64,000 nucleotides of DNA from Synergistota bacterium. Lineage in GTDB: Bacteria > Synergistota > GBS-1. The position numbers were made by a program, and so were the translations under genes. The notes under the pieces are model-generated. The model saw only the letters and a program-made list of their open reading frames with translations. It was not told the DNA's origin and did no database searches. The stretch is from positions 198,771-262,770 of the forward strand of contig JANXBX010000001.1 of the NCBI GenBank assembly GCA_025060595.1, in the 5' to 3' direction. This document shows positions 1 through 64,000 of the stretch, one piece after another. The first letter of the stretch is position 1. The number at the start of each line of letters is the position of its first letter.

Positions 1-143
1 TTACCTAAAAGAAGAGATAAAGCTTCTACTATTATGGATTTACCAGCCCCTGTTTCTCCCGTTAAAACATTTAGACCAGGATGAAACTCCATCTCGAGTT
101 CTTCAATTATAGCAAAGTTCCTTATTCGAATTTCCTTAATCAC
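1..143 (-). CDS. recN: DNA repair protein RecN, N-terminal fragment (cut by window edge)
   Basis: This is the first 47 codons of RecN, an SMC-like ATPase that acts in recombinational repair of double-strand breaks. The visible part starts with a GTG at 143 and reads MIKEIRIRNFAIIEELEMEF, a typical RecN opening. It contains the Walker A motif GETGAGKS at residues 29-36. The start overlaps the end of nadK by 8 bp, and a GGAG lies upstream in the nadK coding end, so the two are probably co-translated. The order nadK then recN is common in bacteria. The rest of the gene lies left of the window. The call is firm despite the fragment because of the Walker A context. Confidence 0.9.
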   Translation of the reverse strand, partial: MIKEIRIRNFAIIEELEMEFHPGLNVLTGETGAGKSIIVEALSLLLG

Positions 144-921
144 CTGGTACCACTCCAAGCTTAAGTTTCTTTCTTAAAAGCTCAAAAAAGCTCCTTCCTT
201 TAAAGGTTATCATTCTAGCAAAAAATGGCGCCTTTTTTATAAATACCTCATCCCCTGGAAGAACCCTGAATCCTATTTGTCCATCTTGCGTAAGCATTAT
301 ATCTTCGTGATCCGCTTCTACAATTATTCTAACAGAAGATTGCAAAGGTATTATAATCGGCCTTGCATAAAAAGTATGAGCACATATAGGAGTTAAAACC
401 ATACCGGGAAGAGCAGGGTGAAGAATTGGACCACCTGCTGAAAGAGAATAGGCTGTAGAACCCGTAGGAGTGGATATGATTAAACCATCAGCAGGATAAG
501 AGGCAAAATACTCTTCATCTATGAAAACCCTAAGATTAATCAACCTAGCGAATGCCCCCTTCATAATCACAAACTCATTCAAAGCATAGAAAACCTCTCC
601 CTTAAAGCTAGCCTCAAGCATCATTCTTTCATCTATTTCAAACTTGCCCTCTAAAACTTTAGACAAAGCTATCTCTAGGGTCGAAACGCTTTCTGAAACC
701 AGAAAGCCAAGCCTACCCACATTTATACCTAACATTAAAACACCATAAGGAGCAAGAAGCCTTGCAGCCTTAAGAAAGGTTCCATCCCCCCCCACGATAA
801 GCGCCACCTTAACCGCTTTAGCAAACTCATAATCATCTAAGGCAAGCTCTTCCCTTTTAAGGAAAACCCCTCCTTCTCTGGTTAAAAAGACCCTAATTCC
901 TTTATCATTAAGCCAAGACAA
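136..921 (-). CDS. nadK: NAD kinase
   Basis: Phosphorylates NAD to NADP in the cytoplasm. The family signatures are clear: GGDGTF at residues 44-49, NE at 115-116 and the long TPTGSTAYSLSAGGP block ending near 165. The only canonical start in frame is TTG at 921. The reading frame stays open upstream, however, and encodes GLVVNPQKGEPAREIAYGI, which looks like the conserved first strand and NPxK region of NAD kinases. The TTG product would lack this. An AAGGAG sits 8 nt before an ATC codon at 1011-1009, so a non-canonical start or a lost start codon is possible. The upstream extension overlaps the end of tlyA. Confidence 0.92.
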   Translation of the reverse strand: MSWLNDKGIRVFLTREGGVFLKREELALDDYEFAKAVKVALIVGGDGTFLKAARLLAPYGVLMLGINVGRLGFLVSESVSTLEIALSKVLEGKFEIDERMMLEASFKGEVFYALNEFVIMKGAFARLINLRVFIDEEYFASYPADGLIISTPTGSTAYSLSAGGPILHPALPGMVLTPICAHTFYARPIIIPLQSSVRIIVEADHEDIMLTQDGQIGFRVLPGDEVFIKKAPFFARMITFKGRSFFELLRKKLKLGVVPGD

Positions 922-971
922 TATTCCATAAGCTATCTCTCTTGCAGGCTCTCCCTTTTGAGGATTTACTA

Positions 972-1820
972 CTAATCCCCAAGAACAGCGTGAGCAGACT
1001 CCACTACTGATAGTACCATCTCCTTTCTAAAACAATTCTCTTTTTCCTTAAAACCTATATATAAAAGAAATTCTATATTGCCTTCAGGACCTTTTATAGG
1101 AGAATAGGTCAAACCCAAAGGGTAAAAACCTAACTTTTCTTTGACAAAGCTGATTATATCCTCAATGACATTTAAGTGAATCTTTTTATCTTTTACCACG
1201 CCACCCTTAACATTCTCACGCCCTGCCTCAAACTGAGGCTTTACAAGTACAATACCCTCACCACAGCTTTCTTTAAGCACACCCTTAACAGCTGGTAAAA
1301 CCTTCTTAACAGATATAAAGGAAAGATCCATAGCAAAAAAGTCTACATCCTCAGGAACCACTTCCTTATTTAGATACCTCGCATTAAAACGCTCTATTAA
1401 AACAACCCTAGGATCATTCCTCAAGCTCCAGTGAAATTGCCCGTAACCAACATCCACAGCATAGACTTTAAAGGCACCCTCTCTAAGCATACAATCGGTA
1501 AAGCCCCCTGTTGAGGCTCCTACGTCCAAGCAAACTTTTCCTAAAAGAGATATTTTAAATTCGTCTATAGCTTTTTTAAGCTTTAACCCTCCCCTGCTAA
1601 CATAAGGACAGGCATTTCCTCTTATTTCTATGTCTGCATTCTCTGGAACTTTCTCACTTGCCTTGTTCACCCTTTTACCATTAACGAAGACCAAACCCGC
1701 CATAATAGCTCTCTGCGCTTTCTCTCTACTTTCAAAAAATCCTCTTAAGACTAGAAGGTTATCTATTCTTTCCTTTTTGAACCCAGAAAAGTTCTCCAAG
1801 GAGCTCCCCTCTCTCCCCAT
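972..1820 (-). CDS. tlyA: TlyA-family rRNA 2'-O-methyltransferase (S4 domain)
   Basis: A predicted SAM-dependent ribose methyltransferase for rRNA, historically called hemolysin A. An N-terminal S4 RNA-binding domain covers about residues 17-75. It is followed by YVSRGGLKL at 73-81 and a Rossmann methyltransferase with the SAM motif DVGASTGGFTD near 99-109. Later catalytic-core pieces DLSFIS and VKPQFE are present. Length 282 is close to the usual 240-280. As drawn the start lies 62 bp inside dxs. A TTG at 1799, preceded by GGGGAG, would start the protein just before the S4 domain and is a good alternative. Confidence 0.9.
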   Translation of the reverse strand: MGREGSSLENFSGFKKERIDNLLVLRGFFESREKAQRAIMAGLVFVNGKRVNKASEKVPENADIEIRGNACPYVSRGGLKLKKAIDEFKISLLGKVCLDVGASTGGFTDCMLREGAFKVYAVDVGYGQFHWSLRNDPRVVLIERFNARYLNKEVVPEDVDFFAMDLSFISVKKVLPAVKGVLKESCGEGIVLVKPQFEAGRENVKGGVVKDKKIHLNVIEDIISFVKEKLGFYPLGLTYSPIKGPEGNIEFLLYIGFKEKENCFRKEMVLSVVESAHAVLGD

Positions 1821-3549
1821 GTTCTATAAACCTATCTGGAATAGCAAATATATTAAACTCCTTAGGGAAAATACCTTGAGAAATAAGGAGAGAACCGATT
1901 TCCTCTCCAACCCCACCGATTCTGGCTCCCTCTTCAAAAACGCAAATCTTATCGAACTTAAGAGCGTTTTCAACTATCGCTTTTGTATCTAGAGGCTTTG
2001 CAAAGGCTAAATCTATAACCTTAAAACCAGTAAGCCCCAAAGCAAACTCATGTGTAGGTCCTAATGAAAAGGCAACCCCTTCGCTACCATCTCTTATAAC
2101 TTGGGATTTACCTATTTCCACAGAACCAGGGGGTTTTTCCCATTCAGGCAAAACCTTGGTATAGCCCCTTGGATATCTAATTACAACAGGACAATCTAAA
2201 TTTAAGGCCATGTGAAACATGTCTCTCAAGGAAACTCCATCCCTAGGACAACCTATGATAAGATTGGGAATGCAACGCAAAAACACTAAATCAAAGACAC
2301 CATGATGGGTTGGGCCATCATCTCCAACAATCCCTCCTCTATCTACAGCTATAATTACAGGAAGCTTCTGAAGAGCTATATCATGTATTAACTGGTCGTA
2401 AGCTCTTTGCAGAAAAGTAGAATATATAGCCACAATAGGCTTTAATCCCCCACGGGCAAGTCCAGCTGCAAGGCCAAGCATATGCTGTTCAGCTATACCC
2501 ACATCTATAAAACGAGAGGGATATCTTTTCGCAAACTCATCAAGACCGGTTCCCTTTTTCATAGCAGCAGTTAGACAAACCACCCTTTCATCCTTAGAAG
2601 CAAGCTCTAAAACAACTTTACCGAATATAGAACTGTAAGATTCTCCTTCTTCCTTTTTAACTATCTTAAATGCTGGAGCTCCATGAAAAGTCTCCGGATC
2701 CTTTTCAGCAGGAGAGTAGCCTTTACCCTTTTTAGTCAGAACATGGATAACAACTGGCTTATCAACCTCCTTAGCATTTCTAAAGACACGCTCCATAAGT
2801 TCTATATCATGTCCATCAATAGGCCCCCAGTGGATCAAACCAAGCTCCTCGAAAATCGAACCTTTTATCAAAAACTTTCTAAATCTTCCTTTTAAATCTT
2901 CAAGAAACTCCTCGAGCCCCCTACCTAAAGGTAAATTTCTAACAAAAGAACGAACCCTCTTTTTGAATCCGAGCCAGCCGCGTCTTAATCTTAATCGAGC
3001 AAGGTGAGAGGCAATGGCACCAACTCTTGGACCTATAGCCATTTCATTATCATTTAGGATTATAATTAGCTTTCTTTTAAGCACACCTATGTGATTTAAA
3101 GCCTCAAGAGCCATGCCAGACATTAGAGAACCATCTCCTATAATTGCAACTACATCGCTTTTCCCTGAAAGTACCAACCCTAAAGCCCAAGACAAGGAAG
3201 TACCACTATGACCGACTATAAACCTATCAGCAAGGCTTTCATTAGGATTAGGAAAACCACTCAGTCCCCCACGTTTTCTTATAGTATTAAAAAGGGCTTT
3301 CCTTCCAGTTAAAATCTTAAAAGGATAACACTGATGCCCCACATCCCAAATTATGTAATCCTTAAAAGGGTCCCAAACCCTTAAAAGAGCTATAGTTAGC
3401 TCTACTACACCCAAATTTGAAGCCAGGTGCCCCCCGTTATTGCCTACCACATCAACTATCTTTTCCCTAATTTCTGAAGCAAGAAGCTTAAGCTCATTAA
3501 GGGAAAGCTTTCTAAGGTCTTCTATATTCTCTATCTTCTCAAGAATCAA
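1759..3549 (-). CDS. dxs: 1-deoxy-D-xylulose-5-phosphate synthase
   Basis: Thiamine-diphosphate enzyme that condenses pyruvate and glyceraldehyde 3-phosphate in the first step of the MEP isoprenoid pathway. Length 596 is near the usual 620. Visible features are HLASNLG at 41-47, GHQCYPFKILTGR from 71, GHSGTSLS from 113, the ThDP motif GDGSLMSG at 138-145 with the downstream NDNEMAI, the glutamate in GIAEQHMLGLAAG, and DRGGIVGDDGPTHHG. The start ATG overlaps the ispA stop by 4 bp, and the end overlaps tlyA, so this is one operon. Dxs and IspA together supply prenyl diphosphates. Confidence 0.97.
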   Translation of the reverse strand: MILEKIENIEDLRKLSLNELKLLASEIREKIVDVVGNNGGHLASNLGVVELTIALLRVWDPFKDYIIWDVGHQCYPFKILTGRKALFNTIRKRGGLSGFPNPNESLADRFIVGHSGTSLSWALGLVLSGKSDVVAIIGDGSLMSGMALEALNHIGVLKRKLIIILNDNEMAIGPRVGAIASHLARLRLRRGWLGFKKRVRSFVRNLPLGRGLEEFLEDLKGRFRKFLIKGSIFEELGLIHWGPIDGHDIELMERVFRNAKEVDKPVVIHVLTKKGKGYSPAEKDPETFHGAPAFKIVKKEEGESYSSIFGKVVLELASKDERVVCLTAAMKKGTGLDEFAKRYPSRFIDVGIAEQHMLGLAAGLARGGLKPIVAIYSTFLQRAYDQLIHDIALQKLPVIIAVDRGGIVGDDGPTHHGVFDLVFLRCIPNLIIGCPRDGVSLRDMFHMALNLDCPVVIRYPRGYTKVLPEWEKPPGSVEIGKSQVIRDGSEGVAFSLGPTHEFALGLTGFKVIDLAFAKPLDTKAIVENALKFDKICVFEEGARIGGVGEEIGSLLISQGIFPKEFNIFAIPDRFIEHGERGELLGELFWVQKGKNR

Positions 3550-4358
3550 GCTTCTTCAAGCCTCCTCAAAACCATTAAAGCCAACTCCTTTAAATCCTCT
3601 CCCTTCTCACCAAACATGGAAGCTAAAAGCAGAGCTTCTTCAATAAGACGCTTAGCCTCTTCCCTTGACTTCTCCAAGCCATAAACACCAGGGTAGGTTA
3701 GTCTCTCCTCTTTACCAAAATCCAAAATATCATCTACTATTTGAAAGGCAATTCCCAATCTCTCCCCGTATTCGGTTAGGACATGAAGCTCATTATAAGA
3801 AGCCCCGCCTACTATTCCACCACATCTAACGGAAGCTCTTATAAGGGCCATGGTCTTCTTGGAATGAATCTCCTCTATTTTGCCATCAGTTATATCAAGG
3901 AGCTGCCCCCCAACCATTCCTGATGGACCAGCCGCATAGGCTATCTCAAAAAGCACTCTTTTGAGAACTTCCCCATTTAGCTCCTTCCCAAGCACCTCAA
4001 AAGCATAAGTTAAGAGGGCATCTCCCGCAAGTAAAGCTACAGCACATCCAAACTTTTTGTGTGAAGACAGTTTGCCTCGACGAAAGTCATCATTATCCAT
4101 ACAGGGAAGATCATCATGAATCAAAGAATAATTGTGAATAAGCTCTATAGCACAAGCTATAGGGAGAGCTTGAGTTAGATTCCCGCCTACAGCCTCACAA
4201 GAGGATAAAACCAAAAGCGGTCTAAATCTTTTACCCCCAGGGAAAAGAGAATACTCTATTGCCTCTTTAAGAAGAAGCGGAGCCTCCCTAAGTTCCATAC
4301 ACTTTTTTAAAGCGTCTTCTATAAGCTTGACTTTGTTATTCAGGGACAAATTCTTCAC
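3546..4358 (-). CDS. ispA: Farnesyl/geranylgeranyl diphosphate synthase
   Basis: Chain-elongating trans-prenyltransferase. The first aspartate-rich motif DDLPCMD is at 82-88, with GGKRFRP upstream at 41-47 and the second aspartate motif FQIVDDILDF near 205-214. The four-residue spacing in the first motif is the bacterial FPP/GGPP type. Product chain length cannot be read reliably. The GTG at 4358 follows GAGAGGAG with no spacing. A TTG at 4349 lies 8 nt after the same AGGAG and is the more plausible start. A candidate extended -10 element lies upstream at 4381-4389. Dxs, tlyA, nadK and recN follow downstream. Confidence 0.95.
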   Translation of the reverse strand: MKNLSLNNKVKLIEDALKKCMELREAPLLLKEAIEYSLFPGGKRFRPLLVLSSCEAVGGNLTQALPIACAIELIHNYSLIHDDLPCMDNDDFRRGKLSSHKKFGCAVALLAGDALLTYAFEVLGKELNGEVLKRVLFEIAYAAGPSGMVGGQLLDITDGKIEEIHSKKTMALIRASVRCGGIVGGASYNELHVLTEYGERLGIAFQIVDDILDFGKEERLTYPGVYGLEKSREEAKRLIEEALLLASMFGEKGEDLKELALMVLRRLEEA

Positions 4359-4380
4359 TCCTCTCTTTTCATCTATTATG

Positions 4381-4403
4381 ATTATATCAGCTTATGCTAT
4401 ACT
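4381..4403. promoter_or_regulatory. Divergent extended -10 promoters between ispA and the 4435 gene
   Basis: On the minus strand 4389-4381 reads TGATATAAT, a perfect extended -10, about 23 nt upstream of the ispA start. On the plus strand 4395-4403 reads TGCTATACT, another extended -10, 31 nt upstream of the ATG at 4435. Neither has a clear -35 box, which extended -10 promoters can lack. Assigned from sequence only. Confidence 0.45.
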
Positions 4404-4434
4404 TCTAAAAGAAGAAGGAAAGGAGGAAGAAACC

Positions 4435-5223
4435 ATGAGAGTTAAAAGTATAGTATTTATAATTATTTTACTACTAATAGCAGGCCTAGTAAAAGCAGAG
4501 GAAAACCCATTTCTTAGAGATGCAAAAATTAAGCTTGCTAACGCTAAGAGGATAGTTATCATACCCTTTTCCACCACTTCCCAAGACCCTATGGGAATAG
4601 AAAATAGAAGGCTCCTCTTTGCCATCAGACAAGGATTTGAATGTATGGGAAAACTTGTAATACCTGAAGAAGACGTTTGGGCTCTCCTTAAGGAAAAAAA
4701 GCTAATAGAAAGGGAAAACGAACAAGCCAAAAAACTTAAAGAGCAATTAAGAATCTATGGGTTTAGTAAGGAAATCCAGGATTACCTGAAAGAAATTGAC
4801 CCTCAATTTTTAAGCGAGCCCTTTATGCTTTCTCTAACAGAAGAACAGGTCAAAGAGATAGCTAAAAGGTTCAACGCCGACATAATAGTAAGAGGTTGCA
4901 TCGTTGATTACGGGGTCATGGATGTTTCTAGCGGTAGTCCTCTAAGCAATCTTATAGGAGGAGTAGCCCCATTCATAACAGCTCAAAGAATAGGTATAGC
5001 TATAGCTGCCGGTAGCTACATTCCTTCCGTAGACAAACAGGGAGTAATACAGATGACTATATACCTTCACGATGGAATAAATGGAAGACTCCTTTATGGA
5101 AAATCCCTCTTTTCAACATACAAACCTCTCTTCTCTAACCTTGAGACAAAATTTGTTCTTCTTAGAGGAGCATTAAAGAGGGCCTTGGATACCTTTTTTA
5201 ACGAGCTTTCTATAAATAACTAA
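4435..5223 (+). CDS. Exported CsgG/LpoB-like hypothetical protein
   Basis: A 262-residue protein with a classical signal peptide: MRVK, a hydrophobic stretch IVFIIILLLIAGL, then a cleavage region around KAEEN. The start at 4435 is chosen because AGGAGG lies just upstream and the signal peptide begins there; the longer open frame from 4327 has no ribosome binding site. The mature part opens with the strand RIVIIPFS and later has the segment VKEIAKRFNADIIVRGCIVDYG. This layout recalls CsgG, LpoB and TolB-N type envelope proteins, in which a strand starting the domain pairs with an aaa-GADxIVxG segment. No cysteine marks it as a lipoprotein. Function unknown; it resembles the 26308-27711 protein in fold only. 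It ends 4 bp inside the convergent SDR gene. Confidence 0.7.
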   Translation: MRVKSIVFIIILLLIAGLVKAEENPFLRDAKIKLANAKRIVIIPFSTTSQDPMGIENRRLLFAIRQGFECMGKLVIPEEDVWALLKEKKLIERENEQAKKLKEQLRIYGFSKEIQDYLKEIDPQFLSEPFMLSLTEEQVKEIAKRFNADIIVRGCIVDYGVMDVSSGSPLSNLIGGVAPFITAQRIGIAIAAGSYIPSVDKQGVIQMTIYLHDGINGRLLYGKSLFSTYKPLFSNLETKFVLLRGALKRALDTFFNELSINN

Positions 5224-5996
5224 GGCTTATTAACCTCCTTCCAAGCTTTATAAAGTTTTTTATCATAAAAATTAGGAAAAAGCGCTCTTAAGAACAAAAA
5301 AATCCTGTAGCGTCGAGGCCAAATAAGTACTCTTTTTCTCTTTAAATAAGCCTTATAAACAGCTTCAGCAAAAAGAGAGGGATCCTCTCTTTTACCTATA
5401 GGTGGATGCTTTAGACTCCCTAAAGTTTTTTCAGTAAAGTCGGTTTTAATCCTTCCTGCTTCCACATTAAGAACATTTATATCCCTTTCTACTAGCTCAG
5501 CTCTCAAACTCTCCATGATAGAGCTTAAGGCAGCTTTACTTGCACCATAACCTCCCATAAAAGGAACAGGAAGACGAGCTGTTATAGAGGAGATATTTAT
5601 TATAGTACCTCCCCTTACCATGTACTTTAAGGCTTCCTTAGTTAATCTAAAAGGAGAAAAGAAGTTAACTTCAAAAACTTGTCGCAAATCTTTCTCCTCC
5701 ATAGAGCTAAAACTCTCGTAAATTCCAAGACCTGCTGCATTTATAAGTAAATCTATCTTACCAAAAATATCCAAGGCTCTTTCAACTATTTCCTTTTCAT
5801 TACCTATTAAAGCATCATAAAAACAACACTCTACCTTAACTTCAGAAAGCTCCTCTTTAAGGGAAAGAAGCTTCTCTTCAGATCTTCCACATAGAAGAAG
5901 AGAAAATCCTCCTTTTCCAAATTTTAAACTTAATGCTTTTCCTATTCCACCAGTAGCACCCGTTATGATACAAACCCTTAGATCTCTTGTACTCAT
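5220..5996 (-). CDS. Short-chain dehydrogenase/reductase (SDR)
   Basis: NAD(P)-dependent oxidoreductase of the classical SDR family. The cofactor motif TGATGGIG lies near residues 12-19, NAAGLG near 84-89, the catalytic serine in INISS, and the YxxxK pair in GYGASKAA. The C-terminal tail KRKRVLIWPRRYRIFLFLRALFP is basic and hydrophobic, as in SDRs of lipid metabolism that touch membranes. The substrate is not identifiable. ATG at 5996 puts the usual few residues before the cofactor motif; a GTG at 6014 would add six. Neither start has a ribosome binding site, and TATACT sits 8 nt before the ATG, so a leaderless transcript is possible. Convergent with the 4435 gene, overlapping it by 4 bp. Confidence 0.88.
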   Translation of the reverse strand: MSTRDLRVCIITGATGGIGKALSLKFGKGGFSLLLCGRSEEKLLSLKEELSEVKVECCFYDALIGNEKEIVERALDIFGKIDLLINAAGLGIYESFSSMEEKDLRQVFEVNFFSPFRLTKEALKYMVRGGTIINISSITARLPVPFMGGYGASKAALSSIMESLRAELVERDINVLNVEAGRIKTDFTEKTLGSLKHPPIGKREDPSLFAEAVYKAYLKRKRVLIWPRRYRIFLFLRALFPNFYDKKLYKAWKEVNKP

Positions 5997-6036
5997 CAAT
6001 ATAAAGTATACCACTTAATCAAGAACCTAAACATAG

Positions 6037-6064
6037 TTTAAAAACGATAAATAAGTGTTATAAT
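6037..6064 (+). promoter_or_regulatory. Candidate promoter giving a leaderless DUF362 transcript
   Basis: A perfect TATAAT at 6059-6064 lies only 6 nt before the ATG at 6071, with a weak TTTAAA at 6037-6042 and 16 bp spacing. Transcription would begin at or within a base or two of the start codon. No Shine-Dalgarno sequence precedes the ATG, in contrast to most genes here. Confidence 0.5.
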
Positions 6065-6070
6065 AACCTT

Positions 6071-7195
6071 ATGAGGATTGCGATAAAAAGGTTATCTACC
6101 ATAACTTACGATGAGATTAGGGACAAAGTAAGAGAAATATTTGATCTTCTTGGAGGAATTGAAAAATTTTTATCTCCCAAAGATAAGGTCTTAATAAAGC
6201 CTAACTTGCTTTCACCGTCAAAAGTAGAAGAAGCTAGAATAACTGATCCCAGAGTTATAGAAGCAGTGGTTGAAATAATTCATCCTATAGTATCAGAAGT
6301 CTGGATAGGAGATAGTTCTGGAGTGTCTACGAAGAGCGGAACCCAAAAAACTATGGAAAGTATAAATTTACATAAAATACCTGAAAAGTTTCCAAAAGTT
6401 AAATTAAGAAACTTCGATGAAGAAAGCAGAAAACCTTATGAGATAAGCTTAGGGAAAAAGGGTAAAATGCAGATTACAATAGCAGAAGCAGTTTTTCAAG
6501 CTGATAAGATAATAAATCTACCTAAACTTAAGACACATAATCTCACTGTAATAACATGTGCCGTTAAAAATACCTTTGGATGCCTTCCAGGAAGCCAGAA
6601 AGCGAGAGTTCATGCTGAAGCTAAAGATCCGGAAAGCTTTGCTCATGCCTTAATAGATATTCATCTTGCGGTTAAACCAATCCTTACAATTGTAGATGCA
6701 ACTATTTCTATGGAAGGAGAAGGCCCGGCCTGGGGAAAACCTAAAGAAACAAAACTTCTCTTTGGAGGAGAAAACCCTTTTGCAGTAGATATAGTGGCAT
6801 CAAGAATAATAGGCTTTATACCTACTAAAATACCTACAATAAAAGTAGCAGAAGAAAGAGGATTAAACCCAGAAAGGATAGATATACTAGGAGAAAGATT
6901 AGAAGAAATAAGCTATAGCTTTGAAGCCCCTAAAAGCACCTTATTTGCCAGAGCTCTACCTTCCTTCATATGGAGAGGATTGACACCGAAAGTAAAGATG
7001 GATGAAAATAAATGTGTTAAGTGCGGAATATGCATTAAGCACTGTCCAGTAGGAGCGATAACATTTAACCCATTTCCAAAAGTTGACCATGGAAGATGTA
7101 TTTTGTGCTTTTGCTGCCATGAACTTTGCCCAGTGGGAGCAGTACAAATCCAAGAAAGGATATTGTCTAGGATATTCTTACGTGGGGTGGTATAA
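6071..7195 (+). CDS. DUF362 protein with two C-terminal 4Fe-4S clusters
   Basis: A 374-residue protein. Residues 1-300 match the DUF362 layout: an early VLIKPNLLSP, a central IINLPKLKTH and KNTFGCLPG. The C-terminus carries a bacterial ferredoxin module with CVKCGICIKHCP and CILCFCCHELCP, enough cysteines for two 4Fe-4S clusters. The family is widespread in anaerobes; its chemistry is not established, though an electron-transfer role is likely. It heads a plus-strand run with pgsA, plsY and a radical SAM protein, separated from pgsA by only 3 bp. The ATG at 6071 lacks a ribosome binding site but follows TATAAT closely. Confidence 0.9.
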   Translation: MRIAIKRLSTITYDEIRDKVREIFDLLGGIEKFLSPKDKVLIKPNLLSPSKVEEARITDPRVIEAVVEIIHPIVSEVWIGDSSGVSTKSGTQKTMESINLHKIPEKFPKVKLRNFDEESRKPYEISLGKKGKMQITIAEAVFQADKIINLPKLKTHNLTVITCAVKNTFGCLPGSQKARVHAEAKDPESFAHALIDIHLAVKPILTIVDATISMEGEGPAWGKPKETKLLFGGENPFAVDIVASRIIGFIPTKIPTIKVAEERGLNPERIDILGERLEEISYSFEAPKSTLFARALPSFIWRGLTPKVKMDENKCVKCGICIKHCPVGAITFNPFPKVDHGRCILCFCCHELCPVGAVQIQERILSRIFLRGVV

Positions 7196-7198
7196 GTC

Positions 7199-7726
7199 GT
7201 GAACGTAGCAATTAAGCTGACTCTTCTAAGAATGATTTTAACTATACCGTTTATAGTATCTTGCCTATTAGAGGAAGGAAGCTTAAAGTTTATATCCCTT
7301 ATCCTGTTTTCAATCGCTTCCTTAACCGATTATCTTGATGGTAGAATCGCTAGAGCAAAAAATATAATTACAGATGCCGGTAAAATACTTGATCCAATAG
7401 CAGATAAAATCCTGATAACAGGAGCCTTCGTTAGCTTCGTCCAACTAGGCAAGGTTCCCGCTTGGATAGCAATTGTCATAATATCAAGAGAGTTTTTGGT
7501 AACAGGATTAAGAACCTTAGCGGCCAACAAAAACGTTATAATAGCAGCAAGCTCTTTTGGAAAAGCTAAGATGTTTCTTCAAACTATAGCAGTGTTTCTC
7601 ATACTACTGGGATTTAATGAAATTATAAATCTTTTAGTGCTATGGGCAACAGCCATAATAACTATATTATCAGGCTTAGACTACTTTATTAAAAACAGAA
7701 ATATAATAAAGGAGGCCCTAAAGTAA
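7199..7726 (+). CDS. pgsA: CDP-diacylglycerol-glycerol-3-phosphate 3-phosphatidyltransferase
   Basis: Integral membrane enzyme of phosphatidylglycerol synthesis that joins CDP-diacylglycerol and glycerol 3-phosphate. The CDP-alcohol phosphotransferase signature is intact: D44, DG 47-48, AR 51-52, G61, D65 and D69. Hydrophobic segments flank it, and the 175-residue length is typical. The start is GTG at 7199, 3 bp after the DUF362 stop. The stop shares one base with the start of plsY, so the two phospholipid genes are probably translationally coupled. The phosphatidylserine-synthase branch of the family is less likely given the length and the plsY neighbour. Confidence 0.93.
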   Translation: MNVAIKLTLLRMILTIPFIVSCLLEEGSLKFISLILFSIASLTDYLDGRIARAKNIITDAGKILDPIADKILITGAFVSFVQLGKVPAWIAIVIISREFLVTGLRTLAANKNVIIAASSFGKAKMFLQTIAVFLILLGFNEIINLLVLWATAIITILSGLDYFIKNRNIIKEALK

Positions 7727-8334
7727 TGGATTTCCTTCCCTTTATCATAATAGGGTTCCTGTTTGGTTCCTTTCCAACAGGATATGTTTACGGAAAGCTA
7801 GCCTCCGGAATAGACATAAGAAAATACGGAAGCGGAAACATAGGTATGGCAAATGTTAGAAGAACCTTAGGGAAAAAAGCCGGGGTTATCACCCTTATTG
7901 GAGACCTTATTAAAGGAGCTATTCCCTATTTTATAGCACTTAAATTCACTGGTTCCCATGAAATAGCCTTATTCTCTGGCTTCGCCTCTATATGCGGACA
8001 TATATGGACTCCTTTCCTAAAATTTAAGGGGGGAAAGGGAATAGCTACAACTTATGGAGTACTTGCGGCAGCCTCCCTACCAGTAGCAATCCTCTCAGCC
8101 CTAGTCTGGTACACAATGGTTAAAATAACAAGATACTCATCTTTGGGTTCACTATGTGGAGTTGGTTCAAGCATAGCTTGGGCTTATATTTTGCCCTTCT
8201 CTCCAAAATCACTCCCTCTCTTCTCAATAATAACTTTTATCCTGGTTCTTTACACTCATAGAGAGAATATAAAAAGGCTAATCAGGGGGGAAGAGCTAAC
8301 GATAGATGGAAAACCCAAGGATAGAAGAGCTTGA
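7726..8334 (+). CDS. plsY: Acyl-phosphate:glycerol-3-phosphate acyltransferase PlsY
   Basis: Polytopic membrane enzyme that acylates glycerol 3-phosphate with acyl phosphate, the first step in phospholipid synthesis. Three conserved cytoplasmic motifs are visible: GSFPTGYVYGK followed by GSGNIGMANVRRTLG near 14-47, KGAIPYF near 62-68, and GHIWTPFLKFKGGKG near 90-104. Length 202 is standard. It overlaps pgsA by 1 bp and the next gene by 29 bp. Together with pgsA this supplies phosphatidic acid and phosphatidylglycerol; plsC, the next acyltransferase, is at 57753-58364. Confidence 0.95.
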   Translation: MDFLPFIIIGFLFGSFPTGYVYGKLASGIDIRKYGSGNIGMANVRRTLGKKAGVITLIGDLIKGAIPYFIALKFTGSHEIALFSGFASICGHIWTPFLKFKGGKGIATTYGVLAAASLPVAILSALVWYTMVKITRYSSLGSLCGVGSSIAWAYILPFSPKSLPLFSIITFILVLYTHRENIKRLIRGEELTIDGKPKDRRA

Positions 8335-9169
8335 AGCTATTGCTTCACCATGTAGGCTTTGCCCTCACAAATGTGAAGCAAATAGAAAAGAAGGAAAAGC
8401 GGGCTTTTGTAGAGTCCCTACGCTAGATCCGATAGTTAGTAGCTATGGTCCTCATTTCGGAGAAGAAAGCTTTCTTGTCGGGAGAGGAGGCTCTGGAACT
8501 ATATTCTTCACATACTGCAATATGAAATGCGTTTTCTGTCAAAACTATGATATAAGTCAGCTAGGATCTGGTAGAGTTATTAAAGTAGAGGATTTAGCTA
8601 AGATAATGCTCATCCTTCAAAGAGCAGGATGCCATAACATAAATCTCGTAACACCAACCCCTCATATATACTCAATCGCTAAAGCTATAGAACTTGCCAA
8701 GTCTAAAGGCTTAGAGCTTCCCATAGTCTATAACTGTGGAGGATATGAATCTGTTGAAACACTTAAACTTTTAAGAGGATTAATCGATATTTATATGCCA
8801 GATTTCAAATATGGAGATTCTGAAGTAGGAGAGGAGTTATCCAAAGTTAAAAATTACACAGAAATTGCTCTTCAAGCCATAGAAGAAATGCTCTCTCAGG
8901 TAGGCCACTTAGAGATAGGCCCTGATGGAATAGCGAAAAAAGGGGTTTTCATAAGACATCTTATAATGCCCAATGATGCAGCCTCATCATTTAAGGCTCT
9001 TGAGCTTCTTGCTAAGAACTTTCCAGGCATAGCTATTAACATCATGGACCAATATTATCCAACACACCTTGCAAACAACTATCCTAAAATCTCAAGAAGA
9101 ATAAATACAAGGGAATGGGGCGAAACTCTAAAGTTTGCACGGGCTCTTAATATAAGAGTAGTAAGCTAG
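8306..9169 (+). CDS. Radical SAM protein, PflA/COG1313-like
   Basis: A 287-residue radical SAM protein. The cluster-binding motif CNMKCVFC has C71, C75 and C78. The N-terminus has four further cysteines (C16, C19, C23, C35), typical of the PflX/COG1313 branch often annotated as a pyruvate formate-lyase activating-enzyme homologue. No glycyl-radical enzyme lies in the window, so the substrate is unknown. The start overlaps plsY by 29 bp. The 3' end overlaps the convergent feoB end by 23 bp with no hairpin terminator between them. Confidence 0.88.
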   Translation: MENPRIEELEAIASPCRLCPHKCEANRKEGKAGFCRVPTLDPIVSSYGPHFGEESFLVGRGGSGTIFFTYCNMKCVFCQNYDISQLGSGRVIKVEDLAKIMLILQRAGCHNINLVTPTPHIYSIAKAIELAKSKGLELPIVYNCGGYESVETLKLLRGLIDIYMPDFKYGDSEVGEELSKVKNYTEIALQAIEEMLSQVGHLEIGPDGIAKKGVFIRHLIMPNDAASSFKALELLAKNFPGIAINIMDQYYPTHLANNYPKISRRINTREWGETLKFARALNIRVVS

Positions 9170-11075
9170 CTCCTCTTACGATGATTGCTAAAGAGAAAGC
9201 AACTACAAAAGTTAAAAGAAGAACAAAAAACGATCTTTTAAGACCTATTTCCCTTATTAACGCCCCCAAGGTAGAAACGCAAGGAAAGTAAAAGACAACA
9301 AAGACAGTAAAAATAAACATTTGAGAGGGAAGAAGAGAAAGCTCTCCACCTAAAGCCTGCCTAAGCATCAGCAGAGAAAGCTCCTTCCTTAATATACCAA
9401 AAATAAGCGTAATACCCACCTCTGTCGGAAGGCCAAGAGGGTAAGTTACGAAGCTTAAGTAAGAGTTTATCCTATTCTCAAAGCCATAGTAAGTAATCAA
9501 GGATAAGAAAATACTTCCTCCTATAAGAAGCGGCCAGGCTATAATAATAAACTCCCTTAACCTTAACCATGTTTTAGCTAAAAGACCCCTTAAAGTGGGT
9601 AAGCGATACGGAGGTACCTCCATTATCAATCCTTCACAATACCCAGGCAAAAGCTTTGAAATTCCCCAACCTAAAAATCCTATCACTATAAGATTTAGAA
9701 CATAAAGGAGAAAAACTAATTCCCCACCAAGATAAAAACCAACAAGACCCATTATTATGGTCATTCGGGCAGCACAGGGAACCAGAACCGTTAAAATGGA
9801 TGCTATAAATCGATCACGGGAACTCTCAAGTATTCTCACAGCCATAACAGCTGGAACGTTACACCCATAACCAAGAATTAAAGGGAGTATGGCTTTGCCA
9901 TGAAGCCCTACCTTATGCATCAGAGCATCCATTAAAAAGGCAATCCTAGGGAGATAACCTAAATCCTCAAGAAAAGATAAGCCAAATAGAAAGGGAACAA
10001 GATATGGTAAAACGATAGCAAGTCCACCTGTAAAGCCATCATATAGTCCCTTTAAAACATATGAAAATAGACTTTGAGAGCTAAATAAGAAAGATAGCCT
10101 CTCGTGAAGCTCTTCAAAGAACCTTAGCAAGGGGGCTTCAATCAGTGAGCCAAACTTAAAAACAAAAGTAAAAAAGAGGTAAAGAGTAAAAAACAGCAAG
10201 AAATAACCCACATACGGATTAAGAACGAGGGAATCCAGTCTATCTTTTAAGGTTTCCTTGCCTCGTTTAACCTTTGCAACTTGCTCAAATATACTAAAAG
10301 CAAGTGAATGCCTTTGCGAAGCTATCACTTCTTCCGGTTCCCTATTATACTCCCTTATAATACTCTCCCTAATTTTTTCGACCAAAACCTTAATATCAGG
10401 AGCATATCTATAGACTATGGAAGATATCTCCTCATCTCCCTCTATAAGCTTTAAAGCGATAAACCTTACCGGAAACTTTCCTATTATATCTACTCCTTTT
10501 AGCCTGCCCTCTAACTCCAGTACTTCCCTTTCTATAGCCCCACAGAACCTAGGGGGAAAAGCCCTGACTCTCTCCTCAGTTGCCCTGAGAGCAGCTTCAA
10601 AAAGCTCCTTTATCCCTCTACCTCTATTAGCAACAGTAGTAACAACGGGAACACCTAAAACTTTTGAAAGTTTATCCACATCAATGATCATTCCTTTCTC
10701 TACAGCCTCATCCATCATGTTAAGACAAAGAATCATGGGAAGCTCAAGCTCCATCAGCTCAATGGTAAATTCGAGACTCCTTGAAAGAAGAGAAGCATCC
10801 ACAACGTTTATATAAAGATCAGCACCCGTCTTAAGTATGAACTTGCGAGCTTCTTTTTCAGCCTCATCAACAGGAGAGAGGGAATATATACCAGGGAGAT
10901 CTATAAGCTCAAAAATTCTATTACCGAAGCGAATATCGCTCATCGTATAAGAAACAGTTGTTCCTGGAAAGTTAGAAGCTATAGATTTATACCCTGCTAC
11001 TTGATTGAATATAGTGCTTTTACCACAATTAGGCTGTCCTACCAATGCGATTCTTACTCTATCTTTTCCACCCAA
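9147..11075 (-). CDS. feoB: Ferrous iron transport protein B
   Basis: GTP-dependent Fe(II) permease of the inner membrane. The N-terminal G domain has GQPNCGKST, the DLPG switch and NMMD. It is followed by a helical spacer and Gate-like membrane regions, with GYGCNVPAVM and PCAARM, a helix-rich C-terminus and the Fe-permease cysteines. A long open frame reaches 11141, but that stretch reads out of frame through feoA and is not FeoB-like. The TTG at 11075 gives MGGKDRVRIALVGQ, the usual distance to the P-loop. It overlaps feoA by 22 bp, consistent with coupled translation. Confidence 0.95.
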   Translation of the reverse strand: MGGKDRVRIALVGQPNCGKSTIFNQVAGYKSIASNFPGTTVSYTMSDIRFGNRIFELIDLPGIYSLSPVDEAEKEARKFILKTGADLYINVVDASLLSRSLEFTIELMELELPMILCLNMMDEAVEKGMIIDVDKLSKVLGVPVVTTVANRGRGIKELFEAALRATEERVRAFPPRFCGAIEREVLELEGRLKGVDIIGKFPVRFIALKLIEGDEEISSIVYRYAPDIKVLVEKIRESIIREYNREPEEVIASQRHSLAFSIFEQVAKVKRGKETLKDRLDSLVLNPYVGYFLLFFTLYLFFTFVFKFGSLIEAPLLRFFEELHERLSFLFSSQSLFSYVLKGLYDGFTGGLAIVLPYLVPFLFGLSFLEDLGYLPRIAFLMDALMHKVGLHGKAILPLILGYGCNVPAVMAVRILESSRDRFIASILTVLVPCAARMTIIMGLVGFYLGGELVFLLYVLNLIVIGFLGWGISKLLPGYCEGLIMEVPPYRLPTLRGLLAKTWLRLREFIIIAWPLLIGGSIFLSLITYYGFENRINSYLSFVTYPLGLPTEVGITLIFGILRKELSLLMLRQALGGELSLLPSQMFIFTVFVVFYFPCVSTLGALIREIGLKRSFFVLLLTFVVAFSLAIIVRGASLLLLY

Positions 11076-11293
11076 ATTCTCGAAGCAACCCCTTTCCCAA
11101 GAGCAATCCTCGTATTGTTGACCTCTACCATTAAGGGGCAACCTAAGACAGCGCTCTTTGCAACTTTAACTTCAACACCAGGAAATATCCCCAACTGAAT
11201 TAATCTTACTCTAAAAACCCTTCCCCCTACTATGTCTACAACTTTACCTCTTTCCCCTTCACTTAATCTATCTAAAGGGAGGGTTTCCCTCAT
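11054..11293 (-). CDS. feoA: Ferrous iron transport protein A
   Basis: A 79-residue cytoplasmic SH3-like protein that assists FeoB. It shows the family pattern: LSEGERGKVVDI, then RLIQLGIFPGVEVKV, an EVNNTRIALG stretch and a C-terminal strand. The ATG at 11293 follows AAAGGTGG at good spacing. It is the promoter-proximal gene of feoAB. FeoAB use is typical of cells that meet soluble Fe(II), meaning anoxic or reducing habitats. No recognisable Fur box was found by eye in the short upstream region. Confidence 0.93.
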   Translation of the reverse strand: MRETLPLDRLSEGERGKVVDIVGGRVFRVRLIQLGIFPGVEVKVAKSAVLGCPLMVEVNNTRIALGKGVASRIWVEKIE

Positions 11294-11312
11294 TTACATC
11301 CCACCTTTAACT

Positions 11313-11340
11313 ATTATAAGGGGGGTCATTTCAGCTTAAA
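11313..11340 (-). promoter_or_regulatory. Candidate feoAB promoter
   Basis: On the minus strand TTTAAG (11340-11335) and TATAAT (11318-11313) are separated by 16 bp, 20 nt upstream of the feoA ATG. It lies between the uxuA terminator and feoA, as expected for an independent transcript. Confidence 0.5.
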
Positions 11341-11365
11341 GTATTATACTCTATTTTAAACCATA

Positions 11366-11400
11366 AAAAAAGCGCCTCCTTAGTCAAGGAGGCGCTTTTT
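11366..11400. terminator. Bidirectional rho-independent terminator after uxuA
   Basis: A near-perfect hairpin: AAAAAGCGCCTCCTT, loop AGTC, AAGGAGGCGCTTTTT. The arms are flanked by A and T runs on both sides. On the minus strand it ends the hexuronate operon just after uxuA and insulates feoAB. Confidence 0.93.
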
Positions 11401-11419
11401 AATAAAAAATATATTAAGA

Positions 11420-12502
11420 TTAACAATACCTTTCCTTCATCTTACAAACGGCTTCCCAAAGCCCTAAAAGATAAGTTATACCCAAAGCCCTATCATAAAG
11501 ACCATATCCAGGACGACCTTTCTCACCCCATATCATCCTACCATGATCTGGTCTCACATAGCCTTTGTAATCCACATCACAAAGGGCTTTTACAATCTCA
11601 AACATATCATGAGAACCACAGAAAGAAGGATGAGCCGTCTCATAAAACTTTCCACGCTCTACTATTTTGAGGTTTCTAAGATGAGCAAAATGTATTCTTC
11701 CCATTTTCCCGAAGTAGCGAATCATCTCCGGTATGTTGTTATCAGGGTTAGCTCCAAGCGATCCCATACAAAAAGTCAAACCATTATAAGGACTATCAAC
11801 AGCCTTTAAGAAACGCTCTATGTTCTCCTTATTAGTAACTATCCTAGGAAGACCAAATATACTCCATGGTGGATCGTCGGGGTGAATGGCAAGCTTAACA
11901 TCACACTCCTCACATGTAGGAATAACAGCTTTAAGGAAGTAAACAAGATTTTCGAGAAGTTTATTTTCATCTATACTCTTATAAAGTTTGAAGGTCTCCT
12001 CAAGCTTAGCAAGTCTATCCCACTCCCATCCAGGGAGAATAACCCCATGAGAACCCTCTTTAACTCTCCTTATTAACTCCTGCGGCGTTATATTCTCTAT
12101 CAAGCTATGATCATATTCCATAACCTCCGAGCCATCGGGCAACTTTTTGTGAAGATCCGTTCTCATCCAATCAAATACAGGCATGAAGTTATAGCATATA
12201 ACCTTTACCCCAACCTTAGATAAATTCTTTATCGTTTCTATATAGTTCTCTATATATCTATCTCTCGTAGGAAGACCAAGCTTGATATCCTCATGTACGT
12301 TTACACTCTCTATAACCTCCAGAGTAAGACCCGCCCTTTCAACCACTTCCTTTAGCCGCTTAATCTTCTCAAGAGGCCAAACCTCACCCACAGGAACATC
12401 AAACAAAGCTCCCACAACTCCAACAACACCAGGAATCTGTCTTATCTGCTCTAAGGTTATATGATCATTTCCTTCCCCATACCACCTAAAGACCATCTTC
12501 AT
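11420..12502 (-). CDS. uxuA: D-mannonate dehydratase
   Basis: Converts D-mannonate to 2-keto-3-deoxygluconate in the glucuronate branch. The TIM-barrel family features are present: MVFRWYG at the N-terminus, GVVGALFDVPVGEVW, CYNFMPVFDWMRTDL, the metal-site segment AIHPDDPP, FCMGSLGANPD, and a late CGSHDM and PDHGRM. Length 360 fits the family. It lies 4 bp downstream of uxuB on the same strand and is the last gene before a strong terminator. With uxaC, uxuB and kdgK it gives a route from glucuronate or fructuronate to KDG 6-phosphate. Confidence 0.96.
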   Translation of the reverse strand: MKMVFRWYGEGNDHITLEQIRQIPGVVGVVGALFDVPVGEVWPLEKIKRLKEVVERAGLTLEVIESVNVHEDIKLGLPTRDRYIENYIETIKNLSKVGVKVICYNFMPVFDWMRTDLHKKLPDGSEVMEYDHSLIENITPQELIRRVKEGSHGVILPGWEWDRLAKLEETFKLYKSIDENKLLENLVYFLKAVIPTCEECDVKLAIHPDDPPWSIFGLPRIVTNKENIERFLKAVDSPYNGLTFCMGSLGANPDNNIPEMIRYFGKMGRIHFAHLRNLKIVERGKFYETAHPSFCGSHDMFEIVKALCDVDYKGYVRPDHGRMIWGEKGRPGYGLYDRALGITYLLGLWEAVCKMKERYC

Positions 12503-12506
12503 CCCC

Positions 12507-14123
12507 TTATCCCTCCCTTAAAACCTCTTCTAGGGTCTTCTTAACAGCACCTGGACCAGATATCATCTTCTTGAAATAACCTTCTATCTTTTTGCCTAAA
12601 CCAACCTCATACAGATTAACCCTAAATAGCTGAGGACTAGAAAGTATAGGCTTTAGAGCATCTTTAACAGAATCAGGATCACCGAACTTAACTGAAGAAA
12701 CATATCCCCTTAAAGCTTCTAACAATGGATCAGGGCTTAACTCCATTCTCTTACCTTCGTCGTCTATACCCATCAGATACCTACACCAGCCAGCTATAAC
12801 CAAGGGTATATATTTTAACTCTTTAACATCCAAGTCTGGCCTCTCATGATAAGATCTTATGGTCTCTCCAAACCTTATAGGAACCTTTTGAGAAGTATCA
12901 GTTGCAATTCTCTGTGGAGTATCAGGCATATAAGGATTAGGAAGTCTCTCCTTTATAACTTCCTCTAAAAAGCTCTTAGGGCTTATTATCTTTGGATCAA
13001 CAACAACTTTCATACCTTCCTCCCCAACGCCTTCTACAAGCTTCGCCAAAAGAGGATCTTTCATTTCATCAGCTATAGTTTTATAGCCTAAAAGGCAACC
13101 AAAAACAGCTAAAGAAGTATGAAGTGGGTTAAGACAAGCGGTAACTTTCATCCTCTCAGATTTCTCCACTGTTTCCCTATCAGTTAAAAATACATTTCTA
13201 TCGCTTCCCTCCAGGGCTGGTCTTCCATTGGGGAAACTATCTTCTATAACCAGATATTGCGCTCTTTCCATATTCACAAAAGGAGCTATAAAGGTCTTCT
13301 TATCAGTTACACATATGTCCATATCAACCAACCCAAGCCCTTCAAGATGTTTTTTGATAACTTCTGATGGCCTCGGGACTATCTTATCTATCATGCTCCA
13401 GGGGAATGCAACTTCCTTATTTATATAATTCAAAAATGCTTCCTCAACCATCTTCCCTTTAACCCATTCTTCCGCTATCTTATACACAGAGGAGTAAAGC
13501 TTTTCCCCGTTCTTAGAGAAATTATCTAGGCTAAGCATTGCTACCGGCAACCTACCTGCTTTAAACCTTTCATAAAGCAGGGATGTAACCTTACCCATAG
13601 AGCTTTTAGGCATAACAGGACCATTCTTCATATCCTCTAATACTATAGGATAGAGCTTTCCTTCCTGATCCTCAAGATTGTACCCCTTTTCAGTGATAGT
13701 CAATGATACTATTTGAAGAGAAGGGGATCTGAACATCTCTTTCAAGCTATTCCAATCTTCATATAAAGGATCACCTTTAAAACCACAAACTATGCTACCT
13801 ACAACTTTCTTTTCCAATGTACCGTCACTATTTATAGTTATAGCTATACAGAGGTTGTCATAAGGGTAATATATTTTGTCTATTATCTCATAATCGAAAA
13901 GCTCCACTCCTATTACACCGGTATCTTCCTTTCCACTTTCAATCATATTCTGTACTATACCAGCTATAAATCCTCTGAATATGTTACCTGCTCCAAAGTG
14001 AATCAATTTCGGAGCTTTAAGAGTTCTCTCTCTCACCCTCTCTATGTCGAACTTAGGAAGACTAAAACCTTTATCAAGCCATGATTTTTTATCTTTTATG
14101 CCATCCAAACTAAGCCTAAGCAA
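12507..14123 (-). CDS. uxuB: Fructuronate reductase (mannitol dehydrogenase family)
   Basis: NAD(H)-dependent polyol dehydrogenase family member. The Rossmann segment LIHFGAGNIFRGF lies near residue 40. Further family blocks are SLTITEKGYN, LSLDNFSKNGEKL, FPWSMIDKIVPRPS and CLNPLHTSLA. Position between uxuA and kdgK supports D-fructuronate to D-mannonate rather than mannitol or tagaturonate. The open frame extends to 14168 inside kdgK, but TTG at 14123 sits 8 nt after AGAGGTG and only 8 bp past the kdgK stop, so I use it. Tagaturonate reductase is a less likely alternative. Confidence 0.88.
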   Translation of the reverse strand: MLRLSLDGIKDKKSWLDKGFSLPKFDIERVRERTLKAPKLIHFGAGNIFRGFIAGIVQNMIESGKEDTGVIGVELFDYEIIDKIYYPYDNLCIAITINSDGTLEKKVVGSIVCGFKGDPLYEDWNSLKEMFRSPSLQIVSLTITEKGYNLEDQEGKLYPIVLEDMKNGPVMPKSSMGKVTSLLYERFKAGRLPVAMLSLDNFSKNGEKLYSSVYKIAEEWVKGKMVEEAFLNYINKEVAFPWSMIDKIVPRPSEVIKKHLEGLGLVDMDICVTDKKTFIAPFVNMERAQYLVIEDSFPNGRPALEGSDRNVFLTDRETVEKSERMKVTACLNPLHTSLAVFGCLLGYKTIADEMKDPLLAKLVEGVGEEGMKVVVDPKIISPKSFLEEVIKERLPNPYMPDTPQRIATDTSQKVPIRFGETIRSYHERPDLDVKELKYIPLVIAGWCRYLMGIDDEGKRMELSPDPLLEALRGYVSSVKFGDPDSVKDALKPILSSPQLFRVNLYEVGLGKKIEGYFKKMISGPGAVKKTLEEVLREG

Positions 14124-14130
14124 GATCCTA

Positions 14131-15153
14131 TCACCTCTCAACCCTTCCCGAAGTAGCTCCACCAGCAAGTTTTTCCACTTCGTCCTCGCTTAAACAAGAG
14201 AAATCACCAGGAATAGTATGCTTAAGACAGGAAGCTGCTCCGGCAAACTCTGCTTTCTTCTGAGAATCATATCCCTTAAGAGTAGCATATATTAATCCGC
14301 CAGCGAAACAATCTCCAGCTCCAACTCTGTCCACTATATAGTGAATTTCATACCTATTCGAGAAGTAAGGCTTACCATTTTCAAATATCATAACAGACCA
14401 GAAGTTGACCGTAGCAGAAAGGCTCTCTCTTAAAGTTATTCCCACCGTTTCAAGCTTATACTTACTAGCAATCTCTTCCGCAACCTTAACATAAGCCTCT
14501 CTTATAATCTTTCCTGTCTTAAGGTCCAAACCTTCTATATGCATGCCCAAAACCTTTTCCATGTCTTCCTCGTTAGCTATAAGAACGTCCACGTATTCCA
14601 TAAAAGGTATCATAACCCTTTGAGCTTCCTCTTTACTCCAGAGCTTAGCCCTATAGTTTAAGTCGCAGCTCACCTTTACTCCTTTCCCTTTTGCAACCTC
14701 AAGAGCATCCTTAACTATCAGAGGAAGCTCCTTACCCAAAGGTGGAGTTATACCAGAAAAGTGAAACCATTTAGCTCCATCAAGTATCCTCTCCCAGTTG
14801 AAATCCTCTCTCTTTGCTGCTGATATTGCAGAACCAGCTCTATCATACACAACCTTACTTGCCCTCTGAGAAGCACCTATCTCCAAGAAGTATATTCCTA
14901 TTCTCTCCCCCCCTCTTGCAATATAGTCAGTTCTAACTCCATACTTTCTCAAATGCCCAATGGCAGCATCTCCCAAGGGATTTTTAGGTAGCTTAGAAAC
15001 GAAATAAGCCTCAAATCCCATTTGAGCTAAGAAAGCAGCCACATTAGCCTCGGCTCCGCCATAGGTAACATCGAAACTCTCTGCCTGAAATAACCTCTTA
15101 TAGTTGGGAGGACTTAACCTAAGCATAATCTCACCAAAAGTTACCACCTTCAT
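14131..15153 (-). CDS. kdgK: 2-dehydro-3-deoxygluconate kinase (PfkB family)
   Basis: Phosphorylates KDG to KDPG. It is a ribokinase/PfkB sugar kinase with substrate-side motif TYGGAEANVA near 30-39, NYRAKLW near 166-172 and the ATP signature DRVGAGDCFAGG with catalytic D281. Length 340 is standard. It is encoded between the TRAP permease and uxuB. The KDPG aldolase needed to cleave its product is not in the window, so it must be elsewhere if the route is complete. Confidence 0.93.
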   Translation of the reverse strand: MKVVTFGEIMLRLSPPNYKRLFQAESFDVTYGGAEANVAAFLAQMGFEAYFVSKLPKNPLGDAAIGHLRKYGVRTDYIARGGERIGIYFLEIGASQRASKVVYDRAGSAISAAKREDFNWERILDGAKWFHFSGITPPLGKELPLIVKDALEVAKGKGVKVSCDLNYRAKLWSKEEAQRVMIPFMEYVDVLIANEEDMEKVLGMHIEGLDLKTGKIIREAYVKVAEEIASKYKLETVGITLRESLSATVNFWSVMIFENGKPYFSNRYEIHYIVDRVGAGDCFAGGLIYATLKGYDSQKKAEFAGAASCLKHTIPGDFSCLSEDEVEKLAGGATSGRVER

Positions 15154-15171
15154 TTTAGTACACCTCCTATA

Positions 15172-17052
15172 CTATCCAGAAATTTTCATAAAAGCTCCCC
15201 CGAGAAACATGGTAAACCAGGGGATATAGGTTACTAAGAGAAGAACAGCTATCATAGCTATATAGAAAGGCCATAAGGCCCCTAAAACCTCCTCTATTTT
15301 CGCCTTACCTATGGCGCACCCTAAAAACAAGGTATTACCGACAGGAGGCGTACAAAGACCGATTGAAAGGTTTATAAGAAGTATTATTCCAAACTGGATC
15401 GGGGACCAACCTATTTTAGTTACTATTGGAAGCAATATAGGAGTCATTATAAGAATTAAGGGGGCCATATCCATTACCATTCCCAAAAGAAGCAATAACC
15501 CATTTATAAGAAGCATTAATAAATACTTATTATCTGTAATACTAACTAAGCTCTCAGCAACTACCTTAGGAATATTTAAGTAAGCCATAAGATAACCAAA
15601 AGCAGAAGCATTAGCTATTAAGAAAAGAACCATTGCTGATGTAGCAACAGAAACCTTCGAAATCTTTAGTACATCTATTAATTTCATGCCTCTATAAATG
15701 AATATAGCGACAAACAACGCATATGTAGCAGCTATAACCGAAGCCTCTGTAGCAGTGAAAATTCCAAGTGCTATACCAAAGATTATAACTAAAGCCACAA
15801 GAAGCCCTAAAAAGGAATCCCTAAAGCTTATTAAAGCATCTCTCAGAGAGAATCTCTCGGTTATTATCGGATAGTTTCTCTTGCGAGAGATTATATAAGC
15901 AGCTATCATCTGCGCCACACCCACCATAATGCCAGGAATATAGCCAGCCATAAAAAGAGCCCCTATGGAAACACCGCCTGCAGCAAGAGAATAAATTATC
16001 ATATTATGGCTCGGAGGTATTATAATTCCCAAGGTGGCAGATGTAACCGTAACCCCTATGGAGAAATCCTTATCATAGCCCTCTTTAACCATAGCAGGTA
16101 TCAATATAGAACCAATTGAAGAAACATCCGCCGCTGACGACCCAGAAACACCTCCAAAGAACATACTAGCTAGGATATTTACTATAGCTAATCCGCCCCT
16201 AATTCTCCCAACCAATATTTTGGAAAAAGCTATTATCTTTTCCGTAATCCCTCCCTCCGTCATTATCTGACCAGCAAGTATAAAGAAAGGTATGGCAAGA
16301 AGCATGACAGAGCTCGCCCCCGATGAGAACCTTTGAAGTATCACGGTCAAAGGAATATTTAAGTAAATAGCTGTTAGAATAGCAGAAAAACCAAGACCCA
16401 AGGATATAGGCATACCAATTACCATGGTTAAAAAGAAAGTCGAAAAGAGTATAAGAGCACCTTTTACATTTCTCGCAATGTTTGCAAATAAAGGAAATTC
16501 AAAAAGTACCCCTAAACCTAAAAATAGCAACAGCAGAAAAAGAGATAAAACAAAAACACGCCAACTTGCGCTAGGCAACTTTATGGCTAAGCTTTCTTTA
16601 GGCCTTTCCTCCAAAAGTCCACGTAAAATACCTAAAGTAGTTAAAACCCCGCATAGGGCTACCGGTATATAAATCCAAGCTATGGAAATCCCCAAAACAG
16701 GAAGAATGTTAGGAAGCTTACGTGCAAGCTCAAAGCCATACTTCATAAGAATGACCCCATAGATTAAATTCAAAATCAAAACCATTCTGCTAAGGAGTTT
16801 CTGCTCCCATTCTTTAAAGGCACTAAGAAAGATCTCTATCCTCATATGCAGTCCCTGTTGAACGCCTAAGCCAGATCTCAAGAAGGCAAGCCAAACCAAA
16901 AGAAGGCTACCAAGTTCCTCAGCAAAGGTTACAGGCGCAGCAAAAAGATAACGTCCAAGAACGTGAATAAAAAATATTACCCATATGGATAGCAAGGTCA
17001 CTATTTCAAAAAGCTCAACACTTAGCTCTGTAAGAGAAAGTATCTTCTTCAT
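15172..17052 (-). CDS. TRAP transporter fused permease, DctQ-DctM
   Basis: A 626-residue inner-membrane protein that joins the small (DctQ) and large (DctM) TRAP subunits. Residues 1-150 contain about four membrane helices with the DctQ-like segment FAEELGSLLLVWLAFLRSG. From about residue 195 the DctM part follows, with MVIGMPISLGLGFSA, FFGGVSGSSAADVSSIGS, IPPSHNMIIYSLAAGG and a late GLCTPPVGNTLF. Uptake is ion-gradient driven and uses the DctP partner encoded just upstream. Context in a hexuronate operon suggests uronates or related sugar acids, by inference. The second TRAP system here keeps Q and M separate. Confidence 0.93.
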   Translation of the reverse strand: MKKILSLTELSVELFEIVTLLSIWVIFFIHVLGRYLFAAPVTFAEELGSLLLVWLAFLRSGLGVQQGLHMRIEIFLSAFKEWEQKLLSRMVLILNLIYGVILMKYGFELARKLPNILPVLGISIAWIYIPVALCGVLTTLGILRGLLEERPKESLAIKLPSASWRVFVLSLFLLLLFLGLGVLFEFPLFANIARNVKGALILFSTFFLTMVIGMPISLGLGFSAILTAIYLNIPLTVILQRFSSGASSVMLLAIPFFILAGQIMTEGGITEKIIAFSKILVGRIRGGLAIVNILASMFFGGVSGSSAADVSSIGSILIPAMVKEGYDKDFSIGVTVTSATLGIIIPPSHNMIIYSLAAGGVSIGALFMAGYIPGIMVGVAQMIAAYIISRKRNYPIITERFSLRDALISFRDSFLGLLVALVIIFGIALGIFTATEASVIAATYALFVAIFIYRGMKLIDVLKISKVSVATSAMVLFLIANASAFGYLMAYLNIPKVVAESLVSITDNKYLLMLLINGLLLLLGMVMDMAPLILIMTPILLPIVTKIGWSPIQFGIILLINLSIGLCTPPVGNTLFLGCAIGKAKIEEVLGALWPFYIAMIAVLLLVTYIPWFTMFLGGAFMKISG

Positions 17053-17079
17053 TTCGCTTTACCCCCTGAGTCAAGGTCA

Positions 17080-17112
17080 GGGTGAGCTCCCTCTTTAAAA
17101 GGGAACTCACCC
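17080..17112 (-). other. Intercistronic hairpin between dctP and dctQM
   Basis: GGGTGAG-C-TCCCT pairs with AGGGA-A-CTCACCC around a short AT-rich loop, giving a 12-bp stem with one mismatch. There is no long U tract on the minus strand. It may be a partial terminator or a 3' stabiliser that raises dctP over permease expression, as is common for binding-protein genes. Confidence 0.65.
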
Positions 17113-17138
17113 TCCAAACCACTTGAGCTTCCTAAAAA

Positions 17139-18104
17139 CTATTTAACTGCCAATATCTTGTCTATTAACTCCTTATACTTAGAATACTGATCATAGAAGG
17201 GCTTTATAGCCTGCTGGAAAGGCCCCTTATCAGGATTGTATATCTTTGCTCCTCCCTCTTGAACCGCTTTCAAGCTTCTCTCCTCAAACTGTTTCCATAA
17301 GATCCTCTGGTAAACTGAAGCAGCCTGTCCAGCCATCTTAAATATCATTTTCTCCTCAGGAGATAACTTCTCCCATACGCTCTTAGACATTATGACTAAC
17401 TCCGGAATTCTCGTATGCTCATCCAAACTATAGTGCTTAGCCACCTCAAAGTGCTTCATAGCATAATAGCTTGGAGGATTATTCTCAGCACCATCTACGA
17501 CTCCAGTCTGAAGAGCACTGTAAACTTCACCAAAGGGAAGATGCACTGGTGCTCCTCCAAGGAACTTAACCATGTTAGTCAGGACAGGAGATTCAGGAAC
17601 CCTTATTTTCAACCCCTTTACATCCTCAGGTTTCATTATAGGCGCTTTAATGGTATAAAAACTCCTTGCTCCTGCCTCAAACCAAGCTAAAGCTACAAGA
17701 TTCAAATTCTTTGACATACTATCAATAAGCTCTTGACCAGGGGCACCAAGAACAGCTTGCCACTGATGATCATAATTTCTAAAAAGGTAAGGTAATGATA
17801 AAATTCCCATGGGCTCATAAAAGCCAGATAAGGTCAATGTTGAACATCTGACCATCTCTATAGCTCCAAGAAGGGCTTGCTCTATAGTTTCTTTCTCTGA
17901 ACCCAATTGAGCACCTGGATAAACTTGAATCTTATACTTCCCCTTAGTCGCTTCCTCAACAACCTTACCTAGGAACTTAACCGCTTCAACTGTCGGATAT
18001 CCATCAGGCTGATTATCAGCAGATTTGAAAACAACCGGCGCCTGCGCCCACGATACCGAGACCAGCAAAACCACAACTAGCATAGCTAAACACCACTTCC
18101 TCAT
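17139..18104 (-). CDS. dctP: TRAP transporter substrate-binding protein DctP
   Basis: Periplasmic solute receptor of 321 residues. The signal peptide is MRKWCLAMLVVVLLVSVSWA with cleavage near AQA. The mature protein shows the DctP pattern PTVEAVKFLGKVVEE, YPGAQLGSEKETIEQ, then GLKIRVPESPV near residue 165. This last part contains the arginine that usually grips a carboxylate. VYSALQTGVVDGAENNP follows. It is the first gene after the predicted operator-promoter at 18121-18173, and the permease lies downstream past a hairpin. Substrate inferred from the operon: hexuronate or a related acid. Confidence 0.93.
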   Translation of the reverse strand: MRKWCLAMLVVVLLVSVSWAQAPVVFKSADNQPDGYPTVEAVKFLGKVVEEATKGKYKIQVYPGAQLGSEKETIEQALLGAIEMVRCSTLTLSGFYEPMGILSLPYLFRNYDHQWQAVLGAPGQELIDSMSKNLNLVALAWFEAGARSFYTIKAPIMKPEDVKGLKIRVPESPVLTNMVKFLGGAPVHLPFGEVYSALQTGVVDGAENNPPSYYAMKHFEVAKHYSLDEHTRIPELVIMSKSVWEKLSPEEKMIFKMAGQAASVYQRILWKQFEERSLKAVQEGGAKIYNPDKGPFQQAIKPFYDQYSKYKELIDKILAVK

Positions 18105-18120
18105 ACTTATCCCCCCTCCT

Positions 18121-18146
18121 TCTGTATACTAGTATTCATATACAGA
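18121..18146 (-). promoter_or_regulatory. Palindromic operator candidate upstream of dctP
   Basis: TCTGTATA and TATACAGA form exact 8-bp inverted arms around a 10-bp centre, 26 bp in all. It overlaps the last base of the predicted -10 and so covers the transcription start, as expected for a repressor. The IclR-family regulator just upstream is the obvious candidate binder. No second copy was seen at the iclR-uxaC divergent region. Confidence 0.6.
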
Positions 18147-18173
18147 TTATCTTATAAAGAGCTCTTTAATCAA
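18146..18173 (-). promoter_or_regulatory. Candidate promoter of the hexuronate operon
   Basis: On the minus strand TTGATT (18173-18168) and GATAAT (18151-18146) are 16 bp apart. The operator palindrome begins at the last base of the -10. The dctP ATG is at 18104. Confidence 0.55.
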
Positions 18174-18255
18174 TCTTAAAAAATCAATAATATGCTGCAC
18201 GAGGTTTTGAATTCTTCCATTTTTTTTCAAATATCTTTAAATCTCTTTAAAAGAG

Positions 18256-18996
18256 TCAATAACCAAGTTTTTTTGAGATTTCTTCCGCTGCTTTTTTCAA
18301 GGCTGAAGCACAAATCTCTATGACTTCACCGGTTAGCTTCTGAGAAGCTCCCGATATGCTCATACCAGCTATTGGATAACCATTATGATCAAAAATTGGT
18401 ACCCCCACACACTTTATACCTATTTCATTCTCTTCATTATCAATAGAAAAACCTCTTTCTCTAATCCTCTTAAGCTCTTCCTTAAGCCTAAGAGGATCAG
18501 TAATAGTGTTGGGAGTTTTACGCTCCAGGTTAACTTTTGAAAGATACTCTTCAAGTTCTTTTTCGGGTAAATAAGCCAAAATCGCCTTACCAGAAGCTGA
18601 GGAGTAAAGCTGGATTTTCATCCCCACCCTAGAAACCATAGGAATACTATTCACACCTTCAACCTTATCAATGTAAACCCCGTCAAAACCATCTTTAAGA
18701 ACGAGATGAACAGTTTGAGCCGTTTTTGACATCACATCTACAAGGTAAGGATGAGCTATTTCCCTTAAGTCTATCTTTCTTAAGACCATCGAACCATATT
18801 CAGCTAACTTATATCCTGGAACATATCTCTTATCCCTTTTTCTCGTTACAAAACCATATTCCTCAAAAACCTTCAAATACTTATATGCATTAGAAACGCT
18901 CATCTTGAATTTCCTGGCTACATCACTTACACTAACATCACCAGGAGATGAAATCAAATAATCTAAAATCTCAATAGCCCTTCTTAGAGTGTTCAC
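18256..18996 (-). CDS. IclR-family transcriptional regulator (hexuronate regulon)
   Basis: A 246-residue regulator with an N-terminal winged helix-turn-helix (residues 1-65, with DVARKFKMSVSNAYKYLKVFE as recognition region) and a C-terminal IclR effector domain (from about 75 to 245, including YSSASGKAILAYLPE and ISGASQKLTGE). It is divergent from uxaC and upstream of the dctP-to-uxuA run. This arrangement matches KdgR/UxaR-type repressors that respond to KDG or uronates, though the effector is inferred. The palindrome at 18121-18146 is a plausible target. There is no obvious terminator between this gene and dctP. Confidence 0.9.
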   Translation of the reverse strand: MNTLRRAIEILDYLISSPGDVSVSDVARKFKMSVSNAYKYLKVFEEYGFVTRKRDKRYVPGYKLAEYGSMVLRKIDLREIAHPYLVDVMSKTAQTVHLVLKDGFDGVYIDKVEGVNSIPMVSRVGMKIQLYSSASGKAILAYLPEKELEEYLSKVNLERKTPNTITDPLRLKEELKRIRERGFSIDNEENEIGIKCVGVPIFDHNGYPIAGMSISGASQKLTGEVIEICASALKKAAEEISKKLGY

Positions 18997-19037
18997 CTCT
19001 CTTCCCCTCCTTACCCATTTTAAACATTTATGATATT

Positions 19038-19067
19038 ATAATACCATTAGGAAAATAACTTTCACAA
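19038..19067 (-). promoter_or_regulatory. Candidate iclR promoter
   Basis: TTGTGA (19067-19062) and TATTAT (19043-19038) are 18 bp apart on the minus strand, 42 nt upstream of the regulator ATG. The 92-bp divergent gap also holds a TATAAT at 19037-19042 on the plus strand that could serve uxaC, but with no acceptable -35. Confidence 0.4.
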
Positions 19068-19088
19068 TCTTAAATAGGGGGTGGAAAA

Positions 19089-20453
19089 ATGTTTTTAGGA
19101 GAAAAATACCTCCTTACGAACGAAACTGCCAAAAAAATTTACGAAAACATTCAAAATCTCCCAATTTTAGATCCTCACAACCACCTTGAGGCAAAAGAGA
19201 TACTTGAAAACAAAAATTGGAACGACATATGGGAAGCAGAAGGAGCAACAGATCATTATGTATGGAGCTTAATGAGAAGATGCGGAATAAAAGAGGAATA
19301 CATAACTGGGAAAAGGACAAATAAGGAAAAATGGCTTGCCTTGGCTAAGGTCTTTCCAAACTTTGCAGGGAACCCAACTTATGAATGGATTCACCTTGAC
19401 CTATGGAGGACCCTAAGAATAGAAAAGATCGTCTCTGAGGAAACAGCAGAGGAAATATGGGAAGAAAGCAAAAAAATCCTGGAAAGCGAAAATTTCAAAC
19501 CTCAAGAAATTTTAAAGAATATAAAGGCTGAAATCTTGTGTACCACAGATGATCCATCTTCAGACTTAAGCTACCACTATAAGGCATCCCAAGAGATAAA
19601 GGAATTCAAAATACTTCCTACATGGAGACCTGACAATGCAATAAACATAGAAAAGGAGGAGTGGAAGAGCTATGTAGTAACTCTTGGAGAAATTTACAAT
19701 GAGGATATTTCTAATCTAGATGGCTTCCTAAGGACCTTGTGGAAATCACATGAGAAGTTTAAAAAACACGGATGTGTAGGAAGCGACCATGCTATTCTTT
19801 ACCCATACATAAAATTCGTTGAAAAAAAGAGTGCAGAAAAAATATATAGCAGAGCAATTTCAGGACAAAAACTTGAAGAAAATGAGATAAAAGACTTTAA
19901 ATCCTTTATGATGATAGAGTTCGGCAAAATGAACCAAGAAACAGATTGGGTTACACAGCTTCACATTGGTGCCTTAAGAGACTATAGGGATAGCCTTTTT
20001 AAAACTTTAGGACCAAATTCGGGAGGGGACATCTCTACAAACTTCATAGAAATAGCCGAAGGATTAAGGTTCTTTTTAAATGAATTTGATAGCAAGTTAA
20101 AGATAGTCCTATATGTATTAGATCCCACCCATCTCCCCACAATAGCAACTATAGCAAGAGCCTTTCCTAACATATTCCTAGGAGCTCCATGGTGGTTTAA
20201 TGATAGCCCATACGGTATGGAAACATATCTTAAGTATACAGCAACTGTTGACATTCTCTATAACCTTGCAGGAATGGTCACCGACTCTAGAAAGCTCTTA
20301 TCCTTTGGTTCCAGAATAGAAGTTTTCAGAAGGGTATTATCAAACGTTCTTGGAGAAATGGTAGAAAAAGGGCAAATACCTTATAAAGAGGCTTTAAGGC
20401 TTGCTGAACGCATATCCTACAGCGGACCTAAAGAGATCTTCTTCAAACTTTGA
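19089..20453 (+). CDS. uxaC: Glucuronate/uronate isomerase
   Basis: Isomerises D-glucuronate to D-fructuronate, or galacturonate to tagaturonate. The amidohydrolase-like family is recognised by LPILDPHNHLEAKEI with two metal histidines near residue 28, WNDIWEAEGATDHYVW, AEILCTTDDPSSDL, TLHIGALRDYRDSLF-like text near 292-305 and a late WFNDSPYGMETYLKY and TDSRKLLSFGSRIEVFRR. Length 454 is usual. ATG at 19089 follows GGGGGTGG. Divergent from the IclR gene. The stop codon TGA is part of the extended -10 that probably drives the next gene. Confidence 0.95.
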   Translation: MFLGEKYLLTNETAKKIYENIQNLPILDPHNHLEAKEILENKNWNDIWEAEGATDHYVWSLMRRCGIKEEYITGKRTNKEKWLALAKVFPNFAGNPTYEWIHLDLWRTLRIEKIVSEETAEEIWEESKKILESENFKPQEILKNIKAEILCTTDDPSSDLSYHYKASQEIKEFKILPTWRPDNAINIEKEEWKSYVVTLGEIYNEDISNLDGFLRTLWKSHEKFKKHGCVGSDHAILYPYIKFVEKKSAEKIYSRAISGQKLEENEIKDFKSFMMIEFGKMNQETDWVTQLHIGALRDYRDSLFKTLGPNSGGDISTNFIEIAEGLRFFLNEFDSKLKIVLYVLDPTHLPTIATIARAFPNIFLGAPWWFNDSPYGMETYLKYTATVDILYNLAGMVTDSRKLLSFGSRIEVFRRVLSNVLGEMVEKGQIPYKEALRLAERISYSGPKEIFFKL

Positions 20454-20459
20454 TATAAT
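20451..20459 (+). promoter_or_regulatory. Extended -10 promoter giving a leaderless MetH-activator transcript
   Basis: TGATATAAT is a perfect extended -10. Its TGA is the uxaC stop codon. The ATG of the next gene is 7 nt after the -10, at 20467, with no ribosome binding site, so transcription should start on or next to the start codon. No clear -35 is present. Confidence 0.55.
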
Positions 20460-20466
20460 ATGATAC

Positions 20467-21084
20467 ATGAGCTTTGAGCTTCTCTTAAGAAATATACCCT
20501 TAGAAATAAAGATAGAAGAGGTCAGAAGATACCTAGGAGAATATAAGGGGATAACAGAGATACCTAAGGAAATAAACTCTTTAATAGAAAGGTTAACTTT
20601 GTTTTCCAGAACCCTGATTACACCATCAGCAACCTCGAAAAGCTTCAATATACTATCCTTTTCAGATAATATTATTGAAACTGAGGTAGTGAAACTTCCT
20701 GGTAGAGACATAGCTAAACTGCTTAGAAACTCTAAACAAGTTATATTCTGCGCAACTACTATAGGAAACACACTAGAAGAGGAGATAAATAGGCTCATAG
20801 ATGAGAAAAGAATCCTTGAAGCAACAATATTAGACGCTATAGGATCGACAGCTGCAGATACTGCAATGGACTATTTAAATAATTTGCTTAAAGCTGAGGC
20901 GATCCGTAAAGGCCTAAGCTTAACAAGAAGATATAGCCCAGGATATGGAGATTTTCCTCTTTCAATCCAGGAAAGCCTAGTTAAGTTTTCTGGGGGAGAC
21001 TCTATAGGAATAAGAGTCTCCCCCTCATATATGCTTATACCAAGAAAATCAGTCACAGCTATAATAGGGGTGATGAAAAATTGA
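20467..21084 (+). CDS. Stand-alone MetH reactivation-domain protein
   Basis: A 205-residue protein matching the C-terminal activation domain of cobalamin-dependent methionine synthase. That domain binds SAM and helps to remethylate oxidised cob(II)alamin. Diagnostic pieces are LTRRYSPGYGDFPLSIQ near 155-171 and SPSYMLIPRKSVTAIIG near 184-200, corresponding to the RxSPGYGD and MxPxKS regions. Its overlap of 4 bp with the MetH core gene that lacks this domain confirms the split. A similar split is known in Thermotoga maritima (TM0268/TM0269). Needs an electron donor such as a flavodoxin or ferredoxin, not seen here. Confidence 0.88.
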   Translation: MSFELLLRNIPLEIKIEEVRRYLGEYKGITEIPKEINSLIERLTLFSRTLITPSATSKSFNILSFSDNIIETEVVKLPGRDIAKLLRNSKQVIFCATTIGNTLEEEINRLIDEKRILEATILDAIGSTAADTAMDYLNNLLKAEAIRKGLSLTRRYSPGYGDFPLSIQESLVKFSGGDSIGIRVSPSYMLIPRKSVTAIIGVMKN

Positions 21085-23420
21085 AGCTTGACTTTGAAAA
21101 GATAATGATACTAGATGGAGCAATGGGCACAGAGCTATACAAGAGAGGACTTCCCTCCACAGCCATACCTGAGGAGCTCAACCTCTCAAACCCAGAAATA
21201 GTAAAAGAGGTTCACAAGGCCTACGTAGAAGCAGGAGCTGACATAATAACTACAAACTCCTTTGGAGGAAACAGAATAAAGCTCCAAAGCAAAGGGCTTT
21301 CTCACAAACTCTACGAGATAAATAAAAAGGCTGCTGAGATAGCTAAAGAGGCCTCAGCAGGGAAATCTTTAGTAGCAGGTTCCTTAGGTCCTTTAGGTAG
21401 AATGATTGAACCCTTGGGGGATCTATCCTTTGAGGAAGCAGTAAGCATCTTTAAGGAACAAGGATTAGCGCTTGCCGATGGAGGGGTTGACCTTTTTCTT
21501 ATTGAAACAGCCATAGACATAATGGAGGTAAAAGCAGCAATACTAGGGTTAAGGGAACTTCCCATTAAGAAGCCTATAATATGCTCTTTAACCTTTACAG
21601 AGGGAACCCTTACAGTAACTGGAACATCGCCTTCCGTAGGAGCGGTAAGCTTAACCTCCTGGAGGGTTAACGGATTAGGAGCAAACTGTGGAACTAATCC
21701 CTTTATATTTCCAGAGATAATAAAAGAAATGGCAAGCTATACGGAAATCCCAATAATAGCATATCCCAATGCTGGTCCTCCTGAAAAGTGGGATGAGGTT
21801 CCTCCAGAAAAGTTCTTGGAACTTGGACTCGAAATTTATAATTCTGGAGCCAACATCATAGGAGGTTGTTGCGGAACCACACCCTTCCACATAAGTTTGC
21901 TTGCAAAGGAAATTAAAGGTAAAAGAGTAGTAAAAAGATCCTTAAGAAAAGGGATTTTCCTTACAAGTAGATCCAAAATAGTTGTTTGTGATGACAGTAA
22001 AACTATAGTGATAGGGGAAAGAATAAATCCCTCTGGAAGAAAAGCTCTTGCAGAAGAGCTAAAACAAGGTAAGTTTGAAACTTTAAAAAGAGACGCTATA
22101 GAACAAGAGCTTGCAGGAGCTGACCTTATAGATTTAAATGTAGGCGTTCCTGAAACAGATAGAAAGGCTTTGATGAGAAAAGCAACCATTGAGCTTCTTA
22201 AGATAATAAGCTCGCCTCTATCCTTTGATAGCGATGATCCGGAAGTCATAGAAGCTGGTTTAAAGATATATCCAGGAAAGCCTATTTTAAACTCAACAAC
22301 AGCGAAAAAAGAGGCATTAGAGAAAACACTACCTTTGGCCCAAAAGTATGGAGCCGTAATAATAGGACTTACCATAACTGAAAAGGGCATACCTGAAAGC
22401 GTAGAAGAGAGAGTTAAAGCAGCCTACAAAATAATCGAAGCAGCCCAGTTTTATGGAATTCCCCCACAAGAGGTTATTATCGACCCATTAACTTTACCAG
22501 CTGGAGCTCAGGATCCAACTATAACCTTAGAAACCATAAGAAGGCTTAACAAAGATGGAATTAAAACTATCTTAGGAATATCAAACGTCTCTCATGGCTT
22601 ACCAGGGAGAGAAATCCTAAACTCAGCATTCCTAGCTATGGCCATTTCGGCTGGACTATCTTTCGCTATAATAAATCCCCTTAAAAAAGAGCTTATGGAA
22701 ACTGTACTCGCTTCAGACGCATTAACCGGCAAAGATAAAAAGGGAGAGAGATTTATAAGACTGATAGGTCCTAAAAGAGAAGAAAAAGAGTTAAGGGTTT
22801 CCGACCTAACCTTAAAGGAACTAATAATAAGGGGTGAATCTGAAAGTGCTTCTAAAGAAGCGGAAAGGCTTATAAAATCTGGAGAGGAGCCTTTTTCAAT
22901 AATAGAAAAATACGTCATACCAGGTCTCGAAGATGTTGGAGAAAAGTATGAAAAAAAGATCTACTTTTTACCACAACTTATAGCCTCTGCAGAAGCTGCA
23001 AGTTCGGTATTCGAGACAGTTAAGGCATTTTCTCTAAGGACTAACTCTCGAAAAGGAAGGATAGTTATGGCAACCGTTGAAGGAGACCTTCACGACCTCG
23101 GGAAAAAGATAGTAGGACTTGTTCTTGAAAGCTTCGGATACGAGATAATAGATCTCGGAAAGGATGTTCCAGCAACAGAGGTTTTAAGGAAGTCACAAGA
23201 ATTAAAACCCGACGTCGTTGGATTAAGCTGTCTAATGACAACAACGCTTGATAATATGAAAAAAACTGTAAGGCTAATTAAAGAAAACCTACCAGAGATA
23301 AAGATCATGGTAGGAGGAGCGGCGGTAAATGAAGGCTTTGCAAAAGCCTGTGGTGCCGATGGATATGGTAAAGATCCTTTTCAAGCTGTTGAGCTAGTCA
23401 GAAGGTGGATTAAAAGATGA
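21081..23420 (+). CDS. metH: Cobalamin-dependent methionine synthase, core without activation domain
   Basis: Transfers methyl from methyltetrahydrofolate to homocysteine via cobalamin. Domains in order are: homocysteine methyltransferase (1 to about 290, zinc-site GGCCGTTP), pterin-binding domain (about 300-580, opening with GERINPSGRKA), four-helix cap and B12-binding domain (about 585-779) with the DxHxxG motif DLHDLG, GLSCLMTTT and GGAAVNEG. At 779 residues it is a third shorter than the classic enzyme because the reactivation domain is the separate gene just upstream. The downstream BNR gene overlaps by 4 bp. Confidence 0.94.
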   Translation: MKLDFEKIMILDGAMGTELYKRGLPSTAIPEELNLSNPEIVKEVHKAYVEAGADIITTNSFGGNRIKLQSKGLSHKLYEINKKAAEIAKEASAGKSLVAGSLGPLGRMIEPLGDLSFEEAVSIFKEQGLALADGGVDLFLIETAIDIMEVKAAILGLRELPIKKPIICSLTFTEGTLTVTGTSPSVGAVSLTSWRVNGLGANCGTNPFIFPEIIKEMASYTEIPIIAYPNAGPPEKWDEVPPEKFLELGLEIYNSGANIIGGCCGTTPFHISLLAKEIKGKRVVKRSLRKGIFLTSRSKIVVCDDSKTIVIGERINPSGRKALAEELKQGKFETLKRDAIEQELAGADLIDLNVGVPETDRKALMRKATIELLKIISSPLSFDSDDPEVIEAGLKIYPGKPILNSTTAKKEALEKTLPLAQKYGAVIIGLTITEKGIPESVEERVKAAYKIIEAAQFYGIPPQEVIIDPLTLPAGAQDPTITLETIRRLNKDGIKTILGISNVSHGLPGREILNSAFLAMAISAGLSFAIINPLKKELMETVLASDALTGKDKKGERFIRLIGPKREEKELRVSDLTLKELIIRGESESASKEAERLIKSGEEPFSIIEKYVIPGLEDVGEKYEKKIYFLPQLIASAEAASSVFETVKAFSLRTNSRKGRIVMATVEGDLHDLGKKIVGLVLESFGYEIIDLGKDVPATEVLRKSQELKPDVVGLSCLMTTTLDNMKKTVRLIKENLPEIKIMVGGAAVNEGFAKACGADGYGKDPFQAVELVRRWIKR

Positions 23421-24583
23421 CAGTTGAAGAAGAGTTTACTATATATGAGGGCACCCCTTATCACGTTGGTTTTCCAGATGTGGAAAAAGCTCCCAATGGA
23501 GACATAATAGTTGTATTTAGATTGGGAAGTGCACACGTTTGGGGAAGAGACGGAAAGATATACTTATCAAGAAGCAAGGACAAGGGCAAAACCTGGGAAA
23601 CAAAAGAAGCTCTCCATATACCAGGAAGATTTATCAAATATGAAGGAGAATACAGGCTTCTTTCCGATGATAGGGATCCCTCTATTAAAGCCCTCTCAAA
23701 TGGGAAAATGATATTAAGCTGGTTTCACTGGGGAGAAGGAGACAGAGATAATCCAACCAGCTCGATTTATATATCTATAAGCAATGATAATGGAGAAACA
23801 TGGGAAGATCCACGCTTAGTCTTTTTTAACGGAGCAACATCAGACAAGATACTGGAAGCAGAAAAGGGTCTTCTTTTTCTTCCAGCTTATGGAACATTAA
23901 GTGAAAGTTACTCATCAGCATTTCTTATAATAAGCGAAAACTATGGGGAAACTTGGGAGGAAAAACCGATAGTTATAGTTAATGGAAACAAATTTAGAAT
24001 AAACTTCTACGAACCAGCAATAGCTAAGGTAAATGAAAAAGAGCTTATTTGTGTCTTAAGAACAGACATAGGACCCTTATACTTGTCTCGATCCAAAGAT
24101 AACGGAGAGACATGGAGCGAACCTGAGCCATTACCTTTCTACGGGCATGCACCTCATTTACTTAAGCTAATTAACGGAGACTTAATCTTGAGTTTCAGAG
24201 ATGTGGAACTATATTTCACAGAAAAATGGTTCTGGGAAAAGCTCCTTTACAACTTAGGACTAAGAGAAGAAAATCCCTCCTCTCCATTTCCTAAGGGTGA
24301 GCTTCTTCCTGAAACTACAGTAATAGTCAAAGCTTCTCCCCCAGAATACAACTTTAAAAATAGCGAAAAGAAAATAATATATAAACCAAAGGGATATATA
24401 ATGGAAAATGGGGATATCCTCTTTGGAGATTCGGGATATCCTTCAGCGATTGAGCTTGAGGATAATAAGATTCTCTTTGTTTTATACGAAGCCCCTTACG
24501 GATATAGAGGGAAATACAGCCCTTGGAGCAGAATAATAGGAATAAAGATAGAAATAGGAGAACCCGGGAGAGGTGATAAATAA
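23417..24583 (+). CDS. BNR/Asp-box sialidase-fold protein, cytoplasmic
   Basis: A 388-residue predicted six-bladed beta-propeller. Four Asp boxes are visible: SKDKGKTW (53-60), [16 protein letters not shown] and SKDNGETW. An early [14 protein letters not shown] and [17 protein letters not shown] with an arginine-aspartate pair recall the sialidase superfamily. There is no signal peptide, so a true exosialidase acting on extracellular glycans is doubtful. It overlaps metH by 4 bp (ATGA), which is an unexpected operon partner. Role unknown; glycoside hydrolase or a non-catalytic propeller are both possible. Confidence 0.78.
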
Positions 24584-24584
24584 A

Positions 24585-25451
24585 ATGTATAAAGGTGTAA
24601 TTTTTGTCGGAGGAGGAAAGGGCGCCTTAAGTTTGCTCAAGCAATTTAAAAAACTAAACCTAAATATATCTGGAGTAATGGATGTAAGACCAGATGCTCC
24701 AGCGGTACTCGAAGCTAAAAAATATGGCATATTCACAACTACTAAGCTAGATGAGCTTTTGTCCCGTCCTCATGACCTAATAATAGAAGTAACTGGAAAA
24801 GAAGAGGTAGTAGAAGAAGTGGAAAGAAAAAGAGCGCCTCACGTAAGCTTGATTAAATCAAAAGATGCAAGATTCATATGGGATATAATAGAGCGCGAAG
24901 AGAAAGAAAAGGAGCTATTAATAGAGCAAATAAAACTTCTAAGCGAAACAAAAGGAAGTATAGAATACTCTCTACCAGCTGTTTTAAAACTTTCGGAAAC
25001 GTTACCTAAAGAAACAGAGGAAGTTAAAAACGTATCTACATTTCTAACAAGCAGAATAGAAAATCTTATAAACGAAGCTGAAAAGCTCAACGGTATAATT
25101 AAATCTATACAAGGAATAGCAAAACAGACTAAAATGATAGGTCTTAATGCATCCATTGAGGCAGCAAGAGCAGGAGAATTGGGTAGAGGCTTCGCCGTTG
25201 TCGCAAGCGAAGTAAGCAAACTTGCAGACCAAAGCTCAAGTTCAGCCGGTGAGATATCAAACACCTTAAACTATTTGAAACAAAATATATTATCTCTCAA
25301 AGATCCTGTAGAAAACATAAAAGAAACCATTGAAAGATGCAATATCCTAGCAGAGGAACTTAAATCTACCGCAACTACACTAAAGAATGCCATAACAGCG
25401 CTTCTTCAAATAGAGGAAAAGCTTTTAACCTTGACCAGAAACGGAGCTTAA
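24585..25451 (+). CDS. Soluble chemoreceptor-like protein with N-terminal Rossmann-like domain
   Basis: A 288-residue protein. Residues 1-75 begin [21 protein letters not shown] and look like a nucleotide-binding Rossmann half-domain (GGGKGA loop, then [11 protein letters not shown]). A coiled segment follows, then a methyl-accepting chemotaxis signalling hairpin with tip [14 protein letters not shown] and [16 protein letters not shown]. There are no membrane helices. The design suggests a cytoplasmic receptor that reads a metabolite or NAD-like ligand and passes it to CheA/CheW. No other chemotaxis genes are in the window. ATG at 24585 follows AGAGGTG with 9-nt spacing, better than the GTG at 24573. 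A tRNA-Pro promoter lies inside its 3' end. Confidence 0.82.
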
Positions 25452-25459
25452 GGTAAAAT
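25431..25459 (+). promoter_or_regulatory. tRNA-Pro promoter inside the 3' end of the chemoreceptor gene
   Basis: TTGACC (25431-25436), 17-bp spacer, TAAAAT (25454-25459). The mature tRNA starts 11 nt after the -10, so start-site spacing is consistent with a short 5' leader. The -35 and spacer lie within the receptor coding sequence. Confidence 0.65.
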
Positions 25460-25469
25460 AAGCGCAGGT

Positions 25470-25547
25470 CGGGGTGTAGCGCAGACTGGTTAGCGCGCCT
25501 GCTTCGGGAGCAGGAGGTCACCGGTTCGAGTCCGGTCACCCCGACCA
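25470..25547 (+). tRNA. tRNA-Pro (anticodon CGG)
   Basis: A 78-nt cloverleaf. The acceptor CGGGGTG pairs with CACCCCG and ends in encoded ACCA. The anticodon stem CCTGC/GCAGG holds the loop TTCGGGA with anticodon CGG, decoding CCG. The T loop is GGTTCGAGTCC in context. C1-G72 is the usual tRNA-Pro terminal pair. The gene ends 6 nt before the stop of the convergent 25553 gene. Confidence 0.97.
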
Positions 25548-25552
25548 TGCTT

Positions 25553-26308
25553 TTAATAACAATCTACATAAATAGTGCTACCTTGAACAGAAACTACATT
25601 AATTGGTAGACCAGCTACCTTCAAGCTCTGGGCAACACTATTTACATCCCCAGAGTAGAGGAACTCTATGACCGCCTGTCCTCCACCATATGAGGTTATT
25701 CTGACGTTTCGAGCACCAGGAAATCCTCTAATCTTCTCATAAACGCTATTAACCAAGCCATAGTCAGAAGCACCCCTTAAAACAACACGAGCTATTCCAG
25801 AAAAATCCCCTGGTTGTTGAGCTCCTATTAAAAAGGAAGCAGCTTTTGACGCCGCATCTATAAGAGCCTTACGTTGTGCTTCTTCACCAGTATAACCAAC
25901 CGCTTTAGCAGAAAAGGCTTGACTCAACAAAAAACGAGCATCCTTTGCCCTATAAGCTTGGATGGAAAGAGAAGCTGTAGCTGTGTATAAGTTAAACTCG
26001 TTTAAACGCGGCTCCTCAAGCTGAGCTCTACCTCTAACAAAATATGCGATATTATAGGTACTTCCTAACTTCATTATTGCTTCAGCATTACCTTGAAGAG
26101 CAAGTATAGCCGCTTGACTTTTCTTTATACTCTCAAGCTGATCCCTTTCAACCACATTATAACCCGCATTTATAAGGGCTTCCATAACTTTCGACTCAGC
26201 AAGAGAGTTATTAAATATAACCGCAACTCTTCCATCCCTAGGAAGAGAAGCAAAGGCCTCCCCTACAAAAGCAAAAAGAAAAACTAAGAGGATTATTAGT
26301 CTTCTCAT
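25553..26308 (-). CDS. Exported FlgT-like protein lacking the N-terminal domain
   Basis: A 251-residue protein with a signal peptide (MRRLIILLVFLFAFVGEAFA). The mature part matches, by eye, the middle and C-terminal parts of the 28173-29321 protein. It has a CsgG/FlgT-middle-like segment (VAVIFNN...EALINAGYNVVERDQLE) and a tail with ARVVLRG, IRGFPGARNVRITS and VAQSLKVAGLPINVVS. It is the last gene of the five-gene envelope operon and abuts the CsgG-like gene by a 1-base overlap at 26308. Probably periplasmic. Function unknown; it may pair with its longer paralogue. Confidence 0.72.
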   Translation of the reverse strand: MRRLIILLVFLFAFVGEAFASLPRDGRVAVIFNNSLAESKVMEALINAGYNVVERDQLESIKKSQAAILALQGNAEAIMKLGSTYNIAYFVRGRAQLEEPRLNEFNLYTATASLSIQAYRAKDARFLLSQAFSAKAVGYTGEEAQRKALIDAASKAASFLIGAQQPGDFSGIARVVLRGASDYGLVNSVYEKIRGFPGARNVRITSYGGGQAVIEFLYSGDVNSVAQSLKVAGLPINVVSVQGSTIYVDCY

Positions 26309-27711
26309 TACATAGCACCTACTTCCTTAAGCTTACTCTTTACAGGCTCATAGTTAGGATTAATAGTAAGCGCCTTTTTCCACCACTTTATTCCCTCGTC
26401 TTTCCTTCCCATTTCGTAATATACTCTGCCTAACCAATAGCAAGCTACATAGTTACCATTATAAGCATCAAAAGCAAGCTTATAGTTCTGAATTGCAAGA
26501 GAATAATTTCCCTTAGAATAATTGTAGTAACCAGCTTTGTGCAACCTTATAAGATTAGTTTTTAAACCTTGATCTATAGGCCATAGCTCTATTACCTCTA
26601 TAGTTGTCCCCGTATTAAGTATGGAGCTACTCTGAGATGGTGGTGGAGGCGGTGGCGGCGGTGGTGGCTGAGTACCTCCTCCTTGCTGTGATGGCGGTTG
26701 TGAAGATGGCGGAGGTGGCGGAAGTACACTTCCAGCAGAGCTTGGAGTAGTTTCAGGGCCAACTGTTAACCTTGGCCTTAGCTTTATATTCTCTATAGCA
26801 GAAGCATCAAATATTGGCTCGACTTTATCTCCTCTCATGACTCCCTTACCCTTGATTACACTTGCTATGGAATATTGGGGGAAAACCTCCTCAACTTGAA
26901 GAATAGCTATATAATACTTTTCAACACCAAGAAGCTCTCCTCTAATGCCACGTATAGGCTCACCCTCGATATAAACTGCAAAATAACTTCCAACCGTTAC
27001 ACCCGCATTAGCTTCTCCTGCATCTATATAAACTCTGTTCCCCTCATCCCTTATCACATGATATATCATTTTCCCACCACGTGCTCTCATGGCCCCGATT
27101 TTTTTAACTATCTTTTCTATACATTGACGTGTAGCAGCAGCAAGTATTCCTTCCTCCTCGCTTTGGCCATACAGTAATCCCCCAAAGGCTATCCCACCAG
27201 CACTACGAGTAGCCTGACCTGTTTCTTTAGCCACAAGTAATATTTCACCAGTCTCCACACTTATCATTCTGATGTCTAAAGTAACATTAGCTTCTGACTC
27301 CCCTACAGCTATCCCGCCAAGCTGAGGAATAGGAATAATTCCTCCCTTTTTCTTCAAAGTAAATTGAGTTATGCTACCAGTTATAATAGCTTCGACTCCC
27401 AAAAGCTTCCCCAATTGAGCAGCAGTAGAAGCATCAACTAATCCCGCTTGAGCAAGCTTATGTTCCCTCGCGATCGCCTCTAAACGGCTTCTTTCTACTA
27501 TAGAGAACATCTGCGTTTTCCAAAGCTCGGTTATAAACATATCAGTTATCGCTCTTCTCACAGCTTCAACCTGGGAACTTTCAGGTCCTGTTACATTATT
27601 ACTAAAATCTACAACAGCGATTCTCATTTTATCAGAAGCTCCAAAAGCAACGGAAACCAAACAACACAGTACGCTAAAAATAATAATCACCCATAAACCA
27701 AATTTCTTCAT
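26308..27711 (-). CDS. CsgG-domain protein with proline-rich linker and TPR
   Basis: A 467-residue exported protein. A signal peptide (1 to about 24, ending AFGAS) precedes a CsgG-like domain (about 28-210). That domain has RIAVVDFSNN, VERSRLEAIAREHKL and AQLGKLLGVEAIITGSI, the last being the hallmark GVDAIITG segment. Residues 215-320 form a beta-rich region. Residues about 325-365 are a Pro/Ser/Gly linker with runs of up to ten prolines. The C-terminus (about 385-465) is a tetratricopeptide region (GNYSLAIQNYKLAFDAY, ACYWLGRVYYEMGRKDEG). It lacks an obvious lipobox cysteine. CsgG proteins form outer-membrane pores; this one could be a periplasmic or outer-membrane scaffold. Confidence 0.8.
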   Translation of the reverse strand: MKKFGLWVIIIFSVLCCLVSVAFGASDKMRIAVVDFSNNVTGPESSQVEAVRRAITDMFITELWKTQMFSIVERSRLEAIAREHKLAQAGLVDASTAAQLGKLLGVEAIITGSITQFTLKKKGGIIPIPQLGGIAVGESEANVTLDIRMISVETGEILLVAKETGQATRSAGGIAFGGLLYGQSEEEGILAAATRQCIEKIVKKIGAMRARGGKMIYHVIRDEGNRVYIDAGEANAGVTVGSYFAVYIEGEPIRGIRGELLGVEKYYIAILQVEEVFPQYSIASVIKGKGVMRGDKVEPIFDASAIENIKLRPRLTVGPETTPSSAGSVLPPPPPSSQPPSQQGGGTQPPPPPPPPPPSQSSSILNTGTTIEVIELWPIDQGLKTNLIRLHKAGYYNYSKGNYSLAIQNYKLAFDAYNGNYVACYWLGRVYYEMGRKDEGIKWWKKALTINPNYEPVKSKLKEVGAM

Positions 27712-27729
27712 AACCGTTACCCTCCCCTC

Positions 27730-28176
27730 CTACTGAACCTCTACACTATACTCTAACAGTTCCTTTAAAGGTATCTTCAAAACTATTCTATAAAACTTTC
27801 CATCAAAAATTTCCTCAGTCACATAACCTCCTCCAACTACACCCTTTATCTTCACACTTTTATACCCCTTAGGAAGAGGATAATTAAGCTGATATAAAAG
27901 AAAGAGAGCATTTCTTTGGGCTATTAACACTGCCGCTCTTCGGGCAAGAAGCTTAGCTTGTGCCTCCGTTTCATACTTTTCTGGAACCATTCCTATACCT
28001 TTTACAATAACCATCTTCTCTTCCCAGTCTATGCTACCCCATGGAAAACCTTCCAAGGCAAGATTACCCTCATTAAATCTTCTTAAAAGCTCAATGTCTA
28101 CATTGTAAGGAACAGCATAGACTGGGAAAGAAAAAAATAAAAATAAAGGGAGAAGGGTAATAACTACCTTCTTCAA
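27730..28176 (-). CDS. Small exported LPP20-like protein
   Basis: A 148-residue protein with a signal peptide (MKKVVITLLPLFLFFSFPVYA). The core GSIDWEEKMVIVKGIGM, then AQAKLLARRAAVLIAQRNAL, follows the LPP20/DUF pattern of a strand followed by a long helix rich in A, R and L. The same two blocks occur in the 29328-30170 protein, so the two are paralogues. It overlaps the upstream FlgT-like gene by 4 bp and lies in the middle of the envelope operon. No lipobox is visible. Function unknown. Confidence 0.72.
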   Translation of the reverse strand: MKKVVITLLPLFLFFSFPVYAVPYNVDIELLRRFNEGNLALEGFPWGSIDWEEKMVIVKGIGMVPEKYETEAQAKLLARRAAVLIAQRNALFLLYQLNYPLPKGYKSVKIKGVVGGGYVTEEIFDGKFYRIVLKIPLKELLEYSVEVQ

Positions 28177-29321
28177 ATACCTCCCCCTCCTGGTTTTAAC
28201 TTACAAATTATATTATTTGCTGTAAAGTTTACAATCTCCAAACCTAGCTCCTCAAGACGAACCGCTAAGTCTTCAGAATTACCTTCAAAATTAACATCCA
28301 TTACAAGGTTACCATCGGTAAAGCTTCTCTGATATACCCCAACAACCCCCTTAAACTTCTCTATCTCACCTTTGATCTTACGAGCCTGAGTAAAGTTTAT
28401 TCCTTCTACCCTAACCTGTATTGTCCTTCCAGCGATTCCCTTACCCGTCTGGCCAAGCATAGCATAGGCAACTTCATAAATGAGCTTCTTCGCTGCCTCA
28501 GTAGCAGCCTCCCTTAAGGCCTTCATGGCAGCATCATCAACGCTTAAACCAATACTTCTAACAGAAGGTATAGCAACCCCTAATATCTTCCCGGTCTGGG
28601 TTATTATGGCCTCTATGCTAAGTTGAGCCTGAACTCCATAAAGTTTTTGACCTGAAACTACTTGAGATGTATAAGGAACCGCCATAGCCTTACCGGATAT
28701 AACCACATCGGCATCATGTCTTTTAGCAAGCTCTATCAATCTAGATTTGTCTCCGGTCAAGGCTGCTTCTGTTGCTTCTCTACGCCTGTTAACGTCCACC
28801 TGACCAGGATCAACTATATGATATCCAGCATTTTGAAAGATACTTAATATAGTAGACTCACTAACTGAGAGAAAAGGGGTTTTCCCATCTATGTTTTCAG
28901 CTATACAAACCATTAAAACTGGATTACCCAAGGTATCAATGACCACAGGTCCTAAAACATCGTTTAACTTAGTTAAGGCAACTGTCGCTTTCATTTTAAC
29001 TTTTATCATCCCGTCTTCTTCCCATCTACTAAGGACCTTATAGTCAGTGACGAGCCCCTTAGACTGAGCCATAACTTTATCTCTTATAACCTGAAAGTTT
29101 TCCATTTCCGTTATTCCTTGAATTAAAACCCCCAACCCTTGCTCTATAGCATTTCTAAAAGCATCCCTTTTCGCCTCTTCAAAGGCCCTGTTTTTATCTC
29201 CCCCTATAATAGCCCCTACTCCCTCTACATCAAGCGTAACACTACCTTTTTCTTGCCCAACTACCACAAACGGACAAGCTAACAGAAGTGATAATAAAAG
29301 AAAAGGTAGTAAGAGCCTCAT
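28173..29321 (-). CDS. Exported FlgT-like protein, three domains
   Basis: A 382-residue exported protein with signal peptide 1-22. The N-terminal region (about 25-115) has RAFEEAKRDAFRNAIEQGLG and a DYKVLSRWEEDGMIKVKMKA strand pair. This is the FlgT-N layout. A middle region (about 125-290) has ILSIFQNAGYHIVDPGQVD and LAKRHDADVVISGKA, and a C-terminal region has VRVEGINFTQARKIKGEIEK and VRLEELGLEIVNF. FlgT forms the outer-membrane H ring of sheathed flagella in Vibrio. No flagellar genes are present here, so the role may differ. It is the second gene of the operon, 6 bp after the first. Confidence 0.75.
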   Translation of the reverse strand: MRLLLPFLLLSLLLACPFVVVGQEKGSVTLDVEGVGAIIGGDKNRAFEEAKRDAFRNAIEQGLGVLIQGITEMENFQVIRDKVMAQSKGLVTDYKVLSRWEEDGMIKVKMKATVALTKLNDVLGPVVIDTLGNPVLMVCIAENIDGKTPFLSVSESTILSIFQNAGYHIVDPGQVDVNRRREATEAALTGDKSRLIELAKRHDADVVISGKAMAVPYTSQVVSGQKLYGVQAQLSIEAIITQTGKILGVAIPSVRSIGLSVDDAAMKALREAATEAAKKLIYEVAYAMLGQTGKGIAGRTIQVRVEGINFTQARKIKGEIEKFKGVVGVYQRSFTDGNLVMDVNFEGNSEDLAVRLEELGLEIVNFTANNIICKLKPGGGGI

Positions 29322-29327
29322 TCAGGC

Positions 29328-30170
29328 TCACCTTTTCACCACTATAACATTGCAAGCGGCTCTAAAGTCATAGTTATTATTTCTTATAGCATCTGCATCC
29401 TTCTGAGAAATAACCACATCTACATTATTAGGAGAAACGGTTTGAACAGCCTTAGCCACAAGAGGCCTAGGACCCACCCTTGGATCGCCCGTTGCCCAGT
29501 TTATGTTAGTTTGATAGGCGGCCATACCGCTTGCCATGAACCTTTCCCTATCAACATGCTGAAGAGAGTAAACTTCCTTTCCATTGGGATCCAAAATTCT
29601 AAAGGTAGTAGCAGGAATCAAAGGCACTTCACGCGCATCAAGAACAAGCCCAGTGTAGTTCGCCTTAGGTGGGGGTGGTGATACCGGTTTGGATTGGATA
29701 CCCATGGTATCAGCAACAATCTTCCTCACTTTCTTAAGATATATTCTTCCCCAAACGGTGTAAATCTCCCCATCCCACTTTTCCCTAACTATCTCAACAC
29801 CTTTAATCCATCCTTCCACTTCGCTTCTCACAACATCGCTTTTAACCATAAAGTTTTCCATAAGAGTCTGACTATCTATTCTAACTCCTTTTATAGTCTC
29901 GAGTAAGTTTCTCTGAAGGTCTAAAATAGCTCCCCTCTTAGCTAGGAGTTTCCCTTGAGCTTTATTAACAGCAGTAGTCGGGGGAACAGCAGAACCCGAA
30001 GCCTCAACATAGTCCTCCGTCCAGTTAATGGTTCCGTGAGCCGTCTCTTCTATAACCTTTTCCATTTCAGCTCCCGCTTGAGCCTGAATTCCGGAAGATT
30101 GAGCGAAAGCCCCAAGTGCCATAATCCCTAATCCTAAACATACCATTAGCCATCCTATGGGCTTCCTCAT
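29328..30170 (-). CDS. Exported LPP20-family protein with C-terminal extension
   Basis: A 280-residue protein with a signal peptide ending near GAFAQ. Residues about 45-150 are LPP20-like: GTINWTEDYVEASGSA, AQGKLLAKRGAILDLQRNLL and a final KWDGEIYTVWGRIYLKKV strand pair. After a proline-rich break (VSPPPPK), a second domain of about 110 residues begins YTGLVLDAREVPLIPATTF. It repeats the text RILDPNGKEVYS and ends DFRAACNVIVVKR. This domain recalls secreted LPP20-associated domains of unknown fold. It is the first gene of the envelope operon. Confidence 0.72.
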   Translation of the reverse strand: MRKPIGWLMVCLGLGIMALGAFAQSSGIQAQAGAEMEKVIEETAHGTINWTEDYVEASGSAVPPTTAVNKAQGKLLAKRGAILDLQRNLLETIKGVRIDSQTLMENFMVKSDVVRSEVEGWIKGVEIVREKWDGEIYTVWGRIYLKKVRKIVADTMGIQSKPVSPPPPKANYTGLVLDAREVPLIPATTFRILDPNGKEVYSLQHVDRERFMASGMAAYQTNINWATGDPRVGPRPLVAKAVQTVSPNNVDVVISQKDADAIRNNNYDFRAACNVIVVKR

Positions 30171-30204
30171 ACTAGTCTCCTCCTCTCCAAATTTTTATAA
30201 ATTT

Positions 30205-30233
30205 ATTTTACCACATTTACTTAATTCTGAAAA
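30205..30233 (-). promoter_or_regulatory. Candidate promoter of the envelope operon
   Basis: On the minus strand TTTTCA (30233-30228), 17-bp spacer and TAAAAT (30210-30205), with TG one base before the -10, making it also an extended -10. It lies at the end of tatD, 35 nt before the ATG at 30170, which is preceded by GAGGAGGAG. Confidence 0.55.
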
Positions 30234-30987
30234 ACTTGTTAGCGTTTTCATAAGTCAGAAAAGCAAGCCTCTCCTTATTTTCACCCCTTGCTCTAGCTAC
30301 CTCTTCAAGCACATACAAAAGATAGGAGGGCTCATTCCTTTCCCCTCTGTGAGGCCTAGGAGCTAAATAAGGGGAATCCGTTTCTATAAGAACTCTTTCA
30401 AGTGGAACTAACGATGCAGCTTTCCTTAAGTCATCTGCATTAGGAAAAGTTATTATGCCAGAGAAGGAAACGTAAAGTCCGAGAGATAACCCCTTTTCAA
30501 GATACTTCGTACCACCCGTATAACAGTGCAACACTCCTCCACCTTCAGGTAGACCTACATTTTCAATTATCGAAAAGGCATCCTCATGGGCATCCCTTAC
30601 ATGAATTATCACAGGCTTATTAACTTCCTTAGCTAAAGAAAGCTGGGCTTCGAAAACTTTCCTCTGAATCTCCCGAGGAGAGTTATCATAGTAATAATCA
30701 AGGCCCGTTTCCCCTAAGGCCACAACCTTTGGATGAGAAAGAAGCCTCTTAAGGTTTAATATATCTTCCTCACGGAAAAGTTTCGCATCATGAGGATGAA
30801 AACCACAAGCAGCATAAGCACCATCCATACCTTCCACCATCTTCACTGCTCTCTCACTTGATGACAAGTCCCATCCTACTACAACCATTCTGTAGATTCC
30901 AGCCTTTTTAGCCTTTTCGTAAACTTCTCTCCAATCATCTTTAAAATGCTTCATATTAAGATGGCAATGGCTATCAAAGAGCCTCAT
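30217..30987 (-). CDS. tatD: TatD-family metal-dependent deoxyribonuclease
   Basis: A 256-residue TIM-barrel hydrolase. Metal-site motifs are visible: FDSHCHLN at the N-terminus, ACGFHPHDA, ALGETGLDYYYD, KPVIIHVRDAHED and LIETDSPYLAPRPHRGE. Family members have 3'-5' DNase activity and some act on D-aminoacyl-tRNA, so the substrate is not settled. It is 5 bp downstream of metG, a common pairing. Start ATG is clear from the conserved DSHCHL. Confidence 0.94.
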   Translation of the reverse strand: MRLFDSHCHLNMKHFKDDWREVYEKAKKAGIYRMVVVGWDLSSSERAVKMVEGMDGAYAACGFHPHDAKLFREEDILNLKRLLSHPKVVALGETGLDYYYDNSPREIQRKVFEAQLSLAKEVNKPVIIHVRDAHEDAFSIIENVGLPEGGGVLHCYTGGTKYLEKGLSLGLYVSFSGIITFPNADDLRKAASLVPLERVLIETDSPYLAPRPHRGERNEPSYLLYVLEEVARARGENKERLAFLTYENANKFFRIK

Positions 30988-30992
30988 TTTCT

Positions 30993-32879
30993 TTAAGTCA
31001 CCTTACTTCCAGGCCCTACCTCTTTCTCTGGCCTAAGTATTACTGGCCTACCCTCCTTATCTATAGCAGCAAGAAGCATCCCATGAGAGATTATCCCTTT
31101 TATCTTCGCAGGCTCAAGATTAGCTATAACAACTACTTCCTTGCCAACAAGATCCTCAGGGGAGTAAACTTCCGCTATCCCAGCAACTATAGTTCTTACC
31201 TCATCACCCACATCTATTTCAAGTTTAAGAAGCTTATCGGTTCTCGGCACTCTTTCCGCAGATATAACCCTAGCTATCCTCAAATCCATCCTCCTAAATT
31301 CCTCGATGCTTATAAACTCGGTCATTTTTCTCTCCTCCTTTTTAGGTTCAACCACTGCCTCTTTTCTGGGGAAAAGTATCTCCCCAGGTTTAACTTTGAT
31401 ACCAACTGGAAACCTACCCCAAACTAAGGAGGAAAAACCGTGATCCTCTGGTTTTCCCTCCAAACCAAGCATTTTCCAAGCTTTAACACCGCTTTCGGGC
31501 ATAAAGGGGGTCAGCATAACAACCAGAAACCTCAGTCCTTCAAGAACAGTATAGAGAATCCTTGATAGCCTCTTTTTATTACCCTCTTTAGCTAAAGACC
31601 AGGGAGATGTTTCGTCTATATACTTATTAAGGCGAGATGAAAACGCGAAAATATCCCTTAAAGTTTTGTCGAAACCAAACTCATCCATATATTCCTTAGC
31701 CCTTCTTAAGGTTTCCTCAGCCAAGGAAGCCACTTCCCTATCAACTGGCTCTTCTTCCCCAGGTTCAGGAACGATGCCATCAAAAAATCTTTCAACCATG
31801 ACTAAAGTTCTATTAAGAAGGTTACCAAAGTTGTCAGCAAGGTCACCGTTAATCCTGTTTATGAAAGCATCATGTGAAAAATCCCCATCAAGGCCAAAGG
31901 GGACTTCCCTAAGTAAGAAGTACCTGAAGGAATCAACCCCATACTTATCCACTACCTCATTAGGATCTACTACATTACCCTTGGACTTCGACATCTTCTC
32001 CCCTTCAACCGTCCACCAACCATGCGCAAATACCATCTTTGGAGGATTAAGTCCAAGAGCCATGAGCATAGCAGGCCATATAACCGCATGGAATCTCAAG
32101 ATATCTTTTCCAACAAGATGGTGAACTACAGGCCAATATTTTTTAAGCTTCTCATCATCCTGAGTAAACCCCGCAACCGTAAGATAGTTTATAAGAGCAT
32201 CGAACCAAACATATATCACATGAGAGGGATCTCCTGGGAAAGGTATACCCCACTTCACAGTTGTTCTTGTAACACTTATATCCTTTAACCCCATTTTTAT
32301 AAAGCTATAAACCTCATTATATCGAGACTCCGGTTTGACACAATCAGGATTTTTCTCCATATGCTCAAGAAGCTTATTCTGATATTTAGAAAGCCTAAAA
32401 AAGTATGTTTCCTCGCTTACCCTTTCAACTTCTCTACCACAATCAGGGCATCTCCTTTCAGCCAGAAGCTGCGATTCACTCCAAAACGTTTCACAAAAAA
32501 CACAGTACCACCCTTCATATACTCCCTTATATATATCTCCCGACTCTATCATACGTCTAAAAGCCTCTTGAACCACATTTTTATGTCTTTCTTCCGTGGT
32601 TCTTATAAAATCATCATAGCTTATGTTAAGCTTGACCCATAAGCTCTTAAAGTTTTCAACAACCTTATCGGCAAGCTCCTTTGGATGAAGAGCCTGCTTC
32701 TCAGCAGCCCTATGTATCTTCTGACCATGTTCATCAGTCCCCGTACAAAATAAAACATCATAGCCATCCATCCTTTTCCAACGAGCCATGACATCCGCTG
32801 CTATAGTCGTATAGGCATGCCCTATATGAGGAACATCATTAACATAATAAATCGGAGTAGTTATATAAAATCTCTTCAA
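30993..32879 (-). CDS. metG: Methionyl-tRNA synthetase
   Basis: Class I synthetase of 628 residues. HIGHAYTT (the HIGH motif) near residue 18, a zinc knuckle with CVFCETFW and CPDCG near 126-147, and KMSKSKGN near 298-305. A C-terminal EMAP-like tRNA-binding domain begins near 525 (RRMDLRIARVISAERVP). This is the long form. The start is TTG at 32879, overlapping the rsmI stop by 4 bp, after GGGGGG. The arrangement rsmI-metG-tatD is often seen in bacteria. Confidence 0.97.
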   Translation of the reverse strand: MKRFYITTPIYYVNDVPHIGHAYTTIAADVMARWKRMDGYDVLFCTGTDEHGQKIHRAAEKQALHPKELADKVVENFKSLWVKLNISYDDFIRTTEERHKNVVQEAFRRMIESGDIYKGVYEGWYCVFCETFWSESQLLAERRCPDCGREVERVSEETYFFRLSKYQNKLLEHMEKNPDCVKPESRYNEVYSFIKMGLKDISVTRTTVKWGIPFPGDPSHVIYVWFDALINYLTVAGFTQDDEKLKKYWPVVHHLVGKDILRFHAVIWPAMLMALGLNPPKMVFAHGWWTVEGEKMSKSKGNVVDPNEVVDKYGVDSFRYFLLREVPFGLDGDFSHDAFINRINGDLADNFGNLLNRTLVMVERFFDGIVPEPGEEEPVDREVASLAEETLRRAKEYMDEFGFDKTLRDIFAFSSRLNKYIDETSPWSLAKEGNKKRLSRILYTVLEGLRFLVVMLTPFMPESGVKAWKMLGLEGKPEDHGFSSLVWGRFPVGIKVKPGEILFPRKEAVVEPKKEERKMTEFISIEEFRRMDLRIARVISAERVPRTDKLLKLEIDVGDEVRTIVAGIAEVYSPEDLVGKEVVVIANLEPAKIKGIISHGMLLAAIDKEGRPVILRPEKEVGPGSKVT

Positions 32880-33709
32880 TCCTTATCCCCCCTTTTCAAC
32901 TTCAAAACCATCTTATATATTTCCCTTTTAGGGAGCTTGATCTCCTCAGAAAGCTTCTTTACCACTTCCTTAGAAGTAAGTCCCTTTTTCAGGAGAGAAG
33001 TTATCCTTTCCTCAATGTTCTCCTTAACATCTCCCTTGCTAAGATTCTCATTACCTTCTACCACTAAAACGATCTCTCCCTTCAGATCCTTCGCCTTAGC
33101 TAAAAGCTCCGAAAGGTAGCCTCTTAAAGCTTCCTCATGAAGCTTGGTTATCTCTCTAACTAAACAAGCCTTTCTATCTCCTAACATTTCAAGTATATCA
33201 CACAAGCTTTCATATATTCTATGAGGCGATTCATAAAACACCAAAGTAAAGGGAAGATCCCTAAGACCCTTTAGAGTCTTCAACCTCTTCCCCTTCTGAG
33301 AGGGAAGGAAACCATAGAATATAAATGGATGAGGAGTTATCCCTGAAAGAAGGAGAGCAGGAACAAAAGCAGTTGGTCCAGGGAGAACTTCTATCTTAAA
33401 ACCCTCCTCTATACAAAACTTTATCGCTTCAGCTCCTACATCAGATATTCCAGGAGTACCTGCATCGCTCACCAACGAAATACTTTTCCCTTCTGAAAGA
33501 AGCTCTTTAAGAAGAGGAATCCTTTTCTTCCAGTTATTCTTGTTATAACTATAAAGCTTTTTCCTTTCTATTCCATATTTATTAAGAAGTATTCGAGTTC
33601 TTCTTGTATCCTCAGCAAATATAACGTCACATTCTTTTAAAATCCTTAAAACCCTTAAAGTTACGTCTTCAAGGTTACCTATTGGTGTCGGACATATAAA
33701 TAGGGGCAT
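32876..33709 (-). CDS. rsmI: 16S rRNA 2'-O-methyltransferase RsmI
   Basis: Methylates the 2'-hydroxyl of C1402 in 16S rRNA. Tetrapyrrole-methylase fold with CPTPIGNLEDVTLRVL at the N-terminus, AEDTRRT, LVSDAGTPGISDVG, PHPFIFYGFLPSQKGKR and VFYESPHRI. Length 277 matches the family. It starts immediately after the upstream methyltransferase gene (adjacent bases) and overlaps metG by 4 bp. Ribosome binding site GGGTGAG lies in the previous gene's last codons. Confidence 0.95.
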   Translation of the reverse strand: MPLFICPTPIGNLEDVTLRVLRILKECDVIFAEDTRRTRILLNKYGIERKKLYSYNKNNWKKRIPLLKELLSEGKSISLVSDAGTPGISDVGAEAIKFCIEEGFKIEVLPGPTAFVPALLLSGITPHPFIFYGFLPSQKGKRLKTLKGLRDLPFTLVFYESPHRIYESLCDILEMLGDRKACLVREITKLHEEALRGYLSELLAKAKDLKGEIVLVVEGNENLSKGDVKENIEERITSLLKKGLTSKEVVKKLSEEIKLPKREIYKMVLKLKRGDKD

Positions 33710-34438
33710 TTATATCTCACCCATATATATCTTCTTTAGCTCCTCCGTATAACTTCCGTCCTCGTTATAAAGAATAAGAGGGCAAGAAACCTTTATCGAT
33801 GGGGAACCATCTCTAACTCCCTTAACCAAGATGAACTCAGCATCCTCATTAATTTTGGAATGGACAAATCTCATCTCCTTAGGCTCTATCTTAAGTCTTC
33901 TCATATGAAATAAAAGCTCAGCTAACCTAAAGGGCCTATAGATGAGGTATAGTCTTCCACCCGTAGAAAGAAGATACCTTGAAGCTTTCAAGAACTCTTC
34001 AAGAGTACAACCTTCCTCGGTATAAGCTATGGATCTCATCTTATCGGAAGGTAACCTTCCGCTCTCCAACGATATGTAGGGAGGATTACCCAAAACCACG
34101 CTAAACGCCCCTTGCGGGAAATATTCTTCTATTTTTCTTAAGTCTCCCTGAATTATTTCTATTCTTTCAGAAAACCCGTTGATCTCAACGTTCTTTCTAG
34201 CTAGCTCTACAAGCTCAGGTTGTAATTCTATCCCCGAAAGCCTTATCCCAGGAACCTTCAAGGCTAAAAGAAGAAGTACTATTCCCGTTCCTACCCCAAG
34301 CTCTATAACTTTATCTTTCGGCCTTAAAGTCAAAAAATCAGAAAGCAAAAGAGCCTCAATCCCAAAACGCGGTCCTTCCGAAGGTTGATAAAGCTTAAGC
34401 TTCCCCCTTAATATAGAATCAAACGTATATGTGCTCAT
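33710..34438 (-). CDS. TrmN6-like N6-adenine methyltransferase (NPPY)
   Basis: A 242-residue SAM-dependent methyltransferase. It begins with DSILRGKLKLYQPSEGPRFG and has VIELGVGTGIVLLLLALK as SAM loop and the catalytic NPPYIS near 117-122. The layout matches the tRNA1(Val) A37 methyltransferase TrmN6/YfiC group. Another adenine target cannot be excluded. It overlaps the 34435-35028 gene by 4 bp (ATGA) and leads directly into rsmI, so this is an RNA-modification cluster upstream of metG. Confidence 0.82.
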   Translation of the reverse strand: MSTYTFDSILRGKLKLYQPSEGPRFGIEALLLSDFLTLRPKDKVIELGVGTGIVLLLLALKVPGIRLSGIELQPELVELARKNVEINGFSERIEIIQGDLRKIEEYFPQGAFSVVLGNPPYISLESGRLPSDKMRSIAYTEEGCTLEEFLKASRYLLSTGGRLYLIYRPFRLAELLFHMRRLKIEPKEMRFVHSKINEDAEFILVKGVRDGSPSIKVSCPLILYNEDGSYTEELKKIYMGEI

Positions 34439-35028
34439 TTCCTTTTAGCCTTAGATTTCGCCTCCTCTACCTCTCCTCTAAGTAGCTCTAAAACCTCCCT
34501 AATAAGCTCTCCCTTGCTTTTGTTTAAAAGCATAGAGAGCTTTTCTCTTAAACGACTCTCTATCCTCGAAGGATCAGAACCATATTTATTAATAGCTACA
34601 TCCAAAAGCTTAAGCATTCTATCAAGTACAGAAGCCCCTATCTCCCTAACTATAAGCCTTTTAGTCACCTCAGCAGCCCCTTCAACAGAAAAACCAAAAA
34701 GAAGGAGATCACCAAAACCATCAATAAAAGCCTTTACCTCCCCCTCAGAAAGCCTCCATAATAGAGAAGATTTAACCAAATCCTTTAAAGAAATTATTAA
34801 AAGAGATTCTTCAAGGCTTTTATCCCCAACCTTGTTAAGCAGGCTTTTTATCCCTCTTTCCACACCACCATAAAAGTCCTTTTTAGCTTTTTCTGAAAAA
34901 GTCGAGGCTTCAAGAATTTCCTTGGTATAGGTTAAGATCTCATCATGAACTTTGCCCTTGTCAAGAGAATAGGCGTTTGAAGAAAGAAGCAAAAGCCAAA
35001 GGATCAAAAGGCAACCAACTCTCCTCAG
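34435..35028 (-). CDS. Exported helical protein of unknown function, possible CTG start
   Basis: A protein of about 197 residues. The frame from TTG at 35007 has a poor ribosome binding site. Extending to CTG at 35028 gives MRRVGCLLILWLLLLSSNAYS, a textbook signal peptide with a two-arginine n-region, and GGAGGTG sits 7 nt upstream. Translation from CTG therefore looks likely. The mature part is helical, with leucine- and lysine-rich segments (for example ILTYTKEILEASTFSEKAK) and no recognised domain. It overlaps the PAP2 gene by 68 bp and trmN6 by 4 bp. I do not recognise the family. Confidence 0.6.
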   Translation of the reverse strand: MRRVGCLLILWLLLLSSNAYSLDKGKVHDEILTYTKEILEASTFSEKAKKDFYGGVERGIKSLLNKVGDKSLEESLLIISLKDLVKSSLLWRLSEGEVKAFIDGFGDLLLFGFSVEGAAEVTKRLIVREIGASVLDRMLKLLDVAINKYGSDPSRIESRLREKLSMLLNKSKGELIREVLELLRGEVEEAKSKAKRK

Positions 35029-35680
35029 ATCCCTTCACCTCCCTTAAATAACCTAAGGTCAAAGCATAACCCAGAGCAAAGGAAAAGGCTACATCAGAGA
35101 AAAAGTGATTATTGGTCTCCAATCTATTATAAGCCACAATAACTATAAGAAACAAAAAGGCTAATCTTATCCATCCCTTAAACCTCATTCCTATCCAGCT
35201 AAAAGTTGAAGTGGCAACAAGTACATGTCCTGACGGGAAACTTTGAAAATCGTTTTTAAACAGAGATTCAGGAAAATTAAAGAATGATAATTCTCCTAGA
35301 CCCATATAAGGACGAGCTCTACCTAATAATACCTTTAATAGATTCCCCAACAATGCAGTTAAAACTATAAGGCATAGGAGCTCGAGGATAGGATTTTCCC
35401 ATTTTTCCAACCTTAGGATATAAAAAAGACATAAAAAAGAAAGCAAGAGAGGCAAAATGAAATCTGCATCTCCTATAATATTACCAAACTTAGAAAGACA
35501 GGACACTCTTCCTAAATCTGATGGAAAGACAAAATCCATAGGGATGAGGAAAATGAAAAGTAAAAGGATAACTTCTACTTCTAATTTCCTCAGGGAATTC
35601 AAAAAAGACAGGATTATCCCTTTTTTCCAGCTTCTATAAAGAAAACATAAGAGAAGAACAGCAAAGAGTAATTTATACAT
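34961..35680 (-). CDS. PAP2-family membrane phosphatase
   Basis: A 239-residue polytopic membrane protein with the three PAP2 motifs: KVLLGRARPYMG, PSGHVL and YNRLETNNHFFSDVA. These hold the phosphate-binding arginines and histidines. Substrates of the family include undecaprenyl diphosphate and phosphatidic acid; the latter would link to plsY, plsC and pgsA, but this cannot be decided here. The ATG at 35680 has no ribosome binding site and lies 3 nt after a TATTAT, so a leaderless start is possible but weak. Confidence 0.85.
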   Translation of the reverse strand: MYKLLFAVLLLCFLYRSWKKGIILSFLNSLRKLEVEVILLLFIFLIPMDFVFPSDLGRVSCLSKFGNIIGDADFILPLLLSFLCLFYILRLEKWENPILELLCLIVLTALLGNLLKVLLGRARPYMGLGELSFFNFPESLFKNDFQSFPSGHVLVATSTFSWIGMRFKGWIRLAFLFLIVIVAYNRLETNNHFFSDVAFSFALGYALTLGYLREVKGSEESWLPFDPLAFASFFKRLFS

Positions 35681-35695
35681 ATAATAATACTAAAT

Positions 35696-35719
35696 AAGGG
35701 GAGCTGGATTGCTCCCCTT
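35696..35719 (-). terminator. Terminator of the HU gene
   Basis: AAGGGGAGC, a 6-nt loop and GCTCCCCTT form a 9-bp perfect stem just downstream of HU. The minus-strand 3' flank is ATTTAG rather than a long U run. It also shields the PAP2 gene. Confidence 0.75.
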
Positions 35720-35737
35720 AAATGTTATAAAAGCCAC

Positions 35738-36025
35738 TTACTTACCCGTAACTTTCGTTTTAAGCTCTTTACCTACTCTGAAAACAGGAACCTTCCGAGG
35801 CGGTATCTTAATTTCCTCACCAGTACGAGGGTTCCTGCCAACTCTTTCAGCCCTTTCCTTAACCTCAAATATACCAAAACCAGCTATCTGAACTTTCTCT
35901 CCTTTAGATAGGGCATCCATTACCGCTTCAAATAGAGCATTAACAACCAAAGCAGTGTCTTTCTTAGTCATGCCCGTTTTCTCCGCAACTTCCCGAACCA
36001 ACTCTGCCTTCGTCAAATTTCTCAC
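35738..36025 (-). CDS. hup: DNA-binding protein HU
   Basis: A 95-residue nucleoid-associated dimeric DNA-bending protein. It begins NLTKAELVREVAEKTGMTKK and has the arm region GFGIFEVKERAERVGRNPRTG and IPPRKVPVF. It is a single HU of the ordinary size. It has its own strong promoter (36044-36072) and terminator, so it is monocistronic. IHF is less likely as only one HU-type gene is visible. Confidence 0.96.
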   Translation of the reverse strand: MRNLTKAELVREVAEKTGMTKKDTALVVNALFEAVMDALSKGEKVQIAGFGIFEVKERAERVGRNPRTGEEIKIPPRKVPVFRVGKELKTKVTGK

Positions 36026-36043
36026 CTCCCAAGTTTTTTACCT

Positions 36044-36072
36044 ATTATAAGCAAAATTCCTCTTCATATCAA
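36044..36072 (-). promoter_or_regulatory. Strong consensus-like promoter of HU
   Basis: On the minus strand TTGATA (36072-36067), exactly 17 bp, TATAAT (36049-36044). The transcript start would lie about 11-12 nt upstream of the GGGAGGTG ribosome binding site of hup. This is the closest match to a vegetative sigma promoter in the window. Confidence 0.85.
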
Positions 36073-36200
36073 TAGGTTTTTCAAAAAGCCATTAAAAATT
36101 TTGATAGAAGCGTTTTTTTCATATCGAAGATAATAAGGTAGTGTGGTAAAATTGGTAAAGAAACGGCTCAGAATTAACTTTACAAAAGGGAGGTGCGATT

Positions 36201-36554
36201 ATGGCAGAGCAATATCATGAACCAACAAATGAACTAACAGCAAAAGACAGGGATTTCACAAGAGCGCTCGTAAGCTTAAAGGAAGAGATCGAAGCAATAA
36301 TGTGGTACCAGCAGAGAGCTTCCGCCACCAAAGATGAAACCATTAGGGAAGTGTTAGAACACAACAGGGACGAAGAGATGGAGCATGCGGCTATGCTCCT
36401 TGAGTGGCTCAGAAGAAACATGCCTGGCTGGGATAAAGCTTTAAAAACTTATCTCTTTACAACTGAACCATTAACACAGATAGAAGCGGAAGTAAGTAAT
36501 GAAGAGGAATCTCCAGGTGGAGATCTTAAACTAAGAAAGATTAAAAGGGGGTGA
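36201..36554 (+). CDS. Encapsulated ferritin-like protein (encapsulin cargo)
   Basis: A 117-residue ferroxidase of the EncFtn type, which assembles as an annular decamer inside encapsulin shells. The residues E29, W35, Y36, E59 and H62 have the same spacing as the ligands E32, W38, Y39, E62 and H65 of the Rhodospirillum rubrum protein. The C-terminal tail ends GGDLKLRKIKRG, which resembles encapsulin cargo-loading peptides (a short Gly-rich linker followed by DLxIRxL-like residues). It is 6 bp upstream of the shell gene. Start ATG follows GGGAGGTG. Confidence 0.93.
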   Translation: MAEQYHEPTNELTAKDRDFTRALVSLKEEIEAIMWYQQRASATKDETIREVLEHNRDEEMEHAAMLLEWLRRNMPGWDKALKTYLFTTEPLTQIEAEVSNEEESPGGDLKLRKIKRG

Positions 36555-36560
36555 ATTCTA

Positions 36561-37358
36561 GTGGACTTCTTAAGGAGAAAGCTATCTCCACTTACACCTA
36601 AAGAATGGGAAGAGGTAGATAAGAGAGCTAAAGAAGTGTTCTCAACCCAACTTTATGGAAGAGCAATAGTAGACGTTCTTGGTCCTTTTGGATGGGAATA
36701 CGCTGCACATCCTATGGGTGAAGTAGAAAAGCTCTCTAAAGAAGGAGATACTATAGAGTTTGGTTTAAGAAAAGCGCTTCCTTTAATAGAGCTAAAGAGG
36801 TACTTCTACCTCGATCTTAATGAACTTGATAAATTAGAAAGGGGACATCCTGCGGTAGACCTATCCTCCCTAGAAGAAGCGGTTAGAGACGTTGCATCTT
36901 TCGAAGACGGAGCTATCTTCGAAGGATGTGAAAAGTCTGGAATAAAAGGAATTTTAGCTTATAAAAATGAAAGAAACATACAATCTTCCTTGAAAGAGGA
37001 GGAGTTTATAGAAAGCTTATACAAGGCCTTATCTAAATTCAAGTCTGATGGAATTGAAGGACCCTACGCCTTAGTTATAAACATAGATAAGTGGGTAGAA
37101 CTCGTTAAGGGAAGCAAGTATTATCCTATAGAGGAAAAGATTGAAGATATATTAAAAGATGGTAAGATTCTCACCACACCACGTATAAGCGATGCTCTTG
37201 TGGTTTCTGAAAGAGGCGGTGATTTTGAGCTTATTTTAGGACAAGACCTATCAATAGGTTATGAAAAAACAGAAAACTCGAAGGTAAAACTATTTATCCT
37301 TGAAAGCTTCACCTTTAGAGTGGTCAACCCTGAAGCTTTAGTATATCTTAAGTTTTAA
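36561..37358 (+). CDS. Family 1 encapsulin shell protein
   Basis: A 265-residue HK97-fold shell protein. It starts [20 protein letters not shown], the N-terminal helix of family 1 encapsulins, and has [26 protein letters not shown] and the C-terminal segment [15 protein letters not shown]. The compartment probably encloses the ferritin-like cargo encoded upstream to store iron. GTG start after GGGGGTGA. Transcribed with the cargo gene and closed by a hairpin at 37377-37408. Confidence 0.95.
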
Positions 37359-37376
37359 GGCTTTAAAAATATACTT

Positions 37377-37408
37377 TAAGGGGTAGGCTTCTTGAAGCTT
37401 ACCCCTTA
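37377..37408 (+). terminator. Terminator after encapsulin
   Basis: TAAGGGGTA-G-GCTTC pairs with GAAGC-T-TACCCCTTA around a TT loop, followed by an AT-rich tail (AAATTTT). It separates the encapsulin operon from the M32 peptidase gene. Confidence 0.75.
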
Positions 37409-37426
37409 AAATTTTAAAGATAAAAG

Positions 37427-38908
37427 ATGGGTATCAATGAGCTTAAAAAAGAGCTATTAAAAATAGCCAAAATTAAAAGTGCCATATCATTACTTCAATG
37501 GGATTTATCAACCTATATACCGCCTAAAGGGATCGAATGGAGAGCAGAAGTATTAGGAGAGCTATCAGAATACGTATTTTCCTTACTCACAAGCGAAAAG
37601 CTAGGAGAGCTTATAAACAAAGCCTTAGAAGAGGCAGAAACTGAAGAAGATACAGCTCTAGTAAAACTGACCCAAAAGGAGTATTCTAGATATAGAAAGA
37701 TTCCTAAAGAGCTATTTATAGAGTTTCAAAAGGAGCGTGCAAGATCAGAAAAACTCTGGGAAGAGGCAAGAAAGGAAAACAACTTCCTTATATTACAGGA
37801 AAGCCTAAGCAAAATAGTTAAAATGTTGATAGATATAACAGAATGTATAGGTTATAAAGAAAATAGATATGATGCTTTATTGGATGAGCATGAACCTGGC
37901 TTTGAAACAAACAAGTTAAAGCAGATATTCTCTAACGCAAAAAAAGAGCTTCTAAGCTTACTAGAAAAAATCGAACCTAAACATACCAATATCAAACGAG
38001 TAAACGAAATATGTGAAGGACCGTTTCCCTTAGACAAACAAAAAGAGCTATGCCTCAATATAATAACAAACATCGGATTTGACCTATCCTCCGGCAGGCT
38101 TGACACTTCGGCCCATCCCTTTACAGAAATTGTTGGACTAAAGGATGTGAGAATAACTACAAGATATGATGAAAGGGATTTTTCTCAAGCCCTGTTTGCA
38201 ACGCTGCACGAGTGCGGACATGCCCTTTACGACCTAAACATTCCGGAAAGGTTTTTCGGACTACCCATAGGAGATGGAGCTTCTTCAGGATTCCATGAAA
38301 GCCAGGCGAGGTTTTGGGAAAACTTCATAGGAAGAAGCTTTTACTTCATGGTTTTCATAAAGCCAGTTTTAGATGAATATTTCCAACCCTTAAAATCGAT
38401 TAAATTAGAAGATCTGTGGAGAGCATTTAATATCGTTAAAAGATCTTTAATAAGGGTCAGTTCCGATGAAATAACCTATAATCTTCATATAATACTAAGA
38501 TTTGAACTTGAAGAAGCATTAATAAATGAAAAATTGTTGGTTTCTGATCTTCCTTACATCTGGAATGAGAAAATGGAAGAATATTTCGGTATAAGGCCAG
38601 ATAGCCTAAAAAGCGGAGTTTTACAAGATATCCACTGGGCAGCCGGATTGTTTGGCTATTTTCCATCCTATATGCTAGGAAACATATATGCAGGACAGAT
38701 CTACTTTAAGCTTAAGAAAGATATTCAAAACTTAGAAGAAGCTGTATCAAAAGGTAACTTTAAAATAATTCTTGAATGGCTTAAAGAAAACATATTTTCT
38801 TATGGAAAACTTTATGAGCCCTTAGAACTTATAAGGAAAATCTCTGGAGAGGAGCTCTCGTCTAGATACTTAGTAGAATACCTAAAAGACAAATTTTTAG
38901 AGAGGTGA
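37427..38908 (+). CDS. M32 metallocarboxypeptidase (Taq carboxypeptidase family)
   Basis: Zinc carboxypeptidase of 493 residues, entirely helical in pattern. HECGH at 261-265 is the HExxH zinc site, with a downstream glutamate in SQARFWEN near 291. Family motifs HPFTE near 230, IRTT-like RITTRYDERDF and DIHWAAGLFGYFPSYMLGNIYAGQ are present. Cytoplasmic, broad-specificity removal of C-terminal residues, fitting a peptide-fermenting cell. ATG has no evident ribosome binding site. The rhodanese gene follows 8 bp later. Confidence 0.94.
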   Translation: MGINELKKELLKIAKIKSAISLLQWDLSTYIPPKGIEWRAEVLGELSEYVFSLLTSEKLGELINKALEEAETEEDTALVKLTQKEYSRYRKIPKELFIEFQKERARSEKLWEEARKENNFLILQESLSKIVKMLIDITECIGYKENRYDALLDEHEPGFETNKLKQIFSNAKKELLSLLEKIEPKHTNIKRVNEICEGPFPLDKQKELCLNIITNIGFDLSSGRLDTSAHPFTEIVGLKDVRITTRYDERDFSQALFATLHECGHALYDLNIPERFFGLPIGDGASSGFHESQARFWENFIGRSFYFMVFIKPVLDEYFQPLKSIKLEDLWRAFNIVKRSLIRVSSDEITYNLHIILRFELEEALINEKLLVSDLPYIWNEKMEEYFGIRPDSLKSGVLQDIHWAAGLFGYFPSYMLGNIYAGQIYFKLKKDIQNLEEAVSKGNFKIILEWLKENIFSYGKLYEPLELIRKISGEELSSRYLVEYLKDKFLER

Positions 38909-38916
38909 ACTAGATA

Positions 38917-39309
38917 TTGAAATTTGTCTTTCTCACTTTAATAATTTTTCTAATAATATTAAAGATGTTTGAGGGGACCGCTTCAGCTTTAGAGATTCCA
39001 GAAATTACACCTGAAGAAGCTTGGAACTACCTAGGAAAAGAAGGATATGTATTTCTCGATGTTAGAGAGCCTCATGAGTACAATGAGGAGCGTATTAAAG
39101 GGGCAATAAACCTACCTAAGGGAATGGTTGGCTCAAAAATAGGAGAACTCTTCCCTAAAAAAGAAGCCCAAGTATTCATAGTTTACTGTCGATCAGGAAG
39201 AAGATCTCTTGATGCTACTAAGACACTAATAGAAATGGGCTATAAAGCCTTTAACATGAAGGGTGGAATATTAGCCTGGAAAAAAGCAAATCTTCCAACG
39301 GAAAAATAA
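38917..39309 (+). CDS. Exported single-domain rhodanese
   Basis: A 130-residue sulfurtransferase-like protein. The first 22 residues (MKFVFLTLIIFLIILKMFEG) form a hydrophobic signal or anchor. A rhodanese domain follows with VFLDVREPHEY and the active-site loop CRSGRRS, catalytic C91, and GGILAWKKANLP. Periplasmic or membrane-tethered. The start is TTG at 38917 after AGAGGTGAA. Probably co-transcribed with the M32 gene. Physiological donor unknown. Confidence 0.88.
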   Translation: MKFVFLTLIIFLIILKMFEGTASALEIPEITPEEAWNYLGKEGYVFLDVREPHEYNEERIKGAINLPKGMVGSKIGELFPKKEAQVFIVYCRSGRRSLDATKTLIEMGYKAFNMKGGILAWKKANLPTEK

Positions 39310-39368
39310 GCTCAAAAACCGTATATCAAACTAATCCTAATTTACAAAATTAGCTATATATTATTTGG

Positions 39369-40223
39369 CTAAATTATGCCTTTCCTCCTCCACCTATATC
39401 TTAGATATATACCTAAACCGCTTATAGATAAAGTTAAGATTAGTAATACAAGAGCCGATCCGAATGCCATTGGAATTTGCTTCTCTGGTTTAGTTCCTTC
39501 AGTCATTAGGCCATAAATAAGATACGGAAGAGCCATAACTTCATCAAATATAGAGCTAGGAAGCTTACGAGTATAAAAGGTCACTGCAGTAAACATTATA
39601 GGAGCAGTCTCGCCCGCCGCCCTACCCAAACTTAATATAGCACCAGTGAGAATACTTGGAAAGGCGATAGGCAAAAGAACAATCCTAATCATTTTCCACT
39701 TACCTGCTCCTAAAGCGTAAGCCGCCTCTCTCAAATCCATAGGTATCGCCTTAATAGCCTCTTCAGTAACCTTTATCATGATAGGTAAAACAAGAACGCC
39801 AAGAGTTAACACTCCTGAAAGAATTGAAACTCCAAAACCAAAAGCATTAACAAAAAGAGATAAACCAAACAAACCGAATACTACCGATGGTATGCCAGCT
39901 AAGGCATTTACACAACTTCTCACAAGAGAAGTAAACCAATTATCCTTAGCAAACTCACTTAGATATATACCTGAAAAAACTCCAAGAGGCAGGGCGACGA
40001 TTATAGAACCTACTGAAAGATAAAGGCTACCTAAAAGAGCAGGATATATACCTCCTTCAGTCATACTTTTTCTTGGTTCTTCAAGAAGGAAAGACAGGGT
40101 TAGCTTTTCACCGCCCTTGATTACTAAAACTAAAAGTAACGAAAATAAGAAAAGAAGCACAAATAAAACCAACAATCTAAGAACCATTACGGCTATTTTT
40201 TCCTCAAAGATCAACCACTTCAT
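39369..40223 (-). CDS. pstA: Phosphate ABC transporter permease PstA
   Basis: Inner-membrane permease of 284 residues. The BPD-type loop is ALGAGKWKMIRIVLLPIAFPSILTG-like (residues about 170-195). Typical PstA features are GGIYPALLGSLYLSVGSII, IPLGVFSGIYLSE and LAGIPSVVFGLFGLSLFV. It overlaps pstC by 4 bp. No pstB follows; the next gene is convergent. The ATP-binding partner must be encoded elsewhere, or another ABC ATPase is shared. Confidence 0.94.
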   Translation of the reverse strand: MKWLIFEEKIAVMVLRLLVLFVLLFLFSLLLVLVIKGGEKLTLSFLLEEPRKSMTEGGIYPALLGSLYLSVGSIIVALPLGVFSGIYLSEFAKDNWFTSLVRSCVNALAGIPSVVFGLFGLSLFVNAFGFGVSILSGVLTLGVLVLPIMIKVTEEAIKAIPMDLREAAYALGAGKWKMIRIVLLPIAFPSILTGAILSLGRAAGETAPIMFTAVTFYTRKLPSSIFDEVMALPYLIYGLMTEGTKPEKQIPMAFGSALVLLILTLSISGLGIYLRYRWRRKGII

Positions 40224-41080
40224 AGATAAATCCTCCTCTTACCGAACTTATCAGCAATAAAATTTAAAAGGACCGTTATAATAAAAAGTATCATTCCTAT
40301 AGCAAACAGAGCATGGTAATGAAGGCTACCAAAAGGAGCCTCGCCCATTTCAGCCGCTATCGTCGCAGTCATAGTTCTAACAGGATCGAATATAGACTTG
40401 GGTATTTTAGCGGCTCCACCAGCTACCATTAAAACAGTCATGGTTTCTCCTATAGCTCTTCCCATTCCCAAAAATATACTCGAAAGAATTCCAGACCACG
40501 CCGTCGGTATAACCACATGGGTAACCGTTCTCCATTTTGTCGCTCCAAGAGCATAAGAAGCTTCCAAAAGCTCATGAGGAACCATAGACATAGAATCCTC
40601 AGCAACGCTTGCTACTAAAGGTATTATCATTATTCCGAGAACTATAGAAGCGGTAAAAGCGTTAAGCCCTAAAGGCAAATCAAACAGGTTCTTAATAAAT
40701 GGGCCTAACACCACCATGCCAAAGAAGCCGTATATAACAGATGGTATGCATGCCAAAACCTCAAGAATAGGCTTTAAGGTTTCTCTCACCTTAGGGCGAG
40801 CGAAAAAGGCCATATATATAGCTGCCCCAAGTCCTAAAGGTATCCCAACAATCAGCGCTCCCAATGTAATAACGATGGTCCCAACAATTATAGGAAGGAT
40901 CCCAAAGGCGGGCGGGATATATGTTGGATACCATTGCTTACCAAGGAAAAATTTCAAAGGGGATACCTCTCTAAACAGAGGCATCCCCTCCTCAAAGAGC
41001 ATTACAACTATTCCTAAGGTAGCGATAATCGTCAACAAAGCTGAAACGAAAACTATCCCCTTAGCTACCTTCTCCTCCAT
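40220..41080 (-). CDS. pstC: Phosphate ABC transporter permease PstC
   Basis: Inner-membrane permease of 286 residues, partner of PstA. It has PAFGILPIIVGTIVITLGALI, VLACIPSVIYGFFGMVVLGP and the EAA-type loop ALGATKWRTVTHVVIPTAWSG near 180-200. GRAIGETMTVLMVAGGA is a PstC hallmark. Encoded 3 bp after pstS. High-affinity phosphate uptake. Confidence 0.95.
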   Translation of the reverse strand: MEEKVAKGIVFVSALLTIIATLGIVVMLFEEGMPLFREVSPLKFFLGKQWYPTYIPPAFGILPIIVGTIVITLGALIVGIPLGLGAAIYMAFFARPKVRETLKPILEVLACIPSVIYGFFGMVVLGPFIKNLFDLPLGLNAFTASIVLGIMIIPLVASVAEDSMSMVPHELLEASYALGATKWRTVTHVVIPTAWSGILSSIFLGMGRAIGETMTVLMVAGGAAKIPKSIFDPVRTMTATIAAEMGEAPFGSLHYHALFAIGMILFIITVLLNFIADKFGKRRIYL

Positions 41081-41083
41081 GGC

Positions 41084-41899
41084 CTACTTAACTGGAACAA
41101 AACCCTCATCCTTAACTATCTTCTGCCCTTGCGGAGACAAGATGAAATCTATGAAGTCCTTAACTGCACCTTTAGGTTCTCCATTAGTGTACAGGAAAAG
41201 CGGCCTCGAGAGCTTATAAGTACCATTTACTACCGTCTCCATCGTGGGCTTAACTCCCTCAATCTCCAAAGCCTTAACCTTATCGGTAACGTATCCTAAT
41301 CCTATATAACCAATAGCACCCTCTGTCTGAGCAACAGCCTCTGCAACAGCTTTGTTAGAGGCTAAAAGAAGAGCGTCTCCCCTAAGCTTCTCATCCTTTA
41401 AGACAAGCTCATGGAAAGATCCGTAAGTTCCAGAAGCGGTATCTCTTGAAACGACCACGATCTTAACGTCCTTCCCACCAACTTCCTTCCAATTATTTAT
41501 CTTTCCACTGTATATATCTCTAACTTGAGCAACTGTCAAAGCCTTCACAGGATTAGATGGATGAACAACTATAGCCAAACCATCCCTCGCAATCATATGC
41601 TCAACAGGATTAACGCCTCTGGCCTTAGCCTTCTCTATCTCCTCTTTCTTCATAGCTCTTGAAGACATCGCTATATCACAAGTCCCATCGATAAGAGCCG
41701 CTATTCCTACGCCAGAACCCCCTCCCTTGACAGAAACATTAACATCCTTTTTAACATCCATAAACTTTTCAGCACAAGCTTGAGCGATTGGAAATACAGT
41801 GGTTGAACCAACTACGTTAACGCTCTTAGACTGTGCCCATACCCCAAAAGCAAAAGCTAAAACTAAAGTAGCTACTACAACTATCCTCCTAAGCCTCAT
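41084..41899 (-). CDS. pstS: Phosphate-binding protein PstS
   Basis: Periplasmic phosphate receptor of 271 residues. A signal peptide MRLRRIVVVATLVLAFAFG ends near WAQ. The family pattern is NVVGSTTVFPIAQACAEKF, KGGGSGVGIAALIDGTCDIAMSSR and SRDTASGTYGSF. The ATG at 41899 follows AGGAGGTG by 9 nt; the GTG at 41911 lies within that ribosome binding site and is unlikely. First gene of pstSCA. A repeated AAAG pattern upstream may be a phosphate-response element. Confidence 0.95.
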   Translation of the reverse strand: MRLRRIVVVATLVLAFAFGVWAQSKSVNVVGSTTVFPIAQACAEKFMDVKKDVNVSVKGGGSGVGIAALIDGTCDIAMSSRAMKKEEIEKAKARGVNPVEHMIARDGLAIVVHPSNPVKALTVAQVRDIYSGKINNWKEVGGKDVKIVVVSRDTASGTYGSFHELVLKDEKLRGDALLLASNKAVAEAVAQTEGAIGYIGLGYVTDKVKALEIEGVKPTMETVVNGTYKLSRPLFLYTNGEPKGAVKDFIDFILSPQGQKIVKDEGFVPVK

Positions 41900-41950
41900 A
41901 AAACAAACCACCTCCTAAGAATTTTTCTATAAGGAATTTTAGTAGGATAT

Positions 41951-41993
41951 ATTAAAGCAAGTACAAAGGAATCTTAAAGAAATCTTTACAAAG
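41951..41993 (-). promoter_or_regulatory. Pho-box-like repeats upstream of pstS
   Basis: Four CTTT units (AAAG on the plus strand at 41954, 41965, 41976 and 41990) have spacings of 11, 11 and 14 bp. Pho regulators bind direct repeats of about 11 bp. The array lies about 50-95 nt before the pstS start. A PhoR/PhoB-like pair is encoded at 48522-50475. The units are short, so chance is possible. Confidence 0.4.
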
Positions 41994-42034
41994 ACGCTTA
42001 TCAAAAAAAAGGAACTTAAAGAATAAAATAAAAA

Positions 42035-42065
42035 GGGGAACCCCAATAGGAATATGGGGTTCCCC
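42035..42065 (-). terminator. Terminator after the second dctP
   Basis: On the minus strand GGGGAACCCC, an 11-nt loop and GGGGTTCCCC form a 10-bp perfect stem followed by TTTTTATTTT. A second small hairpin, AGGTG-AAAAAG-CACCT followed by AGTTTTT, lies at the stop codon near 42081-42096, so termination may be tandem. Confidence 0.9.
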
Positions 42066-42094
42066 CTTCCCTTAAAAACTAGGTGCTTTTTCAC

Positions 42095-43132
42095 CTATTG
42101 ACGAGGTATACCTGACTCCTTATAGATGAGATCCATAAGGTTCTTCCCACAGAGCTCTTCCATCTTGGGCCATACAACCTTTCTCACATGCTTGGCTATC
42201 TTATCAAGCTGTTCAGCAGTTAACATAACGATCGTCCACCCATATTCCTTCTGGAGTTTCTGACGATACTCCTCATCAACCTGCTTTGCCCTATCCCACT
42301 GAATCTTAGATTCTTCGTTTGCGGCCTCCATTAACACCTTCTGATCCTCAGGAGACAGCTTATCCCAAATTCCCTTGTTTATAACAAACCACCAAGTCTC
42401 GCAGAAGTCGTTGTACTGTATCCAAACCTTCTGAACATCACGGAACTGCCAACCTTGGTAAGGCGGACCGCCCATCTGCCCATCAGCTACACCCATCTGA
42501 AGGGCAGTGTAAACCTCAGCATAAGGTATAGGGGTAGCGATGTAACCTAAAGCCTCATAAGTCCACTCACAGGGCTTTATAGGCATAACGCGAACCTTCA
42601 TACCCTTCTTAACTGTAGGATCTTCAGGATTTGGAGGCATAGCCTTCAATGATACACCGCTCATACCAATCGGTACAACATCCAAAGCCTTTATGTTATG
42701 CTTTTCCCAGAGCTTCTGAACGACCTTGTAAGCCCAACCTCCGGGACTGTAGACTTTAACCGCATCTTCGAAGGTCGTGAATATGTATGGGAAGTAATAA
42801 GCCAAATTGAGTTCAGGGTCAAAGTTAGCATTGGCTTGTTGTAAAGCTACTTCGATAGTCCCACGCATTACCATTTCAAAGATCTGCGTCCAGTCCCCCA
42901 ATACTCCACCAGAATAAACATCAATCTTGATCTTACCCTTGGTTCTCTCAAAAACCTTCTTAGCAAATTCCTTAGCACGGATGTCATAATCGCTATCTAC
43001 AGGGTGAATCTGAGACATCCTCCACTGATACTGGGGTTGCTGTTGCTGAGCTAAGCCTGATCCAACCATTAGACCTAAACTTAAAACCGCTAAGAAAACC
43101 ACAACCAACACACTTAAAAGTTTCTTACCCAA
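42095..43132 (-). CDS. TRAP transporter substrate-binding protein DctP, second system
   Basis: Periplasmic solute receptor of 345 residues. Signal peptide 1 to about 29 (MGKKLLSVLVVVFLAVLSLG...GLAQQQQ). Mature segments FAKKVFERTKGKIKIDVYSGG, GMKVRVMPIKPCEWTYEAL and PIPYAEVYTALQMGVADGQ follow the DctP family. TTG start after GGAGGTGAGG. It is followed by tandem terminators and is transcribed away from ortAB. The only other parts of this system, dctQ and dctM, are 3.4 kb away past ortA, ortB and gdhA. Substrate unknown; an amino acid or keto acid is a reasonable guess. Confidence 0.9.
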   Translation of the reverse strand: MGKKLLSVLVVVFLAVLSLGLMVGSGLAQQQQPQYQWRMSQIHPVDSDYDIRAKEFAKKVFERTKGKIKIDVYSGGVLGDWTQIFEMVMRGTIEVALQQANANFDPELNLAYYFPYIFTTFEDAVKVYSPGGWAYKVVQKLWEKHNIKALDVVPIGMSGVSLKAMPPNPEDPTVKKGMKVRVMPIKPCEWTYEALGYIATPIPYAEVYTALQMGVADGQMGGPPYQGWQFRDVQKVWIQYNDFCETWWFVINKGIWDKLSPEDQKVLMEAANEESKIQWDRAKQVDEEYRQKLQKEYGWTIVMLTAEQLDKIAKHVRKVVWPKMEELCGKNLMDLIYKESGIPRQ

Positions 43133-43170
43133 TATACCTCACCTCCATAGAGTGCTTTACTTTCAAGCTA

Positions 43171-43200
43171 ATTTTAACACATAAAACTGAAAACATGCAA
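43171..43200 (-). promoter_or_regulatory. Candidate promoter of the second dctP
   Basis: TTGCAT (43200-43195), 18-bp spacer and TAAAAT (43176-43171) on the minus strand, with TGT just before the -10 making an extended -10. About 39 nt before the TTG start. Confidence 0.5.
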
Positions 43201-43294
43201 GTAAACGAAGCTAATCTTAGTAAACCCACCTTTATATTTTTCGTTCTTGAAAAATAAAAAAATATCCTTTAGAGTTTTAGAAGGGGGTGATCTG

Positions 43295-43594
43295 ATGATA
43301 GCTAAAAGAGGTGATTTTGTCCAAATCCAAGTTAAAATACTTGAACCTGGGGAAAGGGCTCCAAACCTACCAGAAGACACTAAAAGGGTTCCTTTCGAAA
43401 TGAGGGTTAAGGGGTTTCTAATCGAAGAGGAAGCAAAATTAGGATCCAGCGTTAAAATAAGGACCTTTTCTGGCAGAGAGATAAGTGGAACCTTAGTAGC
43501 CATAAATCCAGTATACGAACATAACTTTGGCGAGCCGGTTCCTGAGCTCTTAAACATCGGTGAAGAGCTAAGAAAGATATTAGGAGGTGAATAG
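43295..43594 (+). CDS. ortA: 2-amino-4-oxopentanoate thiolase, alpha subunit
   Basis: A 99-residue protein matching the small subunit of the AKP thiolase of anaerobic ornithine degradation, which with OrtB splits 2-amino-4-oxopentanoate and CoA into acetyl-CoA and alanine. Recognised by MIAKRGDFVQIQVKILEPGERAP, the midsection TKRVPFEMRVKGFLIEEE and the conserved C-terminal NPVYEHNFGEPVPEL. ATG at 43295 follows GGGGGTGA; the longer frame from 43247 has no ribosome binding site. Its last bases GGAGGTGA serve as ribosome binding site for ortB. The ornithine mutase and dehydrogenase genes are not in the window. Confidence 0.88.
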   Translation: MIAKRGDFVQIQVKILEPGERAPNLPEDTKRVPFEMRVKGFLIEEEAKLGSSVKIRTFSGREISGTLVAINPVYEHNFGEPVPELLNIGEELRKILGGE

Positions 43595-43595
43595 C

Positions 43596-45029
43596 TTGAA
43601 GGAAAGATACTCTTACCAAGCAGTTATGGAAAGAAGAGCTGAGATAATGAGAAAGGCAGTCGGTATAGATTACGATAGGTTCGTAATTAAAGGAATAGCT
43701 TTCGACTATGAGAGAATGATGAAAGAGGTAGGATATCCCATAGAAGAGATAAGAAAGATCCAAAGCGAAACATCTGTCGGGAATACTCCTCTTGTAGAGC
43801 TTAAAAACATAAATAAGCTGATTAAGAAACTAGCTCCAAAAGGTAAGGGAGCCAGGATATTCCTGAAGGATGAAGCAACGAACCCCTCTGGAAGCTTTAA
43901 GGATCGAAGAGCGTCAATAAGCATATATCGAGCATCACAACTGGGATATAAGGGCGTCATCGCCGCCACAAGCGGCAATTACGGAGCAGCGGTTGCATCT
44001 CAAGCAGCAAAGAGAAACCTAAGATGCATAATAGTTCAGGAGTGCTTCGATAATAATTGGATAGGACAGCCAGAAATATTGGAAAAGGGAAGGGCTTGTG
44101 AAGCATATGGTGCAGAAGTAGTTCAGCTTACTGTTGGACCGGAGCTATTTTATTACACGCTTGTCCTTCTAGAAGAGACCGGTTATTTTAATGCCTCACT
44201 TTATACCCCTTATGCTATAGCTGGAATAGAAACTCTAGGATATGAGATAGCTGAACAAACCCAAAAACTTACAGGAAGATTCCCTGATGCAGTCGTAGTT
44301 ACACATGCTGGAGGAGGACTCATAACTGGAACCGCACGTGGACTTAAGAAAGCGGGAGCACAAGAGACTAAAGTAATAGGTGCAAGTGTAGATCTAAGAG
44401 GTCTACATATGGCCAGCACAAATGACTTTAACAAGAAATACTTTACTACAGGACATACGGGATTTGGTATACCTTTTGCAGCCTATCCTGACAGGGCAGA
44501 TGTCCCTAAAAACGCAGCAAGACCCCTAAGATACATGGATAGATATGTTCTTGTAACTCAGGGAGATGTTTTCTATATAACTGAGATGCTTGCGCAGCTC
44601 GAAGGCCTACAGAGAGGACCCGCTGGAAACACATCCTTAGCTGCAGCCTTTTCTCTTGCAATGGAAATGGAAGAGGATAAAATAATAGTCGTCAATGAAA
44701 CGGAATATACCGGAGCTGGAAAGCTACCTTCTGCTCAGCTAACCTTCGCTAAAAAAATGGGAATGATAGTTAAACGAGGAGATCCCTTGAAGGAAGATAA
44801 ACCAGGACAGGTTATAGTTATACCAGAACATCCATCTCAGATAAGGCACATAGAATATCCCTTAGAAGAACTTAAAAAGAGCTATATTAAGGAACTAATA
44901 CGTCGAGAAAATAAGAAAGACTTCGATGAAAAGGAGTTAAGCTTCTTAGAGGAAGATTTAAGAATCTCAAGAAAAGAATTGATCAAGCTTATAGATGAGG
45001 TAAAAATAGCCCTTCAGGGGTTACCTTAA
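43596..45029 (+). CDS. ortB: 2-amino-4-oxopentanoate thiolase, beta subunit (PLP enzyme)
   Basis: Pyridoxal-phosphate subunit of 477 residues in the threonine-synthase fold. The Schiff-base lysine is in NPSGSFKDRRAS. Other marks are NTPLVELKNIN, ATSGNYGAAVASQAAKRN and HAGGGLITGTARGLKKAG. Partner of OrtA. TTG at 43596 lies 6 nt after GGAGGTGA, better than GTG at 43587. The reaction would feed alanine and acetyl-CoA into energy metabolism. Threonine synthase is excluded by the OrtA neighbour and the N-terminal extension. Confidence 0.9.
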   Translation: MKERYSYQAVMERRAEIMRKAVGIDYDRFVIKGIAFDYERMMKEVGYPIEEIRKIQSETSVGNTPLVELKNINKLIKKLAPKGKGARIFLKDEATNPSGSFKDRRASISIYRASQLGYKGVIAATSGNYGAAVASQAAKRNLRCIIVQECFDNNWIGQPEILEKGRACEAYGAEVVQLTVGPELFYYTLVLLEETGYFNASLYTPYAIAGIETLGYEIAEQTQKLTGRFPDAVVVTHAGGGLITGTARGLKKAGAQETKVIGASVDLRGLHMASTNDFNKKYFTTGHTGFGIPFAAYPDRADVPKNAARPLRYMDRYVLVTQGDVFYITEMLAQLEGLQRGPAGNTSLAAAFSLAMEMEEDKIIVVNETEYTGAGKLPSAQLTFAKKMGMIVKRGDPLKEDKPGQVIVIPEHPSQIRHIEYPLEELKKSYIKELIRRENKKDFDEKELSFLEEDLRISRKELIKLIDEVKIALQGLP

Positions 45030-45112
45030 AAAGCCATTTTAATTTAGACTAGAAAGATCCTATTTATTGTCTTTTACTATAAAAAATACCACTTCTGATA
45101 AAAAATCGAGGG

Positions 45113-45141
45113 TTGAATAAAACTAGAATGTAGGCTATGAT
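45113..45141 (+). promoter_or_regulatory. gdhA promoter candidate
   Basis: TTGAAT (45113-45118), 17-bp spacer, TATGAT (45136-45141), 79 nt before the gdhA ATG. The rest of the 191-bp gap shows no other clear structure. Confidence 0.65.
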
Positions 45142-45220
45142 AGAAATGAGATTAAATAGCATGAAGTAAAAAGAACCAAAAAGGAAACTTGCTATTTTTG
45201 AGGGGGGGGAGGATACCAAA

Positions 45221-46504
45221 ATGAGATTAAGCACGATGGGGAATCTTAAGCCCTTTGGGCCACTTTATGAGAATGCTCAGAAACAGTTCTTAAAGGCAGC
45301 TGACCTCATAGACTTAGACCCAAACCTTGGAAACTTTCTCTTATGGCCGCAGAGAACCTTGGAAGTTCACTTTCCAGTAGTAATGGATGATGGAAGAGTA
45401 GAAATATTTAAGGGGTATAGGGTACAACATAACACAGCAAGAGGGCCTGCCAAGGGAGGCATAAGATATCATCCAGACACCCACCTTGATGAGGTTGCAG
45501 CCTTAGCATTTTGGATGACCTGGAAATGCGCAGTTATGAACCTTCCTTTTGGCGGGGGTAAGGGCGGAGTTAGAGTTGATCCATCGAAGCTATCAGAAAA
45601 GGAGCTCGAGAGACTAAGCAGAAGATACTTCTCAGAAATTCAAGTCATAATAGGGCCTCACAAGGATATACCGGCACCTGACATAAATACAAACCCAAAG
45701 ATAATGGCCTGGTACATGGACACCTATAGCATGAATGTAGGTTATACAAGCCTTGGCGTGGTTACAGGAAAGCCTCTTGACCTTGGCGGATCCGAAGGCA
45801 GACCGGAAGCAACAGGTAGAGGGGTTTCAATACTAGCAAACGAAGCCTGTAAGATCTTAGGAAAGGATATTTCGAAGGCAAGAGTTGCAATTCAAGGATT
45901 TGGAAACGTTGGCTCTTACTCAGCGAAGATATTAAGTGAGGAATATGGAGCAAAGATAGTAGCAGTAAGCGATATAAGCGGTGGCATATACGATGAAAGG
46001 GGATTAAACATTAGCGACCTAATACACTATAGGGACATGAATAAAGGTATAATTAAAGGCTATCCTAAAGGAGAAGCGATATCAAACAAGGAACTTTTGG
46101 AGCTTGATGTAGACATCTTAGTTCCAGCAGCTCTTGAAAATGCGATTACAGAAAAAAACGCAAATGATGTTAAGGCAAAGATTATAATCGAGGGGGCAAA
46201 CGGTCCTATTACTCCAGAAGCAGAAGAGATTCTTTTAAAGAAAGGCATTTTTATTGTACCTGACATTGTGGCAAACGCAGGAGGAGTCGTAGTATCTTAC
46301 TTTGAGTGGGTCCAAGATCTCCAAACCTTCTTCTGGGATATTGATGAAATAAGAAAGAGGTTAATGAAAATGATGATTCATGCCTTCATAGAGGTCGGTA
46401 AAACCAAAGAAAAGTATAATACCGATATGAGAACAGCCGCATATATAGTTGCAATTAACAGGGTCGCAAGCGCTCTAAAACAAAGAGGCTACTATCCAAT
46501 GTAA
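45221..46504 (+). CDS. gdhA: Glutamate dehydrogenase
   Basis: Hexameric enzyme that interconverts glutamate and 2-oxoglutarate plus ammonia. It has the active-site block GGIRYHPDTHLDEVAALAFWM, the lysine loop PFGGGKGGVRVDPS and the Rossmann motif AIQGFGNVGSYSA. GANGPITPEAEEIL and ANAGGVVVSYFEWVQD follow. Length 427. Cofactor preference cannot be read. Placed between ortB and the second TRAP permease, consistent with amino-acid fermentation. Strong ribosome binding site (a run of G then GAGG). Ended by a bidirectional hairpin. Confidence 0.97.
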   Translation: MRLSTMGNLKPFGPLYENAQKQFLKAADLIDLDPNLGNFLLWPQRTLEVHFPVVMDDGRVEIFKGYRVQHNTARGPAKGGIRYHPDTHLDEVAALAFWMTWKCAVMNLPFGGGKGGVRVDPSKLSEKELERLSRRYFSEIQVIIGPHKDIPAPDINTNPKIMAWYMDTYSMNVGYTSLGVVTGKPLDLGGSEGRPEATGRGVSILANEACKILGKDISKARVAIQGFGNVGSYSAKILSEEYGAKIVAVSDISGGIYDERGLNISDLIHYRDMNKGIIKGYPKGEAISNKELLELDVDILVPAALENAITEKNANDVKAKIIIEGANGPITPEAEEILLKKGIFIVPDIVANAGGVVVSYFEWVQDLQTFFWDIDEIRKRLMKMMIHAFIEVGKTKEKYNTDMRTAAYIVAINRVASALKQRGYYPM

Positions 46505-46514
46505 TTAGAGAGAC

Positions 46515-46546
46515 AAGGCCCGTGAGGTTTTAACCTCACGGGCCTT
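46515..46546. terminator. Bidirectional terminator between gdhA and dctM
   Basis: AAGGCCCGTGAGGTT, 2-nt loop and AACCTCACGGGCCTT: a 15-bp perfect stem with a T-rich 3' flank (CATTTTTATC). It serves both convergent genes. Confidence 0.92.
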
Positions 46547-46551
46547 CATTT

Positions 46552-47856
46552 TTATCTAATACCGAGAACCAATTTAGGAAGCCACATGGAAAGCCAAGGG
46601 ATATAGGTAGTAAGAGCTATAACGGGAAGATTTCCAAATATCATAAATATAAGAGCAGGCTTTATATATTGATCAAAGGAAACCCTACCCACTCGCCCTC
46701 CGAGATAAAGAATGGGAGCTGTAGGAGGGGTCACATTTCCAAGACCAAGATTTGTTCCTAAAATAGCGGCAAAATGCACCGGGTGAACCCCTATACGAAC
46801 AGCCAGAGGTAAAAGAAGAGGAGCTACAAGCAGGGTCCCGCTTAAATCATCCATAAGCATACCTATTATTATCAAGAAAACATTTATCATAAATAGAATC
46901 ACATATTTGTTATCAGAGATAGAAATAAGGAAATCAGCGATCTTCATAGGGACTTTCTCCATGGTATATATCCTGCCCAATATGGTTACGAAAAAGAGCA
47001 TTAGAACAACAACACTGCTTGTAGTAGCGGCAGTATAGAGAGACTTAAAGAAGGTCTTAAAAGTAAGCTCTTTGTGAACAAAAAAACCAACTATTATCGC
47101 ATAGGTAACCGCAACAGCAGCAGCTTCAGTAGGAGTTGTAACACCACCATATATTCCACCAAGAATTATCACGGGCATAAGAAGGCTCCAGATGCTCTGT
47201 CTTGTAGCTCGAGCCACTATTTTGAATTTCTCGAAACCAGGAGCAGGTGGCTCAACCTTAACGAACGGGAAGTTCTTCTTAACCATTATGTAGTTAATTA
47301 TAGAATATAAGGTCGCAGTTAAGATGCCTGGAATAACTGTAGAAAGAAAGCAGGCGGTTATCGAAGTCTGCGTAACCCAACCATATAGAATCATAGGAAC
47401 ACTTGGGGGTATAAGCTGTCCTAAAATTGCAGCACAACTGACCATTGCAGTAGTATAATACCTTGGATATCCTCTTTCTTCCAGCTTTGGAATCATTATG
47501 GTTCCTATAGCAGCCACAGCAGAGGAAGCGGTTCCAGAAATGGCACCAAATATAGCACAAGCCCAAATTGTAGCAGCACCTAATCCGCCTCTCATCCTTC
47601 CAAGAAGCGCCTCAGCAAATATAACAAGCCTCTCAGCTATACCACTTGAGCCCATAAGCATTCCCGCCATAATAAAGAACGGTATTGACAACAGGGTTAT
47701 AGAATTAAGAGCCTTAAATCCAACACTAGCCAAAAAAGAAATATCAGGGAAAGCTATCAAAGCCATGTACAGAGCCGCCGCCATAAAAGCAAATGGGACT
47801 GGAACCCCTATAGACAAGCCAACTATAAGTATAAGAATATCAATTACTATATGCAT
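46552..47856 (-). CDS. dctM: TRAP transporter large permease DctM, second system
   Basis: A 434-residue polytopic membrane protein with IVGLSIGVPVPFAFMAA, FFIMAGMLMGSSGIAERLV, FGAISGTASSAVAAIGTIMIP, LIPPSVPMILYGWVTQTS and a late GNVTPPTAPILYLG. This is the DctM subunit that carries the substrate path. It forms a unit with dctQ just upstream (20 bp apart). No dctP follows; the partner receptor is presumably 42095-43132. Convergent with gdhA. Confidence 0.94.
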   Translation of the reverse strand: MHIVIDILILIVGLSIGVPVPFAFMAAALYMALIAFPDISFLASVGFKALNSITLLSIPFFIMAGMLMGSSGIAERLVIFAEALLGRMRGGLGAATIWACAIFGAISGTASSAVAAIGTIMIPKLEERGYPRYYTTAMVSCAAILGQLIPPSVPMILYGWVTQTSITACFLSTVIPGILTATLYSIINYIMVKKNFPFVKVEPPAPGFEKFKIVARATRQSIWSLLMPVIILGGIYGGVTTPTEAAAVAVTYAIIVGFFVHKELTFKTFFKSLYTAATTSSVVVLMLFFVTILGRIYTMEKVPMKIADFLISISDNKYVILFMINVFLIIIGMLMDDLSGTLLVAPLLLPLAVRIGVHPVHFAAILGTNLGLGNVTPPTAPILYLGGRVGRVSFDQYIKPALIFMIFGNLPVIALTTYIPWLSMWLPKLVLGIR

Positions 47857-47876
47857 AAAATTACCTCCTCCCCAGT

Positions 47877-48416
47877 CTAACTTTTTTCAATTTCTGGTGA
47901 CAGCTCTTCTTCCTTCTTAAACCTTATCTCCCTCTTGCCCAAAAGCTGCAAGGTATAGTCCACAATCTCTACAAATGTGTAAAAAACCATGAGAATCGCA
48001 GATATAAGCATAGCAACTTGAGCATATACGAGAGGAATCCTAAGAGAAGGAGTATATTCAGGGACTTTCAAAGCCCATTTTATATAATTCCAAGACCATT
48101 GGAGAAAGATGATAGTCATAATAAAAGTAAATATAGTTATCACAAATTTAATCTTCAAGAAATTCCTTGGGGTTTTTACGATAACATTTAAAACATCTGC
48201 CATAATATGGCTTCTTTCTCTAGAAGCATGTGCAGAACCTATAAAGTAAAGCCAACAACCAACCAAGGTGGCGAGCTCCTCAATCCCCATTAGAGGGCGA
48301 GCAAAAACATACCTTAGAATTACCTCCGCCATTACTAAAAAGGTAACTACTAACGAAACTATAACTAAAATCGTCTGTTCTGCCTTCTCAAGAAACTTCC
48401 AAATAAAAAGACCCAT
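47877..48416 (-). CDS. dctQ: TRAP transporter small permease DctQ, second system
   Basis: A 179-residue protein with four membrane helices. It has the small-subunit pattern of an N-terminal helix (ILVIVSLVVTFLVMAEVILRYVF), then MGIEELATLVGCWLYFIGSAHASRERSHI, corresponding to the EE, GxW and R-rich motif of DctQ. ATG after GGGAGGTAGGAGGG. It precedes dctM. The separate gene contrasts with the fused form at 15172-17052. Confidence 0.9.
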   Translation of the reverse strand: MGLFIWKFLEKAEQTILVIVSLVVTFLVMAEVILRYVFARPLMGIEELATLVGCWLYFIGSAHASRERSHIMADVLNVIVKTPRNFLKIKFVITIFTFIMTIIFLQWSWNYIKWALKVPEYTPSLRIPLVYAQVAMLISAILMVFYTFVEIVDYTLQLLGKREIRFKKEEELSPEIEKS

Positions 48417-48479
48417 CCCTCCTACCTCCCATCATTTTGTGTCATCTTTAAAATAAAGATACACATAAGTCTAGTTGAC

Positions 48480-48509
48480 ATTATACCAAAACCTTCCTAA
48501 AGGTAACAA
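48480..48509 (-). promoter_or_regulatory. Candidate dctQM promoter
   Basis: TTGTTA (48509-48504), 18-bp spacer, TATAAT (48485-48480) on the minus strand. It lies just past the histidine kinase stop, so dctQM probably has its own transcript. Confidence 0.6.
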
Positions 48510-48521
48510 GGATCAGATCCT

Positions 48522-49805
48522 TTAAGCTGGAAATGTTAATGTAAATCTACTTCCTTTGCCAAACTCGCTTTCAACCTCTACTCTTCCACCATGAAGAGAT
48601 ACTACTTCCTTAACTATACTTAATCCTAGACCCGCCCCACCTAATCTCTTTGATCTAGATCTATCAACTACATAAAACTTTTCAAAAATATAGGGTATGT
48701 GCTCTTTAGGTATGCCTATACCGGTATCCTCAACAACTACTTTAATAGCTCCTTTAGAGCCTTCGACAATAACTTTTACACTTCCTCCCTCGACATTATA
48801 CTTTATGGCATTTTCAATCAAATTTAAAAAGGCGCTTTCAAAGAGAATTCTGTCCCCCTCAATAAAAACTTTTTCTTCAGGCGATTCCAAAATCAAGGAA
48901 ATCCCTTTTCTTTTTGCTTCTCCCTCTAAAAGAGATAACACATCCTTAATAAGCTCTATTAAATTCAAGGATTCCTTTCTCACTATTTCCCTTTCTACCT
49001 CCTGAAGAGTAAGAAGATCTGAAACTATCTTGGTAAGCCTTTCAACGTTCCTCTTCACAATAGATAATAATCTGTTTTCCCCTATTTCCTCCTCCAGAGT
49101 CTCAGCTGCTCCCTTTATTGCCGCAAGGGGAGTTTTTATTTCATGAGCGATACTTGATATAAGGTTTGACTCTCTCTCCCGCAAGCGTACCTCCTCTGTA
49201 ATCTCCTTAAGACAAATTAAAAGGCCGCTCTTTAAGAGCGACCCATTGCTAAGAAAAACCCTATCCTTCAAACTAAGCCTAAAGTTTCTAACGCTTCCCT
49301 TCTCCTTAATTAAGCTAAAAAGCTCAAAGAAATTCCCATCCCTAAAAAGCTCCCAATACCATCTACCTTTGAATTCTTTACCACTATCCTTTTCAAGAAG
49401 AAAATAAAAAGATCTATTAGCTTCAACTATCCTACCAACCTCATCTATCAAAACCACTGGATCATCTAAAAGATCAAAAAGAGCTTTAAGTTTTTCCTCC
49501 TTTTTGAGGCCTTCTTTAAACGAAAGCTCCATATAACGAGCAAGCTCATTAATCTCGCTGAAAACCTTACTTATTTCATCATCGCTATCTACGAATATTC
49601 TAACCCTATAGTCTCCAAGCTTAAGATAACTAAGAAGATGCCTTAAATGTTTAAGCTTCTTTTCAATCCTATAAAATAAAAAATTAAAAACAAGCAAAGC
49701 TATACTTACCACTAAAAGTCTAAGCTTCAAGGAAGCTAAACTAACCACAAGAATAATGGACAAAAGAAACGTGAGAAAAAGGAAAAACTTATCTCTCCAT
49801 CTCAA
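48522..49805 (-). CDS. PhoR-like sensor histidine kinase
   Basis: A 427-residue membrane kinase. Two adjacent N-terminal helices (FFLFLTFLLSIILVV and LLVVSIALLVFNFLF) leave almost no periplasmic loop. A HAMP-like linker and a PAS domain (about 110-195, VVLIDEVGRIVEANRSF) follow. Then come a HisKA segment with the phospho-histidine in SSIAHEIKTPLAAIKG and a HATPase domain with NLIENAIKYN, DTGIGIP and GGAGLGLSIV. This architecture matches PhoR. Its start overlaps the regulator stop by 17 bp. Confidence 0.9.
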   Translation of the reverse strand: MRWRDKFFLFLTFLLSIILVVSLASLKLRLLVVSIALLVFNFLFYRIEKKLKHLRHLLSYLKLGDYRVRIFVDSDDEISKVFSEINELARYMELSFKEGLKKEEKLKALFDLLDDPVVLIDEVGRIVEANRSFYFLLEKDSGKEFKGRWYWELFRDGNFFELFSLIKEKGSVRNFRLSLKDRVFLSNGSLLKSGLLICLKEITEEVRLRERESNLISSIAHEIKTPLAAIKGAAETLEEEIGENRLLSIVKRNVERLTKIVSDLLTLQEVEREIVRKESLNLIELIKDVLSLLEGEAKRKGISLILESPEEKVFIEGDRILFESAFLNLIENAIKYNVEGGSVKVIVEGSKGAIKVVVEDTGIGIPKEHIPYIFEKFYVVDRSRSKRLGGAGLGLSIVKEVVSLHGGRVEVESEFGKGSRFTLTFPA

Positions 49806-50475
49806 ACTTGTATCCTACTCCTCTAACAGACCTAATGGAGCTCCCAAAACCTTTAAGCTTTTTCCTCAAACTGCTTACATGAACATCTATAGTTCTATCA
49901 ACCACAAATTTCCCTCCCCAGAACTTCTCAAGAAGCTCATCCCTCGAAAAAACCCTCCCAGGATTCTGAAGAAATATAGAAAGAAGCCTGAACTCAACAG
50001 GAGTTAAGTCGAGTTTCTCCTCTTCTAAATAGGCTTCCATTTTCTCAAAGTCTAAAAGAATTGGACCCGCCTTAAGCAGGCCTCTCCTTTCTGATTTTGC
50101 ACTTGCTCTTCTTAAAAGAGCTTTAACTCTTGCAACTAGCTCTCGAGGACTGAAGGGTTTTGTAAGATAATCATCAGCGCCAAGCTCAAGACCCACTACC
50201 TTATCAACTTCCGAATCCTTAACACTTAAGATAATTATAGGAATACTAGAAAACCTATAGTTACTTTTAAGATATCTACATATTTCGAAACCATCAACAC
50301 CAGGAAGAAGAATATCCAAAATAATTATATCTGGATAGAACTTATCCAAAGCAGATAGAAAGCTCTCTCCATCACTAAAGGCCTTCACCTCAAAGCCCTC
50401 TTTCACCAAATTATAAGATATTAGTTCTGCTATATCTTCCTCATCATCTACTACAGCAACTACCCTTTTCGTCAT
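49789..50475 (-). CDS. OmpR/PhoB-family response regulator
   Basis: A 228-residue regulator. The receiver domain (1-118) has VVDDEEDIAEL, the phospho-acceptor aspartate in DIILDILLPGVDGFE and KPFSPRELVARV. The C-terminal winged helix (about 130-228) has LTPVEFRLLSIFLQNPGRVF, DVHVSSLRKKL and IRSVRGVGYKFE. With the PhoR-like kinase and a pst operon with Pho-like repeats in the same window, phosphate control is the best guess, but the link is not proven. It ends 1 bp before der. Confidence 0.92.
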   Translation of the reverse strand: MTKRVVAVVDDEEDIAELISYNLVKEGFEVKAFSDGESFLSALDKFYPDIIILDILLPGVDGFEICRYLKSNYRFSSIPIIILSVKDSEVDKVVGLELGADDYLTKPFSPRELVARVKALLRRASAKSERRGLLKAGPILLDFEKMEAYLEEEKLDLTPVEFRLLSIFLQNPGRVFSRDELLEKFWGGKFVVDRTIDVHVSSLRKKLKGFGSSIRSVRGVGYKFEMER

Positions 50476-50476
50476 C

Positions 50477-51784
50477 TTAATGCTCCTTCACCTTAAACCT
50501 TATAGGAGTTCCTACAAAATCAAAAGCCTCTCTTAACCTATTTTCAAGATAGGCAAGATAACTCTTCTTAACTAGCTCAGTAGAGTTAACCGAAAGTTCA
50601 AATAAAGGTGGAGCTTCCCCTTTCTGAGAGGCGAAATAAATTTTCAATCTTCTACCCCTTTTATCCGAGGGAGGAGGAGAAAAGTATAAAGCTTCCATAA
50701 CAACCTTATTAAGTTGAGAGGTAGGTATTCTCGTTCTCCAGTTAGCATAGACCTTATCTATGACTGGGAAAATACTCTCAACATTATATCCTGTCTTAGC
50801 AGAGATAAATAAAACAGGAGCATAACTTACAAAATAAAATTCCTTCAATAAAAAATCCTTGAAAGCGTTAGCATCATACTTAGGTAAAAGATCTATTTTG
50901 TTAACAATGATAATTATACCTTTGCCTCTTTCCTCTATCATTCCCGCTATTCTCTTATCTTGCATAGTAGCCGGCTCAAGAGCATCAAGCATAAGAATAG
51001 CAATGTCGCTCTTTTCCAAAGACATAAGACACCTTAACGTACTATAATATTCTATACTATCCTTAACCTTCGATCTTCTGCGAAGCCCAGCCGTATCAAC
51101 AAAAAGATAATCCTTTCCCTTATAATTAACTAAACTATCCACTGAATCCCTAGTAGTACCGGGTTTCTCATGTACTATTGCTCTTTCCTCCCCAACAATC
51201 CTATTAAGCAAGGAGGACTTTCCCACATTAGGCTTACCCACTATAGCAACCTTAACCAAATCTTCTTTAAGCTCTGCTTCTCCCTCTTCAGGCAATAGAG
51301 ATATAACCCTATCAAGGAGCTCATCTAAATTTCTCTTAGACTCAGCAGATATAGAAATTATTTCACCTATACCTAAAGAGTAAAAGTCCGAAACAAACTT
51401 TTCGTGTTTAGATTCGTCTATTTTATTAACAACAAGAATAGCCTTTTTATTCATCTTCCTTATCACATCAGCAATTTCCTCATCCGCTGATAAAAGTCCA
51501 TCCTTTCCATCCACAACAAAAAGCACAAGATGCGCTTCCTCTATGGCCTTTAAAACCTGCTCCCTTATTCCCTCCCATATGGGATCTTTTTCTCCTAGAG
51601 AAAAACCACCCGTATCAACAAGCCAAAACCTTTTACCAAGCCATTCTCCTATTCCATATATTCTGTCGCGAGTAATTCCAGGTATATCACCAACTATGGC
51701 CTTTCTTTCTCCTATAATTTTGTTAAAGAGAGTAGATTTGCCTACGTTAGGTCTACCCACTATCGCTACAATTGGTAAAGACAT
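50477..51784 (-). CDS. der: Ribosome-assembly GTPase Der
   Basis: A 435-residue GTPase with two tandem G domains and a KH-like C-terminus. The first domain has GRPNVGKSTLFN, the second GKPNVGKSSLLN, both with their own DTGG/DTAG, NKID and SAES/SAKT elements. It acts in late 50S maturation. Located 4 bp after priA on the same strand. Length and order are standard. Confidence 0.97.
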   Translation of the reverse strand: MSLPIVAIVGRPNVGKSTLFNKIIGERKAIVGDIPGITRDRIYGIGEWLGKRFWLVDTGGFSLGEKDPIWEGIREQVLKAIEEAHLVLFVVDGKDGLLSADEEIADVIRKMNKKAILVVNKIDESKHEKFVSDFYSLGIGEIISISAESKRNLDELLDRVISLLPEEGEAELKEDLVKVAIVGKPNVGKSSLLNRIVGEERAIVHEKPGTTRDSVDSLVNYKGKDYLFVDTAGLRRRSKVKDSIEYYSTLRCLMSLEKSDIAILMLDALEPATMQDKRIAGMIEERGKGIIIIVNKIDLLPKYDANAFKDFLLKEFYFVSYAPVLFISAKTGYNVESIFPVIDKVYANWRTRIPTSQLNKVVMEALYFSPPPSDKRGRRLKIYFASQKGEAPPLFELSVNSTELVKKSYLAYLENRLREAFDFVGTPIRFKVKEH

Positions 51785-51788
51785 TAAC

Positions 51789-53564
51789 TTACACCTCCAA
51801 AGGATCGATAACCAAGTTAACTCTTTTGGAAATCTTAATTTTACCGCTTTCCAAGTTTTTCCAAAGCTCTCTCTGAAGCTCTCCCCTTTTTCCCTTAACT
51901 ACCAAAGCTAAAGAAAGCTTTTCACCTACTAGAAATCTCCTAACAGGGCCTAAAACCTCCAAGTAAGGATTCCCATCGAAAAGCCTTTTTACGCTTTCTG
52001 CTCTTTTCTTTAAGGTGCTCTCTCTACCCCCCTCAAAGGAAATCACGGCGATCGAGTAATTAGGTGGGTAGCGAAGCTCTTCCCTTTTATCAAGCTCTTT
52101 TTGAAGAAATTCCCTCCAAGAGTTATTCCCAAAAACCTTAAAAACAGGATGTTCTGGAATACTAGTTTGAACGTAAAGCTCCTTTGGAGAAAAATCAGCA
52201 AGAGAATATATCATCCTTAAGGTTTCCTCCTCACTTCTATAACCAGAGGTATATAAAGATATATCAGCTAAAACAATACAAGCCAAAGCTGCGTTTCTCA
52301 TAACCTTTGGCTGAAGAACACTTTGAGTCCCAAGAATAAGCAGTGAAGATTCCTTAAACTCTCTTGACTCCGCATCCCATAACTCTACATTCTCGCCCAG
52401 CTTCTTCTCCAAGAGAAGTTTAACATGCTCTATACCTGGTGAACCTACCTTAAAGAAAAATCCTCTACAATTAGAACACCTATCTAAAAAGAACTCTTCA
52501 TGCCCACAATAAGAGCACCTAAGTTTATTTTCCCTTTTGTAAAAAGACAAAGGAATACCACAATTAGAACACATTGGGACATAACCACACTCTTCACACT
52601 TAACATAGGAGGCATAAGCTTTTCTATTTAGTAAAAGGACATTTTTCTTCCCACTTTTTAAGTTAGCCTTAACTTTATTAAAAACAGAGAGAGATAAAAA
52701 GGCCTCTTTCCGAGTCTTTCTTAAGTCAACCAGCCTATACTTTGGAAGCTTTTGGAGTAGTTCCTCAAGATCCCATCCCTCTTTCAATAAGGCGAAAGCT
52801 TCAAGGCTCGGGATCGCACCTCCTAAAACCATAGAAAAGCTCTCAATCTTTCTTCTTAAAAGGACTGCATCCCTTGCGTGAACATAAGGAGACGAAATCC
52901 TTTTTAAGTAAGGACTTCCCTCATCATCTACTATTATAAGCCCTAAACCCTTCACAGGAAGAAAAGCCAAAGAAGAGGTTCCAATAAATAGAGCTCCTCC
53001 CTCGCTTCTTGCAGCCTCCCAAGCCCTCTTTCTATCCTTTCTTTTCATCTCACTAAACCAAAGATAGATTCTTTCAAAGGAGAGCCTCGATGCCCAGTCC
53101 TCTACATCCTCAACCTGAGGAACAATGAGTAATACCTTTTCCCCGTTACTCAGAAACTCAAGACAGAGCTTTTTATAATAAGAGGCTCTCATATCTCTTG
53201 AGCCTACAATTACTTTATTAAATCCCTCTCTGTGAGGTTTCAATCCTAATTCACCAAAAGGCGGTAAATAGTCATAAGAGAAAAAAAGCTTAAGGGTCAT
53301 ACCAAGAGGATAACAATATTCAAAAGAAAGCATTTTGGCAAACTCTAAAAAAGAAGAGGGTATAGGAGGAGACGAATCCACAACCTCTTCTATCTTCTTA
53401 AGCCCTTTCTCCTCCCCCAACCTTACAGATAAAACCCATCCTTTAGACAAGCTCTTACCAACAGGAACTCTAACTCTTAAACCAGGCTCAAGCTTCTGAG
53501 AGCTGAAGTAAGAAAGAACAAAATGTATAGGGCGCTCAACGGCAACATCCAGTACGTATCCCAT
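51789..53564 (-). CDS. priA: PriA-like replication restart protein with degenerate ATPase motifs
   Basis: A 591-residue PriA homologue, shorter than usual (about 730-800). The N-terminal 3'-end-binding domain (1-100) is present. The eight zinc cysteines C323, C326, C332, C335, C350, C353, C363 and C366 keep exactly the spacing of E. coli PriA. The Walker A site (expected GxTGSGKT) reads VGSRDMRAS near 120-128, and the DEEH box reads DDEGS near 213-217. The motif VI QVAGRAGR is absent. So helicase activity is probably lost while DNA and zinc binding remain, as in actinobacterial PriA. Overlaps coaBC by 29 bp. Confidence 0.88.
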   Translation of the reverse strand: MGYVLDVAVERPIHFVLSYFSSQKLEPGLRVRVPVGKSLSKGWVLSVRLGEEKGLKKIEEVVDSSPPIPSSFLEFAKMLSFEYCYPLGMTLKLFFSYDYLPPFGELGLKPHREGFNKVIVGSRDMRASYYKKLCLEFLSNGEKVLLIVPQVEDVEDWASRLSFERIYLWFSEMKRKDRKRAWEAARSEGGALFIGTSSLAFLPVKGLGLIIVDDEGSPYLKRISSPYVHARDAVLLRRKIESFSMVLGGAIPSLEAFALLKEGWDLEELLQKLPKYRLVDLRKTRKEAFLSLSVFNKVKANLKSGKKNVLLLNRKAYASYVKCEECGYVPMCSNCGIPLSFYKRENKLRCSYCGHEEFFLDRCSNCRGFFFKVGSPGIEHVKLLLEKKLGENVELWDAESREFKESSLLILGTQSVLQPKVMRNAALACIVLADISLYTSGYRSEEETLRMIYSLADFSPKELYVQTSIPEHPVFKVFGNNSWREFLQKELDKREELRYPPNYSIAVISFEGGRESTLKKRAESVKRLFDGNPYLEVLGPVRRFLVGEKLSLALVVKGKRGELQRELWKNLESGKIKISKRVNLVIDPLEV

Positions 53565-54747
53565 TAGCCTCTTTAAGTATCTCTTCAGCTACCTTCTTTT
53601 TATGAAGTCTTGGTAAAAATCTCACAACACCAGAAGGATAAACAAAAGCAACCTCATTCTCTTCTCCTGCAAATCCTATGCTCGCCTCGTTAACTACAAT
53701 AAAGTCAGCGTTCTTCTCTTTAAGCTTCTTATAAGCGTTTGCAAAGACATCTTCCGTCTCAAGAGCAAAACCCACAAGAACTTGGCCGTTCTTTTTTATC
53801 TTACCAAGTTCAAGAAGTATATCAGGATTTTTAGAAAGTTCAACAACTAAACCAGAAAGCCCCTCCTTCTTTATTTTAGAGGAAGAGGTCGAAACCGGCT
53901 TAAAATCTGAAACGGCTGCTGACTTAACAGCTATATGAACGTTTGGAAAAATCTCTAAACAGGCCTCGAACATCTCACAAGCAGCTTCAACCTTATACAA
54001 CTTAACATCCGGAGGAGGAGTCAGATTAACCGGTCCGCTTACAAGATATACATAAGCTCCCATAAGGCTTGCTACATACGCAACCGAGTATCCCATCTTA
54101 CCGCTCGAAGGGTTCGAGATAAACCTAACAGGATCTATCCATTCTCTCGTGGGACCAGCAGTAACTAAAACCTTCAATCCTGTAAGAATCTTAGGCTCGT
54201 ACAAGGTTTTCTCAGCTATATAAAAGGCAGTTTCGGGAGAAACAAGCCTCCCCTTTCCAGATTCGCCACATGCCAAAAATCCCTCCTCAGGCTCAAGTAT
54301 GATGGCTTCATCCTTTATCAGCTTTAAAGCTCTTCTTAAACTTGAACTTTCATACATCCTCCAATTCATAGCAGGGGCAAGAATCTTAGGTCCCCTGAAG
54401 GCCATATAAACGGTTTCAAGAAGCCCATCCGCCCTACCAAAAGCAACCGAGGATATGAAATCAGCAGATGCAGGGTATACTATAAGTAGTTCTCCCCAAG
54501 AAGCAAGCTCTATATGAGGAACTCCTCCTGCAAAATAGTCAGATGGAGAGTATACTTCTTTAGCGAAAGGAGAAAAGGAAAGGGGAGTTATAAACTCCGT
54601 TGCACCTTCACTTAGTATAACCTTAACATTGGCTCCCCCATCCTGAAGTAACCGCAAGAACTCAACACTCTTATAAGCTGATATGCTACCTGTAACACCA
54701 AGGATTATGTTCTTTCCCTGAAGAAAACTTTTGAAGGCATCTCCCAT
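53536..54747 (-). CDS. coaBC: Bifunctional phosphopantothenoylcysteine decarboxylase/phosphopantothenate-cysteine ligase
   Basis: Two steps of coenzyme A synthesis in one 403-residue protein. The N-terminal flavin decarboxylase (1 to about 185) has LGVTGSISAYKSVEFLRLL, the APAMNWRMY substrate loop and ACGESGKGRL with its cysteine. The C-terminal ligase has VTAGPTREWIDPVRFISNPSSGKMG and later VAVKSAAVSDFKP-like text. ATG at 54747 lies 43 bp inside rpoZ and has the ribosome binding site GGGGG upstream. Overlap with priA is 29 bp. Confidence 0.95.
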   Translation of the reverse strand: MGDAFKSFLQGKNIILGVTGSISAYKSVEFLRLLQDGGANVKVILSEGATEFITPLSFSPFAKEVYSPSDYFAGGVPHIELASWGELLIVYPASADFISSVAFGRADGLLETVYMAFRGPKILAPAMNWRMYESSSLRRALKLIKDEAIILEPEEGFLACGESGKGRLVSPETAFYIAEKTLYEPKILTGLKVLVTAGPTREWIDPVRFISNPSSGKMGYSVAYVASLMGAYVYLVSGPVNLTPPPDVKLYKVEAACEMFEACLEIFPNVHIAVKSAAVSDFKPVSTSSSKIKKEGLSGLVVELSKNPDILLELGKIKKNGQVLVGFALETEDVFANAYKKLKEKNADFIVVNEASIGFAGEENEVAFVYPSGVVRFLPRLHKKKVAEEILKEANGIRTGCCR

Positions 54748-54932
54748 TCTATTAACCCCCGATCAAGCTCTTTCAAGGCAATGGATATAGGTTTGATAGG
54801 CTCCACACTTAAAACCTTCCTCGATGGATCACTGCTTATCGCTCTTGCCCTCTTTGCGATCACCATCGTCAAAAGATAGTGAGTGTTTATGTTTGCCTTC
54901 TTCATTAGATCCTCTATCGGTGGATAAAACAT
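54705..54932 (-). CDS. rpoZ: RNA polymerase omega subunit
   Basis: A 75-residue subunit with [20 protein letters not shown] followed by [14 protein letters not shown], which is the conserved omega segment (KxxxxYxLvxxxAkRARqi). ATG at 54932 with a GGGGTGA 8 nt upstream is preferred over the GTG at 54944. Most of the 5' half is read in another frame as the C-terminal tail of gmk, an overlap of 104 bp. The 3' end overlaps coaBC by 43 bp. Confidence 0.88.
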   Translation of the reverse strand: MFYPPIEDLMKKANINTHYLLTMVIAKRARAISSDPSRKVLSVEPIKPISIALKELDRGLIEWEMPSKVFFRERT

Positions 54933-55530
54933 CCTTACACTCACCCCCCAAACCGTATATCTCCTTTCTTACTATATCTATCAGCTCAGAGGAAGCTCTT
55001 TTAACATCATCATTAACAACAGCATAATCATAAAGCTCCCTTCTATTCATCTCTAAAGAGGCATTTTTTAATCTAAGCTCAAGCTCTTCAGGACTCTCAG
55101 TTCCTCTTCCCTTAAGCCTCAAGGAAAGCTCCTCTTGCGAGGGAGGAAGGATAAAAATCAATATCGCTTCAGGGAATCTCCTTTTTATCTGCAAGGCACC
55201 CTGAACATCAATTTCAAGAACTACACTCTTCCCCTCTTTAAGTCTCTCCTCTACAAAAGCCTTTGGCGTTCCATATAGATTTCCATGAACTTCCGCCCAC
55301 TCAATAAGCTCCCCGTTATCTCTCATCCTTTCAAACTCAGCCGGAGATATGAAAAAGTAATCTACACCGTTAATTTCCCCAATCCTAGGTTTTCTTGTAG
55401 TAACTGAAACAGAGTAAACTAGCTCTGGCAACGCTTTAAATAGCTCTCTCCTAAGCGTTCCCTTACCCGCCCCTGAGGGACCAGAGATAACGAAAAGCTT
55501 ACCTCTACGTTGGTTCATCCTCCCTATCAC
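54829..55530 (-). CDS. gmk: Guanylate kinase
   Basis: Phosphorylates GMP to GDP. P-loop [13 protein letters not shown] near residues 14-26, GMP-site text [19 protein letters not shown] and [15 protein letters not shown]. The catalytic core ends near residue 205 (VRKEIYGLG). A tail of about 28 residues ([20 protein letters not shown] and onwards) reads across rpoZ in another frame and has no kinase counterpart. It may be a normal extended overlap or a lost upstream stop. Start: GTG at 55530 or ATG at 55518. Confidence 0.93.
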
Positions 55531-55771
55531 TTTCCTCTATAACCCTATTTGCAACAGTCTCAGGTTGAATAGCAGATAATATTATATGATCACTATCGGT
55601 TATTATAACTGCTCTAGTCCTTCTACCACAAGTTGCATCTATAAGCTTTCCTCTCTCCCGAGCAGCTTCCTTCATTCGCTTTATGGGCGCTGATCCTGGA
55701 CTAACTATCGCAACTATTCTATTAGCAACAACAACATTACCAAAACCCACATTTATAAGCTTTAATCCCAT
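55505..55771 (-). CDS. remA: RemA/DUF370 DNA-binding regulator
   Basis: An 88-residue protein beginning [20 protein letters not shown], with [41 protein letters not shown] and [12 protein letters not shown]. This is the DUF370 family; RemA of Bacillus subtilis activates biofilm-matrix operons. Here the order yicC, remA, gmk, rpoZ, coaBC, priA is conserved in many bacteria. ATG at 55771 follows GAGGTGA at 8 nt. It overlaps gmk by 26 bp. Confidence 0.93.
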
Positions 55772-55784
55772 AAGCGAGATCACC

Positions 55785-56660
55785 TCACTCTATATTTTGA
55801 ACCTGCTCTCTTATCCTCTCAAGCTCAGCCTTCATCTCAACCACAAGCTTCGAAATCTCAGCTTCTCCAGCTTTAGAGGACAAGGTATTTACCTCTCTTA
55901 ACATCTCCTGAACAAGAAAATCCATCTTTCTTCCTACGGGGCTCCCCCCCATTAGCATCTCCCAAAATTGATTTAAATGACTTTTAAACCTAACTATCTC
56001 TTCCGTAGCGTCCCTTTTCTCCTGAAAAAGAGCTATCTCAGTAAGGAGCCTGTCCTCATTTACAGGTACATCGCATAATATTTCTCTAACCCTCTCTCTC
56101 AGCTTTTGTGGAATGGACTCCCTAAGCTCCAAGCACCTCCTTTCAACCTCCTCAGATAAAGAAAAAAGAACTTTTAAGCGCTTTTTAAGGTCTTCTGCTA
56201 AATATGCTCCTTCCCTCTCTTTCATCTCCATCATATTCTTAATGGCAGAATCCAAAGCTTCCTTAACCATAGGCCATATTTTCTCAACATCTTCTGTAAT
56301 TTCCATTATCTCAAAAAGATCAGGAAATCTTAAGAGAAGATCAAGCCTTATCTCATCCAAAAGTTTAAGCTCATCCTTAAGCCTGTTGAGCATCTCATAA
56401 TACTGCTTAGCTAACGATCTGTTTAAGATTATTTCAGGTACGTACCTCTCAGTATAGCGAAAGCTAACAAGAACGTTAATCTTGCCTCTGTTAATTTTCC
56501 CTCTTATATATTCTCTTATCTTAAGCTCAAGGGCAAGAAGATTCTTGGAAAGCTTGACCATTATTTCACAAAAGCGATGATTTACCGAAGATATTTCCAC
56601 TAAGCACTTTAATCCATTCCCCTCGCTTTCACCTCTACCATAGCCAGTCATGCTGAGCAA
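55785..56660 (-). CDS. yicC: YicC-family endoribonuclease
   Basis: A 291-residue protein with [15 protein letters not shown] at the start and [14 protein letters not shown]. The C-terminal block has [20 protein letters not shown] and [21 protein letters not shown]. coli YicC is a ribonuclease with a role in small-RNA turnover. First gene of the operon through priA and der, 13 bp before remA. Confidence 0.95.
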
Positions 56661-56679
56661 AGCAGGCTTATCCCCCAGT

Positions 56680-57756
56680 TTAAAACCACCTCTCCATAGC
56701 TTGATATAGCTCTTCGATATTATACTTCTTCAAAGCAGATATATAAACTACTTTATCCTCAAATCTCTCCTTAAGCCTGTTCTTTAAGGCCTCAAGCTCA
56801 TCTGAAGAAAGCTTATCTATCTTATTAAAGACCATTATAGTGGGCTTATCCAAGCTCTTTAGGCTTTTAAGAACAGCGTTAACCGCATCTATCTGTTCAA
56901 GAAAATTATAAGAGGATATATCGACCACATGAAGCAAACCATCAGATTCCCTTACCTCTTCAAGAGTAGCTCTAAAGGCCGCTACAAGATGATGCGGAAG
57001 CTTTCTTATGAATCCCACAGTATCCGTCAAAAGAATCTCTCGTCCCGATGGCAGATATACCTTCCTTGTCAACGGATCAAGAGTTGCAAAAAGCTTATCC
57101 TCCACATATACGTCTTCACCACTTAAAGTAGAAAGAAGCGTCGACTTACCAGCATTGGTATAACCTACAATAGAAACTTGAAAGGCTCCGACTCTTTTTC
57201 TTCTCTTCCTCTGTATATCTCTCCTCTCTCTTATTTCTTCAAGCTTTTCTCTTAGATGAGCTATCCTTTCTTTTATTCTACTTCGCTCCGCTTCGATCTC
57301 CGGTTCTCCAGGTCCCCTAGTTCCCACTCCTCCCCCAAGCCTCGAAAGCTCCTTTCCTCTCCCTCTAAGCCTTGTTAACTCATAAGTTAGCTGAGCAAGC
57401 TCCACCTGAAGTTTTGCCTCAGCAGTACGAGCTCTCCTTGCGAATATCTCAATTATAAGCTGAGTTCTATCCATAACCTTAACCCCAAGAGCTTCCTCAA
57501 GATTAACCTGTTGACGAGGAGTTAGATCATCGTTAAAGACCACCATATCGACCTTTAAATCCTCAACAAGTTTCTTAAGCTCTTCAACCTTCCCCCTACC
57601 TAAAAGAAAAGCCGGATCAGGACTTCTTTTCTGTGTTAAAACCGCTACCGTTTCCCCACCCAATGTTCTAAAAAGCTCTCTTAATTCCTCTAACTGTTGA
57701 TCTATTTCAAGGGGATTAGAGAAAGGAAGTATAAGAGAGACTAATACTCCTCTCAT
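56680..57756 (-). CDS. hflX: GTPase HflX
   Basis: Ribosome-splitting GTPase of 358 residues. The N-terminal subdomain has GRGKVEELKKL, VVFNDDLTPRQQVNLE and DRTQLIIEIFARRARTAEAK, followed by the linker GGVGTRGPGEPEIEAERSRI. The G domain has VGYTNAGKSTLL, DTVGFIRKLPHHLVAAFRAT and NKID. Overlaps plsC by 4 bp. Stress rescue of stalled ribosomes is the known role. Confidence 0.96.
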   Translation of the reverse strand: MRGVLVSLILPFSNPLEIDQQLEELRELFRTLGGETVAVLTQKRSPDPAFLLGRGKVEELKKLVEDLKVDMVVFNDDLTPRQQVNLEEALGVKVMDRTQLIIEIFARRARTAEAKLQVELAQLTYELTRLRGRGKELSRLGGGVGTRGPGEPEIEAERSRIKERIAHLREKLEEIRERRDIQRKRRKRVGAFQVSIVGYTNAGKSTLLSTLSGEDVYVEDKLFATLDPLTRKVYLPSGREILLTDTVGFIRKLPHHLVAAFRATLEEVRESDGLLHVVDISSYNFLEQIDAVNAVLKSLKSLDKPTIMVFNKIDKLSSDELEALKNRLKERFEDKVVYISALKKYNIEELYQAMERWF

Positions 57757-58364
57757 ATTTCACCCTTTAAAAGCATAAGTATATTTTCTCTAAGATCATT
57801 AGTAAAAGCTTTGATCTCTTCCCTAATGCTTTTTCCTCCTCTCCCTTTAAAATATAAAACCTTACCAAAGGAGACTTTAATCTTAGTAGGCCTAGGAAAG
57901 TATTGCCCTTTAGGCATAGCTTCAAAGCTTCCTTTAACAGCCACAGGTAAAACTGGAACAGATGTCTTAAAAGCCACGTAAGAAGCTCCGTGCATAAAAT
58001 CTTTAAGTTCTCCATCTTCAGATCGAGATCCCTCAGGAAAAAGTAAAACAGCCTTACCTTGATCCACAAGTTCGATTATCCTAGAAAGGGCTTTAAGATC
58101 CCCTTCCCCTCTTTTTACTGGAAAGGCACCTAAAGACACTATAAGACTTCTTAAAAAGGGTATCTTGAAAAGCTCTTCCTTCCCCATATAATAGAGCCTT
58201 CGGGGGAAAACCGCACCAATTATAACAGGATCCATTTGACTACAGTGATTCGAGATGACAAGAAGCCCTCCATCCTTCGGAATATTTTTTCTACCTTTAG
58301 CTTCTATAAAAAAGAAAAGCTTAAGTATAAAGAATGCCAGCACTTTTATAATATTGTAAAACAA
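57753..58364 (-). CDS. plsC: 1-acylglycerol-3-phosphate acyltransferase PlsC
   Basis: Converts lysophosphatidate to phosphatidate at the membrane. A 203-residue protein with an N-terminal hydrophobic helix (VLAFFILKLFFFIEA), the NHxxxxD motif as NHCSQMDP near 37-44 and FPEGSRS near 110-116. The start is TTG at 58364, 44 bp inside cmk, preceded by GAGGAGGTAG, an excellent ribosome binding site. Third phospholipid gene in the window with plsY and pgsA. Confidence 0.92.
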   Translation of the reverse strand: MFYNIIKVLAFFILKLFFFIEAKGRKNIPKDGGLLVISNHCSQMDPVIIGAVFPRRLYYMGKEELFKIPFLRSLIVSLGAFPVKRGEGDLKALSRIIELVDQGKAVLLFPEGSRSEDGELKDFMHGASYVAFKTSVPVLPVAVKGSFEAMPKGQYFPRPTKIKVSFGKVLYFKGRGGKSIREEIKAFTNDLRENILMLLKGEI

Positions 58365-58992
58365 GATTAACTACCTCCTCTACTACATCCTCTATACTCT
58401 TTGAAGTGGTGTCTATAACTATAGCGTCAGGAGCAACTTTAAGAGGGGCTATTTCTCTTTTCGAGTCTATATCATCCCTTCTTTTAAGATCTTGAAGAAC
58501 TGCCTCGAAGGAAATGTCCTTACCCTTTTGAACAAGCTCCTTCCAGCGACGATAAGCTCTTTCTTCAATAGAAGCAGTTAAAAAGACCTTAACCTCAGCC
58601 TCAGGAAAGACGATCGTACCCATATCTCTACCTTCTACAACAGCATCCCTACCTTTGACAAGATCCCTCTGCAAAGGGAGAAGCCTTTCTCTTACCTCAG
58701 GGATCCTTGCCACCAGGGAAACCTTTCTATCCACTTCCGGATCCCTTACAGCCTCGCTTACATCCTCCCCATCAAGAAAAAGCTTATCATCTTCTATATT
58801 AATATCCATTGTGTTTAATACCTGGCAAACTCCCTCAATATCATCCAAGGGAAGGTTACTTCTTAGGAGCTTTAGAGTCAAAGCCCTATAAATAGCCCCT
58901 GTATCAAGATAAAAAAAGCCAAGCCTTCTTGCAACAAGCTTGGCTACCGTTGTCTTACCACTACCTGCAGGCCCATCTATGGCAACTATCAA
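58321..58992 (-). CDS. cmk: Cytidylate kinase
   Basis: Phosphorylates CMP and dCMP. P-loop DGPAGSGKTTVAK at 6-18, YLDTGAIYRALT, CMP-specific insert and DVSEAVRDPEV, VVEGRDMGTIVFPEA, and lid text RRDDIDSKREIAPLK. Length 223. The order cmk-plsC is widely conserved. Its start is 18 bp after the HDOD gene stop. Confidence 0.96.
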   Translation of the reverse strand: MIVAIDGPAGSGKTTVAKLVARRLGFFYLDTGAIYRALTLKLLRSNLPLDDIEGVCQVLNTMDINIEDDKLFLDGEDVSEAVRDPEVDRKVSLVARIPEVRERLLPLQRDLVKGRDAVVEGRDMGTIVFPEAEVKVFLTASIEERAYRRWKELVQKGKDISFEAVLQDLKRRDDIDSKREIAPLKVAPDAIVIDTTSKSIEDVVEEVVNLVLQYYKSAGILYT

Positions 58993-59010
58993 ACCGTACT
59001 TCCCTCCTAC

Positions 59011-59865
59011 CTACTCAAGAGCAGAAAAGAGGTCCTCTTGCCTAAGACTATCACTTGAGGCAGAAATTAACTCATCCATATTGTCTATGCCTAAGTTCTG
59101 CAAAGCAAACTCACTCAAGGGATAAAGAAGGCCATCTGCTCCAAGTCCCCAACCAAGCATGAGGCATATGGCATCCCCCAAATGAGCAATAGAAACGAGC
59201 TTAGGAGAGATTCTAGCCTCCTCTGGAGAATGATGATGCGCTATAGCATCTACAAGCTCCGGGGGGAGATTCCACTTCTCAGCTATTTTACCTCCTATAT
59301 CAGTATGATCAAACCCAAGTATATCCTTCTCAGCTTCATGAAAAGGAACCCTTTCTGTCTCAACCTTACGCAATATAAGAGTAAAACCAAAGCGCACAAA
59401 CTGATTAAGAACTATCTTGCCTATATCGTGAAGCAGACCTGTAACAAAAGCCTGCTCCATATCCCTATATTTAACTTTCTTAGCTATCTCTCTACAAACT
59501 ATTGCAACCCCTAAGGAATGGCGCCATAGTTCCCCCCTATCGAGAGCATATCCTTGAAGCTCTCCACTCATATGACCATGAGCCGCAGCTGCATATATTA
59601 AAGACTTAACAGTGTTATATCCCAAAACAGTTATAGCCTCACTTAGTGTTCCTATACTTCTCGGGAAGCCATAATAGGCAGAGTTTGCAAGCTTCAATAT
59701 CTTAGCTGTTAACCCTTCATCCTGAGAAATTATTTTAGCTACGTCAGAAGAGCTACTTTTAGGGTCATCAAGGGTTTTTATAGCTTTAATCACAACCGTA
59801 GGTAGAGGAGGGATCTCATCAACTCTGCGTAAAATTCGTTCTACAACAGAGCTATCTACAACCAT
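59011..59865 (-). CDS. HDOD-domain signalling protein
   Basis: A 284-residue protein made almost entirely of an HDOD domain: PPLPTVVIKAIKTLDDPKSS, ISQDEGLTAKILKLANSAYY, GLLHDIGKIVLNQF and the late AIAHHHSPEEA. HDOD proteins act in signal transduction and stress control without a proven catalytic activity. Likely cytoplasmic. It sits between rluB and cmk and has its own candidate extended -10 at 59899-59907. Confidence 0.9.
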   Translation of the reverse strand: MVVDSSVVERILRRVDEIPPLPTVVIKAIKTLDDPKSSSSDVAKIISQDEGLTAKILKLANSAYYGFPRSIGTLSEAITVLGYNTVKSLIYAAAAHGHMSGELQGYALDRGELWRHSLGVAIVCREIAKKVKYRDMEQAFVTGLLHDIGKIVLNQFVRFGFTLILRKVETERVPFHEAEKDILGFDHTDIGGKIAEKWNLPPELVDAIAHHHSPEEARISPKLVSIAHLGDAICLMLGWGLGADGLLYPLSEFALQNLGIDNMDELISASSDSLRQEDLFSALE

Positions 59866-59898
59866 CTTATCTTACCTCCACTTAAAACTATCAAAATG

Positions 59899-59907
59899 AT
59901 TATATCA
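59899..59907 (-). promoter_or_regulatory. Extended -10 promoter before the HDOD gene
   Basis: TGATATAAT on the minus strand, with the TAA stop of rluB inside it. It lies 33 nt before the ATG at 59865, which has GGAGGTA upstream. No clear -35. This is the third copy of TGATATAAT in the window. Confidence 0.5.
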
Positions 59908-60607
59908 CACCACCATATAATATCATATGGAGAAGCTTTTCCTTAGTTAGGAATCTATATTCTCCCTCCTTAAGGTTCTTAAGACGCATCTTCCCTATAG
60001 CAACTCTTATAAGCCTTTCAACCTTTATTCCAAAGTAACCGAAGATTCTCCTTACCTCCCTTTTCTTTCCTTCCCCTATGGAAATCTCAACCCAACCATC
60101 GGGAAGGATCTTGATTTTAGCAGGGGATGTAATTCCATCCTCTAACGGAACCCCCATCTGCATAGCCTTTACTTCGACTTCATTAGGAAGCCTATCTCCC
60201 TTAACGAGATAGGTCTTTTTTATTTCCCCAGAAGGATGAGTCAGAAAGTGAGTTAACTCACCATCATTAGTTATGACAAGTAATCCTTCGCTCCGCAAAT
60301 CAAGCCTACCTACTGGATAAACCCTTTCCTTAACCCCTTTAATTAAATCCATAACGGTAGGATACCATTTATCTTTAACAGCACAAACATAACCCACCGG
60401 CTTATTTAAAACTATATAAACTTTTCTTTCCGGTCTAAGGAGCCTCTTCCCAATCCGAACCTCATCTTTCTCAGGATTAACGAAAAAAGCAAGCTCTCGC
60501 ACTATCCTACCGTTAACGCTAACCCTACCGCTTAATATAAGATCCTCCGCTCTTCGCCGAGAGGTTACACCACACTGAGCTAAAAACTTATTTAGCCTGA
60601 TTTTCAT
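59900..60607 (-). CDS. rluB: RluB/RsuA-family pseudouridine synthase
   Basis: A 235-residue enzyme. The N-terminal S4 domain (1-60, RLNKFLAQCGVTSRRRAEDLI) is followed by a synthase domain with VLNKPVGYVC, the catalytic-aspartate block GRLDLRSEGLLVITNDG and a late EGKKREVRRIFGYFGIKVERL. It modifies 23S rRNA (RluB type) or 16S (RsuA type); the sequence does not separate these fully. Precedes the HDOD gene, follows trpS by 3 bp. Confidence 0.92.
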   Translation of the reverse strand: MKIRLNKFLAQCGVTSRRRAEDLILSGRVSVNGRIVRELAFFVNPEKDEVRIGKRLLRPERKVYIVLNKPVGYVCAVKDKWYPTVMDLIKGVKERVYPVGRLDLRSEGLLVITNDGELTHFLTHPSGEIKKTYLVKGDRLPNEVEVKAMQMGVPLEDGITSPAKIKILPDGWVEISIGEGKKREVRRIFGYFGIKVERLIRVAIGKMRLKNLKEGEYRFLTKEKLLHMILYGGVI

Positions 60608-60610
60608 CTC

Positions 60611-61597
60611 CTACCAAGCTATCTTCATTGCCTCCTTAACCTTATGAATCATACCTGAAGCAAACTCCCTCGCTTTTTTAGCTCCCTCATGAAGCATCTC
60701 AACGATCTCATCCCTTTTGTTCTCATACTCGTTTCTCCTATTCCTGAAAGGCTCAAGAGTCGGTAAAAGATGCTTAAGAAGTACTTTCTTACAATCGATG
60801 CAACCTATAAGCGCAGTTCTACAGCCTTTATAGACCTCTTCTAATTCGCTTACACTATCGTTAAAAGCCTTATGAAGATAAAATACTGGACAATCCTCAG
60901 GAACACCAGGATCGCTTCTTCTCATCCTGCGAGTATCAGTCATCATAGTTAATACCTTTTCCTCAACAGATCCTGGATCCTCTGTAAGCCCTATATAATT
61001 GTTATAACTCTTGCTCATCTTACGTCCATCAGTCCCCAATATCTTTGGAACAGGAGTAAGTATCATCTCTGGAATAACAAAGACTTCCCCATAGAAATAG
61101 TTAAATCTCCTTGCTATTTCTCTTGTTAGCTCAAGATGAGGAGCTTGATCCTCTCCCACAGGAACATAATGAGCGTTATATATAAGAATATCTGCCGCTT
61201 GAAGAACTGGATACCCTAAGAAAGCATAGGTTGATAAATCTTTGTTCTTTATCTCTCTCATCTGCTCCTTATAGGTAGGGTTTCTCTCAAGCCAAGAAAC
61301 CGGGGTTATCATGGAAAGAGCAAGATGAAGCTCTGCATGCTCAGGCACTTCAGACTGTATAAAAACCGTACTTTTACTAAAATCTATCCCTACAGCATAC
61401 CAATCCAAGGCCATCTCAACTATATATTCTTTGAGCTTAGAAGGATCCGCATATTCGGACATCATAGCATGCCAGTCAACTATACAATAATAACAACTAT
61501 ATTTATCCTGAAAGTCTACCCAATTTTTAAGAGCCCCAACGAGATGCCCCAAGTGAAGCTTGCCCGTTGGGCGCATCCCACTTAAAACTCTCTTCAA
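60611..61597 (-). CDS. trpS: Tryptophanyl-tRNA synthetase
   Basis: Class I synthetase of 328 residues. It has SGMRPTGKLHLGHLVGALKN with HLGH as the HIGH motif, GYPVLQAADILIYNA, GEDQAPHLELTREIARRFN and DGRKMSKSYNNYI as KMSKS motif. Start at TTG 61597, which gives MKRVLSGMRPTG and follows GGGGGTG by 6 nt; the TTG at 61615 overlaps rnhA and is less likely. Lies between an RNase HI gene and rluB. Confidence 0.96.
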   Translation of the reverse strand: MKRVLSGMRPTGKLHLGHLVGALKNWVDFQDKYSCYYCIVDWHAMMSEYADPSKLKEYIVEMALDWYAVGIDFSKSTVFIQSEVPEHAELHLALSMITPVSWLERNPTYKEQMREIKNKDLSTYAFLGYPVLQAADILIYNAHYVPVGEDQAPHLELTREIARRFNYFYGEVFVIPEMILTPVPKILGTDGRKMSKSYNNYIGLTEDPGSVEEKVLTMMTDTRRMRRSDPGVPEDCPVFYLHKAFNDSVSELEEVYKGCRTALIGCIDCKKVLLKHLLPTLEPFRNRRNEYENKRDEIVEMLHEGAKKAREFASGMIHKVKEAMKIAW

Positions 61598-61611
61598 GAC
61601 AAGCACCCCCT

Positions 61612-62037
61612 TCAAGCTCTTACTTTAGCCATTCTATAGAGCTTTAAAGCCATATTAGCTAAGGTATCCGCCTCCTTATTCATTCTCCTAGGAAGATGAT
61701 AAATGGAAAAACGCTGAAAGGATTCCAAAAGCTCCTTTGCTTCTTTAAACAATCCTTGAAGCTTTTGACTCCGAACGATATAAACTCCTAAAATTTGCTT
61801 GTAAACCAATTCACTATCTACAAAAACCTCTACCTCATCAGCTCCTTTTTCTTTAGCGAGCCTTAAAGCACATACCAAAGCTAAATATTCTGCCACATTA
61901 TTTGTGGCCTCTCCTATATAAAACCCATACTTTTCTTTTATCGCTCTTCCTTCTTCATCATACTCCAAAGATATACCAACAGAGGCTTCTCCAGGATTCC
62001 CCTGCGAGGCCCCATCAGTGAAAATCCTTACCTTCAT
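61612..62037 (-). CDS. Ribonuclease HI-like protein
   Basis: A 141-residue nuclease of the RNase H fold. The catalytic residues are visible: D8 in FTDGASQGNPG, the glutamate in NNVAEYLAL, the aspartate in FVDSELV and the last one in NKEADTLAN. It resembles the short prokaryotic RNase HI and its bacterial paralogues (such as ypdQ) lacking the basic handle. Degrades RNA of RNA-DNA hybrids. It overlaps the Nif3 gene by 4 bp and precedes trpS. Confidence 0.88.
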   Translation of the reverse strand: MKVRIFTDGASQGNPGEASVGISLEYDEEGRAIKEKYGFYIGEATNNVAEYLALVCALRLAKEKGADEVEVFVDSELVYKQILGVYIVRSQKLQGLFKEAKELLESFQRFSIYHLPRRMNKEADTLANMALKLYRMAKVRA

Positions 62038-62813
62038 CCCAAAAATGGGTCCTCCTCCTTTAAAATCTCCAATCCCAAACTAGGTAAAAGATCTCGAAGC
62101 CTCCTTTCAAGGTAAAATAAGCTTTTCTCTTCCATCTCATGATGACTAAGGATTATTAAGTTAAGACCAGCATAAAGAGCATTAAGGATCTGATGATATT
62201 TTAGATCACAGGTAATATAAACATCAACTCTCAAAGATATAACCTTTTCTAAAAGATCTCCCCCGCTTCCGGTACATAAGGCTACTTTGTATATCTTATC
62301 CTTTCCTGAAAATACAGGAATAAGAAATCTAACTTCCTTTTTTAAAAATGATACCATATCATAAAAAGAAGTTCCATACACTTCCCCAACTCTACCTATA
62401 CCTGTTTGAGGATTTTCCCTTAAGGGAACAATTGGATTTCTATTTTCAAGACCTAAGAGGTCAGCCCAATAGTCATTACCTCCCCCTAAGGCTGAATCCC
62501 ATGGAGTATGAATGGAATAAATAGTGATTTTCTTCAATATCGCTAAATTTATCACCTTTCCAATACTCCCTGAAAGATCAACCCTCCTAAGCCCAGTAAG
62601 AATAAGAGGATGATGTGTTAATAAAAAATTACAGCCTTTCTCCACTGCAAGATAAAGAGTACGTAAAGAGGGATTAAGAGCCACCCCTATACGCCTAATT
62701 TCATCATCAAAAGGACCCACTTGAAGCCCTGTATTATCCCAACTTTCAGCAAGATAAAGCGGAAATTCCCTCTCCAAAACCCCAATTAACTCCTTGTGGG
62801 TCAGAAAGATCAC
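62034..62813 (-). CDS. Nif3-like dinuclear metal protein
   Basis: A 259-residue protein with ESWDNTGLQVG, LTHHPLIL, YSIHTPWDSALGGGND and SHHEMEEKSLFYLERRL. These supply the two-metal site of the Nif3/YbgI family, annotated by many databases as GTP cyclohydrolase I type 2 without firm evidence. It lacks the PII-like insert seen in longer members. Overlaps rnhA. Role unknown. Confidence 0.92.
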   Translation of the reverse strand: MIFLTHKELIGVLEREFPLYLAESWDNTGLQVGPFDDEIRRIGVALNPSLRTLYLAVEKGCNFLLTHHPLILTGLRRVDLSGSIGKVINLAILKKITIYSIHTPWDSALGGGNDYWADLLGLENRNPIVPLRENPQTGIGRVGEVYGTSFYDMVSFLKKEVRFLIPVFSGKDKIYKVALCTGSGGDLLEKVISLRVDVYITCDLKYHQILNALYAGLNLIILSHHEMEEKSLFYLERRLRDLLPSLGLEILKEEDPFLG

Positions 62814-62833
62814 CTCTAGAAAATAAATAAAAA

Positions 62834-62909
62834 TGGTGGGCCCGGGAGGACTCGAACCCCCAACCTACCGGTTATGAGCCGGCGGCTCTGCCAATTGAGC
62901 TACGGGCCC
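62834..62909 (-). tRNA. tRNA with CAT anticodon (elongator Met, or Ile2)
   Basis: A 76-nt cloverleaf. Acceptor GGGCCCG pairs with CGGGCCC, then encoded ACCA. D stem GCTC/GAGC, anticodon stem GCCGG/CCGGT, loop CTCATAA, T arm GGGGGTTCGAGTCCTCC. Position 29-31 is CGG, not the GGG of initiator tRNA, and the 1-72 pair is intact, so it is not initiator. Elongator Met is likelier than Ile2, but CAT alone does not decide. Confidence 0.95.
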
Positions 62910-62930
62910 ACCTTTCCATAAGCAAGCTTC

Positions 62931-62939
62931 ATTATAACA
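62931..62939 (-). promoter_or_regulatory. Extended -10 for the CAT tRNA
   Basis: TGTTATAAT on the minus strand (62939-62931), 21 nt before the tRNA 5' end. The putative -35 (TTCCTA) is poor. The promoter lies just after the stop of the 62970 gene. Confidence 0.45.
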
Positions 62940-62969
62940 TAAATTTTTTCTTTTAGGAAGTCCCTCTCC

Positions 62970-63971
62970 TTAAAAACCCATAAAATGTATAATTCCGCCC
63001 ACAACCACACCAAAAAGGAACTTCACCAGCTTTACAACCAAAGCGGTCTTAATCGAATGAGAAAAAAGGGGTAAAAGCCCATGTCCATCTTGAATGAAGG
63101 AGTTTACAAAAAGAACAGAGAAAGGCACCAAACCACGAGAGTAAGCAAGAGAAAAGAAAAGGTGAGGACCAGATTCTGGAATAAGTCCAACTAAGGCAGC
63201 GATAATAAAAATGAGACCCTGCTTTTCTTCAAAAAGAGTAGAAATATCCAAATAACTAAATAGAAACTTCATAAATAAAATCATCCCAAACACCCATGAA
63301 AACACTTTTAAACCGTGTTTAAACAAAATATGCTTAAAAACATGCCCTTCTAAATAATGGTCAGAAGCCGTAGCAAAAACAAAGAATGAAAGGCCAGACA
63401 CTACAAGGATGGTCATCTTAAGCCAATCTTCATCCTCATAAGTAAAAACGAATAGAAATACTAAAAGAAGAATCAGAAACACACCATGCCTTTTAACGGA
63501 AATCTTTTTAAGAGAGCTAAAGATAGGCTTTGAAAGAATAGATATAGACTCCTCAAGCTTACACTCGAAATCGCATTTTAAAGCTTCTACTTTAAATTTC
63601 CCTAAAATCAAATCTGACAACCATCCGAAAATGATACCTGAAAGAAAAAGGATAAAGAACAAAAGCAAGGCTTTCCCCGGAAACAAAGAAAGCATAAGAT
63701 AGGATTCATCTCCAGAAGTAGCAATCATAGCACCCATAAGAGCCCCAAAGCTTAAAAAACCATGCATATAAAAGGATACTACTATAAAAGGACCGAGACA
63801 ACCAGGAAGGGCACCAAGGAAAGATGAAACAAGATATCCAAACCACCTATTCCCCTTAAGAAAAGAAGACATTCTACCTATTGAAAGGAGGTTTATATAC
63901 TCAGCTATTATCATTATGTTAACAACAATAAAAGTAATAGCTAACGCTTCAAGAATGCTTTCCTGCACCAT
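62970..63971 (-). CDS. Polytopic membrane protein, putative metal exporter family (ArsP_2-like)
   Basis: A 333-residue protein with about ten membrane helices. A repeated pattern is SFLGALPGCLGPFIVVSFYMHG with FGALMGAMIATSGDESYL, and later AALVGLIPESGPHLFFSLAYS with SVLFVNSFIQDGHGLLPLF. This internal twofold repeat with GALPG/GLIPE and GDE/QDGHG is typical of the putative 10-helix metal exporter family in Pfam ArsP_2, named only by similarity. Metal is unproven; manganese has been suggested for relatives. Start ATG at 63971 lacks a nearby ribosome binding site; an AAAGGAG lies 26 nt away. The right edge of the window is close. Confidence 0.72.
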   Translation of the reverse strand: MVQESILEALAITFIVVNIMIIAEYINLLSIGRMSSFLKGNRWFGYLVSSFLGALPGCLGPFIVVSFYMHGFLSFGALMGAMIATSGDESYLMLSLFPGKALLLFFILFLSGIIFGWLSDLILGKFKVEALKCDFECKLEESISILSKPIFSSLKKISVKRHGVFLILLLVFLFVFTYEDEDWLKMTILVVSGLSFFVFATASDHYLEGHVFKHILFKHGLKVFSWVFGMILFMKFLFSYLDISTLFEEKQGLIFIIAALVGLIPESGPHLFFSLAYSRGLVPFSVLFVNSFIQDGHGLLPLFSHSIKTALVVKLVKFLFGVVVGGIIHFMGF

Positions 63972-64000
63972 ACTTCAAGAAATCGGTTTTATTCTCCTTT

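Follow-up and report, generated by a model that had tools for sequence, protein, structure and literature searches.

A conserved gene cluster of FlgP-, FlgT- and CsgG-like exported proteins in the Synergistota, probably a flagellar collar of the H-ring or basal-disk type

Flagellar H-rings and basal disks have been described in Proteobacteria and Campylobacterota. The Vibrio proteins FlgO, FlgP and FlgT make up the H-ring, which surrounds the L and P rings, aids the flagellum in crossing the outer membrane and gives support to the assembly of stators (PMC7990780). The basal disk of Campylobacter is built from FlgP rings, whose formation goes together with an insert that follows the SHS2 helix (PMC12222027). 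Also relevant here is Treponema pallidum Tp0624, a protein of unknown function whose D2 domain was reported as a new fold without structural relatives (PMC5104382).

The window analyzed here is a 64,000 bp stretch of contig JANXBX010000001.1 (assembly GCA_025060595.1) of a Synergistota bacterium. It contains five open reading frames on the minus strand, with the transcription order E-D-C-B-A at coordinates 30170 down to 25553, which resemble the proteins of these systems domain by domain as follows (window coordinates).

29328-30170, minus strand: gene E, exported protein resembling FlgP (LPP20/SHS2), with one more domain at its C-terminal end, 280 aa (ORF, profile, structure)
29700-30053, minus strand: E SHS2-like (FlgP/LPP20) domain, residues ~40-157 (profile, structure comparison)
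29811-29888, minus strand: E segment across the FlgP ring-forming hairpin insert, residues ~95-120 (alignment to 9hmf)
29331-29666, minus strand: E C-terminal domain with the Tp0624 D2 fold, residues 169-280 (5jir_B match)
28173-29321, minus strand: gene D, exported FlgT-like protein, 382 aa (ORF, Foldseek)
28977-29240, minus strand: D FlgT_N/SHS2 domain, residues ~28-115 (Pfam FlgT_N in members)
28452-28931, minus strand: D domain of the TolB-N/CsgG/FlgT-M type, residues ~131-290 (structure comparison)
28197-28427, minus strand: D C-terminal beta-alpha-beta-beta-alpha-beta domain, residues ~299-375 (secondary structure of the model; also in A)
27730-28176, minus strand: gene C, small exported SHS2 (FlgP-like) protein with a TTG start and a shorter insert, 148 aa (profile, relation to E)
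26308-27711, minus strand: gene B, exported CsgG-domain protein, 467 aa (ORF, Pfam CsgG 1.7e-36)
27091-27636, minus strand: B CsgG domain, residues 26-207 (Pfam; CsgG structures 7e-8)
26812-27042, minus strand: B FlgT_C/TsaP-like domain, residues ~224-300 (TsaP 3jc8 3.3e-7 with profile)
26617-26775, minus strand: B proline-rich linker, residues ~313-365 (read in the sequence)
26329-26532, minus strand: B TPR region, residues ~394-461 (Pfam)
25553-26308, minus strand: gene A, exported protein that resembles D but lacks its N-terminal domain, 251 aa (ORF, similarity to D)

An earlier note, made from this DNA alone, had described a compact cluster of five exported proteins on one strand, and this is confirmed: the spacings along E-D-C-B-A are +6, -4, +18 and -1 bases, all within the overlaps or gaps of under 20 bp that it gave, and each protein has an N-terminal hydrophobic stretch that is signal-peptide-like (by hydropathy only). 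The single shared promoter that it proposed does not stand. In the cluster region, 9 sigma-70-like sites were counted where shuffling leads one to expect 10.7, so a promoter above chance cannot be claimed, and upstream of E on the same strand lie rsmI-metG-tatD, tatD being 46 bases away from E. Beyond A, and convergent with it, are a tRNA-Pro, which is the one RNA element found in the region, and a receptor-like gene. The latter (24573-25451, plus strand) has an MCP signaling domain (1.1e-27), and its first part resembles a nucleotide-binding fold (NAD_binding_3, weak at 0.032) rather than a membrane sensor; its position facing gene A is kept in genomes G002 and G003. Neither flagellar families nor a curli subunit or helper were found among the neighbors scanned at the locus, and flagellar families are likewise absent from the conserved neighbors of the clusters in other genomes.

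The E profile matches Campylobacter FlgP (9hmf, 3.8e-16), whose chain C is named 'Lipoprotein, putative' in the PDB and is taken as FlgP from the entry title and PMC12222027, and four more chains of FlgP or lipoproteins, the weakest at 0.0012, including 8z5n. The N-terminal part of the E model, which is weaker than the D model (pLDDT 73 vs 82), resembles Lpp20 (5ok8, Z 8.0) and FlgT-N (Z 6.3). C matches FlgP 9hmf by profile at 3e-7 and is 9 residues shorter at the insert, and at the same place E differs in length from 9hmf by one residue only in the profile alignment, in a part of the monomer model that is of low confidence (pLDDT under 50 at residues 96-119). Judged by alignment, the stretch through which FlgP subunits connect into rings has kept its length in E and not in C. 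The likeness to the Campylobacter basal disk (FlgP and FlgQ) thus comprises the profile matches of E and C, the insert length of E and the presence of several FlgP-like paralogues; E differs from Campylobacter FlgP in having no lipobox and in its added domain of the Tp0624-D2 type. That C-terminal domain aligns with 5jir_B with Z 16.0, 1.5 A over 111 residues and 27% identity, and the whole of E aligns with Tp0624 over 278 columns (4.4e-9), Tp0624 having an extra OmpA-like domain. Phylum-wide, the Tp0624 D2 domain occurs as the C-terminal half of E, apart from any OmpA domain.

The best two PDB matches of the D model by Foldseek span nearly the whole chain and are 8z5n_0 (9.2e-11), taken to be FlgT from its length, from the second match and from the LPHT-ring title of its entry, and FlgT 3w1e (5.3e-10). 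VIA-align superimposes D on 3w1e over 247 residues with Z 11.5, covering the N-terminal and middle domains, at an rmsd of 9.7 that in the model corresponds to a different mutual orientation of the two domains; whole-chain TM-scores with FlgT are low (0.27), and the likeness is domain by domain. TolB, CsgG and PelC match the middle domain alone with similar Z, so the middle domain by itself says little, and it is the pairing of N-terminal and middle domains in the model that points to FlgT. Of 23 D members, 17 have a Pfam FlgT_N match (3.7e-9 at best) and none has one to FlgT_C, and the N-terminal domain also gives D a weak profile match to 9hmf (9.5e-4). The NCBIfam profile of LipL46, which is a Leptospira protein, matches D residues 29-333 at 3.4e-11 with 42 bits against an equivalog cut-off of 400, which suggests from sequence that LipL46 may itself be FlgT-like; LipL46 is a lipoprotein and D apparently is not. 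In four D genes (L047, L048, L050 and L053), a second copy of the C-terminal domain is present where gene C is missing or unrecognized.

The CsgG domain with proline linker and TPR reported in the earlier note is present in B, which gives the only CsgG match in the genome of the window. Between the CsgG domain and the linker lies a part resembling FlgT_C and TsaP. Pfam FlgT_C is found in 5 of 16 B members, and some members also match FlgT_M below its cut-off. The names FlgT and LPP20 that the earlier note gave to the other proteins need a qualification, since the window's own proteins stay under the Pfam cut-offs: E has 12.8 bits for LPP20 (gathering score 25.9), C has no LPP20 match, D has 17.6 bits for FlgT_N (gathering score 28.8), and B reaches only 0.092 for FlgT_C. 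Orthologues and structures make the assignment firm, with FlgT_N above its cut-off in the D orthologue L053 (33.7 vs 28.8 bits) and FlgT_C in the B orthologue L051 (32.5 vs 27 bits). No FlgO family match was found in any of the five proteins by Pfam up to E 1.

That the cluster was built by duplication, as the earlier note had it, is supported by BLASTP as well as by profiles. E and C, its two LPP20-like proteins, match at 1.0e-9 in single-sequence BLASTP and at 98.5% in profile-profile comparison; its two FlgT-like proteins, D and the shorter A that is without the N-terminal domain, match at 3.1e-13 and 99.4%. As judged from sequence, both duplications are far above chance. Comparing profiles among the five also brought out links that it had not listed, as the N-terminal domain of D is related to E (96.8%) and to C, and the CsgG domain of B has a relative in A (96.7%); D against B is not significant by profile-profile comparison. 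The cluster is therefore composed of two blocks, SHS2 (E, C and the N-terminal domain of D) and TolB/CsgG (the middle of D, A and B), and since FlgT_N lies on D and FlgT_C on B orthologues, the FlgT domains are divided, N-terminal and middle on D and CsgG/middle and C-terminal on B.

Overall, the cluster is similar to the Vibrio H-ring (8z5n, 3w1e) in that FlgP-like SHS2 proteins and a protein with the FlgT N-terminal and middle domains in the same order are encoded together, exported and found in flagellated diderms. It differs in carrying FlgT_C on B and not on D, in its three SHS2-bearing proteins, in the proline linker and TPR that B adds, in a locus apart from flagellar genes, and in having neither a FlgO-family match in Pfam nor conserved lipoboxes. 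Lipobox-like motifs were seen in 0 of 23 E homologues, 0 of 18 C homologues and 0 of 42 B homologues, and the missing lipoboxes are the clearest departure from FlgP and FlgO.

Homologues were taken from relatives in the same phylum, where the gene set recurs, as the earlier note had suggested checking, with its order kept across many families. E-D-C followed by A and B, in either order, is found in families f1, f3, f4, f8 and f11 and in genome G183 of f7, sometimes joined by a TPR gene or by another CsgG gene. In f6, E is displaced to beside A and D-C stands alone; some f4 genomes have D without a recognizable neighbor C and with a second copy of the C-terminal domain; and f2 has the B-A pair by itself in its genera g6 and g16, while f8 has such a pair as an extra copy. 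The D tree follows the family groupings in most places, and in the phylum-wide searches all 67 E-positive genomes are also D-positive. A search of genome contigs with D alone found one relative only, a MAG named 'bacterium GBS-1', and the LipL46 match is the only lead to relatives of the cluster outside the phylum. We also note that CsgG-domain proteins have multiplied in G089 (up to nine matches) and other g8 genomes, and that G045, G046, G053 and G130 (genus g26) lack fliF and FlgH and have CsgG genes in tandem, a hint that the B-type protein may be used independently of a flagellum.

The earlier note saw no flagellar genes alongside the cluster, which is correct for the locus and not for the genome. 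None of the five flagellar marker families tested is on the window's own contig, and all five are on other contigs: fliF and flhA on C15, flgH on C13, five rod-protein matches on C13 and C15, and four flagellin matches on C3, C6 and C14. When a genome is counted as flagellated by fliF, FlgH or (in the few checked) FlhA, 132 of the 185 genomes of the phylum qualify. D is present in 86 of these 132 and in 3 of the other 53 (p 9e-15), a count that includes weak matches, several of them really A, and that becomes 74 versus 2 after their removal; E is found in 65 flagellated and 2 non-flagellated genomes of the 185 (p 3e-10). Shuffling of labels within families gave 61 expected overlaps against the 74 observed, a value reached in 0 of 20000 shuffles; within genera, the variation is too small to resolve the association of D with the flagellum. 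CsgG has a looser tie to the flagellum than E and D (95 flagellated genomes vs 12 without flagellar markers), and the B-A part may therefore have a role elsewhere as well. D is absent from 46 flagellated genomes; the set is therefore not essential for a flagellum. Cluster genes are present and all five marker families absent in G074 and G183, and G142 is a further, weak exception. The D protein of G074 is 79% identical to that of its flagellated genus-mate G029, and that of G183 groups with family f8 (72% identity); contamination or transfer is possible in G183, and G074 stands as an exception.

From the FlgP and FlgT parts and the near-confinement to flagellated genomes, the cluster is most likely the phylum's ring and not an unknown machine. 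We consider it probable, at roughly two chances in three, that it encodes the phylum's own outer-membrane-side flagellar collar, of the H-ring/basal-disk type around the L and P rings, rearranged and apparently not lipid-anchored. The outer-membrane complex of an undescribed kind put forward in the earlier note is probably wrong, because E-D-C tracks the flagellum and the closest solved structures are flagellar outer-ring proteins, and an H-ring/basal-disk variant fits better. There is a modest chance that the set is instead a general outer-membrane complex, a CsgG-fold ring with SHS2 accessories that would act in secretion or envelope maintenance independently of the flagellum, with a distribution that follows lifestyle. 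The two genomes with E-D-C-type genes in which flagellar markers were not found, the 12 marker-free genomes with CsgG, the solitary B-A pairs and the middle fold common to the outer-membrane proteins CsgG, TolB, LpoB and PelC would all agree with this, but genomes without flagellar markers hardly ever carry E or D, and the solved structures that come closest to these two proteins are flagellar. Somewhat more doubtful is a reading by which the set would be an outer-membrane machine in its own right, one that, to go by G074 and G183, can function where there is no flagellum, with the CsgG ring of B as an export or anchoring pore and with flagellar H-rings having arisen from it or in parallel to it.

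The two known systems that B brings to mind were both rejected. It is very improbable that B is a curli-like CsgG pore that exports a fibre subunit: its CsgG domain (1.7e-36; 7e-8 to CsgG structures) is shared with the curli pore, but the CsgG lipobox is absent, B has a FlgT_C-like domain, linker and TPR that curli CsgG does not, no curli partner was seen among the neighbors scanned, and many proteins that do not secrete share the CsgG fold. Moreover, the profile match to CsgG structures reaches no further than profile position 160 and leaves out the second membrane hairpin, which we take to lie beyond that position. Equally little credence can be given to a TsaP-like collar at a type IV pilus secretin. 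The FlgT_C/TsaP-like middle part of B matches TsaP (3jc8) at 3.3e-7, and secretins are available in 174 of 185 genomes; this is so nearly universal that they are uninformative and too common to test specificity as a control, the LysM domain of TsaP is absent from B (Pfam), and the patchy distribution of E and D is explained by the flagellum and not by a near-universal secretin.

Homology, likely export signals (hydropathy), conservation and co-occurrence are what the comparisons show; for the flagellar collar, we infer location, ring formation and every functional step. The five proteins would be exported through Sec and assemble in the periplasm around the L and P rings, beneath the outer membrane. 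E, perhaps together with the N-terminal domain of D, would be the ring former, C might cap or regulate the E ring, and D, like FlgT, would be the joint between this ring and the L and P rings. B and A may add a CsgG-type ring, from which the proline linker and TPR of B could reach inward to a partner. Because there is no conserved lipobox, the ring would be held by the L and P rings or by B and not by lipid anchors. Such a collar would help the flagellum through the outer membrane and brace the motor or the stators.

If this is correct, collars of the FlgP/FlgT type would be older or more mobile than thought, as they would be present in many families of a distant diderm phylum. The domains of FlgT are here distributed over two proteins, and a CsgG-fold protein is a likely part of the ring. 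The cluster also offers a testable set of genes in a phylum for which the literature searched gave no description of a flagellar motor.
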